Assembly: GCA_945874145.1 (NCBI GenBank)
Contig: CAMCFN010000001.1
Location: forward strand, 1-64,000
Direction: 5' to 3'
Source of the DNA: Akkermansia muciniphila
GTDB lineage: Bacteria > Verrucomicrobiota > Verrucomicrobiia > Limisphaerales > SXTU01
Length of the DNA: 64,000 nucleotides
Part shown: positions 1 to 64,000 of the stretch, one piece after another
Layout: every line of letters begins with the position of its first letter
How positions within the stretch are numbered: position 1 is the first letter of the stretch
Made by a program: the position numbers and the translations under genes
Notes under the pieces: model-generated
What the model saw: the letters and a program-made list of their open reading frames with translations, nothing else
Told to the model about the DNA's origin: nothing
Databases searched by the model: none

Positions 1-207
1 GCGGAGCGAAGCCACGACCGACGCGCAGCGGTGAACCCGCCGCCAACCCAGAGCGTCTCGGCATGCAATCAAACCCAACTCACACGCATTCCCTTAAAAG
101 CTCTTCCATCCCCACCTCGAACTTAGCCACGAAAATCCCCGAATACCCATTTCCGGAAAACCGCGCTCGACAGGGGCGCGTTGCCCGTGTGTCATAACCG
201 CCAGCAA

Positions 208-1038
208 ATGGCCGCCCTGACACCCAGCGAAGAAGCCCAGTTGCAGCAGACGATTGAGATGTTCCGTGTGATCACTCAGTCGCAGCCGCTGGACTACCAA
301 TCGTTGGAGATTCTCAAGGAAGCCTACATGAAGCTGGGCTTGCAGAAGGATGTGGTCGAGACCTCCAAGCGCATCGCCGAGGCTTACGTGCAACTGGGCC
401 AGCTCAGCTCCGCCATCATGGAGTATGAGACCATCCTGCAACGGTTCCCGGATGACCCGGACGTGCAGAAGGCGCTCGCGGAGATCGAGAACAAGACCAA
501 TAGCTTCGCTGGCCGTGGTGGGGCTGAATCCGCCGCCGCCGCCCCTGCTCCGGGCAAACCCGGAGGCCTCGGGGCCAAACAAGCGCCCGAGACCGACGAT
601 GGCAAGGCCGCCATGCAACGCATCTTTGTGGATGCCAAGCTCGTCACCGCCCAAGATTTTGGTCGGCTCTGGTTCACCCCCAGTTCGGAACCGATCACGC
701 AGGTGATGGATCCCTTCCTGCAAGTCATGGCGGACAAGGGCGTGATGAGCTTGGAAAAGTCCCTCAAGCTGGTCATCGACCGCGCCCGTATCGGCTATTT
801 GCCACTGGATCGCTATGACATTGACGTCGAGCTGGGCAAGACCTTCCCGCGCGCGGTCTGCCTCAAGTGGTGCATCCTGCCCTTTGACCGCATGAGCAAG
901 TCCGTGCTCGTCGCCACCGCCAACCCCTTCAACAAGCAGGCTGCCGCTGAACTGCAAGCCGCCACGCCACAACGCATCCTCTGGTATATGACTTCCCCGC
1001 CTGACTTGGTGAAGTCGATCAAAAGGGTTTTCCGCTAA
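208..1038 (+). CDS. TPR and MshEN-domain protein, type II secretion/type IV pilus accessory
   Basis: Protein of 276 residues. Residues about 8-100 are helical and read as tetratricopeptide-like repeats; a Gly/Ala/Pro linker follows (about 100-125); the C-terminal part resembles the MshEN/T2SSE_N domain found at the N-terminus of GspE/PilB ATPases (LPLDRYDIDVE, then ILPF and VATANPF). There is no ATPase domain. It lies 6 bases upstream of the GspE-like gene, so the two are almost certainly cotranscribed, and I infer that it docks with that ATPase or with a cyclic-di-GMP signal, as MshEN domains do in other systems. The start is taken at ATG 208; an in-frame TTG at 181 would add nine residues that look like upstream sequence. 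No catalytic motif is visible. Confidence 0.8.
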   Translation: MAALTPSEEAQLQQTIEMFRVITQSQPLDYQSLEILKEAYMKLGLQKDVVETSKRIAEAYVQLGQLSSAIMEYETILQRFPDDPDVQKALAEIENKTNSFAGRGGAESAAAAPAPGKPGGLGAKQAPETDDGKAAMQRIFVDAKLVTAQDFGRLWFTPSSEPITQVMDPFLQVMADKGVMSLEKSLKLVIDRARIGYLPLDRYDIDVELGKTFPRAVCLKWCILPFDRMSKSVLVATANPFNKQAAAELQAATPQRILWYMTSPPDLVKSIKRVFR

Positions 1039-1044
1039 CCGCCC

Positions 1045-2784
1045 GTGAGCAGCCTGGCCCCCATCAAATCCTTCGGCGAACGCATCGCCGACGCGCTGGT
1101 CGAGGACAACCTCCTGACCGCCCAGCAGGTGGACGAGCTCGTCGCCCTCCAAAAAAAGGAAGGCACCCGCCTCCTCAAGCTGCTCATCGACAAGGCCTAC
1201 GTCAGCGACGCCGACATGGTGGTCGCCATGGGCCGCGTGCTCAACACCCCGCCCGTCAACCTTGCCCGCGCCGGCATCCTGCCCGAGGTCGCTGCGCTGG
1301 TGCCGCGCGAAGTCGCCCTCAACTACAAGGTCATTCCCGTCTCCCGCCTGGATAACAAGCTGTTCCTGGCGATGGCGGACCCGCTCAACGTCCTGGCGCT
1401 CGACGACGTCAAGCGCATCACCAAGCTGGATGTGACGCCCATGATCGCCTCCGAGAAGGCGATCCTCGACAAGATCCACAACCTCGAAACCTCCAAGGGC
1501 GGAGGCATGGAGGAGATCATCAAGAAGTCGGCGGAGATGGACGCCGAAGCCGAGGGCGCCGAACTCGTCGCCGAGCAGACCGACACCGCCAATGTGGACG
1601 AGCTGGCCGCCGCCGGCGAGGACGCCCCGGTCATCAAGCTCGCCAACTTGATCCTCGTCCAGGCCATCAAGGACCGCGCCTCCGACATTCACATCGAGCC
1701 GTTCGAGAAGTCCGTCCGCCTCCGTTACCGCGTGGACGGCGCGCTGGTGGACATGCCGCCGCCGCCCAAGTCCCTGCAGATGGCGCTGACCTCGCGCATC
1801 AAGATCATGTCGAGCCTCGACATCGCCGAGCGCCGCCTGCCGCAGGACGGCCGCATGCGCATGCGCGTCTCCGGCAAGGACATCGATCTCCGCGTGTCCT
1901 TCCTCCCCGTCGTGCATGGTGAGAAGTGCGTGCTCCGCGTGCTCGACAAGTCGAACCTCACTGCGAGCATCGACAAGCTCGGCCTCGACCCGGACACCCT
2001 CCGACGCTTCAAGGCCGCCGTGGATGCTCCCCACGGCCTCATCCTCGTCACCGGACCCACCGGCTCCGGCAAGACCACCACGCTCTACTCCGCCCTCAAC
2101 GAACTCAACAACCCCGACTACAACATCGTCACCGTCGAGGATCCCGTGGAATTCCAGATCCCCGGCATCAATCAGGTCCCGGTGAAGAAGGAAATCGGCC
2201 TCACTTTCGCCGCCGCCCTGCGCTCCATTCTCCGGCAGGACCCCGACATCATCATGCTCGGGGAAATTCGCGACGAGGAAACCGCCGAGATCGCCGTCGA
2301 AGCCGCACTCACCGGCCACCAGGTGCTCTCCACGATGCACTGCAACGACGCCCCCGGTGCCATCTCGCGCTTGGACGACATGGGCATCGCGCCGTTCCTC
2401 ATCTCCAGCTCGGTCATTCTCGCCTGCGCCCAGCGCCTCATGCGCCGCATCTGCCCGTCCTGCAAGGAACCCGTGAATTACCCGTCGAAGATTTACGAGC
2501 AGCTCGACCTCGATCCCAACACCTTCGCCGGCGTGCAGCTCTACAAGGGCAACGGCTGCGATCGCTGTAAGAACTCCGGCTACGCGGGTCGTTGCGCCAT
2601 CATCGAAGTGATGACCGTCACCGACGACATCCGCAAACTGATCATCCAGCGCTCCAGCGCCTCCGAGATCGGCAAGGTCGCCGTCAGCCAGGGCATGAAA
2701 ACCCTCCGCATGGCGGCCCTGGACAAGGTCCGCGAAGGCATCTCCACCCTTGAGCAGGTGCTCGTGCTCACTTCGAGCCACTGA
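1045..2784 (+). CDS. GspE/PilB-type secretion/pilus assembly ATPase
   Basis: Cytoplasmic hexameric ATPase that powers pseudopilus or pilus assembly. An N-terminal MshEN domain (about residues 10-150) is followed by the AAA-type core: Walker A GPTGSGKTT near residues 336-344, Asp box/Walker B DPDIIMLGEIRDEE near 399, then the His box in STMHCNDA. Four cysteines in CPSC (about 472) and CDRC (about 505) form the zinc-binding knuckle typical of GspE/PilB. Its 579 residues are normal for the family. The start is GTG at 1045, only 6 bases after the preceding MshEN protein. No pilT or gspD is adjacent, and whether it drives the gspFHIJK set at 45-50 kb or the PilC-like protein at 52.4 kb cannot be settled here. 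Confidence 0.95.
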   Translation: MSSLAPIKSFGERIADALVEDNLLTAQQVDELVALQKKEGTRLLKLLIDKAYVSDADMVVAMGRVLNTPPVNLARAGILPEVAALVPREVALNYKVIPVSRLDNKLFLAMADPLNVLALDDVKRITKLDVTPMIASEKAILDKIHNLETSKGGGMEEIIKKSAEMDAEAEGAELVAEQTDTANVDELAAAGEDAPVIKLANLILVQAIKDRASDIHIEPFEKSVRLRYRVDGALVDMPPPPKSLQMALTSRIKIMSSLDIAERRLPQDGRMRMRVSGKDIDLRVSFLPVVHGEKCVLRVLDKSNLTASIDKLGLDPDTLRRFKAAVDAPHGLILVTGPTGSGKTTTLYSALNELNNPDYNIVTVEDPVEFQIPGINQVPVKKEIGLTFAAALRSILRQDPDIIMLGEIRDEETAEIAVEAALTGHQVLSTMHCNDAPGAISRLDDMGIAPFLISSSVILACAQRLMRRICPSCKEPVNYPSKIYEQLDLDPNTFAGVQLYKGNGCDRCKNSGYAGRCAIIEVMTVTDDIRKLIIQRSSASEIGKVAVSQGMKTLRMAALDKVREGISTLEQVLVLTSSH

Positions 2785-3267
2785 ACCCGGCCAGGGCAGT
2801 TTCGCCGTCTTCAGCTCCCGGGACAGTCACGCTGATAAGGCATTAACTTTGCCAGAGCGCCCCAATCACCCCGTAAATATCTGCGCGCAGGAAACTAAAT
2901 CCCTTGAGCGTTTCCCGCCGGCGCGGATACTTACCTCCAGCAGCGCCCAAGGCGGTGAGGGTGGGCGGCTCTTTCAAAAACAAGCTTTCAGCTTTAGCCC
3001 TGCCCTGTTCGTGCTACGCAGACAAAGTCCTTGAACCGTAAGTTAAAAAACATCGGGGCCCTAACTTCTTCGGCGGATGTCAGGCCTTCACTGGAAGGCA
3101 GAAACCGCTGATTCGGCCCCACCTGTTCCTAGGCAGTTCAAAGGAACTGTTTGCACACGGCAATGGCGGGGCTTCTCTTTTTTCGGAAGCGTTTTTGGGG
3201 ATGAATTCACAGTTGACCTGTGCGACAGCGGACGAAAAGGTGCCACACGATCAAGCCTTGAACCGCC
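2785..3267. other. 483-base stretch without a convincing gene
   Basis: Open frames here have composition unlike the neighbours and no recognisable protein. The only structure I see is a weak inverted pair AAGTTA/TAACTT around 3041-3070. The region separates the GspE operon from the secretin N-domain gene and presumably holds the 3' end of one and the promoter of the other, but no clear -35/-10 pair or terminator is visible. Confidence 0.4.
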
Positions 3268-4296
3268 ATGCGCCTCCCCTTGCCCCATCGCTTTGAAACG
3301 TGGACGTTTCCCTCCCGTGCCGGCGACTTGCAGTCGCCGTCGGTTACCGCCGGTCAGCGATCCCTGCCCACCTTCCTCATCCTGCTGCTTGTCTTGGGGT
3401 GGCTGGCGAGACCCAGTGGCGCAGCTCCGGCCCACTCGCCCGTCCCCAACCCTTACTTCCGCAGCAATGCCGAGCGCCCGTTCCTCACGCATTCGAGCAA
3501 GGGCGCGCAGTTCATCAACCGCAAGCTCGACGCGATTGTTCTGCCGGAAATCCACTTCGACGGCGTGCCGCTCAAGGATGTGGTGAAGCGCCTCGCCGAC
3601 GAAGCCAAACAGTTCGACCCTGAGAAGAAGGGACTGAACTTCCTCATCAACGACGTCAACCGCACCGCCCTCAACGCCGCGCCAGCCCTCGACCCGAATG
3701 GCAATCCCGTTCCAGCCGCGCAGCCTGTGCCGTTGAGCGAAACCCTTGTCCACCTGAGCCTGCCGTTGAAGGGCCTCACCTTGCGCGAAGCCTTGGACGC
3801 CATCTGCAAGACTTCGGAGGGCGGAGCTGGATTTGCCGTGGAGGAATACGCCGTGGCCTTCATTCCGCGCGGACCGGGCGCGTCCGCCCTCTTCTCCCGC
3901 ACTTTCCGCGTGAGCCCGGATGCCTTCATGCAGGGTCTGCAAGGGGTGGTGACCAGCCCGGTCCTCGGAGTGCAACCCGGTCAGCCAGCCGCTGCCAACG
4001 GGACTGCCGGACAACCTGCCGCGCCGGCCGGTGGCGTCGGTGCGGCCGGCCCCGTGCGGGCGGTCGTCCCGCCCGCTGTTCCGGCGATGCAGAACAACGC
4101 GAGTTCGGCCAACACGCTGGTCCGCCAGTTCTTCCAATCCGCCGGCGTCAGCGGCCTCAGCACGCCCAACTCCGGCACGCGGGTGCAGTTCAATCCGCAG
4201 ACCGGCGCGCTGGTGGTGCAGGGCACGGCGGCGGACTTGCGCGTCGTGGAGCAGGCGCTCGGAAAGCTCGGTGCCAATCCGCCGCTGCCGCCCTGA
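3268..4296 (+). CDS. Secretin N-domain (STN/N0-N1-like) protein lacking the secretin barrel
   Basis: Exported protein of 342 residues. A hydrophobic signal segment at about residues 31-50 (LPTFLILLLVLGWLARP) ends in an Ala-rich cleavage region. The mature part has two secretin-type ring-building modules: FDGVPLKDVVKRLADEAK followed by LKGLTLREALDAICK, and near the C-terminus VQFNPQTGALVVQGTAADL, the usual wording of N0/N1 domains. It ends there, without the secretin beta-barrel, so it may be a periplasmic ring or assembly partner in the GspE-type system upstream. The signal peptide has an unusually long N-region because a palindromic repeat (3314-3339) is inserted in frame and read as AGDLQSP. 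An Ala/Pro/Gly-rich linker occupies about residues 230-275. Confidence 0.7.
   Translation: MRLPLPHRFETWTFPSRAGDLQSPSVTAGQRSLPTFLILLLVLGWLARPSGAAPAHSPVPNPYFRSNAERPFLTHSSKGAQFINRKLDAIVLPEIHFDGVPLKDVVKRLADEAKQFDPEKKGLNFLINDVNRTALNAAPALDPNGNPVPAAQPVPLSETLVHLSLPLKGLTLREALDAICKTSEGGAGFAVEEYAVAFIPRGPGASALFSRTFRVSPDAFMQGLQGVVTSPVLGVQPGQPAAANGTAGQPAAPAGGVGAAGPVRAVVPPAVPAMQNNASSANTLVRQFFQSAGVSGLSTPNSGTRVQFNPQTGALVVQGTAADLRVVEQALGKLGANPPLPP
3314..3339 (+). repeat. DLQSP palindromic repeat, copy A
   Basis: Core palindrome at 3321-3339 with perfect 8-base arms CGGCGACT/AGTCGCCG around a TGC loop, preceded by the flank CCCGTGC. The whole 26 bases are identical to copy B at 42760-42785. It lies in frame in the N-region of the signal peptide of the secretin-domain protein and is translated as AGDLQSP. 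Confidence 0.85.
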
Positions 4297-4360
4297 CGGT
4301 GGTGGTGCTCCGTGAGTGCCAGAAGTTTAGTCCGCCATCGCGATCGGCGAGACAGTTGGT

Positions 4361-4576
4361 TCACTCCGGCTTGTCCAAGTGCTCACCCGGCGGCAGTTCG
4401 TCGTAGCCCTTGAAGTGCTCCGGGCGCAACGGTTCGGAAAGCTTGTGCTCCTCGCTGAACCACTTACCCAAGTCCACGAGCCGGCAGCGCTTCGAGCAGA
4501 ACGGTCCGAACGGTGTGGCGAACCAATCACCAGACTTCTTGCACACCGGGCATTTGATGTTCGTGGGGTGGCTCAT
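4361..4576 (-). CDS. yacG: YacG-type zinc-binding DNA gyrase inhibitor
   Basis: Small protein of 71 residues with the YacG zinc ribbon: CPVC (C9, C12), then FGPFCSKRC (C27, C31), then the family wording RLVDLGKWFSEE. In E. coli YacG binds GyrB and blocks DNA binding by gyrase. The start ATG at 4576 overlaps the stop of the upstream gene as ATGA, so it is translationally coupled to a protein of unknown function. The acidic C-terminal tail (PGEHLDKPE) is ordinary for the family. An upstream continuation of the same frame is only antisense of the neighbouring gene. Confidence 0.93.
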   Translation of the reverse strand: MSHPTNIKCPVCKKSGDWFATPFGPFCSKRCRLVDLGKWFSEEHKLSEPLRPEHFKGYDELPPGEHLDKPE

Positions 4577-5676
4577 AGCAGCGAAAGTTCCGGCGTGCGG
4601 AGCAACACGCCCGGTTGCGCGGCAGTCTGGCGGCAGGCGTCGAGGAGGCCGGCGGTGAGCAGACTGCGCGACGCGGGCCAAGGCTGCATGCCGGTGCGGA
4701 AGAAGTCCTCCAGCGTGGCAGCGAGCTGACTGTAATGCTCCTGCGCCGGGGCGGGCGCCCGGAAGAGTTGAGCGGAAAGGTTGCTTCCATCGGCGAGGCG
4801 CACGGCGAAGTTGAAATCCTCCACCACGCCATCCAGCACGAGCAACGCGGTGCGGACGCCGTCGGTGTGCTCCAGCAGCCAGCCGCGCGGGTTGCTCGCC
4901 AGCTTGGGCACGAGGCCGAGGCCGACCAAGTCCTGCGTGCGCCCGTCCAGAATCGCATCGCCCTGCGGCGAGTCGGAGCGAGACAGCGCGGCGGAGAGGA
5001 GCGGCCAGGACCACTCGCGCCGGTCGCCTGCACGCCAGAGCTCGCGACCCGCGAGAAACTTCACCTGCCGCACTCCGCGCTCGCCGCCGGCGCGGCGTTC
5101 GAGCACGGGCAGCAGGCCGTCGAGCGCGTGGAACTCGGCGAGAGGCGAGGGGCTTTGCACGACGATGAGCGCTTCGGCCACGACGGCGCGGTCCGGCAAG
5201 TCCACTTGTGGCAGCCGCCAAGTCGTCGGCAGCGTGGTGCCGGAGGCGAGCGCCACCTGACGGGCGGCAGCCAGTGTGGCGAGGGTGCGCGCAGCGGCGA
5301 GGTTGGTGGCGAGTGCGCCGAAGACGAAGCAGGCGGCCCCGCGCCTGGCGTGCATGAGCGCGGCGGTGAGTTGGGCCTCGGTGGGCGCGGCAGCGGCGGT
5401 GCGCGGCACGATGACGAGGGCGTCAGCGTCGCGCACGGCGGCGGGGAGGTCCGTGAGTTGCAGGCCGACGTCGGCCGCTCGCGCGCGGAGCAGGTCGGAC
5501 GCGGCGGACGGCGACTGCAAGTCGCCGCCACGGGCGGCGGTGACGCGGATGCCGTCGAGTTTATGGAAGCCCCCGGCGCGCCGATAGCCGAGAAGGAAAC
5601 GGTCGAGGAGTTGTTGCGCGGGCGACTGCAGCGCGAAGTCTTCGAGGACGAAGGCGATTTGGCGGAGCGGAGGCAT
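4573..5676 (-). CDS. Uncharacterised protein, paralogue of the adjacent Tat-exported protein
   Basis: Protein of 367 residues without a signal peptide. It shares an ordered series of motifs with the next gene (5841-7169): ASGTTLPTTWRLP against AGSSLPVTWRIP, then ERRAGGERGVRQVKF against ERRAGGEVGVRSVQAF, then an AALSRS/AALNRS pair. The two are therefore divergent paralogues arranged in the same direction. The N-terminal half looks like a Rossmann-type alternation but I see no nucleotide-binding motif. A palindromic repeat (5509-5534) is inserted in frame at about residues 48-56 and read as RGGDLQSP, where the paralogue has an ordinary helix. The stop overlaps the yacG start by ATGA. Function unknown. 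Confidence 0.75.
   Translation of the reverse strand: MPPLRQIAFVLEDFALQSPAQQLLDRFLLGYRRAGGFHKLDGIRVTAARGGDLQSPSAASDLLRARAADVGLQLTDLPAAVRDADALVIVPRTAAAAPTEAQLTAALMHARRGAACFVFGALATNLAAARTLATLAAARQVALASGTTLPTTWRLPQVDLPDRAVVAEALIVVQSPSPLAEFHALDGLLPVLERRAGGERGVRQVKFLAGRELWRAGDRREWSWPLLSAALSRSDSPQGDAILDGRTQDLVGLGLVPKLASNPRGWLLEHTDGVRTALLVLDGVVEDFNFAVRLADGSNLSAQLFRAPAPAQEHYSQLAATLEDFFRTGMQPWPASRSLLTAGLLDACRQTAAQPGVLLRTPELSLL
5509..5534 (-). repeat. DLQSP palindromic repeat, copy C
   Basis: On the minus strand this is the same 26-base element as copies A and B with one change in the flank (CCCGTGG instead of CCCGTGC). The 19-base palindromic core at 5509-5527 is identical. It lies inside a coding sequence and is read as GGDLQSP. 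Confidence 0.85.
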
Positions 5677-5680
5677 GGGA

Positions 5681-5837
5681 AACCACTAATTAACACTAAT
5701 GAACACGAATCCGAAAATGCAACGCAATGCCGGTTGATGAGCTTCGGCCACCGGGCGCGCGCTTGACGAGAGCACCTTAAACAACCAGTGCCCTTCAGCC
5801 ACTTCCCATTCGTGTCTCTTCGTGTTCATTCGTGGTT
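5681..5837. repeat. Inverted-repeat element with CACGAAT-type arms
   Basis: Arms at 5681-5710 and 5808-5837 are 30 bases each and match as inverted copies at 24 of 30 positions. Each arm is itself built of short near-tandem words (ACCACTAAT, AACACTAAT, GAACACGAAT). The element fills the whole junction between two genes, stopping 4 bases short of each. A related element lies at 43490-43624. Confidence 0.7.
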
Positions 5838-5840
5838 GCC

Positions 5841-7169
5841 TCATCCCCTCCAGAAATGCGGCCCCAGCGTGGGCTGGTAGCGGATGCGCAGGTCGGGCGT
5901 GTCGAGCCTCGCGCCGTCGGCGTAGAGCGAGTCCACGGCGAAGAGCGTCATGCCGGTGGTGAGGTAGTTGCGCTCGATGGGCCAGGACGGTTGGCTGGTC
6001 AGGACCATGTGCTCGATGTGGTTCACCAGCGGGCTGAAGAAGCTCGCCAGCGTGGACATGGTCGGCGGCATCGGCAGGAACATCAGCGTGGAGAGCACGT
6101 CGCCGCGCTGTGTGAGGCCGGCGTAGGTGAAGTCGTTCAGCGCGGCGGTGTCGCGGCTGAACGCGGTGCCGGTGCCGTTAAAGTGGAAGATGGTCGTGCG
6201 GAAGCCGTCGAGGTGCTCGAACACGTAGGCGACCGCGAAGGGGCTCACGCGCTTGAGATGCTCGATGCTGGGTTCGGCGAAGGTGTAGCCTGGCGCGGCC
6301 TTGAGCGTTTGGCTGCGGTTCAGCGCGGCGAGGCAGAGCTTGCGCGTGGATTCGCGTTCGCCGAGCAAACGCCAGACGGCCTCGTTCTTGAAGGCTTGCA
6401 CGGACCTTACGCCGACTTCGCCGCCCGCGCGCCGCTCGCTCATGCACTGCGCGGTCTCGATGGTGTGGATGTCGTAGTAGCCGTGGTGCCCGTAGCCGAC
6501 GCCTACGCTCTCGACGAGCGGCGTGCCGAAGGGAACTTCAATGGCCGGAATGCGCCACGTGACCGGCAACGACGAGCCGGCCATGAGTGGGAAGCCGAGC
6601 CGTTGCGCGTCGCGGTAAGTCTCCTGTGCCTCGCGCCAGTCCATCGCGAAGTGCTTGTCCTGAAACACGGGCACGGACTGGTGCGTGCGCTCAAAGGTCT
6701 TCACCACGTCCTTGAAGAAGCGGAAGCGCGGGTAGAGCGGCTGACCCTTGGCGTCGCGCGGGTAATCGCCGTGCTCGCCGATGATGAGCACGCCGTCCAC
6801 CGCGAGCCGCGACGTGCCGAGCGTGAGCGCCTCGGCAATGGTCGGGCAAAGCCGCACGCCGTGGCGACGGCTGCGCTCGCGGCTCGTGTCGGTCTCGGGG
6901 AACTGCTCGACGTAGAGCGAAACCAAGTCGAGCGGCGACGTGTGGTGTTCCCCGTGCCAGCCGTAGCCCTCGATCAAGCGGTCAACGAAGTGCTGCCCGT
7001 GCGAGAACTTGCGCACGATGGTGGTGATAAGCGCGACGCGCTTGCGCTTGGCGGGGCTTTTGGAAGCGGCGTTGGAAAATGACGGCGCGAACAACGGACC
7101 CGCAGCCGCGCCGCCCATCGCAGCAGCAAAGCGGCGGCGTGACCAGAAGGCGTCGGAGTGATTGGGCAC
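5841..7169 (-). CDS. Tat-exported uncharacterised protein
   Basis: Protein of 442 residues that begins with a twin-arginine signal (SRRRFAAAMGGAAAG, about residues 10-25). The body includes LAVDGVLIIGEHGDYP near residues 122-137 and the motifs AGSSLPVTWRIPAIEVP and ERRAGGEVGVRSVQ that it shares with the downstream paralogue. Proteins of this kind are frequent in Verrucomicrobiota and Planctomycetota and often sit near Gfo/Idh oxidoreductases, but I know of no assigned reaction. It is not a dehydrogenase by motif: no GxGxxG is seen. The start ATG at 7169 is supported by the Tat signal beginning directly after it. Confidence 0.8.
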   Translation of the reverse strand: MPNHSDAFWSRRRFAAAMGGAAAGPLFAPSFSNAASKSPAKRKRVALITTIVRKFSHGQHFVDRLIEGYGWHGEHHTSPLDLVSLYVEQFPETDTSRERSRRHGVRLCPTIAEALTLGTSRLAVDGVLIIGEHGDYPRDAKGQPLYPRFRFFKDVVKTFERTHQSVPVFQDKHFAMDWREAQETYRDAQRLGFPLMAGSSLPVTWRIPAIEVPFGTPLVESVGVGYGHHGYYDIHTIETAQCMSERRAGGEVGVRSVQAFKNEAVWRLLGERESTRKLCLAALNRSQTLKAAPGYTFAEPSIEHLKRVSPFAVAYVFEHLDGFRTTIFHFNGTGTAFSRDTAALNDFTYAGLTQRGDVLSTLMFLPMPPTMSTLASFFSPLVNHIEHMVLTSQPSWPIERNYLTTGMTLFAVDSLYADGARLDTPDLRIRYQPTLGPHFWRG

Positions 7170-7352
7170 GGTGGCTACTTACCGGAGCAATGAGCGATTG
7201 CCAATGGGAAAGCTGACGTAATTCGCCTCGCAGAGTTGTCTCCGGGTGGAAGATGGAGGGTTGAGGGAGCGGAAAGAAGCGTCCGACGCTGCCTTCACAC
7301 GAAAACCAGCCTTTGCCATCTGAAGTGCTGCCAGCCCGAACCGGACCCAAAC

Positions 7353-7679
7353 CTACTTGTCCAAAATCGAAAGCATGGCGGCGCGCTGATCCAAGAAGTA
7401 GCGCTTGCCCGCCGGCAAAGGGGGAAGGGGCTTGAGGAAGCCTTTTTGAACCAGCTCATCAACATCCTTCGCAGCCCGGCCCTGATTGGCTGACATATAC
7501 TTGGTAACTGCCTCGTAGAGCACCTTTTGGTCGGGGAGATCTGCTGGCTGAATCCCCAAGGAGGCCGCGGCCTCCTTAACCGGAACCGAGGACATGGCGT
7601 CCCCCGCCGTTGTTTTCTTTCGGCACCCGGTCAGACTGGCGAGTGCCACTGACACAAGCAGGATCCATGTAGTCTTCAC
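7353..7679 (-). CDS. Small predicted lipoprotein
   Basis: Protein of 108 residues with a lipoprotein signal: positive start MKTTW, hydrophobic stretch, and lipobox LTGC with the lipidated Cys at residue 19. The mature part is short and helical (EAVTKYMSANQGRAAKDVDELVQKGFLKPLPPLPAGKRYFLD), a pattern seen in small proteins next to H-X9-DG pilin-like proteins in Verrucomicrobiota. It lies 28 bases downstream of that pilin-like gene on the same strand and probably shares its transcript. Function unknown. Confidence 0.75.
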   Translation of the reverse strand: MKTTWILLVSVALASLTGCRKKTTAGDAMSSVPVKEAAASLGIQPADLPDQKVLYEAVTKYMSANQGRAAKDVDELVQKGFLKPLPPLPAGKRYFLDQRAAMLSILDK

Positions 7680-7707
7680 GTGAAGGTGCGGGCGCTGAGG
7701 CGAAAAT

Positions 7708-8583
7708 CTACTGCCCTGTGGAATGGGTCATCAGCCAGACCATGTCCTGGCTGTTGGCCAAGGTTTGGAAGCCGGCGCCCGGTTCGACCTTGGGGACGGT
7801 CCGCCCATCCACCCACCGGTGGACTTCGGTATGCCCGTCGGCAAATGAGAAGGCCGTGGCCTGATTGTGGTAATTGGCCGGCCAGTCGGTGATGCCCACC
7901 TGAGTCATGTCGATCACGCCCGGAGCAGTCCAACCGTTCACGGCCACGGCAAACCAGCCGTCGTTGATGCTGCCAATCCGCTCGTCCACCGTGACCCATA
8001 AATCGCCGGCGTTGCGGATATCCGATTCACGGCGAAAGACGGCCTGCCAACCGTAGCTAGTGCTGATCGTGCCCACGCCACGCCCCGGGTTCATCCAGCC
8101 GTTCATCGAAATGGTGCGTGCACGGGCACCCCGGCCAGCAGCATCTACACTCTTGTCATTGGGGCATCGGTAGAGTTCGGCATTTTGGGCATAGCCCGCG
8201 CCGATGGACCCGTTGGGCCGCTGCGAAGTCCCGATCAGGTAATCCGTGTTGGTATTGTCGGTGGAGCCAGCCCCGCCGTTGACCAGCCAGCCCCGCACCC
8301 AACCTGGATTGCCAGGATCTCCGGCCGCTCCGCCGTCGCCGTTGCGCGCCAGCCTTCCGTCGTGATCACCCATGTAGAGCGTCCACGCCAGCGCAAGCTG
8401 CTTGCTGTTGTTCATGCACTTGGCACCCGAGGCCTTGCTCTTGGCCTGCGACAACGCCGGCAGCAGCATTCCCGCCAAAATCGCGATAATGGCGATGACG
8501 ACGAGCAGCTCAATCAGGGTGAAGCCCAGCCGGTGACGGCGAGCTGGATCTGAGCTCAGGATGGTGAATGAAATCGGTTTCAC
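7708..8583 (-). CDS. Prepilin-type protein with H-X9-DG domain
   Basis: Protein of 291 residues with a type IV prepilin signal: charged leader ending RRHRLG, cleaved before [18 protein letters not shown], which is both the methylated N-terminus and the membrane helix. Near the C-terminus the pattern H, nine residues, DG is present ([12 protein letters not shown]), the signature of the prepilin-type processing-associated H-X9-DG family that is highly expanded in Planctomycetota and Verrucomicrobiota. The start is a GTG at 8583; no ATG fits the leader. Unlike the gspHIJK pseudopilins at 45-48 kb it has the canonical Gly at -1 and no repeat in its leader. Confidence 0.9.
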
Positions 8584-8598
8584 AGGTGGTGGTTTAAA

Positions 8599-8627
8599 CT
8601 TATCCTATCCATTATCAGGAATGTCAA
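8599..8627 (-). promoter_or_regulatory. Candidate sigma-70-type promoter of the H-X9-DG pilin gene
   Basis: Minus strand: perfect -35 TTGACA (8627-8622), 17-base spacer, -10 GATAAG (8604-8599). Transcription would start roughly 9 bases before the GTG start codon, leaving almost no room for a ribosome binding site, so either the mRNA is nearly leaderless or the match is fortuitous. Confidence 0.35.
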
Positions 8628-8668
8628 TCTGCAAGCCACCCCGGCTTGGCAGGTCAGTCATCGCCAGC

Positions 8669-9259
8669 CTAAATCTGCTGCACGACTTTTTGGTAGCACT
8701 CCGGGCAGATGCCGTGGGTGAACTTGGCCTGTGAATGGGTGGTGATGTAGGACTCCACCTCGTGCCAGTAGTTCCGGTCGTCCCTGATTTTCTTGCAGTA
8801 GCAGCAAATGGGCAGCAGTCCTTGCAACTGCTTCACATGATCCAGCGCGGCTTCCAGATCCTTCACCCGCGCCGCCAGCTCGGTCTGCAAATGCACCAGC
8901 CGCGCCCCGACCTGGATGCGGGCCTTCAGCTCTTCTTGGTCGAACGGCTTGGTGATGTAATCGTCCGCGCCGGATTCCAGGCCTTGCACGATATTCGCCT
9001 TCCCGCCCCGGATGGTGAGCAGGATCATGTAGAGGGGGGACAGCTTGAGCTGGTGCCGGGCGCGGCAGCACAGCTCCACGCCGTCCATGCCGGGCATCTG
9101 CCAGTCGATGACTGCGAGGCGCGGGGGGTTCTCCACCTGAAGCGCCTGAATGGCCTGCTCGCCGTTGGTGGTGCTGACCACCTCGTATTGCCAGCGGGTC
9201 AGCAGGTCCTCGAGGATCCGGCGGACCACTGGGTCATCTTCGACGATCAGAACTTTCAT
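8669..9259 (-). CDS. Response regulator, CheY-like receiver with Cys-rich C-terminal tail
   Basis: Receiver of 196 residues starting at ATG 9259 (MKVLIVEDD). Key residues are present: acidic pair D8/D9, phosphoacceptor D52 in VIDWQMPGMDG, T82, and K104 in TKPF. After a coiled-coil stretch (about 120-150) comes a C-terminal motif LLPICCYCKKIRDD...YWHEVESYI...HGICPECY, the tail seen after many receiver, PAS and GAF modules, whose four or more cysteines suggest metal binding. There is no DNA-binding domain, so output is by protein contact. No histidine kinase is adjacent. The frame continues upstream of the ATG but that extension is not receiver-like. Confidence 0.9.
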   Translation of the reverse strand: MKVLIVEDDPVVRRILEDLLTRWQYEVVSTTNGEQAIQALQVENPPRLAVIDWQMPGMDGVELCCRARHQLKLSPLYMILLTIRGGKANIVQGLESGADDYITKPFDQEELKARIQVGARLVHLQTELAARVKDLEAALDHVKQLQGLLPICCYCKKIRDDRNYWHEVESYITTHSQAKFTHGICPECYQKVVQQI

Positions 9260-9540
9260 GTGCGTTGCTAGTGAAGCGGCGAGAGCCTTCCAAGAAGGCA
9301 GAGGCACGTCAAGCTGCGCGTGCAGGGAAAGGTTTTGTGGGAAGCTGCTTCCAGGCCAGGCCAACCTCGGGGCTCACGAGGTCTGGGATGGAAGCTTCGT
9401 TTGCGCTGGAGCGAGCGCCATCAAGTGTCGATGCCTGGGAATCCGTGATTAGTTGCCACGAGCTGTTCGTCGAGTTCTTCGCGCAAGATACCCAGACTGA
9501 AAAGCCGCCGGTCGCGAGCTGTGGGTAGCTGCTGAAGACC

Positions 9541-11892
9541 ATGCCAATCCATCAACACGCTTCTGCCCATCGCCCGATGTTTGGCCTGCTGGCGGTGCTG
9601 TGCTTAGCAACCGTGCTGCCGGCGGCGGATATGACCCCGGAGCGGCGGGCGTTCTTCGAGAGCAAGATTCGCCCGGTGCTGGTCAAGCAGTGCTACGAGT
9701 GCCACTCGGCCAGCGCCAAAAAAGTCGGCGGCAAGCTGCTCCTCGACAGCCCGGGCGAGATGATTGGCGGCGGCGAGTCCGGCCCGGTGATGCAGCCCGG
9801 CAAACCCGATGAGAGCCTGCTCATCCAAGCCCTACGCTACGACGGCTTGGAAATGCCACCGAAGCACCGGTTGCCGGAAGCAGTGGTGAACGACTTCGTG
9901 GTATGGGTAAAAATGGGGGCCCCTGACCCGCGCGTGAACGCGCCGAAGTCCGTGCGGAAAGAGGTGCCCGCAGACAAGGCATCGCTGTGGGCCTTCCAGC
10001 CAGTAACGAATCCAAAAGCGCCCCCGGTTGGCGCTCGGAGCTGGCCGCGTGACCCGCTGGATGCTTTCATTCTCACGAAATTGGAGGCGGTCAAGCTCAC
10101 GCCTGCGAAGGATGCCGCACCCGCCACGCTGATTCGTCGGCTGCACTTCGACCTCCTTGGCCTGCCGCCCACCGCCGAGCAAATCGCTGCCTTCGAGCGC
10201 GCGTGTTCGACCAGTAACCGGCAATCGGCCATGGCCAAGCTCGTTGACCAACTCCTTGTCTCACCGCATTTCGGCGAGCGCTGGGGCCGCCACTGGCTGG
10301 ACGTGGCACGTTATGGTGAATCGAACGGCAACGACGGCCTGAGCCGCAATGCCAGCTTCCCGCACGCGTGGCGCTACCGCGACTACGTGATTCAGGCGTT
10401 CAACGAGGACGTGCCTTACGACCGCTTCGTCACCGAGCAGCTTGCGGGCGACTTGCTGCCCGCCGAGTCACCCGCGCAACGTGACCGCCTTTTGATCGCC
10501 ACCGGCTTTCTCGCCCTCGGCTGCAAGCCCGCGAAGGCGATGAACGACAACTTCGACATGGACGTAGTGGCGGACCAAATCGCCGCCGTCGGCAGCGGCA
10601 TCATGGCTTTGAGCGTCGGCTGCGCCCGCTGCCACGACCACAAGCACGACCCGATTCCGACGCGCGATTACTATGCGCTGGCCGGCATCTTCAAAAGCAC
10701 CGAAACGCTATGGGGAGCGGGCGCTTATGAGAAGCTCACCGCGCCCGAGACACCGCTGCATGAGTTGCAGGCCGCGCCGAAAGTCGCGCCGGCAAAGGAA
10801 AAGCTGGCGCCCGTGAAGACCAGCAACAAGAAACCCGCCAAGCCCGCCTTCCCCTACGCTCCCGATGCGCCGCTGGCGATGGGCGTGCGCGAGGCCAAGG
10901 CCGTTGCTGATTGCAAACTGAACATTGATGGCGAGTCGAAGAAGCTCGGGGCCGCCATCCCGCGCGGCTTCCTCTCCGCCTGCGCGAACACAAACTCGCC
11001 CCTAGCAATCGAGCCGCAGCAGAGCGGACGGCTCCAACTCGCCCAGTGGCTTGTGGGCGGTGACCACCCGCAGACCGCCCGCGTGCTGGTGAACCGTGTC
11101 TGGCTGCATCTCTTCGGCCACGGGCTGGTGCGCACGCCGGATGACTTTGGCGTGTATGGCGACCGGCCGTCGCATCCCGAACTACTCGACCATCTCGCCA
11201 CGCGCTTCGTGGCCGATGGCTGGTCAATCAAACGCTTCATCCGCGCCATCGTGTTGAGCCGCACCTACCAGCTCGCCAGCGAAGCCGACGCTCGCTCGCT
11301 CGCCGCCGACCCGGACAACACCCTGCTCGCCCGGCACACGCGCCGCCGACTGGATGCCGAGTCACTGCGCGACGCAATGCTCGTGGCCAGCGGCACGCTG
11401 GACGAACGCCCCGGCCAAGGCTCGCTCATCCAGCATCACGAGGTGCTCATCAACCAGATGGGCAACCTCCACCAAGCCAGCAATCACCGGAGCGTATACT
11501 TGTTGCACCTGCGCAACTCAATGCCGGACGAACTCACCGCTTTCAACCTGCCAGACGGTCTCAACGTCGCTGGCCAGCGGGACGTAACCACCCTGCCCAC
11601 GCAGGCCTTGTATCTGTTGAACAGTGAGTTCCTCGTCGCGCAATCCAAGGCCTTCGCCGCCAGTCTGCTCAAGTCCGCCGACGCTGAACCGGCCCGCATC
11701 CGCCGCGCGTTCGTTCGCACGTTTGCCCGCGAACCGAGCCAGCCTGAAATCCAGCAATCCGTTGCGTTTCTACGCAGTGCCGAATCCGGCCTGATGCAGA
11801 ACCAGCCCGATAGCGAGGCGCGGCAGCACACGGTTTGGGCTGCGTATTGCCAAGCGCTCCTCGCGAGCAATGAACTCCGCTACCTCGACTGA
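9541..11892 (+). CDS. PSC1 cytochrome c / DUF1549 / DUF1553 protein
   Basis: Exported protein of 783 residues. After a signal peptide ending LPAAD comes a planctomycete-type cytochrome c domain with the haem motif CYECH (C51, C54, H55), then DUF1549 ([29 protein letters not shown], itself a CxxCH) and DUF1553 in the C-terminal third (RVLVNRVWLHLFGHGLV). It sits 9 bases upstream of a DUF1501 gene, the standard pairing in Planctomycetota and Verrucomicrobiota. The reaction of these pairs is not established; an exported redox or saccharide-modifying role is often suggested. The start could also be ATG 9577, which begins the hydrophobic segment more directly. Confidence 0.93.
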   Translation: MPIHQHASAHRPMFGLLAVLCLATVLPAADMTPERRAFFESKIRPVLVKQCYECHSASAKKVGGKLLLDSPGEMIGGGESGPVMQPGKPDESLLIQALRYDGLEMPPKHRLPEAVVNDFVVWVKMGAPDPRVNAPKSVRKEVPADKASLWAFQPVTNPKAPPVGARSWPRDPLDAFILTKLEAVKLTPAKDAAPATLIRRLHFDLLGLPPTAEQIAAFERACSTSNRQSAMAKLVDQLLVSPHFGERWGRHWLDVARYGESNGNDGLSRNASFPHAWRYRDYVIQAFNEDVPYDRFVTEQLAGDLLPAESPAQRDRLLIATGFLALGCKPAKAMNDNFDMDVVADQIAAVGSGIMALSVGCARCHDHKHDPIPTRDYYALAGIFKSTETLWGAGAYEKLTAPETPLHELQAAPKVAPAKEKLAPVKTSNKKPAKPAFPYAPDAPLAMGVREAKAVADCKLNIDGESKKLGAAIPRGFLSACANTNSPLAIEPQQSGRLQLAQWLVGGDHPQTARVLVNRVWLHLFGHGLVRTPDDFGVYGDRPSHPELLDHLATRFVADGWSIKRFIRAIVLSRTYQLASEADARSLAADPDNTLLARHTRRRLDAESLRDAMLVASGTLDERPGQGSLIQHHEVLINQMGNLHQASNHRSVYLLHLRNSMPDELTAFNLPDGLNVAGQRDVTTLPTQALYLLNSEFLVAQSKAFAASLLKSADAEPARIRRAFVRTFAREPSQPEIQQSVAFLRSAESGLMQNQPDSEARQHTVWAAYCQALLASNELRYLD

Positions 11893-11901
11893 TTTCCCCG
11901 C

Positions 11902-13242
11902 ATGAACACTGCCGCCCTCTCCCGCCGTGAACTGCTTCGCCTCACCTCGTGCGGCTTCGGCTACCTCGCCCTCGCCGGTCTCGCCAAGGCCGCCGGAGCC
12001 GACCTGACGCCCCGGCCGCCGAAGCTTACCGCCCGCGCCAAGCGCGTCATCTTCCTCTGCATGAGCGGTGGCCCGGCGCAGCTCGACACCTTCGAATACA
12101 AGCCCCAGGTCGGAAACAAGCCGCACGCCGGTTCTGTCACTCCGTTCCAGCAGCGCGGCCAGAGCGGCGCATGGGTTTCCGAGCTGATGCCCCACACCGC
12201 GCGCCACGCGGACAAACTCTGCGTGCTCAACGCGATGTATGCCGACACCGGCAACCATGCCCAGTCCTTCCTCCAGCTCCACACCGGCGACCGTCTCCGC
12301 CCCTGCCCCAGCCTCGGCTCGTGGGTCACTTACGGCCTCGGCAGTGAAAACCAAAACCTGCCCGGCTTCATAAGCCTGAACACCGCCAAGCCCTCCGTGT
12401 ATGCGAGCGCCTGCCTGCCGCCGATTTTCGAGGGCACGCCCATCGGCATCAACGGGGAGGACATGTCCAAAGCCACCATCAGCAACATCGCCGGTGAACA
12501 CCTGCCCATGTCCGTGAAGCGCCAACAACTCGACTTCGTTCAGTCGCTCAATCGCGGCCACCTCGCCGCACGACGCGATGATGCGCGGCTGGAAGGCGTG
12601 ATTCAGACCATGGAACTCGGCTATCGCATGCAGGCCGCCGCGCCTGGGTTGCTCGATCTCAGCAACGAATCGCAAGCCACGCTCGACCGCTACCAGGTCG
12701 GCAAGAGCTACGATGTGGGCACCTGCAAGCCTTCGGACTTTGGCCGGCAATGCCTGCTCGCGCGGCGCTTCGCCGAGGCAGGCGTGCGCTTTATTGAACT
12801 CAACCACGGCAGTTGGGACCAGCACACCGACCATCGCCGCGACCTCGCGGCCAACTGCCAGTCCACCGACGCGCCGGTTGCCGCGCTGCTGGATGACTTG
12901 AACCAACGCGGCCTGCTCGACGACACGCTCGTCGTCTGGGGCGGCGAGTTTGGTCGCCCCGGCCTCGTGCCCGGCGACGGCAAGGACCAGACCGGCCACA
13001 GCCACCGCGCGTTCACCTTCTGGCTCGCGGGCGGCGGCGTGAAGGCGGGCTTGACCCATGGTAAGACCAATGACACCGGAGCCGATTGCGTCGCCGGCAA
13101 AATCCACTTCCGCGACCTACACGCGACGATTCTCCACCTGCTCGGCCTCGACCACGCCAACCTCGCCTTCACCCAAGGCGGCCGCAGCATCCGCCTCACG
13201 GGCCTGCAAGGCGGCAAGGTGGTGTCGGAGATTCTCGCGTAG
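11902..13242 (+). CDS. DUF1501 protein, Tat-exported (first pair)
   Basis: Protein of 446 residues with a twin-arginine signal ([24 protein letters not shown]). The body has the DUF1501 wording: [18 protein letters not shown], then [10 protein letters not shown] near the C-terminal third, then [16 protein letters not shown] and [16 protein letters not shown]1501 belongs to the alkaline phosphatase/sulfatase superfamily fold. It follows the PSC1/DUF1549 gene by 9 bases and precedes a second DUF1549/DUF1553 gene, so all four genes of the block look like one operon. The product probably works with its DUF1549/DUF1553 partner in the periplasm. Confidence 0.93.
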
Positions 13243-13309
13243 CGGTTTTCCCTTTGCCGACGGCTGCGGGTGGCCGAAAGTCGCGCGCATCACAACCAGC
13301 CGCACCGCC

Positions 13310-15820
13310 ATGAAGCTCGCCACATTCGCCTTGCTGCTCGGCGCGCTGGGATTGGCCGTCATGTCCGCCACCGGCCAGCCGGTCGCAAAGTCGGCGGACA
13401 AGCGCGAACACTGGAGCTTCAAGCCACTGGCCGTGCCGGCCGGCAGCCAGTCCATCGACGCCTTCATTCTCGCGCAGCTCAAGGCGAACAATCTGACCCT
13501 GTCGCCGCCGGCGGACCGCGTGACTTGGTTGCGGCGCGTCAGCTTTGACCTCATCGGCCTGCCACCGACGCCGGAGCAGATGGCCGCATTTCTGGCGGAC
13601 AAGCGGAACGATGCTTTCGAGCGGGTGGTGGACGAACTGCTGACTTCGCCGCGCTACGGCGAGCGCTGGGCGCAGCACTGGCTGGACGTGGTGCGCTACG
13701 CGGACACGCATGGCTTCGAGGTGAACACCGAGCGGCCCAACGCCTGGCCGTATCGCGACTACGTGATTCGTGCCTTCAATCAGGACACACCCTACGACCG
13801 GTTCATCCGCGAGCAGATTGTCGGCGATGCCTTGGGCGAGGACGCGGCGACGGGCTTTCTGCTCACGGCCTCGGTGCTGCTGCCCGGGCAGATTGGCGCA
13901 GATGACGCTTCCAAACGGCTGGCACGACAGGACTCGCTGGATGAAATCGTAGTGAACCTCGGCCAGACCTTCCTTGGCCTCAGCATCGGCTGCGCTCGCT
14001 GCCACGACCACAAGTTCGACCCCATCAGCGCGCGCGACTACTACGCGATGCAGGCGTTTGTCGCCGGGGTCGAGTATCAGGACCGCGAGCTGCGCACGCC
14101 CGAGGCCGAGGCGCGTCGGCAGGAGGCCGCTCAGATCAAGGCGCAGATCGCGAAGCTCGACCAGCAGCTCGCGCGCTTCGAGCCGTTGGTGAAGTCAGGG
14201 ACGGAACGCCCGCCAGTGAACGCCCGCGAAAACACCGACCGCTTCGCCCCCGTTAAAGCAAAGCGCGTCCGCTTCACCATCAAGGAAACCAACAGCTTGG
14301 AGCCATGCGTGGACGAGTTGGAGGTCTTCGCCGCGAGCGGCCCGAACCTCGCGCTGGCCAGCGCCGGCACCACGGTCACGGCCTCCGGCAGCAACGTCTC
14401 CGCCGACCGCCACGAGCTGCGTTTCGTCAACGATGGCAATTACGGCAACTCGCGCAGTTGGATGTCCAACGAGAGGGGCAAGGGTTGGGTGACGGTGGAG
14501 TTTTCCGCCGAGCACACGCTTGAGCGCGTCGTCTGGGGCCGGGACCGCGAAGGCAAGTTCACTGACCGGCTCGCGACGAATTACCTCATCGAAGTCGCCG
14601 ACGCGGCGGGCGAGTGGCGCAGCGTGGCCGACGCCTCGGACCGCGCGAAGTTTGTGCCCGGCCAAAACAAGCCGCTCGTGGTTTCGACCAACGGCCTCGG
14701 CGCGGCGGAGGCGCAAGCGGTGGGACGGTTGCTGGCGGAAAAGCAGTTGCTGGCCCCGAAACTCGCCGGCGCGGAGAATGGCCAGAAGGTTTTTGCCGGC
14801 ACCTTCCGCAAGCCGGACGACATCCGGTTGCTGCACCGTGGCGACCCCGAGCAGCCGAAGGACGAGGTCGTTCCCGCCGTGCTCAGCGCACTGGGCTCGG
14901 TGACTCTGTCCAAGGAAACGCCCGAGCAGCAACGCCGCCGCGCGCTCGCCGACTGGATTGCCAGCCCGGAGAACCCGCTCACCGCCCGCGTGATGGTGAA
15001 CCGCATCTGGCAGGGACATTTCGGCATCGGGTTGGTGGAGACCGCGAGCGACTTCGGGCGCAGCGGGATGAAGCCGTCACACCCCGAGCTGCTGGATTGG
15101 CTCGCCACCGAGTTCATCCGCAGCGGCTGGTCGGTGAAGCAGATGCACCGGTTGATGGTGCTGTCGGCGGCGTATCGGCAGAGCAGCGTTCAGTCTTCAG
15201 TGTCCGCTGAGCAGCCGCGCGGGCGTTCGGCTGGCTCACTGAATACTGAATACTCCAAAGCAAAAATGCTCGATGCCGATTCCCGTCTCCTCTGGCACTT
15301 CCCAGCGCGACGGCTCGAAGCCGAAACGATCCGCGATGCGATGCTCGCCGTAAGCGGCCAGCTCAACCTCAAGATGTTCGGGCGCGGCTACAATCTCTTC
15401 GCCCAGCGCGGCGGTTTGAGCGGCTTCACGCCCGTCGAGTCGTTCAAGGATGACGGCCTGCGCCGCATGATTTACGCGCACAAGGTCCGGCGCGAGCGTG
15501 AGGCCGTCTTTGGCGCGTTCGACTGTCCCGATGCCGGCCAGAGCACCGCCCGCCGCCGTGAGTCCACCACGCCCATTCAGGCGCTGAACTTGTTCAACAG
15601 CCGATTCACGCTCGACCAGGCCGAAGCCTTCGCTGCCCGCGTGAAGAAAGAGGCCGGCGAAGACGTTGCGCTGCAAATCCACCGGGCCTACCTGCTGGCC
15701 CTCACCCGTGCGCCCCGCCCTGAGGAAGTTCACGATGCAGAGCCCGTGGTCCGCACCCATGGGCTTCCAGCACTCTGCCGCGTGTTGTTCAACTCGAATG
15801 AGTTCCTGTTCCTGCCATGA
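13310..15820 (+). CDS. DUF1549/DUF1553 protein with discoidin-like insert, no cytochrome domain
   Basis: Protein of 836 residues starting at ATG 13310 with a signal peptide ([20 protein letters not shown]). DUF1549 ([32 protein letters not shown]) comes directly after the signal, so the PSC1 CxxCH domain of the first pair is missing. Between DUF1549 and DUF1553, at about residues 315-455, lies a F5/8 type C (discoidin)-like beta-sandwich ([47 protein letters not shown]), a probable carbohydrate-binding module. DUF1553 follows. Inside it, a 66-base inverted repeat (15188-15253) adds about 22 residues just after AAYRQSS. The stop overlaps the next gene as ATGA. Confidence 0.92.
15188..15253. 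repeat. TTCAGT-type inverted repeat inside the DUF1553 coding sequence
   Basis: Left arm 15188-15202 (GTTCAGTCTTCAGTG) and right arm 15239-15253 are inverted copies matching at 13 of 15 positions; each is made of two TTCAGT words. The element is in frame and free of stops, read as [18 protein letters not shown] and onward, in a place where the first DUF1553 protein has no extra residues. Confidence 0.65.
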
Positions 15821-17286
15821 TTCCGCGCGCTGAGCTCATCTCCTCGGCCGGTCGTGCGTTGCTCGACCGTCGCCGTTTCCTTTCGCACAGCGCCACCGCG
15901 CTTGGCTCCATCGCGCTCACCAACCTGCTCAGTCGCGACGGCCTGCTGGCGGCATCGGGACCGGTCATCCATCCCGCAAGGCCTTACGCGCCGCGGGCAT
16001 CGCATTTTCCCGCGCGGGCAAAGAACGTCGTCGTCATCTTTTGCGCCGGCGCGGTGAGCCAGTTGGAGACATGGGATTACAAGCCGGAGCTCATCAAGTG
16101 GGATGACAAGCCCCTGCCCGGCGGGCCGTCCGTCACCTTCCAAGGCCCCGCCGGAAATCTCGCGCGTCCGCAATACGAGTTCCGCCAGCGCGGCCGGACC
16201 GGCAAATGGGTGAGCGACATGATCCCGCACCTCGCGGAGCTGACGGACGAGATCGCGTTCGTCCATTCGCTCACCAGCACCACAAACACGCATGGGCCGG
16301 CGGAGAACTTTCTTTCCACCGGCTTCGCTCTTGATGGATTTCCCAGTTTGGGCTCGTGGGTGACCTATGCGTTGGGCAGCGAGAATCAGGACTTGCCCGC
16401 CTACGTCGCCATTCCCGACCCGCGCGGCGTGCCGCAGAACGGCTCGAACAACTGGGGTCCCGGTTTCCTGCCCGCTGCGTTTCAGGGCACGACCCTCAGT
16501 TCGAAGGAACCGGTGCGGCATCTCGTTGCAGCAGGAGTTTCCAGTGATGCGGACCAAGCCGCACGCTCCCTGCTCCAACGGATGAATGCCCGCCATCTGG
16601 AGCAAAACGCGGGCGATTCGAAGCTCGCCGCCCGCATCGCTAGTTACGAACTCGCCGCTCGCATGCAGCTTTCCGTGCCCGCCATCAGTGACCTCAGCAC
16701 CGAGCCGGCGCATCTTCTAAAACTCTACGGTGTCGACGACACGCGCAATCCCGACAAGGCGGCCTTCGCCAAGAACTGCATTCTTGCCCGCCGTCTCATC
16801 GAGCGTGGTGTGCGGTTCGTGCAGTTGTTCAACGGTGCTTACGCCAGCGGCGGCAAGTTGAACTGGGACGGCCACAGTGCGCTGAAGGAGCAATACGACG
16901 TTCACGCTGCCATCCTCGACCAGCCCGCCGCCGCGCTCATCCGCGACTTGCGCCAGCGCGGGTTGCTGGAGGACACGCTGGTCGTGTGGTGCACGGAGTT
17001 CGGGCGGATGCCGTTCTTCCAAAAAGGCGCGAAGGGCCGCGACCACAACCCCGACGGGTTCACCTGCTGGCTCACCGGTGCCGGTGTGAAACCTGGCGTG
17101 AGCCACGGCGTGACGGACCCGCTCGGCCAGAAGGCCGTGCAGGACATGCATCCGCTCTATGATTTCAACGCCACCATCCTGCACCTGCTCGGCCTCGACC
17201 ACGAGCAACTCACCTTCGAGCACAACGGCATCCAGCGCCGCCTGACCAACGTGGAAGGCCATGTCATTCGCGAGCTGCTGATGTGA
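15817..17286 (+). CDS. DUF1501 protein, Tat-exported (second pair)
   Basis: Protein of 489 residues with a twin-arginine signal ([15 protein letters not shown]). DUF1501 motifs: [51 protein letters not shown] and [16 protein letters not shown]. It overlaps the upstream DUF1549/DUF1553 gene by 4 bases (ATGA), which shows translational coupling and supports the view that the two proteins act as a pair. It is about 40 residues longer than the first DUF1501 protein, mostly in the segment between about residues 60 and 190. Confidence 0.93.
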
Positions 17287-17307
17287 GCCGCCAACCGATT
17301 TGAAACC

Positions 17308-18174
17308 ATGAAAAACCTGCTCTTCTTTTTTGCCCTCGCAATGTCCCTTCGCGCGGCGGCGTTGCCCGAAATCAAACTCTGGCCCAATGGCATGCCCGAG
17401 CCGGTTGTCCCCGCCGACCCGCCCGAGCAAACCGTGAAAGGCCCGGATGGCATCACGCGCCGCTCCAATGTTTCGCAACCGCGCCTCTTTGTGCATGAGC
17501 CGCCGGCTGGTGTGTCCCGCACTGGCGCGGGCGTCATCGTAGTGCCGGGGGGCGGCTTTGGGCGGCTCGCGGATGAGCACGAGGGTTCCGATGCCGCCGC
17601 GTGGCTGGCGAAGCAAGGCATCGTCGCCTTCCAACTCGCCTACCGCACGCCCACCACCAAGCACGCTGAACCACACGCCGGCCCTGCCCAAGACGTGCAG
17701 CGCGCGGTCAGCGAAGTGCGTCGCCGGGCCGTTGAACTCAAGCTGGACCCCAAGAAAATCGGTGCGCTGGGCTTCTCTGCGGGCGGCCAAGTCTCGCTCA
17801 TCGCCGCCACCAACGACCGCCTGTTTCCCGGTGAAGCCACCGCACCCTCGCACAAGCCCGACTTCCTCCTCGTCATCTATCCCTACAAAATCTACGACCC
17901 GGCGACCAAAGCCATCCGCGCGGACATCCGGCTGGAGGCCGGCCTGCCACCGACGTTCATCGCGCAGGCCGGCGACGACTCCGGCTCGCTCCCGCAAGGC
18001 AGCACGCTGCTTTACCTCGACCTCATCACGCGCAAGACCCCGGCGGAAATCCACATCTACGAAAAAGGCGGCCACGGCTTTGGCATGAGGCCACGTGCCA
18101 ACGCCACCGGCCCAACCGACTGGCCGCTCCGCGCGGCTGATTGGTTGCGCCTGCGCGGGCTGGCGGCGCCGTGA
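17308..18174 (+). CDS. Exported alpha/beta hydrolase, acetylxylan esterase/BD-FAE-like
   Basis: Protein of 288 residues with a signal peptide ([18 protein letters not shown]). It opens with LWPNGMPEP, the usual start of exported esterases of this group, followed by the oxyanion segment [18 protein letters not shown]. The nucleophile elbow is GFSAGGQ (near residue 155), the acid probably Asp in QAGDDSG, and the His in KGGHGFG, so the catalytic triad is complete. I infer deacetylation of plant or algal polysaccharides, in keeping with the sulfatase elsewhere in the window, but the substrate is not readable. It lies 21 bases after the DUF1501 gene and may be the last gene of that operon. Confidence 0.85.
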
Positions 18175-18186
18175 TGCGCACGGCGA

Positions 18187-18204
18187 CGCGGCGTGAACGC
18201 CGCG
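18187..18204. repeat. GCGGCGTGAACGCCGC palindrome, copy 1 (intergenic)
   Basis: Hairpin with 8-base arms CGCGGCGT/ACGCCGCG and a GA loop, in the 95-base gap between the hydrolase and aroC. The 16-base core recurs exactly, on the opposite strand, inside the gspJ leader at 47166-47181. If translated in the plus frame it would read RRERRAP, the same peptide as in GspJ. Confidence 0.7.
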
Positions 18205-18269
18205 CCCCTTCGCCTGCGCCGGACTGCTGCTTTCTTGCGGTTTCACGCGATTTCCGTCATTGTCTTCGC

Positions 18270-19349
18270 ATGGGCAATACCTTTGGCCACTTGTTTCGCG
18301 TCACCACGTGGGGTGAATCGCATGGCGGCGGCGTGGGCGTGGTCGTGGATGGCTGCCCGCCGCGGCTCGCGCTGACCGAGGCGGACATCCAGCCGGAACT
18401 CGACCGCCGCCGACCCGGGCAGTCCAGCATCACCACCCCGCGCAAGGAGGCGGACGCGGTGCAAATCCTCTCCGGTACTTTTGAGGGCAAAACCCTGGGC
18501 ACGCCCATTTCGCTGATGGTGAAGAACGAGGACCAGCGCTCCGAGGCTTACAGTGAGATGGCGACCAAGTTCCGTCCCTCGCACGCGGATTACACCTATC
18601 AGGCCAAGTATGGCATCCGCGCCTGGCCGGGGGGCGGGCGCACCAGCGCGCGGGAAACCATCGGTCGCGTCGCCGCCGGGGCCATCGCGAAGAAGTTGCT
18701 GCGCGAACGCTGGGGCGTGGAAGTGCTCGCGTGTGTCGAGTCCGTGCAACATCTCCACTGCCACGTGGACGTGGACAAACTGCAACTCGAACAAGTCGAG
18801 GCGAACATCATCCGCTGCCCGGACGCCGCCGCGGCGGAGAAGATGATTGCGCTGGTCGAGCAGGTGCGGGCGCAGGGTGACAGCGTAGGTGGCGTCATTG
18901 TCGGCATCGCGCGTGGCGTGCCCGTCGGCTGGGGCGAACCGGTCTTCGACCGCTTGGAAGCGGACCTCGGCAAGGCCATGTTGAGCCTGCCAGCGACGAA
19001 GGGTTTTGAAATTGGCTCCGGCTTTGGCGGCACGATGCTCACGGGCAAGCATCACAACGACGCCTTCCGCAACGTGGACGGCAAAGTCCGCACCACCACC
19101 AACCGCTCGGGGGGCGTGCAGGGCGGCATCTCCAATGGCGAGACCATTTACTTCCGCACCGCCTTCAAGCCCACGGCCACCGTCTTCCATGAGCAGGAGA
19201 CCGTGGATGCGAACCTGCAAAACACCACTCTCAGGCCACGTGGTCGCCACGATCCCTGTGTGCTCCCCCGCGCCGTGCCGATGGTCGAGGCGATGACCGC
19301 GCTGGTGCTGGTGGACCACGCCTTGCGCCATCACGCGCAGTGCGGCTGA
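18270..19349 (+). CDS. aroC: Chorismate synthase
   Basis: Last common step of aromatic amino acid synthesis: 5-enolpyruvylshikimate-3-phosphate to chorismate, needing reduced FMN. The 359 residues start at ATG 18270 with [19 protein letters not shown], the family N-terminus, and contain [19 protein letters not shown] (FMN/substrate loop), GSGFGG and [11 protein letters not shown]. The C-terminal signature [19 protein letters not shown] is intact. The frame continues upstream of the ATG through the palindrome at 18187 but that part is not AroC. It lies between the hydrolase and the ATP synthase operon with no other aromatic genes, as is common. Confidence 0.98.
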
Positions 19350-19696
19350 AGCCGTTTGCCCTCCGGATGCGCTTCGGGAACCAAGCTCAGCACGTGGCCT
19401 CGCTGCAAAGCGCGTCAGGCGGAGGTTCCAGACTGGGCGCGACCTTCAGGCGGCTTCAGCGTCCGAGCAGAAAATAGTGAAACAATTGGCCGGTGGGCTT
19501 GCGGTTCGTAAACGCCACGCCACGACCCCTTCGCGTTCGGAGGCAGTGCCCGGTTGCACCCGAGTTCTGAGCAGCGGGAAAAACTACAAAAAACCGCAAA
19601 AACCGCTTGTGAAAAAAATCACGACGTAGCAACCTCCGCCCCGTTTCGTCCGCTGCCTAGCGTGCCTTTCGTCGCTTGGTAGCCATTACGATTGCA
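19350..19696. other. 347-base region upstream of the ATP synthase operon
   Basis: No credible coding frame; in particular no atpI-like small membrane protein is seen, although one often precedes atpB. The last 110 bases contain an A-rich tract (about 19579-19618) and probably hold the operon promoter, but I cannot pick a convincing -35/-10 pair. Confidence 0.45.
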
Positions 19697-20641
19697 ATGA
19701 ACGTCGTCAAAAATCTGCTTTTCGCCCTGCTGCTCGCGGTGTTGCCGGGGTCGCTGAACGCCGCTGACACCAAGGCGGTGGGCGATGTGGCCGGCCAAGC
19801 TGGCAAAGCGGTTGAGCACGCTGTCAAGGATGCCCACGGCCACGCCGAACATCACGGCCTGCCTCCGGCGGCCGCCCGGTTCCACATCGGCCCGCTCATG
19901 GTCACCAGTTCGATGATTGTCACCGTCATCGTTGCCTTGATTATCGTGTTGGTGGCGCAGATGGCCACGCGGAACATCGCGGCGGTGCCGCAAGGAGCGC
20001 AGAACTTCTGCGAGTGGATCGTGGAGGGTATGCACGGCTTCATTTGCACGCTGCTCGGTGAGGACATGGGCAGGCGGACCTTTTGGTTCTTCGGCACGCT
20101 TTTCTTTTTCATTCTCTTCACCAACTGGTTCGGGCTCATCCCCGGAGTGGGCACCATCACCTACGGCGGCGAACCTTTGCTGCGCGGTGGCAATGCGGAT
20201 CTGAACACCACTTCAGCGATGGCCGTTTTGTTCACGGTGCTTTGGTTTTATTGGAGCATTTCCGCCCTCGGGGTGGGCGGTTTCCTGAAGCACATTTTCG
20301 CGGCAGGCGGCGGGGGTAAGGGTTTCATGGGCCTGTTCATGATCGCCGTCTTCTTTTTTGTGGGCGTCATTGAGGTGATTTCCATCGCCTTCCGCCCGGT
20401 GTCCTTGAGCTTCCGTTTGTTCGGCAATGTCTTCGCAGGTGAAAACATCCTCGAATCCATGATGATGCTGGTCCCTTGGCTGGGCTGGCTCATTCCGCTG
20501 CCCTTTTACTTTTTGGAACTGTTGGTTGGGATCGTGCAGGCGCTGGTGTTCACCCTCTTGACGGCGGTGTTCACCTCGCTGATGTGCAGTGCGCACGGCC
20601 ACGGCGAGGGCCATGGCCACGAACACGGTCACCACCACTAA
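19697..20641 (+). CDS. atpB: F-type ATP synthase subunit a
   Basis: Membrane subunit that carries the two proton half-channels. The 314 residues start at ATG 19697 with a cleavable-looking signal (MNVVKNLLFALLLAVLPG, then Ala-Ala). The essential arginine is in RLFGNVFAGE. About five to six transmembrane helices follow the periplasmic N-terminal segment. Both ends are rich in His: HAVKDAHGHAEHHG after the signal, and HGHGEGHGHEHGHHH at the C-terminus. An upstream in-frame TTG at 19676 would break the signal peptide. First gene of atpBEFHAGDC. Confidence 0.96.
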   Translation: MNVVKNLLFALLLAVLPGSLNAADTKAVGDVAGQAGKAVEHAVKDAHGHAEHHGLPPAAARFHIGPLMVTSSMIVTVIVALIIVLVAQMATRNIAAVPQGAQNFCEWIVEGMHGFICTLLGEDMGRRTFWFFGTLFFFILFTNWFGLIPGVGTITYGGEPLLRGGNADLNTTSAMAVLFTVLWFYWSISALGVGGFLKHIFAAGGGGKGFMGLFMIAVFFFVGVIEVISIAFRPVSLSFRLFGNVFAGENILESMMMLVPWLGWLIPLPFYFLELLVGIVQALVFTLLTAVFTSLMCSAHGHGEGHGHEHGHHH

Positions 20642-20707
20642 ACGATTTCGGACGTCAGACGGTGGCAAGTCTGCCGGGGCGTTCGGAGAAAAACGAAAGG
20701 TAATAGT

Positions 20708-20917
20708 ATGATGCCCATGTTGGCAGAAATATCCGGTAACCTGCACGTCGGTCTGGCCGCTATCGGCTCGGCGATTGGCGTAGGCATTATCGGTTTGAAG
20801 GCCGCCGAGGCCACCGGGCGCAATCCCGGTGCCGCGGACCAGATCCGTAACAACGCGATCATCTTCGCCGCTCTGGCGGAAGGCGTCGTGTTCTTCGCGA
20901 TCTTCTTGGTCAAGTAA
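20708..20917 (+). CDS. atpE: F-type ATP synthase subunit c
   Basis: Hairpin of two helices, 69 residues. The polar loop is RNPG (residues 38-41) and the ion-binding carboxylate is E58 in ALAEGVVFF. The residue after the Glu is Gly and there is no Gln in helix 1, so the Na+ ligand pattern is absent and the ring should be proton-driven. The start is at ATG 20708; the second ATG at 20717 is also possible. A Shine-Dalgarno-like GAAAGG lies about 9 bases upstream. Confidence 0.97.
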   Translation: MMPMLAEISGNLHVGLAAIGSAIGVGIIGLKAAEATGRNPGAADQIRNNAIIFAALAEGVVFFAIFLVK

Positions 20918-20975
20918 TGATCGTCCGGACGTGGCTAACCCCGCGTCCGGCATCCCTTTTCAACGCGTAACGAAC

Positions 20976-21515
20976 ATGAATCTTCCTGTCATCTTGGCCG
21001 CTGGCGACAACCCGCTGAAGGCGGTGGGCGAGACCTTTGGCTGGCACCCGCAGTTGTTCTTCTCCCAGGTCGTCCTGTTTGTCCTGTTGGCGATCATCCT
21101 GAAGAAATTCGCTTACGCGCCGTTGCTGGCGATGCTCGACAAGCGCAAGCAGCAAATCTCCGAGAGCATTGAGAATGCGGAGAAGACCCGCAAGGAGCTG
21201 GCCAATGCCCAGGCCAAGTCCCAAGAAATTCTCACCCAGGCCGGTCAGCAGGCGCAAAAAGTGATCGAGGAAGCTCGCACCGCCGCCGCCCGCGTCTCCG
21301 AAATTGAACGCCAGAAGGCCATCGCCGATGCTGCGAACATTATTGAAAAGGCCAAGCAATCCAACGACGCGGAGCTGGCTCGCATGAAAGCTGAGTTGCG
21401 CCAGGAGTTCGGCCGCCTCGTGGTGGCCGCTGCGGGCCGCGCAACCGGTGAGATTCTCTCCCCGGACCAGAAGGGCCGCCTCGCCGACGATGCCGTCCGC
21501 CAATTGGCCGCTTAG
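20976..21515 (+). CDS. atpF: F-type ATP synthase subunit b
   Basis: Peripheral stalk subunit of 179 residues starting at ATG 20976. One membrane helix (about 28-46, LFFSQVVLFVLLAIIL) is followed by a long charged coiled coil (KRKQQISESIENAEKTRKEL and on) that contacts delta and the F1 head. The short N-terminal segment MNLPVILAAGDNPLKAVG before the helix is somewhat long. A longer frame upstream overlaps atpE and is not part of the protein. Confidence 0.95.
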   Translation: MNLPVILAAGDNPLKAVGETFGWHPQLFFSQVVLFVLLAIILKKFAYAPLLAMLDKRKQQISESIENAEKTRKELANAQAKSQEILTQAGQQAQKVIEEARTAAARVSEIERQKAIADAANIIEKAKQSNDAELARMKAELRQEFGRLVVAAAGRATGEILSPDQKGRLADDAVRQLAA

Positions 21516-21537
21516 TTGATACTCTCCGCGCCCGCCG

Positions 21538-21930
21538 ATGAAAGTCAGCAAACAAGCCCGCCGCGACGGCAAGACACTGTTCAGAGCCTGCTGTGTTGAC
21601 GGCATCCTGAATGAGGAGAAAATCCGCGCCGCCGTGACTTTGGTCATCGAACGCAAACCGCGCGGCTACGTGAGCACCCTCACGCATCTGCAACGGCTGG
21701 TGAAACTGGATCTCGACCGCCGCACGGCCCGCGTCGAGAACGCCGTGGAGTGCACGCCCGCCCAGATGGATGCCATCAGAACCTCCCTGAGCCAAAAATA
21801 CGGCCCTGGTATGAATGTGACCTTCTGGGTCAACCCGGCGTTGCTCGGTGGCGTAAAGGTTCAGGCCGGCAGTGACATTTACGACGGCAGCGTGGCCGGA
21901 CGCCTCGCGGCGTTGAACAACACCCTTTGA
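21538..21930 (+). CDS. atpH: F-type ATP synthase subunit delta, short form
   Basis: Delta/OSCP subunit of 130 residues, against about 175-185 in most bacteria. The C-terminal signature is intact (GGVKVQAGSDIYDGSVAGRLAAL), and the segment RARKIRAAV-like helix KIRAAVTLVIERKPRGYVSTL corresponds to the end of the N-terminal helical bundle. About 50 residues of that bundle, which binds the alpha subunit N-termini, appear to be missing. The position between atpF and atpA fixes the identity. I see no frameshift upstream that would restore a longer N-terminus. Confidence 0.88.
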   Translation: MKVSKQARRDGKTLFRACCVDGILNEEKIRAAVTLVIERKPRGYVSTLTHLQRLVKLDLDRRTARVENAVECTPAQMDAIRTSLSQKYGPGMNVTFWVNPALLGGVKVQAGSDIYDGSVAGRLAALNNTL

Positions 21931-21952
21931 TTTTTCGACTTAACGAATTGCT

Positions 21953-23485
21953 ATGAGCTCCATCCTGCAAGACATCGAAGCCCAGATCGCGGGCCTCAAG
22001 ACCTCCGTGACCCGGCAGAACGTCGGCGTCGTCCGTGAAATCTCCGACGGTGTGGCCAAGGTTGAGGGCCTCACCGACGCGATGCTCAACGAGATGCTCG
22101 ACTTTGGCGGCGGCGTCATCGGCATCGCGCTGAACCTCGAAGAGACCGAGGTCGGTGTCGTCGTGCTCGGCGACTATCTCGACATCCGCGAGGGCTCCGA
22201 GGTGAAGACCACCGGCAAGCTCCTCTCCGTCCCCGTGGGCAAAGGCCTGCTGGGCCGCGTCGTTGATACCCTTGGCCGCCCCGTGGACGGCAAGGGGCCC
22301 ATCACTGCGACCGCTCAATATCCAGTCGAGAAAATTGCGCCCGGCATCGTGAAGCGCAAATCCGTCAGCCAGCCGCTCCAGACCGGCATCATGGCAATTG
22401 ACGCGATGATTCCCATCGGTCGTGGCCAGCGCGAACTCATCATCGGTGACCGCTCGACGGGCAAGACCACCATCGGCGTGGACGCGATGATTAACCAGTC
22501 GCGCATCAACAAGGTGGGCCGCGCTTCCGGTGACGCGAACTTCCGCCCGGTTTACAGCATCTACGTCGCGGTCGGCCAGAAGCAGTCCAACATAGCCCGC
22601 GTCATCGCGGAACTCGACAAGGCTGGCGCTCTCGAAGACACCATCATCGTCGCTGCCGGTGCCGACGCTCCCGCTGCCTCGCAGTATCTCGCGCCGTTCG
22701 CCGGCGCAGCAATGGGTGAGTGGTTCATGGACAACGGCATGGATGCGCTCATCATTTACGATGACCTCTCCAAGCAGGCCGTCGCTTACCGCCAAGTGTC
22801 CCTCGTCCTCAAACGCCCCTCGGGTCGCGAGGCGTATCCCGGCGACGTGTTCTATCTCCACAGCCGCCTGCTCGAACGCTCCGCGCGTGTCAACGAACGC
22901 AGCGGCGGCGGCTCGCTTACCGCGCTGCCCATCATCGAAACGCAGGCCGGTGACGTGTCCGCCTACATCCCGACCAACGTGATTTCCATCACGGACGGTC
23001 AGATTTATTTGGAAACCGACCTGTTCTATCAGGGCATCCGCCCGGCCATCTCGGTCGGTCTGTCCGTCTCGCGCGTCGGTTCCGCCGCGCAAATCAAGGC
23101 GATGAAGCAGGTCGCCGGCAAAATCAAGCTGGAGCTGGCGCAGTATCGCGAACTGGCCGCCTTTGCCCAGTTCGGATCCGACCTCGACGCCAAAACGCAG
23201 GCCACGCTCGAACGCGGCAAGCGCATCGTCGAACTCTTCAAGCAGAACCAATACAACCCGCTCCCCGTCGAGATTCAGTCCGCAGTTCTCTTCGCGATGC
23301 AGAACAACCTGCTCGACGACGTGGCCGTGGAGAAGGTGAAGGACTTCCAGAACAAGCTCACCGACTTCCTTGGCACGCGCAAAGAGGCGCTGCTCGTTCG
23401 GCTCCGCAAGGAACTGGCCATCAACGACGCGCTCGGGGCCGACTTGAAGGCGGCGGTGACGGAGTTCAAGCAGAGCTACCGCTAA
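21953..23485 (+). CDS. atpA: F-type ATP synthase subunit alpha
   Basis: Non-catalytic nucleotide-binding subunit, 510 residues, normal length. P-loop GDRSTGKT at residues 165-172; the alpha signature around [17 protein letters not shown] is present, with the arginine finger in SVSRVGSAA. Starts at ATG 21953, 22 bases after atpH. A large antisense open frame covers this gene and atpG/atpD and is an artefact of codon composition. Confidence 0.98.
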
Positions 23486-23512
23486 GTTCGCGACCAACTG
23501 TCTTAGCCCACC

Positions 23513-24397
23513 ATGCCCAGCACACGCGACATCCGCCGGCGCATCAAGTCGGTCAAGAACACCGCCCAAATCACCAAGGCGATGCAGATGGTCGCATCGG
23601 CCAAGATGCGCCGTGCGCAGCAGGCCGCGCTGGCCGGCCGGCCATATGCCACGTTGATGAACGAGGTGCTCGCGGCGGCCACGGCGGGCGCGGGCGAGTT
23701 CACGCATCCGTTGATGGAGAAGCGCGCGGTCGTCAAGAAGCGCGCGCTCATCCTCATCACCACGGACAAGGGCCTGTGCGGCGCGCTCAACACAAACCTC
23801 CTCCGCGAGGCTGCGAAGTGGGACAAGGACACAACCGTGTTCATCTGCGCCGGCAAGAAAGGCGCCCAATGGGCGGGTCGGCTCAAGCGCGAGCTGGCTG
23901 CGGAGTTCACCTACAAGGACACGCCGCAGTTCGCCGAGGCGCGCGCGATTTCCAAGTTTGCCCAGGACTTGTTCCTTAGCGGCCAAGTGGACGTGGTGGA
24001 CGTGGTCTACACCAATTTCATCAACACTCTTGTGCAAAAGCCCGAGCAGCGGCAGTTGCTCCCGCTCGGCGAAATTAAGGCGCTCGAAGCCGGTCTCGAA
24101 GGCGAGAGCCAGGGCGAGAAACTCGGCGAGGCCACGCGCGAATATCTCTTCGAACCGGTCGCGGCCACGGTGCTCGGCAACTTGCTGCCGCACTATCTGA
24201 ACTATCAGGTCTTCCAGTTCTTGCAGGAGGCGAAGGCCTCCGAGCAGTCCGCGCGCATGGTCGCCATGAAGAACGCGACCGACAACGCCAAGCAAATCAT
24301 CAAGGACCTGACGCTCGAATACAACAAGCTGCGTCAGGCCAACATCACGAAAGAACTTTTGGAAATCACCACCGCCCAGATGGCGATGGGCAACTAA
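23513..24397 (+). CDS. atpG: F-type ATP synthase subunit gamma
   Basis: Rotor shaft, 294 residues. N-terminal helix TRDIRRRIKSVKNTAQITKA, the LITTDKGLCGALNTNL block, and the C-terminal helix EYNKLRQANITKELLEI are all family hallmarks. Located between atpA and atpD as usual, with gaps of 27 and 9 bases. Confidence 0.97.
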   Translation: MPSTRDIRRRIKSVKNTAQITKAMQMVASAKMRRAQQAALAGRPYATLMNEVLAAATAGAGEFTHPLMEKRAVVKKRALILITTDKGLCGALNTNLLREAAKWDKDTTVFICAGKKGAQWAGRLKRELAAEFTYKDTPQFAEARAISKFAQDLFLSGQVDVVDVVYTNFINTLVQKPEQRQLLPLGEIKALEAGLEGESQGEKLGEATREYLFEPVAATVLGNLLPHYLNYQVFQFLQEAKASEQSARMVAMKNATDNAKQIIKDLTLEYNKLRQANITKELLEITTAQMAMGN

Positions 24398-25861
<1,464 letters not shown>

Positions 25862-25875
25862 TGCCTTTCTGAATC

Positions 25876-26286
25876 ATGGCCGCGACACTCAAACTCGAAA
25901 TCGTCACCCCGGAGGCGAAGATCTACTCCGAGGACGTGGACATGGTCACGCTCCCCGGCATCGAGGGCGAGATGGGCATTTATCCAATGCACATCTCGCT
26001 CATGACCCAGATCGCCCACGGCGAGATCGTTGCCAAAAAGGGCGGGGTGGACCACTACCTCGCCACGGGCGAGGGTTTCGTCGAGATCACTGGCGACCGT
26101 GTGGCGATCCTCACCGACATGGCCATCAAGGCCGACGACATTGACGAGCAAAAAGCCGAGGAAGCGCGCAAGAAGGCCGAGGCCCGTCTCGCCGAGAAGC
26201 TCACCGACGAGGAAACGGCCACCGTTCAGGCCGCGCTGCTCCATTCGCTCACGCAGCTCAACGTCAAGCGTCGCAACCGTCGCTAA
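25876..26286 (+). CDS. atpC: F-type ATP synthase subunit epsilon
   Basis: Regulatory subunit of the central stalk, 136 residues. The N-terminal beta-sandwich (LKLEIVTPEAKIYSEDVDMV, PGIEGEMGIYPMH) and the C-terminal helical pair (QKAEEARKKAEARLAEKL) are complete. Last gene of the operon, followed 15 bases later by a strong terminator. Confidence 0.96.
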   Translation: MAATLKLEIVTPEAKIYSEDVDMVTLPGIEGEMGIYPMHISLMTQIAHGEIVAKKGGVDHYLATGEGFVEITGDRVAILTDMAIKADDIDEQKAEEARKKAEARLAEKLTDEETATVQAALLHSLTQLNVKRRNRR

Positions 26287-26301
26287 ATCGCTTAAGTTTT
26301 C

Positions 26302-26337
26302 AAAAGCCCCGGGACAAACTGTTGTCCCGGGGCTTTT
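26302..26337 (+). terminator. Intrinsic terminator of the atp operon
   Basis: Perfect 16-base stem (AAAAGCCCCGGGACAA and its complement) with an ACTG loop, ending in TTTTCTTTG. The A-run on the other side makes it usable in both directions. Confidence 0.93.
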
Positions 26338-26360
26338 CTTTGTTGGTAATGCCCCCCAGT

Positions 26361-26377
26361 GAACGCCAAAGGCGTTC
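26361..26377. repeat. Small GAACGCC/GGCGTTC hairpin
   Basis: Seven-base arms with an AAA loop, just past the stop of the ppk2 gene. No T-run on either side, so it is a weak terminator candidate at best; it could be a degenerate member of the palindrome population in this window. Confidence 0.4.
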
Positions 26378-26382
26378 GTGTG

Positions 26383-27177
26383 TCACATCACCCGGAACTT
26401 TCGCAAATCCACCTTAGGCTTGGGCCACTTGAGTTTCCATTCCTCCATCGTGTCCACGACAGTCTGGGCCACGACATAGTCGCGGAACCACTTCCGGTCG
26501 GCGGGCACGATGTGCCACGGCGCACACGGGGTCGAGGTCTTGTTCAGCACCACCTCGTAGGCCTCCATGAAATCGTCCCAGCGCTGGCGCATCGCCAGGT
26601 CGCCTGGCTCGAACTTCCAGTTCTTGGAGGGGTCGTCGAGCCGCGTTTGCAGGCGCTCCGCCTGCTCCTCGTGGCTGAGGTGCAGGAAGAACTTCAGCAG
26701 CGTGTAGCCGCTGTCCGTGAGCATCCGCTCGAAGTCATTGATGTGGTCATAGCGCTTCTTCCACACCTCCGGCGGCCGGAGGCTCATCACGCGCACCACC
26801 AGCACATCCTCGTAGTGCGAACGGTTGAAAACGCCGATGCGTCCGAAGCGCGGCACCGCCTGATGCACCCGCCAAAGATAGTCATGCGCCAGTTCGAGGG
26901 TGCTCGGGGCCTTGAACTCGACCGTCTCCACGCCGGCCGGCTCGACAAACTCAAACAAGCGGCGCGCCGTGCCGTCCTTGCCGCTCGTATCCATGCCCTG
27001 CAGCACGATGATGAGGCCGCGGTTGGCGTTCGCGAAAAAGAGATCCTGCAATTTGCCGAACCGCTCCAACAGCCGATCCGTCTCCATGATCGTCGGCTCC
27101 TTTTCCAAGCCGGCACAGTAACGCGGGTTGAAGTCACGCAGGCGGAGCTTGCCGGAGACGCGGATGGGTTGAGGCAT
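26383..27177 (-). CDS. ppk2: Polyphosphate kinase 2 family protein
   Basis: Transfers phosphate between polyphosphate and nucleoside mono- or diphosphates in the cytoplasm. The 264 residues contain Walker A GMDTSGKDGT (61-70) and Walker B FNRSHYEDVLVVRV (about 114-127), plus the lid region SLRPPEVWKKRYDHINDFE. It is a single-domain PPK2; whether AMP or ADP/GDP is the preferred acceptor cannot be read safely. The gene converges on the atp operon, sharing the intergenic terminator region, an apt but possibly chance pairing of two ATP-related functions. Confidence 0.93.
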   Translation of the reverse strand: MPQPIRVSGKLRLRDFNPRYCAGLEKEPTIMETDRLLERFGKLQDLFFANANRGLIIVLQGMDTSGKDGTARRLFEFVEPAGVETVEFKAPSTLELAHDYLWRVHQAVPRFGRIGVFNRSHYEDVLVVRVMSLRPPEVWKKRYDHINDFERMLTDSGYTLLKFFLHLSHEEQAERLQTRLDDPSKNWKFEPGDLAMRQRWDDFMEAYEVVLNKTSTPCAPWHIVPADRKWFRDYVVAQTVVDTMEEWKLKWPKPKVDLRKFRVM

Positions 27178-27219
27178 AACAGGAAGTGAGGCTGACAGCT
27201 GGGAAAATATGGCGGGGAG

Positions 27220-30200
27220 TTACTTGTCCGGCGCAAGGAACTCGCGAATGGTTTGAAACGGGCGCAACGGCAGCAAGAGGAACTTGGGGATAAAGCGCGG
27301 CTCGCTCTGCGGGTTCGCGAGCGAACCGGTCACGCGATACTCGAAGACCTTCGTCACGGGCGACGTGAGCAAACTCAGCAGCGGGCCAACGAGGAAGGTG
27401 TCGCGGAACATCTCGGCCTCGACGTTGGCGCTCACCTGCCCCGCGAAGTCCACCGTGCCGTCGTAGTGCAGGCGAGCGGGCGGCGAGAGGATTTCCATGT
27501 CGCGAGTGTAGATGACACTGTTGGTCAGGAGGAAAGTGCCTTTCGCTTCCTTCGCGCGGCTGCTGCCGAGGTCCTTGTTAATGGCGTTCAACACGGGTGA
27601 GAACAGGCCGAAAATCGGGATGTCCCAGAGCAATCCGTCCGCGAGCCGCACCTCGCCAGAACCCTGCCAGCTCTGCCAGTTCATCGTGTTGGCATTGGTG
27701 ACGAGGAGCACACCGCTGACCGTGCCTTCGAGCCTGTTGCTTTTCCCCGTCACATCGGTGATGAAGCCCGGCAGGCTGGCGTTGGTGAATTGCAGTTGGA
27801 AACCAAAGTCCGCGCTCCGCACGGGAGCGAAATCGAAGTTCAGCCCGCCCAACAACTGCCCGCCGTGGAACGCACCGGTCAGGTTTGTGATCAGGAGCCG
27901 GTTCGTAACCCAGTGCAAAGAAGCCGTGATCTGGGGCGACCTGAAGAACGACCAGCGGAACGGCCCGCCCTCAATCTCAAAATGCAGGTCGGTCGTCTCG
28001 GATTCGCGGAAGGGCACCGAGCCGTGGACGCGGATGGTTGGCACTTGCGCAAACTCATACGGGAGCAGGGCCTTCGCCGTCTGCGGGCCGATGATGCGCG
28101 TGAAGGCGTAGGGGTCGAAGGTGCTGTGCGCGTTGGTGACCCAAAGCCGCTGGCGCCGGGCATCAATCCGCACGTCCGGTGCGGTGATGACACCAGCACC
28201 GCGCCGGGCGCGCACCTCCGAGATGGCGAACAGCTCGTTCGTGAAGCCCACCGAGCCGCTGAACTCGTCCACTGGTTCGCCGCGCAGCACGAAGTTGGTG
28301 GCGGTCACCCGCGCGCGGAAACCCGTTTCCTCACGCGCCCGCCAGCGGCCCCAGACTTCGCCCTCGACGATGGGCGGAACGGTGAAGGTGAAATTGGTGA
28401 GAATGCGCTTGTCCTCCGGACGCTCCAGCAGCGGCTCGATGGCATGCGGGAAGACATTCGCGCGACCAGCCCAGTGATACTGGCGCGTGCGCGGGTTGAC
28501 GGTGTAGGCCAGCCGGATCTCGCCTTCGGGCCGGCGCGCCCAGAGGTTGGGCAGACGCAGGACTCCGTTGGTGAGCGTGAGTTCGGTGTTGGCTTCGAGA
28601 TAGGTCGCATTGCGATACGCGCCGCCCGGGCTGTCCACGTGTGCGGCGAGCGTCACGGAATCGCCGACCGCCTTCCAGTCGGGCACACGATTGGTCCACT
28701 CCGGTAGCACGACGGCCACGCTCGCCCGTGCCTTGGGCAGCGCGTTGAAAGTGAAGCGGGCCAGCTCGCGCTGCGTGTTCGTGTCGAGCAGGTGCTGGAT
28801 GCGATACACGTCGAAGTCGAACTGTGCGGTCGCGGCGGCACGGCGGGTGGCCACGTCGAGGTGCGCGTGGGTGTCGAGCGCCCCGCTGTAAAGCTCGGCG
28901 TGGAGGTTGGTGACGCTGAAGTGCGGCGCCCGCCAGTGCGCGGCGAAGCTGAACTTGCCGAGTTCGAGCGGCTTAAAGTCTGACTTCACGCCGTCCAGCG
29001 CAACGGAGGTTTCCACCTGCCAGGGCGCGAGATTGGTCCAGAAGCCCCACTCGGGCGGAGTCCCGGAAGCCGGCGTTCCGACATGGGAGACCTTCGCCGA
29101 CACGCGGGCCTGCTTTGCCTCACCCCACTTTGTCTTGGCCAAGGTAAGCTGCGTTTCCGCGTCGGCGGCAAGCAACTGCTTGCGCACGGGGGCGAAGGTG
29201 GCGTTGGCGGACAACCGGCCCTCGGCCAGCTGCCCCCACTCGGATTTCAGTCCCGTCGTGCGCAATGTGAGGCTCGCCCGCAGTTGATCCGGGGCCACCG
29301 GGCGCGGTGCGGTCTGGCCGGAAAGGCGAAAGGTCGTGGCCTCCGCCCACTTCGATTTGCCCCCGTGCAGCGTGACCTCCCACGCGGCATCCCAGTCGTT
29401 GGTGCGCGCGGACTGGCGGTTCAACCGGGCAGTGAGCAGCACGCGCTCGGCGCTGGCGTGGATGTTCGTGCTGCGCACACGGTCGGCTTCGAGGCGGAAG
29501 TCCGCGCTGGCCGCGCCGTTGGTGCCGGGCGGCTGGATAATCTTCGCACTGAAGCTGGCGTTGCGTCCACCGCCCCAGGGCGTGCGGACGTCCAGCGCCT
29601 TCACCTTCAAGTCGGCTTGCAGACCGCGCTCCAGCTTGGCATCGGCGCGGAGGGCAAGTTCGATTTCCGGCGGTGCGGTGAATTGCACGCGAGCCAGCTC
29701 CGTGAGCACGCGATGGAGGATTTCCTCTGCGTCCAGCTTGGGCGGTTTGGGAGCCGCCGTGGGCGGCTCGGCAGTTCTCACCGTGCGTTTGCGCAAGGCC
29801 GCAGCGTTGGTCACGACGGCACTGATTTTCATCTGAATGCCTTGCACGGTCGCGTTCAGTTGCGGCAGCGACCAAACATCGCCCGGCAGAAAATGCAGCG
29901 CCGTGGAGAGGTTGGTGACAGTCAGCGTGCGGGGCGGGAGGTTCCTGGGGGCGAGGGTCCAATCCAGCCCGCCTTGCCGGAGCGCGACGCCCGTGACGAC
30001 GAACTGGAAGTCGCGGAGCGCATCATGATCGAGCTGCACCTGCGCCTCGGCGGCGGCGATGTGCGGACCAGCGCCGACCGGGGCGACCGAGATGCCCTCG
30101 GCGACCAGCCCGCGAAACCACTGCCAGCGCAGGCGGTGAAATTCCAACCGCAGCCCGCGTTCCTCCAGCCCGGCGAGGATGGGACGCTTGACGAAGTCCG

Positions 30201-30348
30201 GCACCCCGATCTGGTTGAACCACAGAAAGGCACACACAACGGCCAGCACGAGCAGCAGGCACAGGATGCGGAACCCGCGAAAGCCGAGGCGGCAAACGCG
30301 CCAGAAGCTCCAGCGCTTTTTCTGCGGTGACGCTTCAGGCAGGGCCAC
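27220..30348 (-). CDS. Large AsmA-like envelope protein
   Basis: Protein of 1042 residues with one N-terminal membrane helix (about 23-45, GFRILCLLLVLAVVCAFLWF) and a long beta-rich extracytoplasmic part, as in the AsmA/TamB/YhdP group of inter-membrane lipid-transfer proteins. The C-terminus carries the AsmA-like ending: repeated LxxGxxNFDFAPVRSADFGFQ type strands, then TVDFAGQVSANVEAEMFRD and YRVTGSLANPQSEPRF. The start is GTG at 30348 and is uncertain. It lies 52 bases downstream of the Gld-type ABC cluster and may be cotranscribed. Function is inferred only from architecture. Confidence 0.8.
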   Translation of the reverse strand: MALPEASPQKKRWSFWRVCRLGFRGFRILCLLLVLAVVCAFLWFNQIGVPDFVKRPILAGLEERGLRLEFHRLRWQWFRGLVAEGISVAPVGAGPHIAAAEAQVQLDHDALRDFQFVVTGVALRQGGLDWTLAPRNLPPRTLTVTNLSTALHFLPGDVWSLPQLNATVQGIQMKISAVVTNAAALRKRTVRTAEPPTAAPKPPKLDAEEILHRVLTELARVQFTAPPEIELALRADAKLERGLQADLKVKALDVRTPWGGGRNASFSAKIIQPPGTNGAASADFRLEADRVRSTNIHASAERVLLTARLNRQSARTNDWDAAWEVTLHGGKSKWAEATTFRLSGQTAPRPVAPDQLRASLTLRTTGLKSEWGQLAEGRLSANATFAPVRKQLLAADAETQLTLAKTKWGEAKQARVSAKVSHVGTPASGTPPEWGFWTNLAPWQVETSVALDGVKSDFKPLELGKFSFAAHWRAPHFSVTNLHAELYSGALDTHAHLDVATRRAAATAQFDFDVYRIQHLLDTNTQRELARFTFNALPKARASVAVVLPEWTNRVPDWKAVGDSVTLAAHVDSPGGAYRNATYLEANTELTLTNGVLRLPNLWARRPEGEIRLAYTVNPRTRQYHWAGRANVFPHAIEPLLERPEDKRILTNFTFTVPPIVEGEVWGRWRAREETGFRARVTATNFVLRGEPVDEFSGSVGFTNELFAISEVRARRGAGVITAPDVRIDARRQRLWVTNAHSTFDPYAFTRIIGPQTAKALLPYEFAQVPTIRVHGSVPFRESETTDLHFEIEGGPFRWSFFRSPQITASLHWVTNRLLITNLTGAFHGGQLLGGLNFDFAPVRSADFGFQLQFTNASLPGFITDVTGKSNRLEGTVSGVLLVTNANTMNWQSWQGSGEVRLADGLLWDIPIFGLFSPVLNAINKDLGSSRAKEAKGTFLLTNSVIYTRDMEILSPPARLHYDGTVDFAGQVSANVEAEMFRDTFLVGPLLSLLTSPVTKVFEYRVTGSLANPQSEPRFIPKFLLLPLRPFQTIREFLAPDK

Positions 30349-30400
30349 AAGTCTGCTTACGTTGTGCCTCGGTGGGCATGTTTAATCGCCGACGCACCGC

Positions 30401-32218
30401 TCACTTGGACTGGATCAAGTATTGCACCACGTAGTCCAAGTAGAGCGGTCGGGGAAACTCAAACACCAGCGGCTGGCCGGTGCGCGGGTCGGTAACCGCC
30501 GCAAAGGGATGCCGCCGGAAGGGCATGTTGCCGAAATGGACGGTGTTGGTCTTCGCCGGGGTTCCGGTCAGTTCGACGCTCACGTAGTGGCTCTGGTCGG
30601 TGACGCCATAGACCGGGAGCTGGTTCGTCCCGCGCCCGGTCCATCGCTCGGCCCGCAAGTGGCCGAGTCGGAACAACGTTTCCTCCAACGCCACGTTGCG
30701 AAGGTCGCCGACGGGCTCACCCGCATCGCTCCACTGGCCTTCCGCACTGCGGGTCAAGCGGCGGCTCCGCCCATCAAACTGGACGGTGACCGCGAGGACT
30801 TGGTTGGTGGCAAAGCTCCAGACCGTGCGGTCCTGGATTTGAAACAGCGACCAGGCAAGCTGCTCCACTTCACCACGCGGGACGACATAGACTGAGTTCT
30901 CGTCGTGCCGCCGGGCAAACAGACGGTCGGACTGATCACCGCCGAAATCCAGCCGCGCGACCAGCGTGTTGGTGAGGCCGCCAGCGGCGTTGGTGGCGGA
31001 TTTCAGCAGGCTGATCTGCCGGGACGGTAGCGCCAGGCCGTAGGGGGTAAAATCGGTGACCACTTCCTTCGCCAGCTCCGCCGCTTCGAGCACTACGAGC
31101 TGGTTGAGAAAGCTCAACAGAAGCTGCGGGTCGATGCTGGATTTGAAAGCATCGTCCGCGAGCCACACCCGGTTCGTGCCCGTGCCGGGCTGCCGGACCA
31201 AGTTATAAGGTTCGCGCCCCCGCACCTCGATCCGATCCACAGCCTCGGCCGCTAGCGTGTCTACCAGCCTGTGCTCGCAGAAATCCCAGTAAGGCGCGCG
31301 CAGTTGGTCGAGCCAGTCACGGGCGACGAGCACCACGTTGGTGGTGGCGAGCCGGCGGGCATAGACCAAATCCGGCTGATTGGTCGGGCTTTTACCAAAC
31401 TGCACGACGACGAGATCGTTGGTGCCGGAACCGATGGCCAGTTCCGTTTCCGGCGTTTGCAGGCCGAGCGCGTCCAGCTCGGCCTTGGGATCATCGGTGA
31501 CAAAGCGCTGCACCGGCCAGCGCTGCAACTCGCGCAGCACATGCTCAATGCGCGGCGTGTTGGCGCGTTTGACCGGCGGGGGCTGGGCGATGCGCCAGAG
31601 CTGGTTGGTGGCCCCGCGCTCCAGCACCAGATCCCGTGGCCCGGTGCGGACCCGGAGGCGGTCGTATTTCAGCCCGGCGAGGGAAAGCAGTTGTCGGTCG
31701 CGCCAGTCATCGGCGGTCTTGGGCAGCAGTTCCAACAGGTTGGCATCGGCGACGGCGACGGTCGCGTTGCCCGCGACCTGCACGTAAAGTTGCTGGTTCA
31801 CCGGTGCTCGGGCACCGATGCGCAGTTCCACCTTGGTTGCGCCTTGGTAGAAAATGACGGCGGCCTGCGGTGGGGCGAGGCCGAATTCTGCGAGGGTCTT
31901 AACCTGCTCCGCCGCGATCACCAACTGGGGGCGCAGGCGGGTGCAAACATCCACCAGCATGTCCAGCGCCAAGCTGTTCGCAGGGTAGTTGAGCGGGGCG
32001 GTGAGCCGCCATTGCCCACCGGTGCGTTCCGCGCGGAAAGTTTCATTGGACCGGACAAACTCGACCCGCGTCACCGCGCCAGGGCGCAGGCCAGCCACGA
32101 TGGGCGCGCTGGTGGGTGACGGCGGCCCCCCGGAGGGCGAACGCAACTCCACCAGCATGATGAACGCGAGGAGCGCCACCGCGAGGCCCATCAGCCATTT
32201 TGTCTGCGAGAAATTCAT
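30401..32218 (-). CDS. DUF4340 protein of a Gld-type ABC cluster
   Basis: Protein of 605 residues with one N-terminal membrane helix (about 9-26) and an extracytoplasmic body with repeated strands of the DUF4340 type (TRVEFVRSNETFRAER, GGQWRLTAPLNYPAN; later DLVVVQFGKSP). DUF4340 proteins accompany ABC exporters with GldG-like auxiliary proteins in Bacteroidota, Verrucomicrobiota and spirochaetes. It follows the GldG-like gene by 9 bases. No enzyme motif is visible; a periplasmic scaffold role is an inference. Confidence 0.82.
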   Translation of the reverse strand: MNFSQTKWLMGLAVALLAFIMLVELRSPSGGPPSPTSAPIVAGLRPGAVTRVEFVRSNETFRAERTGGQWRLTAPLNYPANSLALDMLVDVCTRLRPQLVIAAEQVKTLAEFGLAPPQAAVIFYQGATKVELRIGARAPVNQQLYVQVAGNATVAVADANLLELLPKTADDWRDRQLLSLAGLKYDRLRVRTGPRDLVLERGATNQLWRIAQPPPVKRANTPRIEHVLRELQRWPVQRFVTDDPKAELDALGLQTPETELAIGSGTNDLVVVQFGKSPTNQPDLVYARRLATTNVVLVARDWLDQLRAPYWDFCEHRLVDTLAAEAVDRIEVRGREPYNLVRQPGTGTNRVWLADDAFKSSIDPQLLLSFLNQLVVLEAAELAKEVVTDFTPYGLALPSRQISLLKSATNAAGGLTNTLVARLDFGGDQSDRLFARRHDENSVYVVPRGEVEQLAWSLFQIQDRTVWSFATNQVLAVTVQFDGRSRRLTRSAEGQWSDAGEPVGDLRNVALEETLFRLGHLRAERWTGRGTNQLPVYGVTDQSHYVSVELTGTPAKTNTVHFGNMPFRRHPFAAVTDPRTGQPLVFEFPRPLYLDYVVQYLIQSK

Positions 32219-32227
32219 GTCACCGGC

Positions 32228-33706
32228 TCACGAACGACGGCGGAACCAGACCAGCACCCCGATGGCCAGCACCGCCCCGGGCAGGCCCACCAGCAGAATC
32301 CCTTGCAGGGCCTGCATCTGCGAGTCGCTGGTTTGAAAGACATACTCGCGGACCGGCCGGGGGGCGATGCCGACCAGCTTGGGCCGGTCGAGCAGCCAGT
32401 TGATGGCGTTGCCAGCAAAATCGCGGTTGATGGAATTCTCCAGCATGGCGTTGTCGAGGAAGAGCGATTCGCCCACCACAACCATGCGGGTGGAGCCGCC
32501 CTCCACGCTGCGCAAGCCGCCGCGTTCCACGGCCACAGCCACGGAGATGACGCCGCGGCGATCCCGCCGGGGGTCGAATCGCAGGCCCGTCCGGTAGTCC
32601 GCCACAGCCGCGCCGTTCTCCGAAGTGCCCACCAAACTCCGCACCTGCGGGGCGTCCGAGCCTTGCCCGGTCGAGCGGGGTGTGACGGAGCGGGGCAGGC
32701 TGAGCACGAGCCCGTTTTGAGTGATGCCGAAGGAACGCAGGATTTCGTGGTCGCCGAAATTCTTGAGGATGACGTAGCTCTCGGAGCGATCCTGGCCAGC
32801 ATCGGTCACGGCATCGTCGCCCAGTTCCACTCCCCATTGGCGCAGCAGTTCTTCCAAGCCCGTGGTGGCCCCGGCGCGCAGGAGGAAGAACGCCCGCCCG
32901 CCCTGATTCAAGTAGCGGTTCAGCCGCTCCACCTCAGTCTGCGTCAACGGTGAGCGAGGCCCGCCAACAATCAGCAGGTTGCAGTCGGCCGGCACTTCAT
33001 TGGTGCCCGCCAAGGCCAGCAGTTGGGTGTCCATGTTGTTGGCCTGCATGAGCATGGTGAGCTTGCCGTAGCCGGTCTGCGTGGTGGCCGTGGTGGGGTC
33101 GTGCTCACTGTGGCCGGTGAGGTAGTAGGCACGCGGCCGGCGGCTCTCAATCAAACCCAGAATCGCCGCCGTGAAGAAGGATTCACCGGTGAAGGACTTG
33201 CGCTTCACGCTCTGGCTCTTGCCAGCGAGGAGCTGGCTCGTGTCGTATTCGGAAAGCTCCGTTTGCCGGACGGTGCGGTGATTCCCGGAGAGGGAGAAGA
33301 TGATGAGATCCTTGGCGTTCGGACCGAGCTTGCACCGGGTTTTCACCTCCTCGGCGCGGGCGGGCTCGATCAGGTAATTAACCACGGTGACTTTGACGCG
33401 CGGACTGGCGTTCTCATATTGCCGCAGCAACTGGAGGATGTGGGTGTAAAGCACCTCGTCCGGATCAAAAAAGACGGTGACCTGCAAGTCGTTGGTCAGC
33501 GCGCCGAGCACCTGATGCGTCAGCGGAGCGAGCGCCGCCACCCGGTCCTCCGAGAGCACGAACCGGCGGGAATGACGGGCGGCCAGAAAGTTCACCATCA
33601 CGATGATGGCCAGCAGCGCCACGACGCCGACAAGCACGCCGACGCCCGCGCCGAACTTGCGGGCGGCGGAGAAGCTGGGCTGGGGATTGTCGAGTTCGTC
33701 AGGCAT
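32228..33706 (-). CDS. GldG-like ABC transporter auxiliary protein
   Basis: Protein of 492 residues. It has an N-terminal membrane helix (about 18-42), a long extracytoplasmic domain of the ABC_transp_aux type (YYLTGHSEHDP, NLLIVGGPRSPLTQTEVERLNRYL, GGRAFFLL) and a C-terminal helix (LVGLPGAVLAIGVLVWF) with a short basic tail. In GldG and its relatives this domain resembles the DJ-1/glutamine-amidotransferase fold, here without an obvious catalytic Cys. It sits between the permease and the DUF4340 gene, the usual order for this transporter type. Confidence 0.85.
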   Translation of the reverse strand: MPDELDNPQPSFSAARKFGAGVGVLVGVVALLAIIVMVNFLAARHSRRFVLSEDRVAALAPLTHQVLGALTNDLQVTVFFDPDEVLYTHILQLLRQYENASPRVKVTVVNYLIEPARAEEVKTRCKLGPNAKDLIIFSLSGNHRTVRQTELSEYDTSQLLAGKSQSVKRKSFTGESFFTAAILGLIESRRPRAYYLTGHSEHDPTTATTQTGYGKLTMLMQANNMDTQLLALAGTNEVPADCNLLIVGGPRSPLTQTEVERLNRYLNQGGRAFFLLRAGATTGLEELLRQWGVELGDDAVTDAGQDRSESYVILKNFGDHEILRSFGITQNGLVLSLPRSVTPRSTGQGSDAPQVRSLVGTSENGAAVADYRTGLRFDPRRDRRGVISVAVAVERGGLRSVEGGSTRMVVVGESLFLDNAMLENSINRDFAGNAINWLLDRPKLVGIAPRPVREYVFQTSDSQMQALQGILLVGLPGAVLAIGVLVWFRRRS

Positions 33707-33712
33707 CCAAGT

Positions 33713-34465
33713 TCATTTCCATCGGCGGCTTTCCACGACCTTGAGCGTAAGGAACAAAAACATCGCGGTCAGGCTGAGGTAGAAAACCACCTGCCGGGTG
33801 TCCACCAGTCCGCGCGTGAAGTCCCGCATGTGCTCGATCATCGAGATGTGCGAGAGCACGGCGGATTGCCAGCCGGCCTTGGGCGGCACGATGAACGTCA
33901 GGTAACTCAGCAAGAACAGGCCAAGCCCGAGCACAAACGCGTTCATCGCCGCGATGATCTGGTTCCGCGTCAGCGAGGAGGCGAAGCAGCCGAGCGAGAT
34001 GTAAAGCCCGCCAAACAGGAAGATGCCGATGAACGTCCCGCCCACCGCGCCCGTGTCCACCTGTGAGAGGTCCACGGAGAAACGCTTCAGCAGGAAGGGA
34101 TAAGCCAGCAGCGGCAGCCAGGCGGACATGAAGAACAGCAGCGCCCCGGTGAACTTGGCCAGCACCACCTGCAAGTCGCCCACCGGGGCTGTCATTAACG
34201 TCTCGTAGGTGCCGCTGGATTTTTCCAAGGCGTAAGTCCGCATGGTAATGATCGGCGGGGCCAGCAGCATCACCAGCCAGAAGAGTCCGTTGTTGAAAAA
34301 GGCCTCCGTCACCGGCACGTCAAACGGCTTGCCGTTGAGCGCCCGCAGCACAATCACGAAGCACAACCCCAGCAGGAACTGCACGGCGGCGACAATGGCG
34401 TAGCCGATGATGGACACGTAGCAACTGCCCAGTTCGCGGCGGACGAGCGTGAGAAAAGGTTGCAT
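33713..34465 (-). CDS. ABC-2 type transporter permease, GldF-like
   Basis: Integral membrane protein of about 250 residues with six predicted helices, starting at ATG 34465 (MQPFLTLVRRELGSCYVS). The RREL segment at the start and the EKSSGTYETLMTAPV loop between helices 2 and 3 are typical of ABC-2 exporters. A frame extension upstream enters an inverted-repeat element (34478-34571) and is not natural. Its ATPase partner is encoded just upstream on the same strand. Confidence 0.88.
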   Translation of the reverse strand: MQPFLTLVRRELGSCYVSIIGYAIVAAVQFLLGLCFVIVLRALNGKPFDVPVTEAFFNNGLFWLVMLLAPPIITMRTYALEKSSGTYETLMTAPVGDLQVVLAKFTGALLFFMSAWLPLLAYPFLLKRFSVDLSQVDTGAVGGTFIGIFLFGGLYISLGCFASSLTRNQIIAAMNAFVLGLGLFLLSYLTFIVPPKAGWQSAVLSHISMIEHMRDFTRGLVDTRQVVFYLSLTAMFLFLTLKVVESRRWK

Positions 34466-34477
34466 CAGGCGGGGCAA

Positions 34478-34571
34478 GTGACGGGTGACAAGTGACAAGG
34501 TGGTTGCGGGTGGCAGGACGCTTCCAGGCGGCGACGCGCGCCCTGGTCACCTGTCACAAGCCACGTGTCAC
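34478..34571. repeat. GTGAC-type inverted-repeat element between ABC genes
   Basis: Left arm 34478-34500 (GTGACGGGTGACAAGTGAC...) and right arm 34545-34571 are imperfect inverted copies, each composed of GTGAC words. It fills the gap between the ATPase stop (34581) and the permease start (34465). A second member of the family lies in the gspI leader at 47681-47768. Confidence 0.65.
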
Positions 34572-34580
34572 AATGAATGC

Positions 34581-35540
34581 TCACGGTTCCTCCTGCTCCC
34601 GCCGGGTGACATGCACAAAGATGTCCTCCAGCGAGTGCCGCGTGCGCGTCAGCTCCCGGAGCGGCCAGCCGCGCGCCTTGGCCAGCTCGAAGATTTGCGG
34701 CCGCAAATCAACGCCCGCGCGCGGCGTCAGGGCGCAGCGATGGAAGTCGCCTTCCGCCGCCGAGATGTCGAAGTGCTCCACCTCGGCCAGATGTTCCCAG
34801 GCCTCGCGCAGGTCCGGCACGGGAGCGGCCAGCTCGGCGATGACCTGCTGGCCAGCGCTCATCTTGCGCTGAAGCTCGTCCAGTGTGCCGCTTTCGCGGA
34901 TGGCACCCTCGTGGATGATGATGACGCGCGTGCAGGTCAGTTCCACCTCAGGCAGGAGATGCGACGAGATGAACACCGTGCGGTCCTTGCTCACGTCCTT
35001 GATGAGCTGGCGGACGGCCCGGGTCAGGTGCGCGTCCAGATTCTTGGTGGGCTCGTCGAGGATGATCAGTTCCGGCTCATGCACCAGCGCATCCGCCAAG
35101 CCCACGCGCTGCCGATAACCACCGGACAGCGTGCCGATGACCTTTCCGGCCACGTCGCCCAAACCGCACTGCTCAGTCACGATGTCCACCCGCTCGCGGC
35201 TCCGCGTGGCGCTCAGACCCTTGAGCCGGGCGCGGAACTTCAGGTATTCGCGCACCCGCATGTCGAGGTGCAGCGGATTGCCCTCGGGCATATAGCCGAT
35301 GCGCCGGCGCACCTCGTCCGCCTGCGTGAAGACATCGAAGCCTGCCACGCGCGCGGTGCCGGCGGTCGCCGGCATGAAGCACGAGAGCATCCGCATCGTG
35401 GTGGTCTTGCCCGCGCCGTTTTGGCCGAGGAAGCCCACAATCTCACCGCGCTTCACCGTGAAGGACAAATCGCGCACCGCCGCCCGGCCCCCGTAGCGCT
35501 TGGTGAGGTTCTCGACCTCGATCATGGGGGAGGCGCTCAT
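34581..35540 (-). CDS. ABC transporter ATP-binding protein, GldA-like
   Basis: ATPase of 319 residues. Walker A GQNGAGKT (39-46), signature LSGGY (138-142), Walker B with LIILDEPT (158-165), and the H-loop in ISSHLLPEVE. The D-loop reads KNLD where most have GLD. The C-terminal 100 residues form the extra domain seen in GldA/DrrA-type exporters and end in SLEDIFVHVT. The start overlaps the stop of the HtrA gene by ATGA, so protease and transporter are translationally coupled. Substrate unknown. Confidence 0.93.
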   Translation of the reverse strand: MSASPMIEVENLTKRYGGRAAVRDLSFTVKRGEIVGFLGQNGAGKTTTMRMLSCFMPATAGTARVAGFDVFTQADEVRRRIGYMPEGNPLHLDMRVREYLKFRARLKGLSATRSRERVDIVTEQCGLGDVAGKVIGTLSGGYRQRVGLADALVHEPELIILDEPTKNLDAHLTRAVRQLIKDVSKDRTVFISSHLLPEVELTCTRVIIIHEGAIRESGTLDELQRKMSAGQQVIAELAAPVPDLREAWEHLAEVEHFDISAAEGDFHRCALTPRAGVDLRPQIFELAKARGWPLRELTRTRHSLEDIFVHVTRREQEEP

Positions 35541-36919
35541 TTCAATTTCACCTCCACCATGCCCTCGCGGAAGCTGACAAAATTCCCACGCTTGAACGGC
35601 GCGACGACGGTCAGGCGGGCCAAGTCACCTTTGGCCTTGCCGTGCAGCAATCGGCCCAGCTCGACAAAGTCGCGCGGCAGCTGGCCATCCACGCGCCGGA
35701 TGACAAAATACTTTTCCAGCTTGGCCTCGGCAGCAGGGGTGTCCTTGTCCACCGCCGAAATGAGGAAGCCGCCCATGAAGGGAAAACCCAGGCTCTCCGC
35801 GAGTTCGCGCGTCAGCTCCTGGGTGTGCGCGCCCAGCTTTTGCCGCACCAAATCGGCATTGAAGAAATCACGTTCCGGCACGAGCTGCACCGTCGCAGTC
35901 CGCTGGGCCGTGCCGCGCTGGAGCTGCAATTGCACTGGTTTCCGCGCCCCGGCGGAGTTCAGCTCGCGCATGAACTCAATGAAGTTGCGCGGCGTGGTGT
36001 CGTTGACCTGACACACAATGTCGCCCACGCGCAGCCCGCCTTTGTCAGCCGGACTGGCCGCCTCAACGGCGGTGATCTCCAACTGGCTGCCGCCCGCGCG
36101 GACGCGCGCCCCAAACCACAGCGCCTTGGTGCCCTCAGGGGTGAAGTAGCGGGACAAGGCTTCGTTCACCCGCTTGATGGGAATCGCGAAGCCGATGCCC
36201 TGACCTTCGCGATAAACTGCGACGTTGAGGCCGATGAGTTCGCCGCGCAGGTTGATGAGCGGGCCGCCGGAGTTGCCGGGGTTGATGGCCGCATCCGTTT
36301 GCAGCCAGTCCGCCACGTCCAGCGGACTGTCCTCACGCGCGGGGCGGCGGGACTTGGAGCTGAGGATGCCCTTGCTGACGGAGCCGCCGAGGCCAAAGGG
36401 GTTGCCCAGCGTGATGACCGTCTCGCCGAGCAGCAAATCGTCATCCGTGGCAAAACGCACCGGGTTAAACTTCTCGTTGCCCTGAGTCTTGATGCGCAGC
36501 AACGCCACGTCGGTTTTCGCAGTGCCCGTCACCCGTTCCGCCTCCAGTTCACGACCGTCCATGAGCTTCACCCAGATGCGGCTCGCGCCCTTGACGACGT
36601 GCTCGTTGGTGAGCACGTAGCCCCCCTCGTCAATGACCACCCCGGAACCGACGCTCGCAGGAACCTCCTCCAACTGCGGACGCACGCGGTAGCCGAAGAA
36701 CTCCGCGCGCCAGCGGAAAAACGGATCGGTGCTGTCCACCACCGTCGTGGTGGCGATGTTGACGACGCTCGGCATGACCCGATCCACGGCGGCCACGGTG
36801 GTGTCACGCCGCACGTCGGTGGGTTGCGCCCAAACGCGAAAACAGGCCAGCGCCACGCCGACAAGCACCAGCAACGTCGTACAACGACGCGAGGAAAAAG
36901 CTGGGCGGTGTTGATTCAT
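35537..36919 (-). CDS. HtrA/DegP-like serine protease with PDZ region
   Basis: Periplasmic trypsin-like protease of 460 residues. Signal peptide MNQHRPAF...LLVLVGVALACFRVWAQ; catalytic triad H107 (TNEHVV), D137 (KTDVALLRI) and S217 (GNSGGPL), all intact. At least one PDZ domain follows (about 270-345, ASPADKGGLRVGDIVCQVN), and a second, weaker one near the C-terminus. The start is ATG 36919; the frame runs on upstream without protein-like sequence. It heads the ABC/GldG/DUF4340 cluster (ATGA overlap with the ATPase), which suggests envelope quality control tied to that transporter. Confidence 0.92.
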   Translation of the reverse strand: MNQHRPAFSSRRCTTLLVLVGVALACFRVWAQPTDVRRDTTVAAVDRVMPSVVNIATTTVVDSTDPFFRWRAEFFGYRVRPQLEEVPASVGSGVVIDEGGYVLTNEHVVKGASRIWVKLMDGRELEAERVTGTAKTDVALLRIKTQGNEKFNPVRFATDDDLLLGETVITLGNPFGLGGSVSKGILSSKSRRPAREDSPLDVADWLQTDAAINPGNSGGPLINLRGELIGLNVAVYREGQGIGFAIPIKRVNEALSRYFTPEGTKALWFGARVRAGGSQLEITAVEAASPADKGGLRVGDIVCQVNDTTPRNFIEFMRELNSAGARKPVQLQLQRGTAQRTATVQLVPERDFFNADLVRQKLGAHTQELTRELAESLGFPFMGGFLISAVDKDTPAAEAKLEKYFVIRRVDGQLPRDFVELGRLLHGKAKGDLARLTVVAPFKRGNFVSFREGMVEVKLK

Positions 36920-37161
36920 GCCGACACTGACAATGCAGCCCCCCACCCGTTCAAGCGACGTTGGCCCTTTGCCACCATGGAGGCACCTGTTCTGATTACG
37001 GATTGCGGGCGGAGCAGCGGAGAAGATTCTTGCCCACGCACCGGCATAAAGCAACCGCAAGGTCGGTGCGATGGCGAGCCGGGTTTAGACGCGCCCGTCG
37101 GAATCCGTGCGCTGGACGGAAAAAATTCGCGCACCGCGAAGCGCTCCGCTAGTCTCCGCCC

Positions 37162-37851
37162 GTGACCATCGAATACGTCTTCCGGCTCGACGACGGCCAA
37201 CAGTTCAATTTTCAGGTGGACACCGAGCGTGCCTATCAAGCCCGGTTCGACAAGGTGGAGCATCCCTTCTGGACCAAGCTGGACTTTCAGAAATGCACGC
37301 TCTGCCCGCTTTCGAGCGAGCAGTTCCGCCACTGCCCCGCCGCGCTGGATGCGAAGAAGATCACGGAGACTTTCCGCGCCATGCTGTCCTACGTGGAAGT
37401 GACGCTGGAGGTGCGCACGCCCGAGCGGACCTACACCAAGCGTTGCGATGCGCAGACTGGGCTGCGCGCGCTCTTCGGGCTGGTGATGGCCACCAGCGGC
37501 TGCCCCATTCTCTCCCGACTCAAGGGCCTGGCCCGCACGCATCTGCCGTTTTCCACGATGGAGGAAACCATCTTCCGCACGGCGGGCGCGTATCTCATTC
37601 AGCAGTTTTTGGTGCATAAGAAAGGCGGCCAGCCGGACTGGGAACTGAGCGGGCTGAATCTCCTCTACGAGCAATTGCAGGAGGTGAACCGCTGCTTCAA
37701 GGGGCGCATTGATGCCGCCTCCGTGCAGGACGCGAACATGAACGCGCTGGGTTCGCTGGTGTATCTGGCGATGGGCGTGGCGTTCTCGCTGGAGGCGCAG
37801 TTGCAGGAGATTGAGCACCTCACCATCTCACCGCCAGTGGCAAGCCCGTAG
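37162..37851 (+). CDS. Conserved uncharacterised protein with clustered cysteines
   Basis: Protein of 229 residues starting at GTG 37162. Near the N-terminus a cysteine group KCTLCPLSSEQFRHCPAA (C45, C48, C58) looks like a metal site; CD and GCP cysteines recur at about 107 and 122. The rest is mostly helical, with GLRALFGLVMATSGCP and a conserved-looking MNALGSLVYLAMGVAFSLE. I recall similar unnamed proteins in Verrucomicrobiota and Planctomycetota but no function. No signal peptide, so probably cytoplasmic. It is transcribed divergently from htrA and converges on lepB with a 5-base gap. Confidence 0.78.
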   Translation: MTIEYVFRLDDGQQFNFQVDTERAYQARFDKVEHPFWTKLDFQKCTLCPLSSEQFRHCPAALDAKKITETFRAMLSYVEVTLEVRTPERTYTKRCDAQTGLRALFGLVMATSGCPILSRLKGLARTHLPFSTMEETIFRTAGAYLIQQFLVHKKGGQPDWELSGLNLLYEQLQEVNRCFKGRIDAASVQDANMNALGSLVYLAMGVAFSLEAQLQEIEHLTISPPVASP

Positions 37852-37856
37852 CGCGC

Positions 37857-38558
37857 TCACGGCATGGCCGTGAAGAAGCGGTCCCAGCGCGGGGCGAACC
37901 ATCGCTCCCGGTCGAACGAAAGCACCACCGCCGCGGCCCGCCCAACGATCTGCGTGCGCGGCACCGGGCCGAAATACCGCGAGTCGAGGCTGTTATCCCG
38001 GTTGTCGCCCAGCATGAAGTAATGATCGGCAGGCACGGTGGACGGACCAAAACTGCGGCGGGCCGGCAGCGCAGGGGTCGCCATCACGGGATGGGCTCGT
38101 TCCGGCAGTCGCTCGCTGGCGAAATCATGCCGGGGTTGCTGTTCGGCGGGAACGGCGTTGATGGTGGAGGCTTCAAGCGCGGCGTATGCCACCGCGCGGC
38201 CATTGATAAGCAGGCGGTTGTCGCGCAGCTCCACGGTGTCGCCGGGCAGCCCGATGATGCGTTTTACGAGCCGCTGGCCATCAGCGGGCGAGAAGAACAC
38301 GACGACCTCGCCGCGCTGCGGATTGCCCCACTCGGCCAAATGCCAGGTGGTGAACGGCACCTTGAGATCGTAGGCGAGCTTGTTCACCCACACGCGATCA
38401 CCTTCCATGATCGTGGGCTTCATGGAGCCGGTGGGCACGTCATTCCAGTCCGCCAACGCCGAGCGCAGCGTGGTGGTGACGAACAAGATGACGAGACCGG
38501 GCTTGAGCCACTCCAGCCAAAGGCGGCGGGCGGCGGGCTTCCAACGGGAGGTTTGCAT
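37857..38558 (-). CDS. lepB: Signal peptidase I
   Basis: Removes signal peptides of exported proteins on the outer face of the inner membrane. The 233 residues have one membrane helix (about 17-35), the catalytic Ser45 in PTGSMKPT, the general base Lys99 in RLVKRIIGLPGD, and the box GDNRDNSLDSRYFG near the C-terminus. A stretch of about 45 residues between LINGRAV and FGPSTVPADHYF is variable and rich in Ala/Pro/Arg. Start ATG at 38558. The gene stands alone. Confidence 0.95.
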   Translation of the reverse strand: MQTSRWKPAARRLWLEWLKPGLVILFVTTTLRSALADWNDVPTGSMKPTIMEGDRVWVNKLAYDLKVPFTTWHLAEWGNPQRGEVVVFFSPADGQRLVKRIIGLPGDTVELRDNRLLINGRAVAYAALEASTINAVPAEQQPRHDFASERLPERAHPVMATPALPARRSFGPSTVPADHYFMLGDNRDNSLDSRYFGPVPRTQIVGRAAAVVLSFDRERWFAPRWDRFFTAMP

Positions 38559-38651
38559 GCGGCGAGTTGGAACACCGGACGGGCCAGACGTTCAACGTCC
38601 GAAAAACAGAGCCGCAGCAAGTCTGCCGGGCGGCCTCTGCGGGCGACCCGC

Positions 38652-39074
38652 TCAGTCGGCGGCCACAAACCACCGCAGGTGTTTGTTGATGACAGGCTGT
38701 TCCTTCGCAGCGGCCCGCGCGGCCTTTTCGCGGAACTCGGCGCGCACTTGAGTGAGTTCGCCCACGTCCAGCCAGTTGCCGCCGCAGCCGGGACAGACAT
38801 CCACCTGCGTGCGGCGCAAAGGAGAACAGAACTGGCGCATCATCGGCACATCGCACTTCGGACACCGACGCTTGGCCTGATAATCCACCTCCACGGAAAG
38901 GTCCGTCGGGACTAGCAGCAACTCCTCGGCGGCTGACAATTCATGCGGCTCATCGAACTTCCCGAGTTCAAAATTATCGAACCACAAGCCGCCACAACCG
39001 CCATGGCAGACGTCAATTTCCACGTCCTCGATAAGCAGTTGGGTCAGCGGAAGGGTGCAGGCGGGGCATTTCAT
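38652..39074 (-). CDS. Protein with two TFIIB-type zinc ribbons
   Basis: Protein of 140 residues. First ribbon: CPAC (C3, C6) and VCHGGCGGLWFD (C23, C27); second ribbon: CPKC ... VCPGCGGNWLDVGEL. This duplicated zf-TFIIB layout is common in small bacterial proteins of unknown role. A helical basic tail (REKAARAAAKEQ) follows. It lies upstream of lepB on the same strand with a 93-base gap and is divergent from the sulfatase. Confidence 0.85.
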   Translation of the reverse strand: MKCPACTLPLTQLLIEDVEIDVCHGGCGGLWFDNFELGKFDEPHELSAAEELLLVPTDLSVEVDYQAKRRCPKCDVPMMRQFCSPLRRTQVDVCPGCGGNWLDVGELTQVRAEFREKAARAAAKEQPVINKHLRWFVAAD

Positions 39075-39160
39075 GGGTAAGCGGTGTCAGGCTAGGCCGG
39101 GGATCACGCGGCGTCAACTTGTGCGCTTGCGTGGGAATGCCGGGCTGAACATCGTCGCTC

Positions 39161-40660
39161 ATGAACCTACTGCTGATCCTCTGCGCCATCTTTGCAGCGA
39201 TACGGCTGGCGGCCGCCCCAGCCACCGGATCGCGCCCGCCCAATGTCATTTTCATCATCGCGGATGATCTCGGCTACGGCGACCTCGGCTGCTATGGCCA
39301 GAAGTTTATCCGCACCCCCAACCTCGATCGCATGGCGGCGGAGGGCATGCGCTTCACGCAGCATTACTCGGGCAATGCGGTGTGCGCCCCGTCCCGTTGC
39401 GTGTTGATGACCGGCAAGCATCCGGGCCACGCTTTTGTGCGGGACAACCGCCAGTTCAAGCCGGGTGAGGAGGGACAGCAACCCATCCCGGCCGACACGG
39501 TGACGCTGGCCCGACTTTTCCAGCAACGCGGTTATCCCACGGGGGGCTTCGGCAAGTGGGGGTTGGGCGGGCCGGGCTCGACGGGCGAACCGCTGAAGCA
39601 AGGTTTCACGCGCTGGTATGGCTACAACTGCCAAGCGGTCGCACACAATTTTTATCCGACCTACCTGTGGGACAACGACCGGCAGGTGCCGCTGAACAAT
39701 CCAAAATTCTCTGCTCACGACACTTTCAAAACCGGCGAAGACCCGGCGGATCCGAAGTCCTACGCCCGGTTTCAGGGCAAAGATTACGCGCCCGACCTGA
39801 TCGCCGAACAGGCACGGGCGTTTATCCAGACGAACAAGGAACAGCCATTCTTTTGCTTCGTGCCGACGACCGTGCCGCACCTCGCCTTGCAAGTGCCGGA
39901 CGCCTCGCTCGCAGAGTATCTCGGCAAGTTTCCCGACCCGCCCTACGCCGGCGGCAAAGGCTATCTCCCGCACTTCAAGCCCCGCGCTGCCTATGCGGCG
40001 ATGATCACGCGCATGGACAAGGAAATCGGGCGCATGATGGCCCTCGTGAAGGAGCTTGGCCTCGACGACAAAACCATCTGGGTGTTCACCTCGGACAACG
40101 GCCCGCTGCATGGCCGGCATGAGGGCCTGGCCGGCACGGACGCGACGTTCTTCAACTCCAGCGGCGGCCTGCGGGATGGCAAAGGGATGCTGTTTGAAGG
40201 TGGCTTCCGAGTTCCGGGTATCGTGCGCTGGCCGGGCAAGGTTGCACCCGGCCAGACCAGTGACCGGGTGACGGGCTTCGAGGACTGGATGCCGACGTTG
40301 CAGGAACTCACCGGGGGTAAGGCCGTCAAAGACAGCGATGGCATCAGCTTCGCCCCCACGTTGCTGGGGCAGAAGCAGCCGGAACGCTCTTTTCTTTACC
40401 GCGAATTCCCCGGCTACGGTGGGCAGCAATGCGTGCGCCTCGGCGATTGGAAGGGCCTTCGCCAAAACCTCAAGCCCGGGCCGGCGGCGAAGAAAGCTCC
40501 AGATTTCAGCATCCAGCTCTTCAATTTGCGCGACGACCCAGCGGAAACCTCGAACGTTGCCGCCCAGCACCCCGACGTCGTTGCCAGAATAGGCGACCTC
40601 ATGCGAGCCCAGCATGTGGCCTCGGCGGAGTTCCCCTTCCCGGCGTTGGACCAGCGGTAA
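39161..40660 (+). CDS. Exported sulfatase (arylsulfatase family)
   Basis: Protein of 499 residues with a signal peptide (MNLLLILCAIFAAIRLAAA). Sulfatase motifs are complete: metal ligands D35/D36 in IIADDLGYGD, the formylglycine site C75 in CAPSR followed by TGKHPG, and VFTSDNGP for the second metal-ligand pair. Maturation needs a formylglycine-generating enzyme, not seen in the window. It is of the type with the AGYPTGGFGKWGLG-like lid (here GYPTGGFGKWGLGGPG). The probable role is desulfation of environmental polysaccharides. It stands alone. Confidence 0.95.
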   Translation: MNLLLILCAIFAAIRLAAAPATGSRPPNVIFIIADDLGYGDLGCYGQKFIRTPNLDRMAAEGMRFTQHYSGNAVCAPSRCVLMTGKHPGHAFVRDNRQFKPGEEGQQPIPADTVTLARLFQQRGYPTGGFGKWGLGGPGSTGEPLKQGFTRWYGYNCQAVAHNFYPTYLWDNDRQVPLNNPKFSAHDTFKTGEDPADPKSYARFQGKDYAPDLIAEQARAFIQTNKEQPFFCFVPTTVPHLALQVPDASLAEYLGKFPDPPYAGGKGYLPHFKPRAAYAAMITRMDKEIGRMMALVKELGLDDKTIWVFTSDNGPLHGRHEGLAGTDATFFNSSGGLRDGKGMLFEGGFRVPGIVRWPGKVAPGQTSDRVTGFEDWMPTLQELTGGKAVKDSDGISFAPTLLGQKQPERSFLYREFPGYGGQQCVRLGDWKGLRQNLKPGPAAKKAPDFSIQLFNLRDDPAETSNVAAQHPDVVARIGDLMRAQHVASAEFPFPALDQR

Positions 40661-40787
40661 ACAGTTGGGTGTTCCGCCTCGGCGCTTCGGTGGGACGCAA
40701 AATTTGATTTCCTTTCCCCGGCGCGAACCTACTGTGCCCGCTTGTTCGTCGCGCTCCGTCGCGCTTAACCCCAACCGGAACTGAACT

Positions 40788-41753
40788 ATGCCACTGACAC
40801 ACACCAACGACCTGTTCGCCAAAGCCCTGAAGGGCAAATACGCCCTCGGCGCATTCAACGTGAACAACATGGAGTTCATCCAAGCCATCGTCGAGGCGGC
40901 CGAGGAGGAGAAGGCTCCGCTGATGCTCCAAATCTCCAAGGGCGCGCGCGATTACGCCAACCCCGTCTATCTCAAGAAACTCATTGAGGCAGCCGTCAGC
41001 CTCAGCACCATTCCCATCGCCGTCCACCTCGACCACGGCGACAGCTTTGAATTGTGCAAGCAGTGCATTGATGAAGGTTTCACCAGCGTGATGATCGACG
41101 CCTCGCACGATCCGTTCGAGAAAAACGTGGAGGTCTGCCGCAAGGTCGTGGACTACGCACACAAGTATAACTGCGTGGTGGAAGGCGAACTCGGCATGCT
41201 CGTCGGAGCCCAGCACGACGACGGCGAAGAGGGCGGGGCCTACAGCAAGGGTGGCTGCTACACCCACCCGCAGGAAGCGGTGGACTTCGTGAAGCAATCC
41301 GGCGTGGACTCGCTGGCCGTGGCCATCGGCAACAGCCACGGGGCCTACAAGTTCAAGGGCGAGCAGCATCTGGATCTCGAACGCCTCAAAGCCATCAAAA
41401 AGGCCCTCATGGAAGCCGGTTTGGGTGATTACCCCCTCGTGCTCCACGGGGCCAGCTCGGTCCCGAAGGACTTGGCGAAGAAGATCAACCAGTATGGCGG
41501 CGCGATGGGTGAGGATACCGCCGGCGTGCCCGAGGCCGACATTGAGATTGCCCGCCGCACTGGCTGCACGAAGGTCAACATTGATACCGACCTGCGCTTG
41601 GCAATGACGGCCGCCATCCGCGAGGTCTTTGCCACGAAGCCGAAGGAATTTGATCCGCGCAAGTATCTCGGACCCGCGCGCAAGGCGGTGAAGGAACTCG
41701 TGCGGCACAAGTTGCGCAACGTCCTTTGTTGCTCCGGTCAGGCCTTCAATTGA
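40788..41753 (+). CDS. fba: Class II fructose-bisphosphate aldolase
   Basis: Glycolytic/gluconeogenic enzyme that cleaves fructose 1,6-bisphosphate; zinc-dependent. The 321 residues show AFNVNNME at the start, HLDHGDSFE with the zinc His pair, EGELGMLVGAQHDD (Glu and His ligands), GNSHGAYK and LHGASSVPKD for the phosphate site, and KVNIDTDLRLA near the C-terminus. A tagatose-bisphosphate aldolase cannot be excluded by motif alone but the length and wording favour Fba. A strong terminator follows 35 bases later. Confidence 0.95.
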   Translation: MPLTHTNDLFAKALKGKYALGAFNVNNMEFIQAIVEAAEEEKAPLMLQISKGARDYANPVYLKKLIEAAVSLSTIPIAVHLDHGDSFELCKQCIDEGFTSVMIDASHDPFEKNVEVCRKVVDYAHKYNCVVEGELGMLVGAQHDDGEEGGAYSKGGCYTHPQEAVDFVKQSGVDSLAVAIGNSHGAYKFKGEQHLDLERLKAIKKALMEAGLGDYPLVLHGASSVPKDLAKKINQYGGAMGEDTAGVPEADIEIARRTGCTKVNIDTDLRLAMTAAIREVFATKPKEFDPRKYLGPARKAVKELVRHKLRNVLCCSGQAFN

Positions 41754-41787
41754 ACGGTCAGTTCGTTCCCTGAGACTTGGGAAACAA

Positions 41788-41819
41788 AAAGCGCCGCTGG
41801 AGAAATCCAGCGGCGCTTT
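41788..41819 (+). terminator. Intrinsic terminator of fba
   Basis: Perfect 14-base stem AAAGCGCCGCTGGA with its complement around a GAAA tetraloop, followed by GCTTTG. The A-run on the 5' side makes it partly bidirectional. Confidence 0.9.
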
Positions 41820-41846
41820 GCTTTGCGGTCATAGGCCGCAGACAAC

Positions 41847-42020
41847 AAAAAACCGGGGCTAGTAACCTGAGGAAGGTCTTCTAGCCCCGGGGAGTTTTCA
41901 GAAACAGCACACAGTAGGCTTATGGGGAACTCGGAAGGAGCTGTGCTCACTCCAACCGAAATCTATGTCGCTTACAAAAGAACTTGCAGCGTTTTCTAAA
42001 ACCGTTGCTGCCTACGAAAG
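41847..42020 (-). ncRNA. Candidate small RNA with own promoter and terminator
   Basis: Minus-strand unit in a 354-base gap. A perfect TTGACA lies at 42051-42046, with a weak -10 (CATGTA or ATGTAT, 18-19 base spacer) near 42027-42021. It ends in a stem CTAGCCCCGG/CCGGGGCTAG (41890-41881 with 41862-41853, loop of 18) followed by six T (41852-41847). Inside, GTAGGC (42015-42010) can pair with GCCTAC (41919-41914) to close a domain of about 100 bases, or GCAGC (42011-42007) with GCTGC (41990-41986) in a competing hairpin. No protein frame is credible. I could not match it to 6S, SRP, RNase P or tmRNA. It may instead be the long 3' end of the zinc-ribbon gene upstream. Confidence 0.4.
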
Positions 42021-42107
42021 ATACATGACCATACCGCGCCCCACGTGTCAACCTTTGCCCAAAGTTATTACGGACACTGTTGTCTGGAATAAGTTACCAG
42101 CCTTCCG

Positions 42108-42404
42108 CTAATCACCAAACAATCGCTTCAATTCATCCCGCGCCGTGGACTCGCGCGGCTGGTTCAGGTTGGGGGCGGTGAACTTCCGCTTGGCGAACTC
42201 GAAATACTCGCAAAAGTTTCCTTGGTCTTTGTCGAGGACCGGGTCCGCCCGGCGGTCGCGGCACTGATAGGCGGCGGTCCGCTCGTAGCTGGTGCAGTTC
42301 AGGCACGCCCGCAGATCCGCCCGGCATTGTGCACAGGTCTCGCCCCGCCCGGGATTCACCGTCAGCGTCCATTCGCAGCCGCACTTCCAACAGTGTCGTG
42401 TCAT
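42108..42404 (-). CDS. Small Cys-rich (zinc-ribbon) protein
   Basis: Protein of 98 residues starting at ATG 42404 (MTRHCWKCG). Cysteines are arranged as CWKCGC, then CAQC, then CLNC, then C-R-D-R and C-E-Y-F, enough for two metal sites. Near the C-terminus the segment NFCEYFEFAKRKF resembles small bacterial proteins of unknown function with this tail. No membrane segment. It is divergent from the uracil-DNA glycosylase and may share a promoter region with it. Confidence 0.75.
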   Translation of the reverse strand: MTRHCWKCGCEWTLTVNPGRGETCAQCRADLRACLNCTSYERTAAYQCRDRRADPVLDKDQGNFCEYFEFAKRKFTAPNLNQPRESTARDELKRLFGD

Positions 42405-42428
42405 CACGGAAAAGCTAGGGGTCCAATT

Positions 42429-42502
42429 CAAACTTCAAAGTCCAAAGTGCGCGGCTGCTAGCCCAAGCTCCGGACTCCCCAGACTTTGAACCTTGAACTT
42501 TG
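42429..42502. repeat. CAAACTTCAAAG-type inverted repeat upstream of udg
   Basis: Twenty-base arms at 42429-42448 and 42483-42502 match as inverted copies at 17 of 20 positions; each is made of CAAAG-like words. It lies between the divergent zinc-ribbon and udg genes, ending 25 bases before the udg start. Confidence 0.6.
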
Positions 42503-42527
42503 CGCGCCAACCTCGAACCCTTTGGGC

Positions 42528-43490
42528 ATGTCCGCTTACGTGCAGTTGCTCGACGCTGTCATCAAGGACTTGGAGGATCGCAAGGCTGTCGGGGAGCGGT
42601 GCGTGGTGCTGGCACCCGAAACCTTGAACGTGCTGTCTGCGCCGCTCGCGCTCAGCCGCACTCACGCGGCGATTCAACCACGCCCAACAGCCATTCCTGC
42701 CCGCCCCGCCCCCGTCGCTGCGCCAGTCCGGACGGCAGCCGCACCTCTTGCCCCCGCGCCCCGTGCCGGCGACTTGCAGTCGCCGCCCGAGGCCAAGTCC
42801 GCAAACCCACCGGCACCCAGGCCACGGTCGGCGAATTTATCCCCCGCTGACAAAGCCAGTGCCTTGGCTGAACTTCGCAACCGTGCCCTTGCCTGCGAGC
42901 AATGTCCGCACCTTTTCACTTCGCGGAAATCCGTGGTCTTCGGCGTGGGCGACCTCAACGCCCAGCTCATGTTCGTCGGCGAAGCCCCGGGCGCGGATGA
43001 GGACAAACAGGGCGAGCCGTTCGTGGGCGCGGCAGGCCAGCTCCTCACGAAAATCATCACTGCGATGAGCCAAACCCGGCAGACCGTTTACATCGCCAAT
43101 GTTTTGAAGTGTCGGCCCGACACCCAGCCGAGCGAGCGGGGCAACCGCAAGCCGCGCCCGGGCGAGATGGCCACCTGCCTGCCGTATCTGCTGGAGCAGA
43201 TTCAGCTCATCCAGCCGCGCGTCATCGTCGCGCTCGGCGGCACGGCGGTGGAAGGCCTCTTCGGCATTGCCGAGGCCCGCATCACACGTCAGCGCGGAAA
43301 CTGGATGGACTTTCGTGGCACTCCGGTGATGCCCACCTTCCATCCCAGCTACGTGTTGCGAAGAGAAGCGGAAGAGGCCGACAACGGCCGCGCCACCAAG
43401 CGCCAAGTCTGGGAAGATATGCTGCAAGTCATGGAACGGCTGCAAATGCCCATCAGCGAGAAGCAGCGCGGGTTTTTTCTGAAGGGGTGA
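42528..43490 (+). CDS. Uracil-DNA glycosylase, family 4 (4Fe-4S type)
   Basis: Excises uracil from DNA. The 320 residues start at ATG 42528. Residues 1-45 form a helical lead, about 46-108 an Ala/Pro-rich linker, then the catalytic domain: the FeS cysteines C123, C126, C195 and C217, motif GEAPGADED (151-159), [12 protein letters not shown], and HPSY (272-275). The linker contains copy B of the DLQSP palindromic repeat (42760-42785, residues about 78-86), read in frame. The stop codon is immediately followed by an inverted-repeat element (43490-43624). Confidence 0.93.
42760..42785 (+). repeat. DLQSP palindromic repeat, copy B
   Basis: All 26 bases are identical to copy A (3314-3339), with the core at 42767-42785. 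In frame in the Pro/Ala linker of uracil-DNA glycosylase, read as RAGDLQSP. Confidence 0.88.
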
Positions 43491-43624
43491 ACCACGAATG
43501 GCCAACAATGCACACTAATGAAGCGCCGAAAATGGCTGCCGTCCGGCTTGCCGGAACCAAGCCGCTTGCGGACCCGCCTGCGTGCGCCGTGTTGATTTGT
43601 GTTCATTCGTGTCCATTCGTGGTT
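43490..43624. repeat. Inverted-repeat element with CACGAAT-type arms, second copy
   Basis: Arms 43490-43522 and 43592-43624 (33 bases) match as inverted copies at 27 of 33 positions and share the word AACCACGAATG with the element at 5681-5837. It runs from the last base of the udg stop codon to the first base of the next start codon, so it is the entire gene junction. Its interior also holds the small hairpin CCGGCTTGCCGG near 43548. Confidence 0.75.
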
Positions 43625-45321
43625 TGAAAAAGCCCGTCAAAATCGGCCTGTGGCTCCTCGGCTTCGCCGTGCTGGGGCTGCTGGGCTTGTGGCTGGAGCA
43701 CGAGCGGGCCAAGGCGCGACTGGCGGCGTTCAAGGCGCAACTCATCGCCAAGGGTGAGAAGCTCGCCATCGCGGACCACGTGCCGAAACTTCCGCCCGCA
43801 CTCTCGAATGCCGCGCCGGACTTCATCGCCGCTGCCGGCCGACTCACGGAGCTGAAGCCCGAACTTCAGCCGCAGCGGATGCGGCTTGTCGCACCGGGGA
43901 AGGCGCGGATGACATGGCAGCAGGTTGAGCTGCCCACCGAGAAGGAGCCGGACCTGTGGCCTTTCATCACGGCGCATGTGGAGGACAACCGCCTCCTGCT
44001 CGCCGAGATGGCCGCCGCGCTGGAGCGGCCGGAGATGGTGTTCAGTCTGGATTACTCGAAAGGGTTCAATCTGCTGCTGCCGCATCTGGCCAAGTTGAAG
44101 CAATCGGCGGTGGTCTTTGCCAATGCGACGTTAGTGGATTTGCGTGCCGACCAGCGCGCCAGCGCCTTTAAGAACCTGCTGGCTGGCGCGCGACTGACCC
44201 GCTTGCAGGAGGAGCCGTTGCTCATTTCCCAACTGGTGAGGATCGCATGTGGGCACATCGCGGCCCAAGCCACTTGGGAGGCTCTCCAGTTTCCCGGCTG
44301 GCAGGATGGCCAGTTGCTTGCCCTGCAAACGGAGTGGCAGGCGTGGGACTTGAAACGCGGCTGGCTCGCCTCGGCCAACATGGAGCGGGCCTACGGCTCG
44401 GACAGCTTCGCGCAGTGCAGGGGAAATCCGGCCATGTTCTCAATGCTGGACTGGAGCGGTAGCGGGCCGGGGCCAAGCGGCAAGTCCTTCTTCGCCGAGC
44501 TGTGGGATGATCCCGAAGAAGCCGCCAGACGCGCGCTCCATTTCACCGTCATGATGGGGTGGACGCTCTGGTTCTCCCACGACGACGAGCGCTGGACACT
44601 GGAGCACCATCAAATCTGGCTCGACGGCGCGCGGCAGGGGCTCAAGGCGGATGCTTTCGCCCCCGCCCAAAACCGAACCGTCGCCGCCTCGAAGCCATTT
44701 GAAACGCCGCCAATGACCATGGTGTTATCCCGCATGGCGTTGCCCGAGTTGAATCGATCTCATCAAAAGTTTGCCAGCTTTGAAACCATCCGCCGCCTGA
44801 CCATCACCGCCATCGCGCTGCACCGGCACCGGTTGAAGCACGGGAAGTTTCCGGAGTCGCTCGGCGCGCTGGTGCCGGAGTTCCTGGCCGAAGTGCCGCG
44901 TGATTTCATGGACGGCCAGCCGCTGCGCTACCAGCTCCAGCCGGACGGCCAGTTTCGCCTCTGGTCCGTGGGCGAGGATTTCAAGGACGACGGCGGCGAC
45001 CCAACGCCCGTGGGCGTGGTTAGCTCCACGGAACCGTATCAGTGGCTCAAAACCCGCGACTGGGTCTGGCCCCTGCCCGCCACCGAGGCGGAGGTCGCCG
45101 CTTACCACGCCGAACTGGCCGCCAAACGCGCCTTCGCCCTGCCCAAGCCGGCACCGTGTTCCAGTGCGTGTAAAGCGTGCGCACGTCGCGGGCGTTCACG
45201 CGGTAGATCAGCCCCACCATCGTCCGCTTCTGCCCGCCGATGTCCACGGCCACCTCGATTTCAAAGGTCGCGCTGCGCACCGCGAAACGTTGCGCGAAGG
45301 CTTGCGCCGCCTGCGGGTTGA
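43624..45321 (+). CDS. Uncharacterised membrane-anchored protein with GspG-like C-terminal motif; 3' end apparently altered
   Basis: Protein with one N-terminal membrane helix (about 5-24, IGLWLLGFAVLGLLGLWL), a long helical middle part, and a segment IALHRHRLKHGKFPESLGAL...PLRYQL...FRLWSVG that is widespread in Verrucomicrobiota and echoes the C-terminus of major pseudopilins. The start is probably TTG 43624; the frame also opens at GTG 43582, but that stretch is the arm of a repeat. Sequence is coherent to about 45147 (AELAAKRAFALPK). The last 57 codons, rich in Arg/Pro/Ser, are antisense to gspK and look like read-through after loss of the native stop. Function unknown. Confidence 0.7.
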   Translation: MKKPVKIGLWLLGFAVLGLLGLWLEHERAKARLAAFKAQLIAKGEKLAIADHVPKLPPALSNAAPDFIAAAGRLTELKPELQPQRMRLVAPGKARMTWQQVELPTEKEPDLWPFITAHVEDNRLLLAEMAAALERPEMVFSLDYSKGFNLLLPHLAKLKQSAVVFANATLVDLRADQRASAFKNLLAGARLTRLQEEPLLISQLVRIACGHIAAQATWEALQFPGWQDGQLLALQTEWQAWDLKRGWLASANMERAYGSDSFAQCRGNPAMFSMLDWSGSGPGPSGKSFFAELWDDPEEAARRALHFTVMMGWTLWFSHDDERWTLEHHQIWLDGARQGLKADAFAPAQNRTVAASKPFETPPMTMVLSRMALPELNRSHQKFASFETIRRLTITAIALHRHRLKHGKFPESLGALVPEFLAEVPRDFMDGQPLRYQLQPDGQFRLWSVGEDFKDDGGDPTPVGVVSSTEPYQWLKTRDWVWPLPATEAEVAAYHAELAAKRAFALPKPAPCSSACKACARRGRSRGRSAPPSSASARRCPRPPRFQRSRCAPRNVARRLAPPAG

Positions 45322-46420
45322 TGCCGGAAACGCCGCCGAGTTCCCCCGGATTGCGGAAGGGCGTGTCGTCGTCCGTGCCCTCCTGCCCATCCAGCCCTGC
45401 GCGGCGGCTGACGATGGCCTGCGCCGTGGGGCCGTCCACGCCCAGCGCCACTTGCAGCACCAAGGCGGACGCGGTGTTGAGATTCACCGTGCGCGCAGAA
45501 GTGGTGGTGAACATGTCCCGCAACGCATTGGTGTAAATTGGGCCGGTGTATTTGTTCACGGCCAAGGCCCGGCCGGTCACGCTGCGCGGCACATCGATCT
45601 GGCTTAGGTCAGTGCCGTAAAACAAATCAGGGGGCACACCGCGAATGAGCATCAATTCGCTCAAGTCATCGAGCGGGCCGTTCTTCACCTGATACGGCGG
45701 GTCCAGACCGAGATAGTAATCGCCCTCCGCACCGCTGGGCCGGGTTTGGTTGTCGGGATCAATCCAATCGAGAATCGAGTCCGATACTTGTCCAGCCTCC
45801 ACGGGGTCCACGCCACAGGTCTTGAGGGCTTGGGCGAGGAGCACGGGGTCGGCGAGGTTGATGTTCAGCTTCCGTTCACAATCCGTGATCTTCACGTTGA
45901 AGGTGCCGGAGCCCAGCCGCACGTCCGTGAGCGAGACGCCCGCCAGCGCTTCGTTCGTGCCCATCGGGCCGCCAGCCCACTTCTGGTTCAAGGCGTCGTA
46001 AGGCTCGTTTGGGATGTTCATGCTCTGGCCGACGACGAACCGCGCCAGCTCAACGCCTGAACGGCCCAGCCATTCAAACTCCGGGTCGTGCGCGGCATTG
46101 CGCGCGAGCGTGGTCTCGACTTTCACCGAGTAGGCAAAGCCACCCGCCAGCACCGCCAGCACCACGACGACGAGCATCACGATGATCAGCGCCACGCCTG
46201 ATTGAGAGGAGGGGCGCTGCCAAATCGCGTTGCGCACCGGTGGCACTGCGCCACGCGCCTTCTCCCTTCGCGGAGCGAGGGGAGAGGGTGGCCGCAGGCC
46301 GGATGAGGGGTGCGGCCACCATCGCCGCTGGCGAAACCCCTCACCGCCGCCCAGCACACCAAGCAGCACGTCGAGCGGCGACTGCAAATCGCGGGCACGG
46401 GGCTGGAGGAGCAGTTGCAT
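45047..46420 (-). CDS. gspK: GspK-like minor pseudopilin
   Basis: Protein of 457 residues from ATG 46420. The leader of 75 residues, unusually long, ends SQSG before VALIIVMLVVVVLAVLAG, the pseudopilin helix. The GspK body follows: SGVELARF, DPDNQTRPSGAEGDYY, the KNGPLDDLSELMLIRGV block that is the best family marker, and VNLNTASALVLQ. The leader contains two repeats: copy D of the DLQSP palindrome (46376-46401) and a 62-base hairpin element (46258-46319). The family-like sequence ends at LYTHWN (45158); the remaining 36 codons are antisense to the convergent gene. Last gene of gspFHIJK. Confidence 0.88.
   Translation of the reverse strand: MQLLLQPRARDLQSPLDVLLGVLGGGEGFRQRRWWPHPSSGLRPPSPLAPRREKARGAVPPVRNAIWQRPSSQSGVALIIVMLVVVVLAVLAGGFAYSVKVETTLARNAAHDPEFEWLGRSGVELARFVVGQSMNIPNEPYDALNQKWAGGPMGTNEALAGVSLTDVRLGSGTFNVKITDCERKLNINLADPVLLAQALKTCGVDPVEAGQVSDSILDWIDPDNQTRPSGAEGDYYLGLDPPYQVKNGPLDDLSELMLIRGVPPDLFYGTDLSQIDVPRSVTGRALAVNKYTGPIYTNALRDMFTTTSARTVNLNTASALVLQVALGVDGPTAQAIVSRRAGLDGQEGTDDDTPFRNPGELGGVSGINPQAAQAFAQRFAVRSATFEIEVAVDIGGQKRTMVGLIYRVNARDVRTLYTHWNTVPAWAGRRRVWRPVRRGKRRPPPRWRAGARPSRGF
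46258..46319. repeat. Double hairpin repeat in the gspK leader
   Basis: Two inverted repeats in series: TCTCCC/GGGAGA (46261-46266 and 46280-46285) and a perfect 9-base pair GTGGCCGCA/TGCGGCCAC (46288-46296 and 46311-46319). The minus strand reads in frame as PHPSSGLRPPSPLAPRRE. Similar 'CCCTCATCC...CTCTCCC' elements are, to my memory, dispersed in many environmental genomes. Confidence 0.65.
46376..46401 (-). repeat. DLQSP palindromic repeat, copy D (degenerate)
   Basis: Matches copy A at 24 of 26 positions. The two changes break the outer part of one arm of the palindrome but keep the reading frame, giving RARDLQSP at residues 8-15 of the GspK leader. Confidence 0.75.
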
Positions 46421-46430
46421 GACAACGTGA

Positions 46431-47297
46431 TTACCGGAGCTTGATCGGGGTCGGGGTTGGGGCGCGCATGATCCCGGGCGGGTTGGCCCCTTGGTTCCCC
46501 TGCAATTCACGCGGCACGCCCTGGCCACCGGGGGAAATCACGCTGCTGACCAGGACGGCAGGCCTAGCTCCCGCTGCCGTCCCACTGCCGAAGCCCAGCG
46601 TGACGCGCATGAGCTTGGGCACTTGATTGGTCTGGAGCCATTCGACATCCCAGTCCGCCAAATTCGTGCTCCAGAATTCGACGCTGAAGATGCCGAGGTT
46701 CGGCGTGAGCGTGAGCGTGTAGGCTTCCTCGATGGGTGAGTTCGTGGGCGTGAGGATGGAGGACTGGCGCAGCAGCAAGGCCGGCGAGCCGCTGTTGGTC
46801 CCCGGCTGCACGGCGAAGGTGACGCGGCGCAACGGCTGGTTGGGGAACATCCCGCTGCCGGGAAAGTCCTCGGGCAGATGCGCGACGAAACTCAGGAGCG
46901 CAAACTTCTCGTCGGTCGTGTCCGCGATGAACGAATACAACCTCGGGTTGCCGGCGTAGAGCACGGCGGCGGCGAGTGATTGCTCCAGTGTTTGCCGCGC
47001 GATCCGCATCCGCTGGACTTCATCGGCGGCGGTGTTGCCGACCTTCGCGGCGCGCAGCACGGCGGTCCAACTGGAATAAATGGCCGTCACCACGCTGCCG
47101 AGGATGGCCACGGCGATGAGCACCTCGATGAGAGTGAAGGCGCGGCGCGCGGCCAGGCGCGGCGCGCGGCGTTCACGCCGCAGCAAGCTGGGCAGGAAAA
47201 GTGGGGTCGGGAGTCCATTGCCACCCGCACGTTTCTGCGTGTTCAAGGCTGCGCTCCAGGCCCTCAACGACCGAGCAACTTCAGAGTTCGCGATCAA
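46431..47297 (-). CDS. gspJ: GspJ-like minor pseudopilin
   Basis: Protein of 288 residues. I place the start at TTG 47297 because it overlaps the gspI stop as TTGA and has a perfect GGAGG five bases upstream; the open frame itself runs much further but only as antisense-type sequence within gspI. The leader of 53 residues ends AARRA before FTLIEVLIAVAILGSVVTAIYSSW. The body (DEVQRMRIARQTLEQSLAAAV, FVAHLPEDFPG, TLTPNLGIFSVEFW) fits GspJ. The leader holds the palindrome read as RRERRAP (47166-47181). Ala replaces the usual Gly at -1. Confidence 0.83.
   Translation of the reverse strand: MIANSEVARSLRAWSAALNTQKRAGGNGLPTPLFLPSLLRRERRAPRLAARRAFTLIEVLIAVAILGSVVTAIYSSWTAVLRAAKVGNTAADEVQRMRIARQTLEQSLAAAVLYAGNPRLYSFIADTTDEKFALLSFVAHLPEDFPGSGMFPNQPLRRVTFAVQPGTNSGSPALLLRQSSILTPTNSPIEEAYTLTLTPNLGIFSVEFWSTNLADWDVEWLQTNQVPKLMRVTLGFGSGTAAGARPAVLVSSVISPGGQGVPRELQGNQGANPPGIMRAPTPTPIKLR
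47166..47181. repeat. GCGGCGTGAACGCCGC palindrome, copy 2 (in gspJ leader)
   Basis: Exact reverse complement of the 16-base core at 18188-18203 (7-base arms, 2-base loop). On the minus strand it is in frame and read as RRERRAP, ending 27 bases before the codon of the processed Phe. Confidence 0.7.
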
Positions 47298-47779
47298 AAC
47301 CGCCTCCCCACCGTGGCGCCCATCGTGGACTCGGGGCGATACAGGAAAATGGAGAGCCGGCTCTCCGCCGGAAATCGCCCACCCGCCGAAGCGTCCTGCA
47401 CGATGAAGTCCACTTGGAACAAACCGTTGGTGGCCACCATGGTGATGCTGCGATTCCATGAGACGCCGGGATACAGGTTGCCGAAGTCCCCCGCGTCGCC
47501 GCCTTCCTCCAGCTTGTTGGTCAGGGACAGCTCCGACGCGAGGCTGCCGATGTCCACCGCCGGCTTCTGGAGGCGCTGCACGTTCTTCAAGTTGTGCGAG
47601 ACCAGCTCCAGCACCGAGAAGACGCACATGAAGAAGATGCCCACCGCGATCATGACTTCCAGCAGGGTGAAGGCAGCAGTGGGTGACAGGTGACGGGAGG
47701 CAGGTGAACAGCGGCGCAACGTGGCTGGCACGGCGTCACCTGCCACTTGCCACCTGTCACGTGTCACCATCGTCCTCAT
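47294..47779 (-). CDS. gspI: GspI-like minor pseudopilin
   Basis: Protein of 161 residues. The leader of 35 residues ends SPTAA before FTLLEVMIAVGIFFMCVFSVLELV. The body is short (SLTNKLEEGGDAGDFGNLYPG, then VDFIVQDASAGG), in line with GspI. Start ATG 47779 overlaps the gspH stop by ATGA and the stop overlaps the gspJ start by TTGA. Most of the leader (residues about 4-33, VTRDRWQVAGDAV and on) is encoded by a GTGAC-type inverted-repeat element (47681-47768), so the original start or leader may have been replaced. Confidence 0.82.
   Translation of the reverse strand: MRTMVTRDRWQVAGDAVPATLRRCSPASRHLSPTAAFTLLEVMIAVGIFFMCVFSVLELVSHNLKNVQRLQKPAVDIGSLASELSLTNKLEEGGDAGDFGNLYPGVSWNRSITMVATNGLFQVDFIVQDASAGGRFPAESRLSIFLYRPESTMGATVGRRF
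47681..47768. repeat. GTGAC-type inverted-repeat element in gspI leader
   Basis: Left arm 47681-47707 and right arm 47736-47768 are imperfect inverted copies built of GTGAC, GTGGC and GGTGA words. In the minus strand the whole element is open in the gspI frame and stops 8 bases short of the ATG. Same family as 34478-34571. Confidence 0.72.
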
Positions 47780-48357
47780 CGCATCACCTCGTAGTCCGCG
47801 CGGGCGGTGACCGGGTCGAGCGTGATCTTGCGCAGTTCGCCGTGCAGCGAGCGCAGCACCACGGTGAACTCGTCGCTGGTGCCGTTGGGACGGAAACGCA
47901 CGCCGACCGCTTCGGCGTCCTTCAGCAATTGAAAGTTGATCGCCAATTCCTCAATGCCCACCTCGGTCGGCAGCTTGACGGAAAATACCGCGTGCCCGTC
48001 TCCCGCCTTGGGCTCCGGACGCGCGCCGCCGCTGCTGGGGCTGGGACTCGCTCCCGTGGGGGCCACATCGAAAGTGTAGTCCTGCGGGCGGATGCGAAGT
48101 TCCACCATGGAGCCGCGCAAAATGGCCTGCGCGCGCGCCGTCGCGCAGGCTTCCATCACGCCCTGCAACGCGGTGCGCATGGGCTGTTTGTTCTGGGCGG
48201 AAACGAAGGCGGGAATGGAAACGGACATCAAGATGGCGATCAACCCGACCACGATCATGATCTCGATGAGAGTGAAGGCATGGGCGGCGGCCAAGGAGCT
48301 TCGGCTCCGCGTCTCGGGGTCGCTTGCCACCCGCCAATTGTCACCGGCCAGCTTCAT
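47776..48357 (-). CDS. GspH/GspG-like pseudopilin
   Basis: Protein of 193 residues. The leader (27 residues) ends AAAHA before FTLIEIMIVVGLIAILMSVSIPAF, the classical pseudopilin helix. The soluble part (MEACATARAQAILRGSMVELRIRPQ; later FTVVLRSLHGELRKITLDPVTA) is GspH-like. There is an Ala/Pro/Ser linker at about 90-113. Overlaps gspF (ATGA) upstream and gspI (ATGA) downstream. The leader encodes GDNWRVASD, a degenerate relative of the GTGAC repeat found in gspI, plus a GGAGC-TTCG-GCTCC hairpin (48295-48308). Confidence 0.82.
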   Translation of the reverse strand: MKLAGDNWRVASDPETRSRSSLAAAHAFTLIEIMIVVGLIAILMSVSIPAFVSAQNKQPMRTALQGVMEACATARAQAILRGSMVELRIRPQDYTFDVAPTGASPSPSSGGARPEPKAGDGHAVFSVKLPTEVGIEELAINFQLLKDAEAVGVRFRPNGTSDEFTVVLRSLHGELRKITLDPVTARADYEVMR

Positions 48358-49646
48358 CGTCCCATGCTGGTTCCGATGTTCGAGGTGATCGAGAACATCG
48401 CCTGCAACACGCTCAACAGCAGGAAGCCCACGCCCAGCGCGATGCCGACGATCATCACCGGCTCGATGAGGTTGGTCATGACGCGGAGGCCGATGTTGAG
48501 TTCGCTCTCGTAGGTGTCGGCCACGTTGCGGAGCGCACCGGGCACATCGCCGGTGTCCTCGCCGATCTTGATGAGGTCGATCATGAGCTGCGGGAAGACT
48601 TTGCTGCGCGCCAGCGGCTGCGCGATGGTTTTGCCGTCCGTCACCGCCTCGCGAGTTTGGGCGATGGCCTGCTTGAGGACGACATTGGGCACCACCTGCT
48701 CGGTGATCTTCAGCGCGGTGAGCACGGAGACGCCGTTCTGCATGAGCGTGGAGAGCGTGCGGGCGAACTGGCCGAACAGGTGCAGCCGCACGACGCGACC
48801 GACGATGGGGGCGTTGAGCTTCCAGCGGTCGAGCGTGTGCCGGCCGAGGTCGCTCGCCCGGAAGCGCAGGAACACGATGCTGCCCGCCACCAGCACGACG
48901 CCCATCGTCAGCAGATACACGGGGTCGCTGAAGAAGTTGCTGATGCCGATGAGCAGCCGTGTGGAGGCGGGTAGATCCACCTTCATGTCCGCGAAGATGC
49001 TGAGAAACTTCGGCAGCATGTAGGTCATGAAAAAGAACACGATGACCAGCCCCGTCAGCATCACAAACGCCGGGTAGATCAAGGCCGAGCTGAATTTCTG
49101 CTGCACCTCCGCGAACCGCTCGTAGTGCTCCGCCAGCCGCTTGAGCACCTCCTGCAGCGAGCCGCTCTGCTCGCCGGCGCGCACCATGTTCACATACATG
49201 TCCGAGAAGACGACCGGCTGCTTGGCCATCGCGTCGGACAGGCTGCGCCCCTCGGTGACATCGTTGCGGAGCTGCTTGCTGACAGAGGACGGGATGCCCT
49301 TGGTTTCCAAGTGCGTCATGCTGTTGAGCGCGACGGTGAGGGGCATGCCGGACTTGAGCAGGTTGGAAAACTGCTGGGTGAAGGTGGCCAACTCCTGGAG
49401 CTTGGGCTTGCTCGGTCGCAAGGCCGCCTCGCGCAGCGTGGGAGGCAGCAAGGCGATCAGGGAGAAGCTTTTGCCGGCCGCGGCTCCAGGCGTGCTGGCG
49501 ACCCCGCCCTTCGCCGCCTCGACCGCCACGGGGAACAATCCCATGCGGTCGATCTGCGCCAGCGCGGCGCTGCGGTCGTTGCCCTCGAGCACGCCGGTGA
49601 CGGTCTCGCCGGAGCGTTTGCGGGCCTTGTAGGTGAATTGCGCCAT
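48354..49646 (-). CDS. gspF: GspF-type inner membrane platform protein
   Basis: Protein of 430 residues, with the two T2SSF domains: TFTQQFSNLLKSGMPL...RAGEQSGSLQEVLKRL in the first half and GQFARTLSTLMQNGVSVLTALKI...KIGEDTGDVPGALRNVADTYE in the second. Three to four membrane helices. The N-terminus MAQFTYKARKRSGETVTGVLEG is the family signature. First gene of the gspF-H-I-J-K operon, all coupled by 4-base overlaps except the 10-base gap before gspK. A second, divergent GspF/PilC is encoded at 52378. Confidence 0.94.
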   Translation of the reverse strand: MAQFTYKARKRSGETVTGVLEGNDRSAALAQIDRMGLFPVAVEAAKGGVASTPGAAAGKSFSLIALLPPTLREAALRPSKPKLQELATFTQQFSNLLKSGMPLTVALNSMTHLETKGIPSSVSKQLRNDVTEGRSLSDAMAKQPVVFSDMYVNMVRAGEQSGSLQEVLKRLAEHYERFAEVQQKFSSALIYPAFVMLTGLVIVFFFMTYMLPKFLSIFADMKVDLPASTRLLIGISNFFSDPVYLLTMGVVLVAGSIVFLRFRASDLGRHTLDRWKLNAPIVGRVVRLHLFGQFARTLSTLMQNGVSVLTALKITEQVVPNVVLKQAIAQTREAVTDGKTIAQPLARSKVFPQLMIDLIKIGEDTGDVPGALRNVADTYESELNIGLRVMTNLIEPVMIVGIALGVGFLLLSVLQAMFSITSNIGTSMGR

Positions 49647-49768
49647 GTGACTGGGCCGATACTTAACCAGCCAAGACCGAAAGTTGCGAGCGGGAAGGCG
49701 CGTTGTGGGGTTGCGCGGCGCGCACGGCGGCTGTTACATCTCGGTTCATCGTCCAAGCACGAGCGCGC

Positions 49769-51049
49769 ATGCGGTCCCTTCTTGCCTTGAGTTTGTCTCT
49801 CGCCCTGACCGGGGTGCTGTTGCTGATGAACCTTGTCTTGCTTCGGTCGGCAGGCGGGCCGGGGCTGGCTTCAGTTGAGCGGCGGACGGTGGTCGCCACC
49901 CAGCGCGCGGCCCGGCCCATCCCGCCAGACGAGCCAGTCGCGCCGCCAGCAGGCGCGGCAGCCTTCCATTGGCGGGCGGTGGAATCGGCGGATTACCCCC
50001 GCTACGCCGCAAACCTCCGGGCCATCGGTGCCCCGCCGAATGTGGTGCGGGACATTCTGCTCGCCGATGTTGAGAAGCTCTACGCCGAACGTCTCGCGGC
50101 CTTGGAAGGAGACCGCGAGGACAACTTCTGGCAGACCGCTGATGAACGGGACGCGCGTGCCCGTGCGCTGGCCACGCAGCGCCATGCCTTGGAGTTGGAG
50201 AAGCGCGCGCTCATCCGCCAGTTGCTCGGGGCGGAGCTGAGTTTCAAGGCGCTTCAGGAATTGCGCGAACGCGGCTTCGCCTCCGCCATCGCCGAACTCT
50301 TGCTGGGCTTCACCGAGCTTCCCAAAACCGATCATCTCGTCACCGTCCACCATCTGCGGGAGGCGGATGTGGAGGCTCACCTTGTCCTGCGCGAAGGCAT
50401 GCTGCTGGACGACGATCTCACGGTGCTCCGGGCGTTGCGTGAGTTTTTCGAGGCGGAGCTGGCCCAAAAGCTGGTGCCCTCGGAGCTGGAGGAATTGCGC
50501 TACCGGCTCGCCGCCGTGGAGAATCTCACCGCCCTCAAACAGACGAACGGCGTGCCGATCACCGGCGGGGAACTGCGCGAGGCGGCGCGCCTGCGGGCCG
50601 ACACGCGGGATTATCTGGCCAAGGTGATTGATCTGGAGGACCACATTTACCCCGAAGAAACCCGGCAGCAGGGCGATGCGGCCTTCGAGGAGTTGTTGCG
50701 GCGGTTCCTCGGTCAGGCGCGCTACGCGGACGTGGAGCGAGCTCGAGACCAGACGTTTGTGGAATTGTTCCAGAGCACGGCGCAGTTGGGCGTGGCCAAG
50801 GCGGCACTGATTGAAGCCCACGCGGCACGGCGCACCGCAGCAGCGCAGGCGCGGGAAATCCGCGAGGATGGCGCGCTCTCCGTCGAGGAGCGGGCGGTGC
50901 TGCTGGCCACCTTGCGGGCCACCGCGACGGCCACGCTGGCGCGGAGCCTTGGCCCGGTTGGCTTCGCCGCCTACGTGAAGAGCCATGGCCAGAGCCTGAC
51001 CAACGCGCTGTCGTTGCAGCCGCAGCGGCGCCGCCCCACCGCCCCATGA
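49769..51049 (+). CDS. Uncharacterised membrane-anchored coiled-coil protein (paralogue 1)
   Basis: Protein of 426 residues from ATG 49769 with a signal-anchor (RSLLALSLSLALTGVLLLMNLVLL). After a Pro/Ala spacer comes the block FHWRAVESADYPRYAANLRAIGAPPNVVRDIL, which has a counterpart in the next gene (FQWSQLEATN...NLLAIGCP). The rest is strongly helical and charged, with long coiled-coil stretches (ERAALEGDRED, RDARARALATQRHALELEKR). I recall unnamed Verrucomicrobiota proteins with the NLRAIGCP motif but no function. Divergent from gspF, with a 122-base gap, and overlapping the next gene by ATGA. Confidence 0.72.
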   Translation: MRSLLALSLSLALTGVLLLMNLVLLRSAGGPGLASVERRTVVATQRAARPIPPDEPVAPPAGAAAFHWRAVESADYPRYAANLRAIGAPPNVVRDILLADVEKLYAERLAALEGDREDNFWQTADERDARARALATQRHALELEKRALIRQLLGAELSFKALQELRERGFASAIAELLLGFTELPKTDHLVTVHHLREADVEAHLVLREGMLLDDDLTVLRALREFFEAELAQKLVPSELEELRYRLAAVENLTALKQTNGVPITGGELREAARLRADTRDYLAKVIDLEDHIYPEETRQQGDAAFEELLRRFLGQARYADVERARDQTFVELFQSTAQLGVAKAALIEAHAARRTAAAQAREIREDGALSVEERAVLLATLRATATATLARSLGPVGFAAYVKSHGQSLTNALSLQPQRRRPTAP

Positions 51050-52299
51050 ACCTGCGCGGCTCCATCCTCGGCTCGGTGGCCATCAACCTCGCGTTGGTGG
51101 GAGCGCTGCTGTTCCAAACCGCCCGCCAGCGTGCGGCGACCCTGCCCGAGGCGCGGTTGATGGTCATTACCAACGTCGTCACCGAAGCCGCCGTTGCGCC
51201 CGCGAAGGTGATGCCGGCAGTGGTGGTGGCCGGCAGCCCGCCGTTCCAGTGGAGCCAGCTTGAGGCCACGAACATTCTCGTCGTCGCCACCAACCTGCTG
51301 GCCATCGGTTGCCCGGCGGAAACCGCGCTGGATCTGCTCGAAGCCCGGCTGGCTGACGACCTCCGCGCCCGGCTGCGGGAATTGATGCGTCCTTCCAACG
51401 GCCGCTTCTGGGAGCTGGCGGCCACCCGTGGCCAGTTGGAGAGCATGATTGAAGGCACCGCCATTCAGGAAACCGTCGCGCAGTGGACGCGTGAGCATGA
51501 CCAAGTGCTGAAGGCGCTGCGCCAGACACTGCCGGTCCCGGCGGCCACGCCGAGCGGGAAGACCAGCGCGGGCCATTACCGCCATCTGGCGGCGGAGAAG
51601 GAGACGCAGTTGGCCGAACTGGAGGCCCGGCACAATCAGGAAACGAGCAAACTTCACTCGGAGCTGGCCCAACTCCCCGGGCCCGAGCGGGCCACCAAGC
51701 TGAAGGAGACGCGCGACCGCCAGCAGACCGAGCGGGCCGCTTTGCTCAGCCCGGCGGAGCAGAGCGAGGTGGAGCTGCGCCGCAGCCCGCAAGCCGCAAA
51801 GGTGCGGGAATTGCGCGGCTTCATGGCCACCCCGGCGGAGCTGCGCGCCCTCGCGCTGACGCTCAAGGACTTTGATGCCACACACCCGCAACCGCCTCGA
51901 CCTGACCCAACCCGGCTGGAGGACATGGCCAATTATGAGGCCAAAGTCGCCGCGCTTGAAACCGAGCGGAAGGCCGTGCTGCTGGCGCGTTTGGGCGCGC
52001 AACGCGTCGCCGAGTTCGAGCGGGGCAGCGACCCTCGGTTCCACACCTTGCTGAAGCTCGCGCGTCGGCTGGAGGTGCCCAGTGCCGCTGCCGGCCACTG
52101 GTTGGTGCTGCAAAACACCACTCAGAACCAAGCGGCCGACACGCGGCAGAACACCCAGCTAAGCCCGGAAGCTCGCACCGTGGCACTCGCTGCCATTCGC
52201 GCGGCGGCGGAACAGGAATTGCAGGCTGCGGTTGGGGCCCGGGGTTGGGGTGCCTATCAGCGTTACGCGGGTGATTGGTTGAAGCAAGTGGCCCGCTGA
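51046..52299 (+). CDS. Uncharacterised membrane-anchored coiled-coil protein (paralogue 2)
   Basis: Protein of 417 residues with a signal-anchor (SILGSVAINLALVGALLF). It repeats the layout of the preceding gene: spacer, FQWSQLEATN ... TNLLAIGCPAETALDLL, then a long Glu/Arg/Ala-rich coiled coil (ETQLAELEARHNQETSKLHSEL) and a C-terminal LAAIRAAAEQELQAAVG matching LRATATATLARSLG in the first. The two genes therefore arose by tandem duplication. They stand between two GspF genes, so a role with the secretion or pilus machinery is possible. Confidence 0.72.
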   Translation: MNLRGSILGSVAINLALVGALLFQTARQRAATLPEARLMVITNVVTEAAVAPAKVMPAVVVAGSPPFQWSQLEATNILVVATNLLAIGCPAETALDLLEARLADDLRARLRELMRPSNGRFWELAATRGQLESMIEGTAIQETVAQWTREHDQVLKALRQTLPVPAATPSGKTSAGHYRHLAAEKETQLAELEARHNQETSKLHSELAQLPGPERATKLKETRDRQQTERAALLSPAEQSEVELRRSPQAAKVRELRGFMATPAELRALALTLKDFDATHPQPPRPDPTRLEDMANYEAKVAALETERKAVLLARLGAQRVAEFERGSDPRFHTLLKLARRLEVPSAAAGHWLVLQNTTQNQAADTRQNTQLSPEARTVALAAIRAAAEQELQAAVGARGWGAYQRYAGDWLKQVAR

Positions 52300-52377
52300 A
52301 CGCGCGCCCGGCGACGTCCGCCACCTTCGGGGTTTGGCTTGATAATGCCTCCCCCGAGCTATATCACCCACCAAAGT

Positions 52378-53592
52378 ATGCCGTCTTTCAGCTACGTCGC
52401 CCGTGAAGCCTTCTCCGGCAAGGAGGTCCGCAGCGTCCTTGACGCCAATACGGAGCAGGAGGCCATCGCCAGCCTGCTGGGCCGAAACATGCTGGTCGTT
52501 TCCATTCAGGAGGCCAGTGGTAAAAAGGGCAAGGCCACCACTGGAGCCGTCCCGCTACAGGACTTGGTGATGTTCACCCGGCAGCTCGCCACGCTGATTG
52601 ACGCGGGCATCGCCATCGTGGGAGCGCTTCAGGCGCTGGCGGAGCAGACGGACAACAAGATCATGCGGGATGTCATCCGCGACATCTGTGCGCGGGTCGA
52701 GAGCGGCGACAACTTCTCGGCGGCGTTGATGAAGCATCCCAAGACCTTCGAACGCCTCTACTGCTGCATGGTGGACGCCGGTGAGAAGGGCGGATTGCTC
52801 GCAGAGATTCTGGCCCGCCTCGCGACTTACTTGGAGAATACCGTCCGGCTGCAAAAGAAGGTCAAGTCGGCGATGATGTATCCCACCATCGTCACCATCG
52901 TGGCCCTGACCATCACCTGCTTCCTGCTGATCAAAGTCGTGCCCACCTTCGGTGAAATCTTCTCCGGTTTCGGCGCGAAGCTGCCCGCGCCCACGCAGTT
53001 CCTGATCGACCTGTCGGAGTGGATGAAAAAGTGGTGGTGGCTGATCGGCCTCGGCGCGGGCGCGGTGGTGTATGGCTGGCTGGCCTTCATCAAGACCAAG
53101 GTCGGGCTGGAGTTCTGGGACAAGAACCGCATCCGCCTGCCCGTCTTCGGCCATATTGCGCACAAGATCTGCCTCGCGCGCTTTTCCCGCACCCTCGCTT
53201 CGCTCATCCGTTCCGGTGTGCCCATCCTTGAGGTGCTGAACATCACCGCCAATTGCGTCGGCAACGTGGTCATGGAGAATGCCATCCGATCCGCCGCCTC
53301 CGACATCGAGAGAGGCGACGGCATCTCCGCCGCGCTGGGCCGCCATCCGGTCTTCCCGGTGATGATCATCCGCATGCTCAACGCCGGCGAGCAGACCGGC
53401 AAGATTGACGCGATGCTCGAGCGCGTGGCGGACTTCCTTGATGATGAGATTGAGACCATCCTGGACGGCTTGACGTCCCTCATCGAGCCGCTGTTGATCG
53501 TGTTCCTCGGCGTGACCGTCGGCAGCATCGTCATTGCGATGTTCCTGCCCATCTTCAAGATGAGCGAGATCATCAACCCGCCGGGCCGCTGA
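52378..53592 (+). CDS. PilC/GspF-type inner membrane platform protein
   Basis: Protein of 404 residues from ATG 52378 (MPSFSYVAREAFSGKEVRSVLD). Two T2SSF domains: FTRQLATLIDAGIAIVGALQ...DAGEKGGLLAEILARLATYLE and FSRTLASLIRSGVPILEVLNI...NAGEQTGKIDAMLERVADFLDDE. Closer in wording to type IV pilus PilC than the GspF at 48354. I infer that it pairs with the GspE/PilB ATPase at 1045 or with a pilus system outside the window. A 13-residue in-frame extension to 52339 is unlikely. Confidence 0.93.
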   Translation: MPSFSYVAREAFSGKEVRSVLDANTEQEAIASLLGRNMLVVSIQEASGKKGKATTGAVPLQDLVMFTRQLATLIDAGIAIVGALQALAEQTDNKIMRDVIRDICARVESGDNFSAALMKHPKTFERLYCCMVDAGEKGGLLAEILARLATYLENTVRLQKKVKSAMMYPTIVTIVALTITCFLLIKVVPTFGEIFSGFGAKLPAPTQFLIDLSEWMKKWWWLIGLGAGAVVYGWLAFIKTKVGLEFWDKNRIRLPVFGHIAHKICLARFSRTLASLIRSGVPILEVLNITANCVGNVVMENAIRSAASDIERGDGISAALGRHPVFPVMIIRMLNAGEQTGKIDAMLERVADFLDDEIETILDGLTSLIEPLLIVFLGVTVGSIVIAMFLPIFKMSEIINPPGR

Positions 53593-53604
53593 GCAGGGCA
53601 AGAG

Positions 53605-53656
53605 GTAAACGGCAAAAGGACGGCGCTGCGCAACGCTGGCCCTTTTGCCTTTTTAC
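53605..53656. repeat. GGCAAAAGG inverted repeat after pilC-like gene
   Basis: Left arm 53605-53619 (GTAAACGGCAAAAGG) and right arm 53641-53656 (CCTTTTGCCTTTTTAC) with a GC-rich 21-base loop. The T-rich right side allows it to work as a terminator for the pilC-like gene, but its design matches the other tandem-word elements of this window. Confidence 0.6.
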
Positions 53657-53684
53657 TTTGACCATTTGTCTTCTTCATTAGCGC

Positions 53685-56045
53685 ATGGTCGCCCGTGTCA
53701 CCTTGGAAATCGCGCTCCGCCGGGAGTTCGATTACGCCATCCCGCCCGAGCTGACGGGGCAGGTGGAGGTGGGCACCCGCGTGAAGGTTCCCTTCGGCCA
53801 CCGGCAGGTCATGGGCTGCGTCACCGCCCTCGTCGAGCAGTCCACGCACACCAATCTGCGACATCTCACCGGCGTTGTCGGCAAGCAGTCGCTGGTCACC
53901 GCCAAGGTGCTGCGGCTCGCCCGCTGGATTGGTGAGTATTATTGCTGCGCGCCGGAACTGGCCCTCAAGAGCGTGCTGCCCCAGGCCATCCGTCGCGAGC
54001 AGGAAGGCTGGCGCGAACGTCTGTGCGTCCGCCTGCTTCCGGTCACGGGCGAGATGCCCAAGCTCACCAAGCGCCAGCAGGCAATCCTCAACCTGCTCGA
54101 AGAGCGTCGGGAGCTGCCGCTGGCAGAGCTGTTGGAACTGGCAGAGACCACGGCGGAAACCATCCGCCGACTGGAGGACAAGCATCTGGTCGCCATCACC
54201 AGCCAAGTTTCCGAGCGCGACCCGTATGCGAACGAAGTCATCAGCCGGACGGATCCACTGCCATTGAACGCCGAGCAGGCGAAGGCGCTGGCGGTAATTT
54301 GCGCGCGCATGGATGCAGCGGGGAAGTGTGGGGCGGGGACGACCTTCACAACTTCGCCCACGCCTGCCACCTTCTTGCTCCACGGCGTCACCGGCTCCGG
54401 CAAGACGGAGGTGTATCTCCAGGCCATCGCCCACGCGCTTACGCAGGGCAAGGGCGCGGTGGTGCTCGTGCCGGAAATCGCACTTACGCCGCAAACCGTG
54501 GAACGCTTCAAGGCGCGCTTCAGCCACGGCCCGCTGCAAACGCAGGTCGCCGTGCTGCATTCGCACCTCAGCGCGGGCGAGCGCCACGATGAGTGGCACA
54601 AGATCCGGCAAGGCCGCGCCCGCATCGTCATTGGCGCGCGCTCGGCCATCTTCGCCCCCGTCGAACCGCTCGGTTTGATCATCGTGGATGAGGAGCACGA
54701 GCATTCCTATAAACAGGAGGAGACGCCGCGTTATCATGCCCGCGATGTGGCAGTGGTCCGCGGTCAGATGGAGGATGCCGCGGTCGTTCTCGGCTCCGCC
54801 ACTCCGTCGATGGAGAGTTTTTACAACGTCCAGCGAGGCAAATATGCCTTGCTGGAACTCAAGATCCGCGCCGACGAGAAGAAAATGCCCGTGGTGCGCG
54901 TCGTGGACATGCGGCAGGAAGCCCGCAAGGAAAAGGGCGTCCCGATTTTTTCCGTCCAGCTCAAGGAAGCCATCACGCAGCGCCTCGAACGCCGCGAGCA
55001 GACGATGCTCTTCCTCAACCGGCGCGGCTATTCCAGCTCGCTCCAGTGTCCACAGTGCGGCTTCGTGGCCGAGTGCCCGAATTGCAGTGTCGCGCTCACT
55101 TACCACCGGCGCGCACAGAAGATTTGCTGCCACATCTGCGGCCACGAGGCTCCCGCCCCCACGGCCTGTCCCGAGCCCAAGTGCCGGAGCGCGGCGATCC
55201 GCTACGCCGGCCTTGGCACCGAGCGGGTGGAGGAGACGCTGACCAAACTGTTCCCGCACGCACGCGTGCAGCGAATGGACTCGGACCTGATGAAACGCAA
55301 GGAGGACTACCGCCGCGTGCTCGGCGATTTCAAGGCGGGCAAGACGGACATCCTCGTGGGCACGCAGATGATCGCGAAAGGTCTGCACTTCGAGAACGTG
55401 ACGCTCGTCGGCGTCATTCACGCGGACCTGAGCCTGCACATTCCAGATTTCCGCGCGGGTGAGCGCACGTTTCAACTGCTCACACAGGTGGCTGGCCGCG
55501 CCGGCCGGGGCGATGTCGAGGGCGAGGTGTTCGTGCAAAGTTTCACGCCCTTTCACCCCGCCATCCAATTTGCCCGGCGGCATGATTTTGTCGGCTTTTA
55601 CGAACAGGAAATCGAGTTTCGCGAGCAGCTAAAATACCCGCCCGTCTCCCGGCTGGCGCTGCTGACGCTCAAAGGCCGCAACGAGGAAAAGGTGAAGTTT
55701 GCCGCCGAGCATGTCGCCCGGACGATAGAAACGCTGGCCAGCGGTCAGGATGTGCCAACAGCTGAGCGCGCCAGTGCGCCGGAGATGGAGCTTCTGCCAG
55801 ACACCGGCTCCGGTCGAGCTCTGCCCACTCCCCACTCCCCCACCGCCGCGCTCCGCGATCTCGTCATCGCCGGCCCGGCTCCCGCGCCACTTCTGCGCGC
55901 GGAGACTTTCTACCGTCACCAGATCATGCTGCGCACTGGCCAGATGCCCCGACTGAGCAAGTTGCTGGCTAGAATGCTGGAGAAGCTGGGCTTGCCCGAG
56001 GACGTGACTCTGGCCGTGGACATCGACCCTGTGAGCCTGATGTGA
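53685..56045 (+). CDS. priA: Primosomal protein N' (replication restart helicase)
   Basis: DNA helicase that reloads the replisome at stalled forks. The 786 residues contain the N-terminal 3'-end binding domain (VARVTLEIALRREFDYAIP), Walker A GVTGSGKTEVYL, DEEH box (IIVDEEHEHSYKQEE), the zinc cysteines CPQC...CPNC...CCHIC...CPEPKC, and motif QVAGRAGRG. Near the C-terminus an Ala/Pro/Ser-rich stretch (about residues 690-725) interrupts the usual last domain and may be a lineage-specific linker. The start ATG 53685 fits the family N-terminus. Confidence 0.96.
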   Translation: MVARVTLEIALRREFDYAIPPELTGQVEVGTRVKVPFGHRQVMGCVTALVEQSTHTNLRHLTGVVGKQSLVTAKVLRLARWIGEYYCCAPELALKSVLPQAIRREQEGWRERLCVRLLPVTGEMPKLTKRQQAILNLLEERRELPLAELLELAETTAETIRRLEDKHLVAITSQVSERDPYANEVISRTDPLPLNAEQAKALAVICARMDAAGKCGAGTTFTTSPTPATFLLHGVTGSGKTEVYLQAIAHALTQGKGAVVLVPEIALTPQTVERFKARFSHGPLQTQVAVLHSHLSAGERHDEWHKIRQGRARIVIGARSAIFAPVEPLGLIIVDEEHEHSYKQEETPRYHARDVAVVRGQMEDAAVVLGSATPSMESFYNVQRGKYALLELKIRADEKKMPVVRVVDMRQEARKEKGVPIFSVQLKEAITQRLERREQTMLFLNRRGYSSSLQCPQCGFVAECPNCSVALTYHRRAQKICCHICGHEAPAPTACPEPKCRSAAIRYAGLGTERVEETLTKLFPHARVQRMDSDLMKRKEDYRRVLGDFKAGKTDILVGTQMIAKGLHFENVTLVGVIHADLSLHIPDFRAGERTFQLLTQVAGRAGRGDVEGEVFVQSFTPFHPAIQFARRHDFVGFYEQEIEFREQLKYPPVSRLALLTLKGRNEEKVKFAAEHVARTIETLASGQDVPTAERASAPEMELLPDTGSGRALPTPHSPTAALRDLVIAGPAPAPLLRAETFYRHQIMLRTGQMPRLSKLLARMLEKLGLPEDVTLAVDIDPVSLM

Positions 56046-56086
56046 GCCTGGCGGACTGTGTGGCAGCCCGGTTCCCGAGCTGCTGT

Positions 56087-56971
56087 TCAGAGCTGGGTGC
56101 CCGTCAGCCGCTCGTAGGCTTCCAAATACTTGGCCTGCGTGCGCGACACGATTTCCGGAGGCAGCGCCGGCGCCGGCGGGGTCTTGTCCCAGACCAGCGT
56201 TTCGAGGTAATCGCGCACAAACTGCTTGTCAAAGCTCGGCTGGCTCCGACCGGCCGCATATTCCGCTGCTGGCCAGAACCGCGATGAATCCGGGGTGAGC
56301 ACTTCATCAATCAACAGCAGTTCCCCGTTGAAAAGGCCGAACTCAAATTTAGTGTCCGCGATGATGATACCGCGCTGCCGCGCGTAGTCGCGCGCAAGCT
56401 GATAAATGCGCAGGCTCAGCTCGCGCACACGTTCCGCGATGTCCGTGCCGACCAGCTTCGCGGCGGTTTCAAACGAGATGTTCTCGTCATGGCCGGTCTC
56501 CGCCTTGGTCGCCGGCGTGAAGATGGGGGCGGGCAGTTCGGAGCATTCCACCAGCCCGGCGGGCAGCTTGATGCCGCAGACGGTCTGGCTGCGCTGGTAT
56601 TCCTTCCACCCCGAGCCCGCCAGATATCCACGCACCACGCACTCAATGGTCAGCGGCGTGGCCTTCTTCACCACCATGCTGCGCCGCGCCATCTGGCTCG
56701 ACTGAAGTCCAACGGGCAGTGCGTCACGGGTCCGGGTCAGGCGATGATTGGGCACGATCCGCTCGGTCTGATCGAACCAGAAGTGGGAGATTTGCGTGAG
56801 CACCTCACCCTTGCGCGGAATGCCGTTGGGCATGACACAGTCGAATGCGGAGATCCGATCCGTGGCAACGAAGAGCAGGGAATCGCCCAAGTCGAAGACT
56901 TCGCGGACCTTGCCGCTTTTGAGCTTTCGGACGCCGGGAATGTCAATTTGGAGCAACGGCTCGTGATTCAT
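56087..56971 (-). CDS. purC: Phosphoribosylaminoimidazole-succinocarboxamide synthase
   Basis: SAICAR synthase of purine synthesis: couples aspartate to CAIR with ATP. The 294 residues start at ATG 56971 (MNHEPLLQIDIPG). Family motifs: SGKVREVFDLGDSLLFVATDRISAFD, ECVVRGYLAGSGW, FTPATKAETGHDENISFE, and IIADTKFEFGL...DEVLTPDSSRFWP, all complete. It is the long, plant/Bacteroides-like version. It converges on priA with a 41-base gap and has no other pur genes nearby. Confidence 0.96.
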   Translation of the reverse strand: MNHEPLLQIDIPGVRKLKSGKVREVFDLGDSLLFVATDRISAFDCVMPNGIPRKGEVLTQISHFWFDQTERIVPNHRLTRTRDALPVGLQSSQMARRSMVVKKATPLTIECVVRGYLAGSGWKEYQRSQTVCGIKLPAGLVECSELPAPIFTPATKAETGHDENISFETAAKLVGTDIAERVRELSLRIYQLARDYARQRGIIIADTKFEFGLFNGELLLIDEVLTPDSSRFWPAAEYAAGRSQPSFDKQFVRDYLETLVWDKTPPAPALPPEIVSRTQAKYLEAYERLTGTQL

Positions 56972-57069
56972 CTCGAGCCGATGATGCTGCGTGGCCCGCA
57001 GAGCGCAAGGCAGTTCCCCGAAACGTGGCCGAGGCTCCCTATGGTTTGAAAAGCGATCCGTGAAAAGCA

Positions 57070-57098
57070 AAAGGCCCGGCGTCAAACGCCGGGCCTTT
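57070..57098 (-). terminator. Intrinsic terminator of the OmcB-like pair
   Basis: Thirteen-base perfect stem AAAGGCCCGGCGT with its complement and a 3-base loop; on the minus strand it is followed by TGCTTTTC. It lies 22 bases after the stop of the first OmcB-like gene. The plus-strand A-run makes it less useful for that side. Confidence 0.85.
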
Positions 57099-57120
57099 GC
57101 TGCAAGAGCGAGTGGTCAGC

Positions 57121-58629
57121 TTAGAACACGCGGGTGCTCTCTTCTTCCACGATCGGGGAGGTCAGGCTGTCCTCGGTGAAGGTGAACTTCACACGGGTGT
57201 CGCCCACACTCACGCCACGGGCCGTCAGGCGGAACTCAACCGACTGCTTCGAGCCCAGCCGCGGCACCGTCTGGAACTTCACGTTCTGGCCGGTGATCGT
57301 GCCCTGCGCCGTCGCCACCGGGGCAATCTGCGCCGGGAAGGCCGCCGCCGTGTTGATGTTTACCAAGTCCGCCGAACCTTGGTTCGTGATGCGAATGGTG
57401 TAGGTAGTCGTGCTGCCCACCAGAATCGGGTCGGGGTCGTCCACCACTTCAACCAAGATAGCGCCGACGCCGCGCCAGAGGGTGCAGGCTTCAGCCCGCG
57501 CGCTCTGCCCTTCGGTGCTCACCACGCTGGCCAAGTTGCAGTGGCTGCCGGCGGTGGCGGAGGTCAGTGACATGGTGAATGACTTCTTCTCGCCCGCGCC
57601 CAGTTCGGCGATGCGCCAGGTGGCTTGGTTGCCCACCACCGTCGCGCCAGCGGCGTTCAGGATGCGGGTAGCCACCGGGGCCGTGTCCGTGACGGTCACA
57701 TTGGTCAACTTGGTGTCGCCGGTGTTGCTCACGGTCAGGGTGTAATCAGCCGACTTGCCGAGGAATTGTTCCTTGGTGCCTTCCTTCACGAGGTTGATGC
57801 CCGGGACCAGAATGGTCGTGCAGGCCTCAGCCGAAACCTTGCTCACATTGCTTGCCACGGCCGTCGCGCCGTTGCAGTGCTTGCCGCGCTTGGTGCCCTT
57901 GAGGACGATCGGGAGCGTGCGAGACTGGCCGGGAGGCAGGTCACCCACGTTGAAGGTCACGGCGCTCTGGCCGCTGACGTGGCTCAAACCATCAGGCACG
58001 TTGTCCGTGACCACGACGGCCTTGGCCACCGCGCTGCCGGGGTTAGAGACGGTGATGGTGTAGGGGATGTCCTGACCTAGGACGGCGGTTTCGGGTCCGG
58101 TCTTCTTGATGGCCAGGCCGGGCTTGCCGACCACGCCGAAGGCGCAGGCGCGAGAGAGGGCGAACACCGTCGCGCACGAGCCGATGCGGCCTTCGCGGTC
58201 CGGGCGCAGCCAGACGCGGATATCTTTGGCTTGGCCGGCGTCCATTTCGCTGAACTTCCAAGTCAAATCCTTGCCGGAAACTTCGGCGGCAGGCTCGCTG
58301 CGCACGTATGTCGCGCCCTCGGGCACGACGTCGCGCACAACCACGTCGGAAACGTTCTCGTTGGCCTGAACGCGCAACTGATACATGAACTCCTGCCCAA
58401 GCGTGAGCTCGGCAGGCATCTGCTTGGTGAGCCGGACGTTACCGGAGCGACTGTCAGTGCTGCTCGAGGAAGTCTGCGCTCGGGGAGCGGGGGCCGGGGC
58501 GGGAGCACCGGCCGGGTTGCGCCGAACCAAATCAATGGACTGCCCAACGTTCACGCCGTCGTCATCAGCCTTGACGCAGAGGGTTAAACCCAAGGCGAGC
58601 ATCGTCGCCAACCAAACAGTCTTTTTCAT
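57121..58629 (-). CDS. OmcB-like DUF11-repeat outer envelope protein (downstream copy)
   Basis: Exported protein of 502 residues (signal MKKTVWLATMLALGLTLCVKA), an Ala/Pro/Ser linker, then four to five DUF11-type beta domains. From memory of chlamydial OmcB the match is close and runs over the length: YVRSEPA...LTWKF, VWLRPDREG, VPDGLSHVSGQ, LWRGVGA, GTITG with RLGSKQSVEF, and an end near VGDTR...EESTRVF against OmcB VSAGDAR...ENTHIY. OmcB is the large Cys-rich protein of the chlamydial envelope, but this one has only six cysteines after the signal. Tandem paralogue of 58816-60372, separated by 187 bases. A second ATG at 58635 is possible. Confidence 0.85.
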   Translation of the reverse strand: MKKTVWLATMLALGLTLCVKADDDGVNVGQSIDLVRRNPAGAPAPAPAPRAQTSSSSTDSRSGNVRLTKQMPAELTLGQEFMYQLRVQANENVSDVVVRDVVPEGATYVRSEPAAEVSGKDLTWKFSEMDAGQAKDIRVWLRPDREGRIGSCATVFALSRACAFGVVGKPGLAIKKTGPETAVLGQDIPYTITVSNPGSAVAKAVVVTDNVPDGLSHVSGQSAVTFNVGDLPPGQSRTLPIVLKGTKRGKHCNGATAVASNVSKVSAEACTTILVPGINLVKEGTKEQFLGKSADYTLTVSNTGDTKLTNVTVTDTAPVATRILNAAGATVVGNQATWRIAELGAGEKKSFTMSLTSATAGSHCNLASVVSTEGQSARAEACTLWRGVGAILVEVVDDPDPILVGSTTTYTIRITNQGSADLVNINTAAAFPAQIAPVATAQGTITGQNVKFQTVPRLGSKQSVEFRLTARGVSVGDTRVKFTFTEDSLTSPIVEEESTRVF

Positions 58630-58692
58630 AATCATTTAATGTGTTGCAGAAACAAATCCGGTTCCTTCCAAACCTAGCCCCGAACGGCCGGG

Positions 58693-58721
58693 AGTGTTCC
58701 GGGGCAGGCACCGAGCGTCAA
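58693..58721 (-). promoter_or_regulatory. Candidate promoter of the downstream OmcB-like gene
   Basis: Minus strand: TTGACG (58721-58716), 17-base spacer, AACACT (58698-58693). The -10 is poor, but the surrounding CTTGACG...GG.GC..TGCCC resembles the stronger promoter-like segment of the upstream paralogue at 60436-60464, which suggests that the promoter was duplicated with the gene. Confidence 0.35.
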
Positions 58722-58815
58722 GCCATAATCGACGACGACGACCGCTCTTATCGGCAGCTTCCCTGCAAGGGGAAAATTCTGATGGGAGGTTCTGGTTAAT
58801 CCAGCTAATCCGCCA

Positions 58816-60372
58816 TCAAAAGACACGGGTGCTTTCTTCTTCAATGACCGGGGTGCTCAGGCTGTCTTCGGTGAAGCTAAATTTGATGCGGGCATCGCCC
58901 ACGATGGCACCTTTGCCGGTGACGGTGAACGTGGCGTTCTGGCCCACCCCGATGCGGGGGATGGTTTGAAAGCGGACGGTGGAGCCGGTGATGGTTCCGT
59001 TCTGCGCGGCAACGGGCGTGACTTCACGGGGGAACTGTCCGACCGTATTCACGTTCACGAGATCGGCAGATCCTTGGTTGGTAATGCGGACCGTGTAGGT
59101 GGTGGTGCTGCCGATAAGAATGGGATCGGGGTCATCCACAACTTCCACGAGCATCGCACCGAGGCCGCGCCAAAGGGTGGCAGCCTGGGCGTTGGCGGTG
59201 AGGCCGGCGGCCGCAGCCACGACTGAGTTGGCATGCGTGCCAGCAGTCGCCGTGGTCAGCGTCAGGTTAAACGAGCGCCGCTCACCCGGTCCGAGCTCGG
59301 GGATTTGCCAGCTGGCCTGGGTGCCGGTCACTGTGGCGCCCGAGGCCGCCAAGATGCGGGTCGCCTGCGGCGCGCTGTCCGTCACGATCACATTGTCCAA
59401 CCGGGTGTCGCCGATATTGATCACAGTGATGGTGTAGTCTGCGGTTTTGCCGATGAACTGCTCTTGGGGGCCGACTTTGGTCACTTGGAGACCGGGTTGA
59501 GTGATGGTGGTGCAGGCTTCGGCCGAGACGCGCTGCGCGTTGCTGGCGGTGGCCGTGGCGGTGTTGCAGTAACGTCCGCGTTTCACGCCTTTAACCACGA
59601 TGGGGAAGGCACGGGACTGGTTGGGGCCGAGGTCGCCCACATTGAGGCTCAGGGCTGTCTGGCCGCTGGAATGGGCCAGTCCGTCGGGCAGATTGTCGGT
59701 CACCACCACGCCGCGCGCGGCGGTGGAACCGGAGTTGGACACCACAATATTGTAGGTGATATCCTCACCGAGAATGGCGGCGGCCGGGCCGGTTTTGGTG
59801 AGGGCGAGAGTGGCGCGGGCGACGACCGTGAAGGCGCAGACGCGGGACAGGGCATGCACGGTGGCGCAGGAACCGATGCGGCCTTCGCGCTCGGGCCGCA
59901 GCCAGATGCGGATTTCCCGGGTCTGCCCGGAATCCATTTCACCAAAGTTCCAAACCATCTGATTGCCAGAAAGTTGTGCGGCGGGCTCGCTTCTGACGTA
60001 AACGGCACCTTCTGGCACCAAGTCGCGCACCACGACCTCGGCCACGTTTTCACAGGCGATCACTTGGAGCTGATACATGAACTCCTGCCCGAAGGCGACT
60101 TCGGCCGGCATCTGTTTCAGGAGCCGGGCTTTGCAACAGTGGGAATCGTGCACCACCGGGGCCGGGCTCGGCACCGGCTCAGGTGGGGCCGGACGGGGCG
60201 CGGGGGCAAGCAGGGGAGCCGGGGCAGGGGTGAATTGGGGCGGGGCCTGAATGACTTTCCGGCGGTCCAGCTCGATTCCCCGGCCCAGAAACCGACCATC
60301 GGTGTCAGCCTTGGCCGGGGTGAGCCAGACGAGGGCGGCGAACAGCAGCGAGCACCAGTGGATGTGTTTCAC
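58816..60372 (-). CDS. OmcB-like DUF11-repeat outer envelope protein (upstream copy)
   Basis: Exported protein of 518 residues from GTG 60372 (signal VKHIHWCSLLFAALVWLTPAKA). A Pro-rich linker of about 45 residues precedes a pair HCCK and the DUF11 domains. Motifs parallel both its neighbour and, as I recall it, chlamydial OmcB: PAEVAFGQEFMYQLQV, YVRSEPAAQLSG, LPDGLAHSSGQ, GVKRGRYCNTAT, VDDPDPILIGSTTTY, ending VIEEESTRVF exactly like the neighbour. Seven cysteines after the signal. Transcribed divergently from sodC. The frame extends upstream of the GTG through a promoter-like region and is not coding. Confidence 0.85.
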   Translation of the reverse strand: MKHIHWCSLLFAALVWLTPAKADTDGRFLGRGIELDRRKVIQAPPQFTPAPAPLLAPAPRPAPPEPVPSPAPVVHDSHCCKARLLKQMPAEVAFGQEFMYQLQVIACENVAEVVVRDLVPEGAVYVRSEPAAQLSGNQMVWNFGEMDSGQTREIRIWLRPEREGRIGSCATVHALSRVCAFTVVARATLALTKTGPAAAILGEDITYNIVVSNSGSTAARGVVVTDNLPDGLAHSSGQTALSLNVGDLGPNQSRAFPIVVKGVKRGRYCNTATATASNAQRVSAEACTTITQPGLQVTKVGPQEQFIGKTADYTITVINIGDTRLDNVIVTDSAPQATRILAASGATVTGTQASWQIPELGPGERRSFNLTLTTATAGTHANSVVAAAAGLTANAQAATLWRGLGAMLVEVVDDPDPILIGSTTTYTVRITNQGSADLVNVNTVGQFPREVTPVAAQNGTITGSTVRFQTIPRIGVGQNATFTVTGKGAIVGDARIKFSFTEDSLSTPVIEEESTRVF

Positions 60373-60435
60373 AAAAGGGCTTTTTTGACGGGAAGAGTTT
60401 GAGTGACCGACGGCGGCAGCAATACGACGCCAAGG

Positions 60436-60464
60436 CGTATAAGGGCAATGCTCCGCATCGTCAA
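60436..60464 (-). promoter_or_regulatory. Candidate sigma-70-type promoter of the OmcB-like pair
   Basis: Minus strand: -35 TTGACG (60464-60459), spacer of exactly 17, -10 TATACG (60441-60436). A transcript would begin about 57 bases before the GTG start at 60372. Confidence 0.5.
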
Positions 60465-60572
60465 GCGAAGGAACGGCCAAGGGCAGGCCGAAAATCATTC
60501 AGACTTGCTCTCGGTGTCGCCCAAAACTAAGTTCGCCCAGCACTCAAACCAGCACAGCACCAATCCTGTCTT

Positions 60573-61157
60573 ATGAACAAATCCCTCTCTTTCGCCGGTG
60601 GCTTGGCCGCCGCATACGTCCTCCTCACTTCTGGCTGCGCCCACAAGTGTTGCGATGACCACGATCACAAGCCCGGCGCGGCGGCGGCTGGCCCGCAGGT
60701 CAAGCAGCTCATCGCGGTCGTGCAACCCACCGCTGGGAACAAGTGCGCCGGAATGGTGCGTTTCACCGAGGTGGATGGCACCATGTATGTGTATGCCGAG
60801 ATTTCGGGGCTCACGGCTGGCCAGCAGCACGCGATGCACATCCACGAGTTTGGGGATGGCACCTCCGTTGATGGCACGAAGGCCGGCGGCCATTACAACC
60901 CCGAGGAAAAAACCCACGGCCTCCCCGGCACGGACGCGCGTCATGCCGGTGACTTGGGCAACCTTCAGGCCAACGCCGAAGGCAAGGCAGTCTATCGCGG
61001 TGAGTTCAAGAACATCTCCCTGACCGGGCCCAAAAATCCTATCATTGGTCGCGGCGTGATCGTTCACGCCAAACCTGATGACGGCGGACAACCCGTGGGC
61101 AATGCCGGTCCGCGCATCGGCTTCGGGACCATTGGCGTGGCCAATCCCAAACAATGA
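60573..61157 (+). CDS. sodC: Cu/Zn superoxide dismutase family lipoprotein
   Basis: Converts superoxide to hydrogen peroxide and oxygen outside the cytoplasm. The 194 residues carry a lipobox LTSGC (C22), a short Cys/His-rich stretch (CCDDHDH), then the SodC domain with all metal ligands: H89, H91, H107 and H165 for copper and H107, H115, H124 and D127 for zinc. The two cysteines of the usual intrasubunit disulfide are both absent: GDGTSVDGTKAGGH replaces the GxxxxxCxSAGxH pattern, and RIGFGTIG replaces RxACGVIG. The arginine of the active-site channel is therefore shifted into PRIGFG. A terminator follows at 61180. Confidence 0.92.
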   Translation: MNKSLSFAGGLAAAYVLLTSGCAHKCCDDHDHKPGAAAAGPQVKQLIAVVQPTAGNKCAGMVRFTEVDGTMYVYAEISGLTAGQQHAMHIHEFGDGTSVDGTKAGGHYNPEEKTHGLPGTDARHAGDLGNLQANAEGKAVYRGEFKNISLTGPKNPIIGRGVIVHAKPDDGGQPVGNAGPRIGFGTIGVANPKQ

Positions 61158-61179
61158 CCGGTTTCGTTTTTTGCAGGCG

Positions 61180-61210
61180 ACGCGGCGGCATCTCGGTGCC
61201 GCCGCGTTTT
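61180..61210 (+). terminator. Intrinsic terminator of sodC
   Basis: Perfect 11-base stem ACGCGGCGGCA with its complement, loop TCTCGG, then TTTTGC. Confidence 0.88.
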
Positions 61211-61258
61211 GCTTTCGCCTGAATGCCATTCGCCGTCTCTCCATCGAAATTCCCACGC

Positions 61259-62554
61259 ATGAACTCACCCGTTGTTTCCCGTCGTCGGTTCGTCCAGTCC
61301 ACCGGTGCCCTTGGTGCCGTCCTCGCCTTAGGCAGGCCACCTGCCGTGCTGCCGGCCGAAAGCCCCGGCAACCGCATCGTCGTCGGCGTCATGGGCTTGT
61401 CCCGTGGCATGGCGCATGTGGCGGGACATCTGGGGGCTTCCAACGTCGAGGTCGGCTATGTGTGTGACGTGGACACCGCCCGGCTTGCCCGGGGCGGCAA
61501 AACCGCAGAGGAGAAACAACCGACCCGCAAAGTGCAGGCGGTCGGCGATTTTCGCCGGATGCTGGACGACAAGAACGTAGACGCGATCTCGATCGCCGCG
61601 CCGAACTTCTGGCACACGCCCGCCGCGATCATGGCGATGCAGGCGGGCAAGCATGTGTATGTCGAGAAGCCCGGCAGCCACAATCCTTGGGAGGCGGAGG
61701 CCATCGTCGCAGCCGCCGCGAAATACAAGCGCAAGTGCCAGATGGGGAATCAGCGCCGCAGTTATTCCAACGTCATCGAGGCCATCCAAAAGCTGCGCGA
61801 GGGCGTGATTGGCAAGGTGCTGTTCTCCCGCTGCTACTACAACGGCGCGCGGCCCAGCATCAAGAAAGGCCAACCCGCGGCGGTGCCCGAGACTTTTAAC
61901 TGGCAACTCTGGCAAGGCCCCACGCCGGAGCGCCCCTACAAGGACAATCTCCACCCCTACAACTGGCACTGGCACTGGCACTACGGTGGCGGCGAGATGG
62001 CCAACAACGGCGTCCACGCGCTCGACGTTTCCCGCTGGGGTCTGGGCGTGGACTATCCCACGAAGGTTACTTTTCTGGGCGGGCGTTACCATTTTGACGA
62101 CGATCAGGAGACCCCGGACACCGGTTCCGCCGTGTATGACTTCGGCCACTGCGGCGCGTCGTGGGATGACAGCTCCTGCAATCCGCGCAAAGGTGAGAAA
62201 AACCCGTTCGTCGCGTTTTACGGGGACAAGGGCATGATGACGATGAGCGGGGGCAACGACTACATCGTGTATGACCTGAACGGCAAGGAGCTGGACAAGA
62301 AGTCCGGCGGCCCTGGGGGTGGTGACGTGCCGCACTTCCAAAATTTTGCGGACGCGATCCGCGAAAACAAACCGTTGAACTCCGACATCCGCGAAGGCCA
62401 GAAGAGCGCCCAGCTCTGCCACCTCGCCAACATCGCCTACCGCACCAACTCCGCCTTGAACATCGACCCCAAGACAGGCCGCATCCTTGGCAACCCCGAG
62501 GCTCAGAAACTCTGGAAGCGCGAATATCGTCCCGGCTGGGAACCCAAGGTGTAA
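61259..62554 (+). CDS. Tat-exported Gfo/Idh/MocA family oxidoreductase
   Basis: NAD(P)-dependent oxidoreductase of 431 residues from ATG 61259, with a twin-arginine signal ([18 protein letters not shown]). Rossmann start [15 protein letters not shown] (the usual GxGxxG is degenerate: GLSRGM), then [14 protein letters not shown] and the catalytic [13 protein letters not shown] with the conserved Lys. The C-terminal domain has [22 protein letters not shown]. Large families of this type are exported in Planctomycetota and Verrucomicrobiota and thought to act on sugars; the substrate is unknown. An in-frame ATG at 61223 would spoil the signal. Confidence 0.93.
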
Positions 62555-62590
62555 GCGGCGCAGGGTTTTCGCGGTGACTCCACGATTGTT

Positions 62591-62619
62591 TTGACCTCGT
62601 GCGCCCCGGGCGTTAAACT
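62591..62619 (+). promoter_or_regulatory. Candidate promoter of the tolQ/exbB operon
   Basis: TTGACC (62591-62596), 17-base spacer, TAAACT (62614-62619), 36 bases before the start codon at 62655. Confidence 0.5.
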
Positions 62620-62654
62620 AAACGGACCACTTGGTGCCGGGTTGATTTCACTGC

Positions 62655-63374
62655 ATGAACGCGCCGCTCGGTTTGTTTTTTGCTGCGGGGACAAACTCCC
62701 AGATTGGCTACATCTGGGAGAAGGCGACCATTGAGGCGAAGGTCATCATCGTCTTCTTGATGATCTTCTCGATGTTCGCGTGGTCCATCATGGTTTCCAA
62801 GAGCCTGCAAATGCGGCGCGCGCGCCGGCTCAACGAGCTCTTCATGGCCGAATTTCGTGCGCAGCGGACGGTGCTGGACATCCACGACCGTCGCGTGCAA
62901 GTCGAAGGCTGCCCCCTTTTCACCGTGTATCAGGAAGGCTGCGTGGAAACGGAGGCCCGACTCAAGCTGCCGGAAGGTGGGCGCAAAAAGCATGTCTCCC
63001 TCAAGTCCATGGAGCACATCAAACGCACGCTCGAAGGGGCCGTCGCGCGCGAGGCGCTGGCCTTGGAATCCGGCATCATCCTGCTGGCCTTGGCGGTCAG
63101 CGGCGCTCCGTTTCTCGGATTGCTCGGCACCGTGTGGGGCGTGATGGACACCTTTGCCGGCGTGGCGCAGGCGGGCAAAGCGGATCTCGCCGCCATGGCC
63201 CCCGGCGTGGCCGCCGCGCTGGTCACCACCGTGGCTGGCCTGTTGGTGGCAATCCCCTCAATGTTCGGCTACAACTGGCTGGTCCACAATCTCCGCATCC
63301 AGACCGTCGAGCTGGATAACTTTGCCCAAGAGCTGGCATCAAAACTGGAGACCGAGTTTCTAAAGGATGAGTGA
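62655..63374 (+). CDS. TolQ/ExbB/MotA-type proton channel protein
   Basis: Inner membrane protein of 239 residues that with ExbD/TolR uses the proton motive force to drive outer membrane processes. Three helices: about 26-48 (AKVIIVFLMIFSMFAWSIMV), 138-160 (SGIILLALAVSGAPFLGLLGTVWG) and 180-205 (VAAALVTTVAGLLVAIPSMFGYNW). The GLLGTVWGVMDTF block is the family signature. The cytoplasmic loop between helices 1 and 2 has two cysteines. It overlaps the next gene by 8 bases and is followed by ExbD. Confidence 0.93.
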   Translation: MNAPLGLFFAAGTNSQIGYIWEKATIEAKVIIVFLMIFSMFAWSIMVSKSLQMRRARRLNELFMAEFRAQRTVLDIHDRRVQVEGCPLFTVYQEGCVETEARLKLPEGGRKKHVSLKSMEHIKRTLEGAVAREALALESGIILLALAVSGAPFLGLLGTVWGVMDTFAGVAQAGKADLAAMAPGVAAALVTTVAGLLVAIPSMFGYNWLVHNLRIQTVELDNFAQELASKLETEFLKDE

Positions 63375-63735
63375 TTCAGAGGCACACAACGAACCCGCCA
63401 ACGCCGTCCCCAAACCGGTGGAAGCAAGTGCCAACCCCGTTCACTGTGCCAAATGCTTTCAATTCAATCCACGCGAGGCAGACCGGTGCATCGCGTGCGG
63501 GGCGCACCTCTGGGTCAAGTGCCGCAAATGTGGCAAAAAGAACGTGCGCACCGCCAGCCGGTGCGTCAAATGCATCGCAGATTTACACCCGCTGGCCTTC
63601 CTCGCTTTGCCTGGTCTCCCCCGGTGGTTCCGGAACCGCAAACGCAAGCGTCTCGTCTCCGTGCTGGGGCTGCTCCTGCTGGCCGCCGCTGTGGTTTTGG
63701 TTAGCTTACCAAAACCTTTGAACCCGACCACATGA
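63367..63735 (+). CDS. Small membrane protein with zinc-ribbon cysteines, between tolQ and exbD
   Basis: Protein of 122 residues. Four CxxC pairs (CAKC, CIAC, CRKC, CVKC) in about residues 27-69 make a double zinc ribbon; a membrane helix follows at about 98-116 (LVSVLGLLLLAAAVVLVSLP) after a basic segment (RNRKRKR). It overlaps tolQ by 8 bases and lies 37 bases before exbD, so it is part of the operon. It is not a known component of Tol or Ton systems as far as I recall. Confidence 0.78.
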   Translation: MSDSEAHNEPANAVPKPVEASANPVHCAKCFQFNPREADRCIACGAHLWVKCRKCGKKNVRTASRCVKCIADLHPLAFLALPGLPRWFRNRKRKRLVSVLGLLLLAAAVVLVSLPKPLNPTT

Positions 63736-63772
63736 AGCCCAGCACCGCGAAGTCGATCAGATAGTTTAGTCT

Positions 63773-64000
63773 ATGCGTCGTTTTTCCCAGCGCAATTCCC
63801 TCGTGACGTTGAGCGAGCTCAACGTCACGCCTCTGCTGGACCTCGCGTTCGTCTTGCTCATCATTTTCGTGATCACGACGCCGATGCTCGAAGGCTCGCT
63901 GACAGTGAACCTGCCCGGCGAAGCGCCCAATGCCAACAAGGCCCGGCCACCCAAGGCCGAGGACATCCGCACCGTCGAGATCGACCGGATCGGAAACTTC
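63773..64000 (+). CDS. ExbD/TolR-type protein, 5' part (cut by window end)
   Basis: Starts at ATG 63773 and is open to the end of the window (76 residues seen). The membrane helix contains the essential aspartate in NVTPLLDLAFVLLIIFVIT, the ExbD/TolR hallmark. The following segment (EGSLTVNLPGEAPNA) starts the periplasmic domain. It completes the motor with the TolQ/ExbB protein upstream; whether the set is Tol or Ton depends on the genes after the window. Confidence 0.9.
   Translation, partial: MRRFSQRNSLVTLSELNVTPLLDLAFVLLIIFVITTPMLEGSLTVNLPGEAPNANKARPPKAEDIRTVEIDRIGNF

Follow-up and report, generated by a model that had tools for sequence, protein, structure and literature searches.

How four consecutive genes of one secretion operon came to carry different repeats ahead of their mature proteins is the question raised by a 64,000-nucleotide stretch of DNA (the window) from a Limisphaerales-type MAG of the Verrucomicrobiota (assembly of 4.58 Mb, 82% complete). 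The pseudopilin genes follow gspF in the order gspH-gspI-gspJ-gspK, all on the minus strand (Table 1; a simple codon-model gene finder supplied the gene borders beyond the gsp operon). Their products were recognized as minor pseudopilins by a Gly or Ala before an F-T-L-x-E motif, a hydrophobic helix and a family profile (GspH/I/J/K), with the N_methyl and TIGR gspH/I/J models matched only at or below their cut-offs in GspH, GspI and GspJ. GspK has no Glu5, as is expected for this subunit. The last leader residue is Ala in GspH, GspI and GspJ and Gly in GspK, the residues named for the end of prepilin-peptidase leaders (PMC10191384), and from their sequences all four leaders are predicted to be removed by that peptidase. 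The repeats that the initial annotation described in these leaders are present and could each be assigned coordinates; its leader lengths for gspH (27 residues), gspJ (53) and gspK (about 75) were borne out, while the gspI leader has 36 residues and not 35.

Table 1. Genes, leaders and repeats of the locus, with positions in the window.
Feature	Positions	Strand	Remarks
gspF	48354..49646	-	upstream gene; stop overlaps gspH start (ATGA); Pfam T2SSF match
gspH-like pseudopilin gene	47776..48357	-	N_methyl 20.7 bits; gspH model below cut-off
gspH leader MKLAGDNWRVASDPETRSRSSLAAAHA, 27 aa	48277..48357	-	translation backed by ATGA overlap and frame conservation
Degenerate GTGAC heptad units, gspH leader	48319..48345	-	clear GTGAC arms in the same place in congeners
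Small hairpin GGAGC-CGAA-GCTCC, gspH leader	48295..48308	-	
gspI-like pseudopilin gene	47294..47779	-	profile matches at or below cut-off
gspI leader, 36 aa	47672..47779	-	ATGA overlap with gspH stop
5' arm, GTGAC heptad array GTGACACGTGACAGGTGGCAAGTGGCAGGTGAC, gspI leader	47735..47767	-	
3' arm, inverted GTGAC heptads, gspI leader	47676..47709	-	end adjoins mature start
gspJ-like pseudopilin gene	46431..47297	-	TTG start overlapping gspI stop (TTGA)
gspJ leader, 53 aa	47139..47297	-	alternative TTG 47186 gives 16 aa, palindrome still inside
GCGGCGTGAACGCCGC palindrome, gspJ leader	47166..47181	-	
gspK	45047..46420	-	ATG 46420; NCBIfam T2SS_GspK cut-off passed; homology to relatives stops near 45161, frame continues to 45047
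gspK leader, 75 aa counted from ATG 46420	46196..46420	-	start least certain of the four
DLQSP palindrome copy, in frame (RDLQSP), gspK leader	46378..46392	-	
Inverted repeat GGTGGCCGCA..TGCGGCCACC, gspK leader	46287..46320	-	belongs to dispersed repeat
Second hairpin, gspK leader	46259..46286	-	
DLQSP palindrome, in frame, linker of uracil-DNA-glycosylase-like gene	42768..42784	+	name from the gene's sequence

The repeats of the four leaders differ in how far they are shared with the rest of the assembly. Strict three-unit matches are confined, within the 4.58 Mb, to the GTGAC arms of the gspI leader, and both occurrences of GTGRCARGTGRCARGTGRC, which overlap, lie within this leader. GCGGCGTGAACGCCGC is found as 19 exact copies and 45 at ≤1 mismatch (reversed-pattern control, 1), GGCGACTTGCAGTCGCC as 22 exact and 40 at ≤1 mismatch (control, 0) and CCTCATCCGGCCTGCGGCCACC, the 22-base half of the gspK inverted repeat, as 17 copies at ≤3 mismatches (control, 1); a chance origin is ruled out by shuffles, Markov and reversed-pattern controls. 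Leader repeats also occupy ordinary intercistronic gaps of operons and lie in frame inside miaB, a glycosyltransferase and other genes, with units that differ between species, and GTGAC elements are in frame in several genes. Nine of the 22 exact copies of the DLQSP palindrome fall inside ORFs, all nine in frame 0, and the gspK leaders of the relatives G008, G009 and G010 also carry an in-frame DLQSP (DSQSP in G002); the gspJ-leader GCGGCGTGAACGCCGC is the sole coding-region copy among 18 exact copies examined. The TGG codons of the GTGAC arms were considered as leader-specific stop avoidance, an idea abandoned because the non-coding copies are usually GTGACAAGTGGCAGGTGAC with the same TGG.

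The same leaders in 10 congeners hold inverted arrays of 7-base units or other hairpins, and unrelated units recur in the corresponding leaders elsewhere in the order. Matches at lag 7 reach 0.491 against 0.267 in congeneric leaders (z = 31; every other lag z ≤2.9), with z = 14.5 at this lag in other genera, and a hairpin score ≥10 is attained by 12 of 32 congeneric leaders (0.6 expected) and 22 of 83 others (1.65 expected). More than one pairing register is available to the heptad arms, and the register is shifted between G001 and G004, which confounds covariation as evidence for selected stems. Lag-7 arrays were detected in 20 of the 33 congeneric H/I/J leaders, or about 5.7 array-bearing leaders per kb, compared with 13 arrays in a 464 kb sample of the window's own genome and 26 in 400 kb of G005 (0.03-0.07 per kb), such that the enrichment at pseudopilin leaders for which the initial annotation had proposed a check is evident. 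An independent genome, G058, has five of its 14 CCAATTK arrays in the pseudopilin leaders of three operons (p about 1e-6 even per gene).

The leaders evolve far faster than the mature proteins, with identities among congeners of 0.30-0.32 and 0.78-0.81, respectively, and of 0.15-0.37 and 0.84-0.90 between the window's genome and its nearest relative, G002. Neither sequence nor length is kept in aligned leaders, and the conservation across relatives that would have spoken against the initial annotation is absent. Leaders of one genome share a mean of 10.5 8-mers, compared with 1.75 for the same gene across genomes. In many relatives the leaders are plain and about 9-15 residues long. Leaders and miaB genes lacking a repeat occur in relatives, diverged too far for target duplications to be read.

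The initial annotation had suggested that leaders are neutral landing sites for repeats, and the disposable nature of the leader holds up as one part of this. The leader by itself is insufficient, because stand-alone prepilin genes, whose products are also cleaved, carry almost no repeats: in G058, repeat-bearing leaders were found in 9 of 24 operon-internal and 0 of 17 stand-alone prepilins (p = 0.005). The contrast is weak in the window's genome, at 2 of 25 versus 0 of 29 with a 12/14 threshold and 4 of 25 versus 1 of 29 with 11/14. What counts is the operon-internal junction, with its overlapping stop and start, combined with a disposable leader.

The anatomy, dispersal, frame, enrichment and rapid divergence of the repeats, all computed directly, are best accommodated, with a probability of roughly 0.65, if dispersed hairpin repeats persist at coupled junctions, where the disposable leader alone can absorb them. 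Limisphaerales genomes hold dispersed hairpin repeats of two sorts, short palindromes resembling REPs and arms of tandem 7-base units (GTGACAR, CAGCAGT and CCAATTK among them), which build up where the genes of an operon meet and, within genes, at a few tolerant sites. Because the starts of H, I and J in the gspF-H-I-J-K operon overlap the preceding stop codons, there is no free spacer between genes, and the DNA from the overlapping start codon to the first mature codon would encode a leader that the prepilin peptidase takes off; repeats could therefore persist here as in-frame leader extensions. The overlapping start, openness of the frame, the 2 mod 3 spacer length and the final Ala or Gly would be all that selection retains, and the remainder of the leader would drift or be replaced by another repeat. 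Under this reading the repeats are presumably copied between loci, and those in leaders would be neutral for fitness. As a counterpoint to neutrality, separate lineages have repeatedly acquired hairpins at the same junctions, a pattern that selection could also produce. Repeats lodged again and again, in frame, in consecutive secretion-filament leaders indicate where a packed genome can take up repetitive DNA with its proteins unharmed, and offer a clean case of translated DNA that is free to vary, in which the frame must stay open and the peptide is discarded; whether repeats can spread through coding sequence via disposable peptides becomes testable.

An explanation that would make the long leaders an annotation effect is that the repeats are merely 5' untranslated or intercistronic, with the true starts downstream. 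Downstream GTG/TTG codons do exist in gspI (giving 20 or 16 aa), gspJ (16 aa) and gspK (14-17 aa), and caution over REPs at predicted N-termini has been advised (PMC3733652), but the long spacers following an ATGA overlap are 2 mod 3 in 27 of 28 cases among congeners (p 2e-12), and 27 of 27 are open in the predicted frame, whereas the two other frames are open in 13 and 4 of the 27. For other genera the figures are 45 of 48 spacers at 2 mod 3 and 45 of 45 open; the ATGA overlap, with the start on the previous stop, is conserved, and the TTGA overlap at gspJ is also found in G002, while the gspJ palindrome is included even from the downstream TTG. These patterns support translation of the H, I and J leaders, such that the downstream starts raised by the initial annotation as a possible undoing of its observation fail for these three genes, frame and openness being kept while length and sequence change. 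The gspK start is non-overlapping, and a downstream start may apply there; across the locus this explanation is very improbable, and to annotators the long leaders in these operons should look real.

It is also conceivable that the hairpins have a function: a stem lying between the overlapping start codon and the mature region would tune re-initiation or elongation and thereby set pseudopilin ratios, at no protein cost inside a cleaved leader. Hairpins of unrelated sequence that recur in matching positions of consecutive genes in several lineages, the restriction of repeats to operon-internal leaders in G058, and similar hairpins that lie some 7-9 nt from each flanking gene in intercistronic gaps elsewhere would all fit such a role. 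The structure is not kept, however: in the window's genome folding is significant for the I leader only (z -4.1; H -0.3, J +0.6, K -1.8), the many relatives with plain leaders do without it, and copies of these repeats lie well inside miaB, the glycosyltransferase and other genes, where such a role makes no sense, rendering tuning unlikely. Local origin of the arrays, through 7-base replication slippage and template switching that leaders just tolerate, would account for a unit that differs between species at one site with no need for dispersal. Independent slippage would not yield the matching units observed at numerous unrelated loci within a genome as well as in several species, nor those shared by leaders within one genome, and the short palindromes of gspJ and gspK belong to dispersed families; local slippage as the sole source is improbable. 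Persistence of dispersed repeats at coupled junctions remains the preferred reading.

Several described repeat systems resemble parts of this pattern. The short palindromes (DLQSP, GCGGCGTGAACGCCGC) are similar to REP elements of the GTAG and CGTC superfamilies, which are plentiful in Opitutus terrae and frequently lie within its genes, in being dispersed near gene ends and sometimes within ORFs in the same phylum (PMC3733652), whereas the heptad-armed elements are unlike REPs in appearance. RAYT-driven REPs are probably not the source of the repeats: there was no Y1/RAYT transposase at E ≤1e-5 in the window's 82%-complete genome (one was found in 7 of 11 genomes of the genus) and no GTAG/CGTC tag in the consensus of 21 DLQSP and 18 GCGGCG copies. 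ERIC and MITE-like intercistronic repeats are likewise imperfect palindromes in the gaps of polycistronic operons (PMC10969869), but the heptad arms described here are variable, with no fixed consensus, and in-frame coding copies are frequent. The heptamer direct repeats of the Beggiatoaceae, such as TAACTGA, share tandem 7-base units close to start codons (PMC4679880); here the two arms are inverted relative to each other, unit types are many and copies appear to be translated. No description of heptad hairpins or leader repeats in Verrucomicrobiota was found in the open-access literature, and it is possible, though offered tentatively, that they constitute a class of hairpin element, mobile or copied, that has yet to be described and is spread across a Verrucomicrobiota order, with tandem 7-base-unit arms, species-dependent units at constant sites, a preference for coupled junctions and cleaved pseudopilin leaders among its preferred coding refuges. 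The 7-base period and the swapping of units at conserved sites, even sites as constrained as miaB, point to a poorly described class of repeat.

In-frame palindromes as such are already known from REPs and from the Rickettsia palindromic elements (RPE), which have entered many unrelated genes with the reading frame intact, favour one frame and encode a recurring peptide (PMC10969869). The palindromes described here are likewise multicopy, keep the frame of the unrelated genes that hold them and favour one frame, and their recurring peptides include GDLQSP and DKWQVTGD...LSPVTCHLSP; they differ from RPE in their tandem 7-base-unit arms, in a unit type that depends on the species at one site, in being concentrated where coupled pseudopilin genes encode their cleaved leaders, and in belonging to Verrucomicrobiota and not Rickettsia; the likeness is probably one of kind and not of descent. 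Translated repeats may account for part of the 'VTCHLSPVTCHL'-type peptides that recur in databases.

The operon and the placement of its leader repeats were both recovered where the initial annotation had put them, as were the lengths of the leaders (the N-terminal segments before the prepilin-peptidase site) of gspH, gspJ and gspK, at 27, 53 and 75 residues, while the gspI leader measures 36 rather than 35. In profile searches GspF and GspK were clearly identified, while GspH, GspI and GspJ matched the prepilin motif and, weakly, their own models. Based on comparison, gspH and gspI start at an ATG overlapping the preceding stop (ATGA), gspJ at a TTG over the gspI stop (TTGA), likewise in the nearest relative (G002), and gspK, the least certain of the four, at an ATG 10 nt past the gspJ stop. 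The gspK of relatives ends in LYTHWK and a stop codon, while the frame in the window continues into a convergent ORF, as if a deletion had taken out both stop codons.

The repeats in the window leaders are true repeats. In a pattern search of the window genome (controls, 0-1), GCGGCGTGAACGCCGC of the gspJ leader had 19 exact copies, GGCGACTTGCAGTCGCC, of which the gspK leader carries a degenerate copy, had 22, and CCTCATCCGGCCTGCGGCCACC of the gspK leader had 17 copies within 3 mismatches. A strict pattern of three GTGAC units occurs at a single place in the window assembly, the gspI leader, the only leader of this genome to fold significantly relative to shuffles, and 73 times across the 11 genomes of the genus.

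In ten further congeneric genomes, the gsp operons also have long leaders, many with an inverted pair of arrays whose 5′ arm lies right behind the ATG and whose 3′ arm lies right ahead of the prepilin motif. In G004 the gspI leader forms a near-perfect 34-bp stem (z -11), and z is about -8 for gspI and gspJ of G001 and for gspK of G001 and G005, the latter two stems belonging to the GGAGCGCGGCCTTCAGGCCGC family, which is similar to the palindrome of the window gspJ leader. Unit types differ amongst congeners (GTGACAR in G001, G004 and G005; CAGCAGT and CAGAAGT types in G007-G010), and repeats are absent from the 12-residue gspH leader of G003 and from gspK of G003 and G004. In the cross-species comparison that the initial annotation had proposed, leaders share 0.30-0.32 identity (shuffled baseline, 0.19) versus 0.78-0.81 for the mature proteins.

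Self-match at a 7-base shift in congeneric gspH, gspI and gspJ leaders of >=60 nt reached 0.491 versus 0.267 when shuffled (z = 31), with no other lag exceeding z = 2.9, and the same period recurs in 83 leaders from other genera (z = 14.5). The enrichment at prepilin leaders that the initial annotation had suggested checking is present: at the 17/21 criterion, 20 of the 33 congeneric leaders contain arrays, a count that overstates independence as orthologous insertions are not independent events, versus just 13 arrays per 464 kb in the window genome and 26 per 400 kb in G005.

A replicate free of this weakness comes from outside the genus, where eighty named loci were surveyed, most of them from Limisphaerales or Verrucomicrobia subdivision 3. 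The pseudopilin leaders there hold hairpins that differ between independent lineages, including CCAATTK in L272 (gspH, gspI and gspJ) and GCTCCT hexamers in L287 (gspI and gspJ), with further units in L267 (TTCAAAG and AACACCA) and L076 (GCGGRAA), and repeat sequences are shared more amongst leaders within one genome than by the same gene across genomes. In G058, the genome of L272, five of 14 CCAATTK loci are operon-internal prepilin leaders, in three operons (probability about 4e-12 with uniform sites, or 8e-7 with every gene an equal target and 5000 genes assumed). Lag-7 arrays occur there in 9/24 operon-internal prepilin leaders, counting one gspJ reassigned to this class by hand, versus 0/17 others (p = 0.005); the window genome shows the same direction, weakly. 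Over whole genomes, prepilin N-terminal motif matches number 67 in G058 and 59 in G000; most stand alone, and about half have Ala instead of Gly before the cleavage site.

Long ATGA-overlap leaders have a length of 2 mod 3 in 27/28 cases in the genus and 45/48 elsewhere, with 12 and 22 distinct lengths, respectively. All of the 2 mod 3 leaders are open in the predicted frame (27/27 and 45/45), while the other two frames are open in 13/27 and 4/27 (genus) and in 27/45 and 28/45 (elsewhere). This is how a segment behaves that is held open and in frame and is otherwise nearly free.

Leader removal by the prepilin peptidase is established for the prepilin family, whose leaders differ in length and have Gly or Ala as their last residue (PMC10191384). 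Repeats probably persist at gene junctions generally, and at a junction without a spacer a repeat would survive only where an extra N-terminal peptide is harmless, as prepilin leaders would be because the peptidase takes them off. The initial proposal that leaders are landing sites for in-frame repeats holds as to absorption, though mainly for operon-internal genes starting on the preceding stop, as the G058 contrast indicates. A regulatory role for the hairpins is possible, but the data do not require one and stems decay in some species. Comparable repeats have been described elsewhere: in-frame palindromes in Rickettsia (RPE; PMC10969869); REPs inside ORFs, among others in Opitutus terrae of the same phylum (PMC3733652); and 7-base repeats close to starts in Beggiatoaceae (PMC4679880). 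Our search of the open-access literature yielded no account of hairpins that have heptad arms and swap their units, or of such hairpins being concentrated in the cleaved leaders of pseudopilin genes that are coupled.

Beyond the leaders, GTGAC copies occupy operon gaps, often from ~9 nt past one stop to ~7 nt ahead of the next start, and insert in frame within genes, coding DKWQVTGD...LSPxTxHLSP. Loops of miaB and a glycosyltransferase (named from their own sequences rather than a library search, and traced through the genus) carry repeat-coded inserts that differ between species at the same position (L195-L212, L123, L134 and L144); in four congeners the miaB loop is short and lacks an insert. 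Nine of 22 exact DLQSP palindromes lie in ORFs, always in frame 0 though every frame of the core is open, while one of 18 GCGGCG palindromes examined does, that of the gspJ leader.

Features in the window and at two other loci; the data are metagenome-assembled, and gene borders outside the gsp operon follow a simple codon model
Location	Feature	Context
3322-3338	Exact DLQSP palindrome	In frame; first of three unrelated genes
5510-5526	Exact DLQSP palindrome	In frame; second gene
42768-42784	Exact DLQSP palindrome	In frame; third gene, linker of uracil-DNA-glycosylase-like protein
43490-43624	Inverted CACGAAT/ATTCGTG repeat, 30-base arms, 75-base loop	Intergenic; apparently a further dispersed repeat family
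43582-45321	Convergent ORF	3′ part entered by gspK extension
45047-45321	Region that includes the gspK extension of ~37 residues
L107:4071-4176	CAGTATT-type heptad array with inverted partner	Large gene, apparently paralogous to that of L116
L116:16202-16306	CAGTATT-type heptad array with inverted partner	Matching relative site; suggests shared or recurrent insertion

Six contigs with Limisphaerales-type gsp operons (L213, L217, L218, L253, L255 and L264) are publicly titled Proteobacteria, Klebsiella pneumoniae or Akkermansia muciniphila, titles that look wrong.
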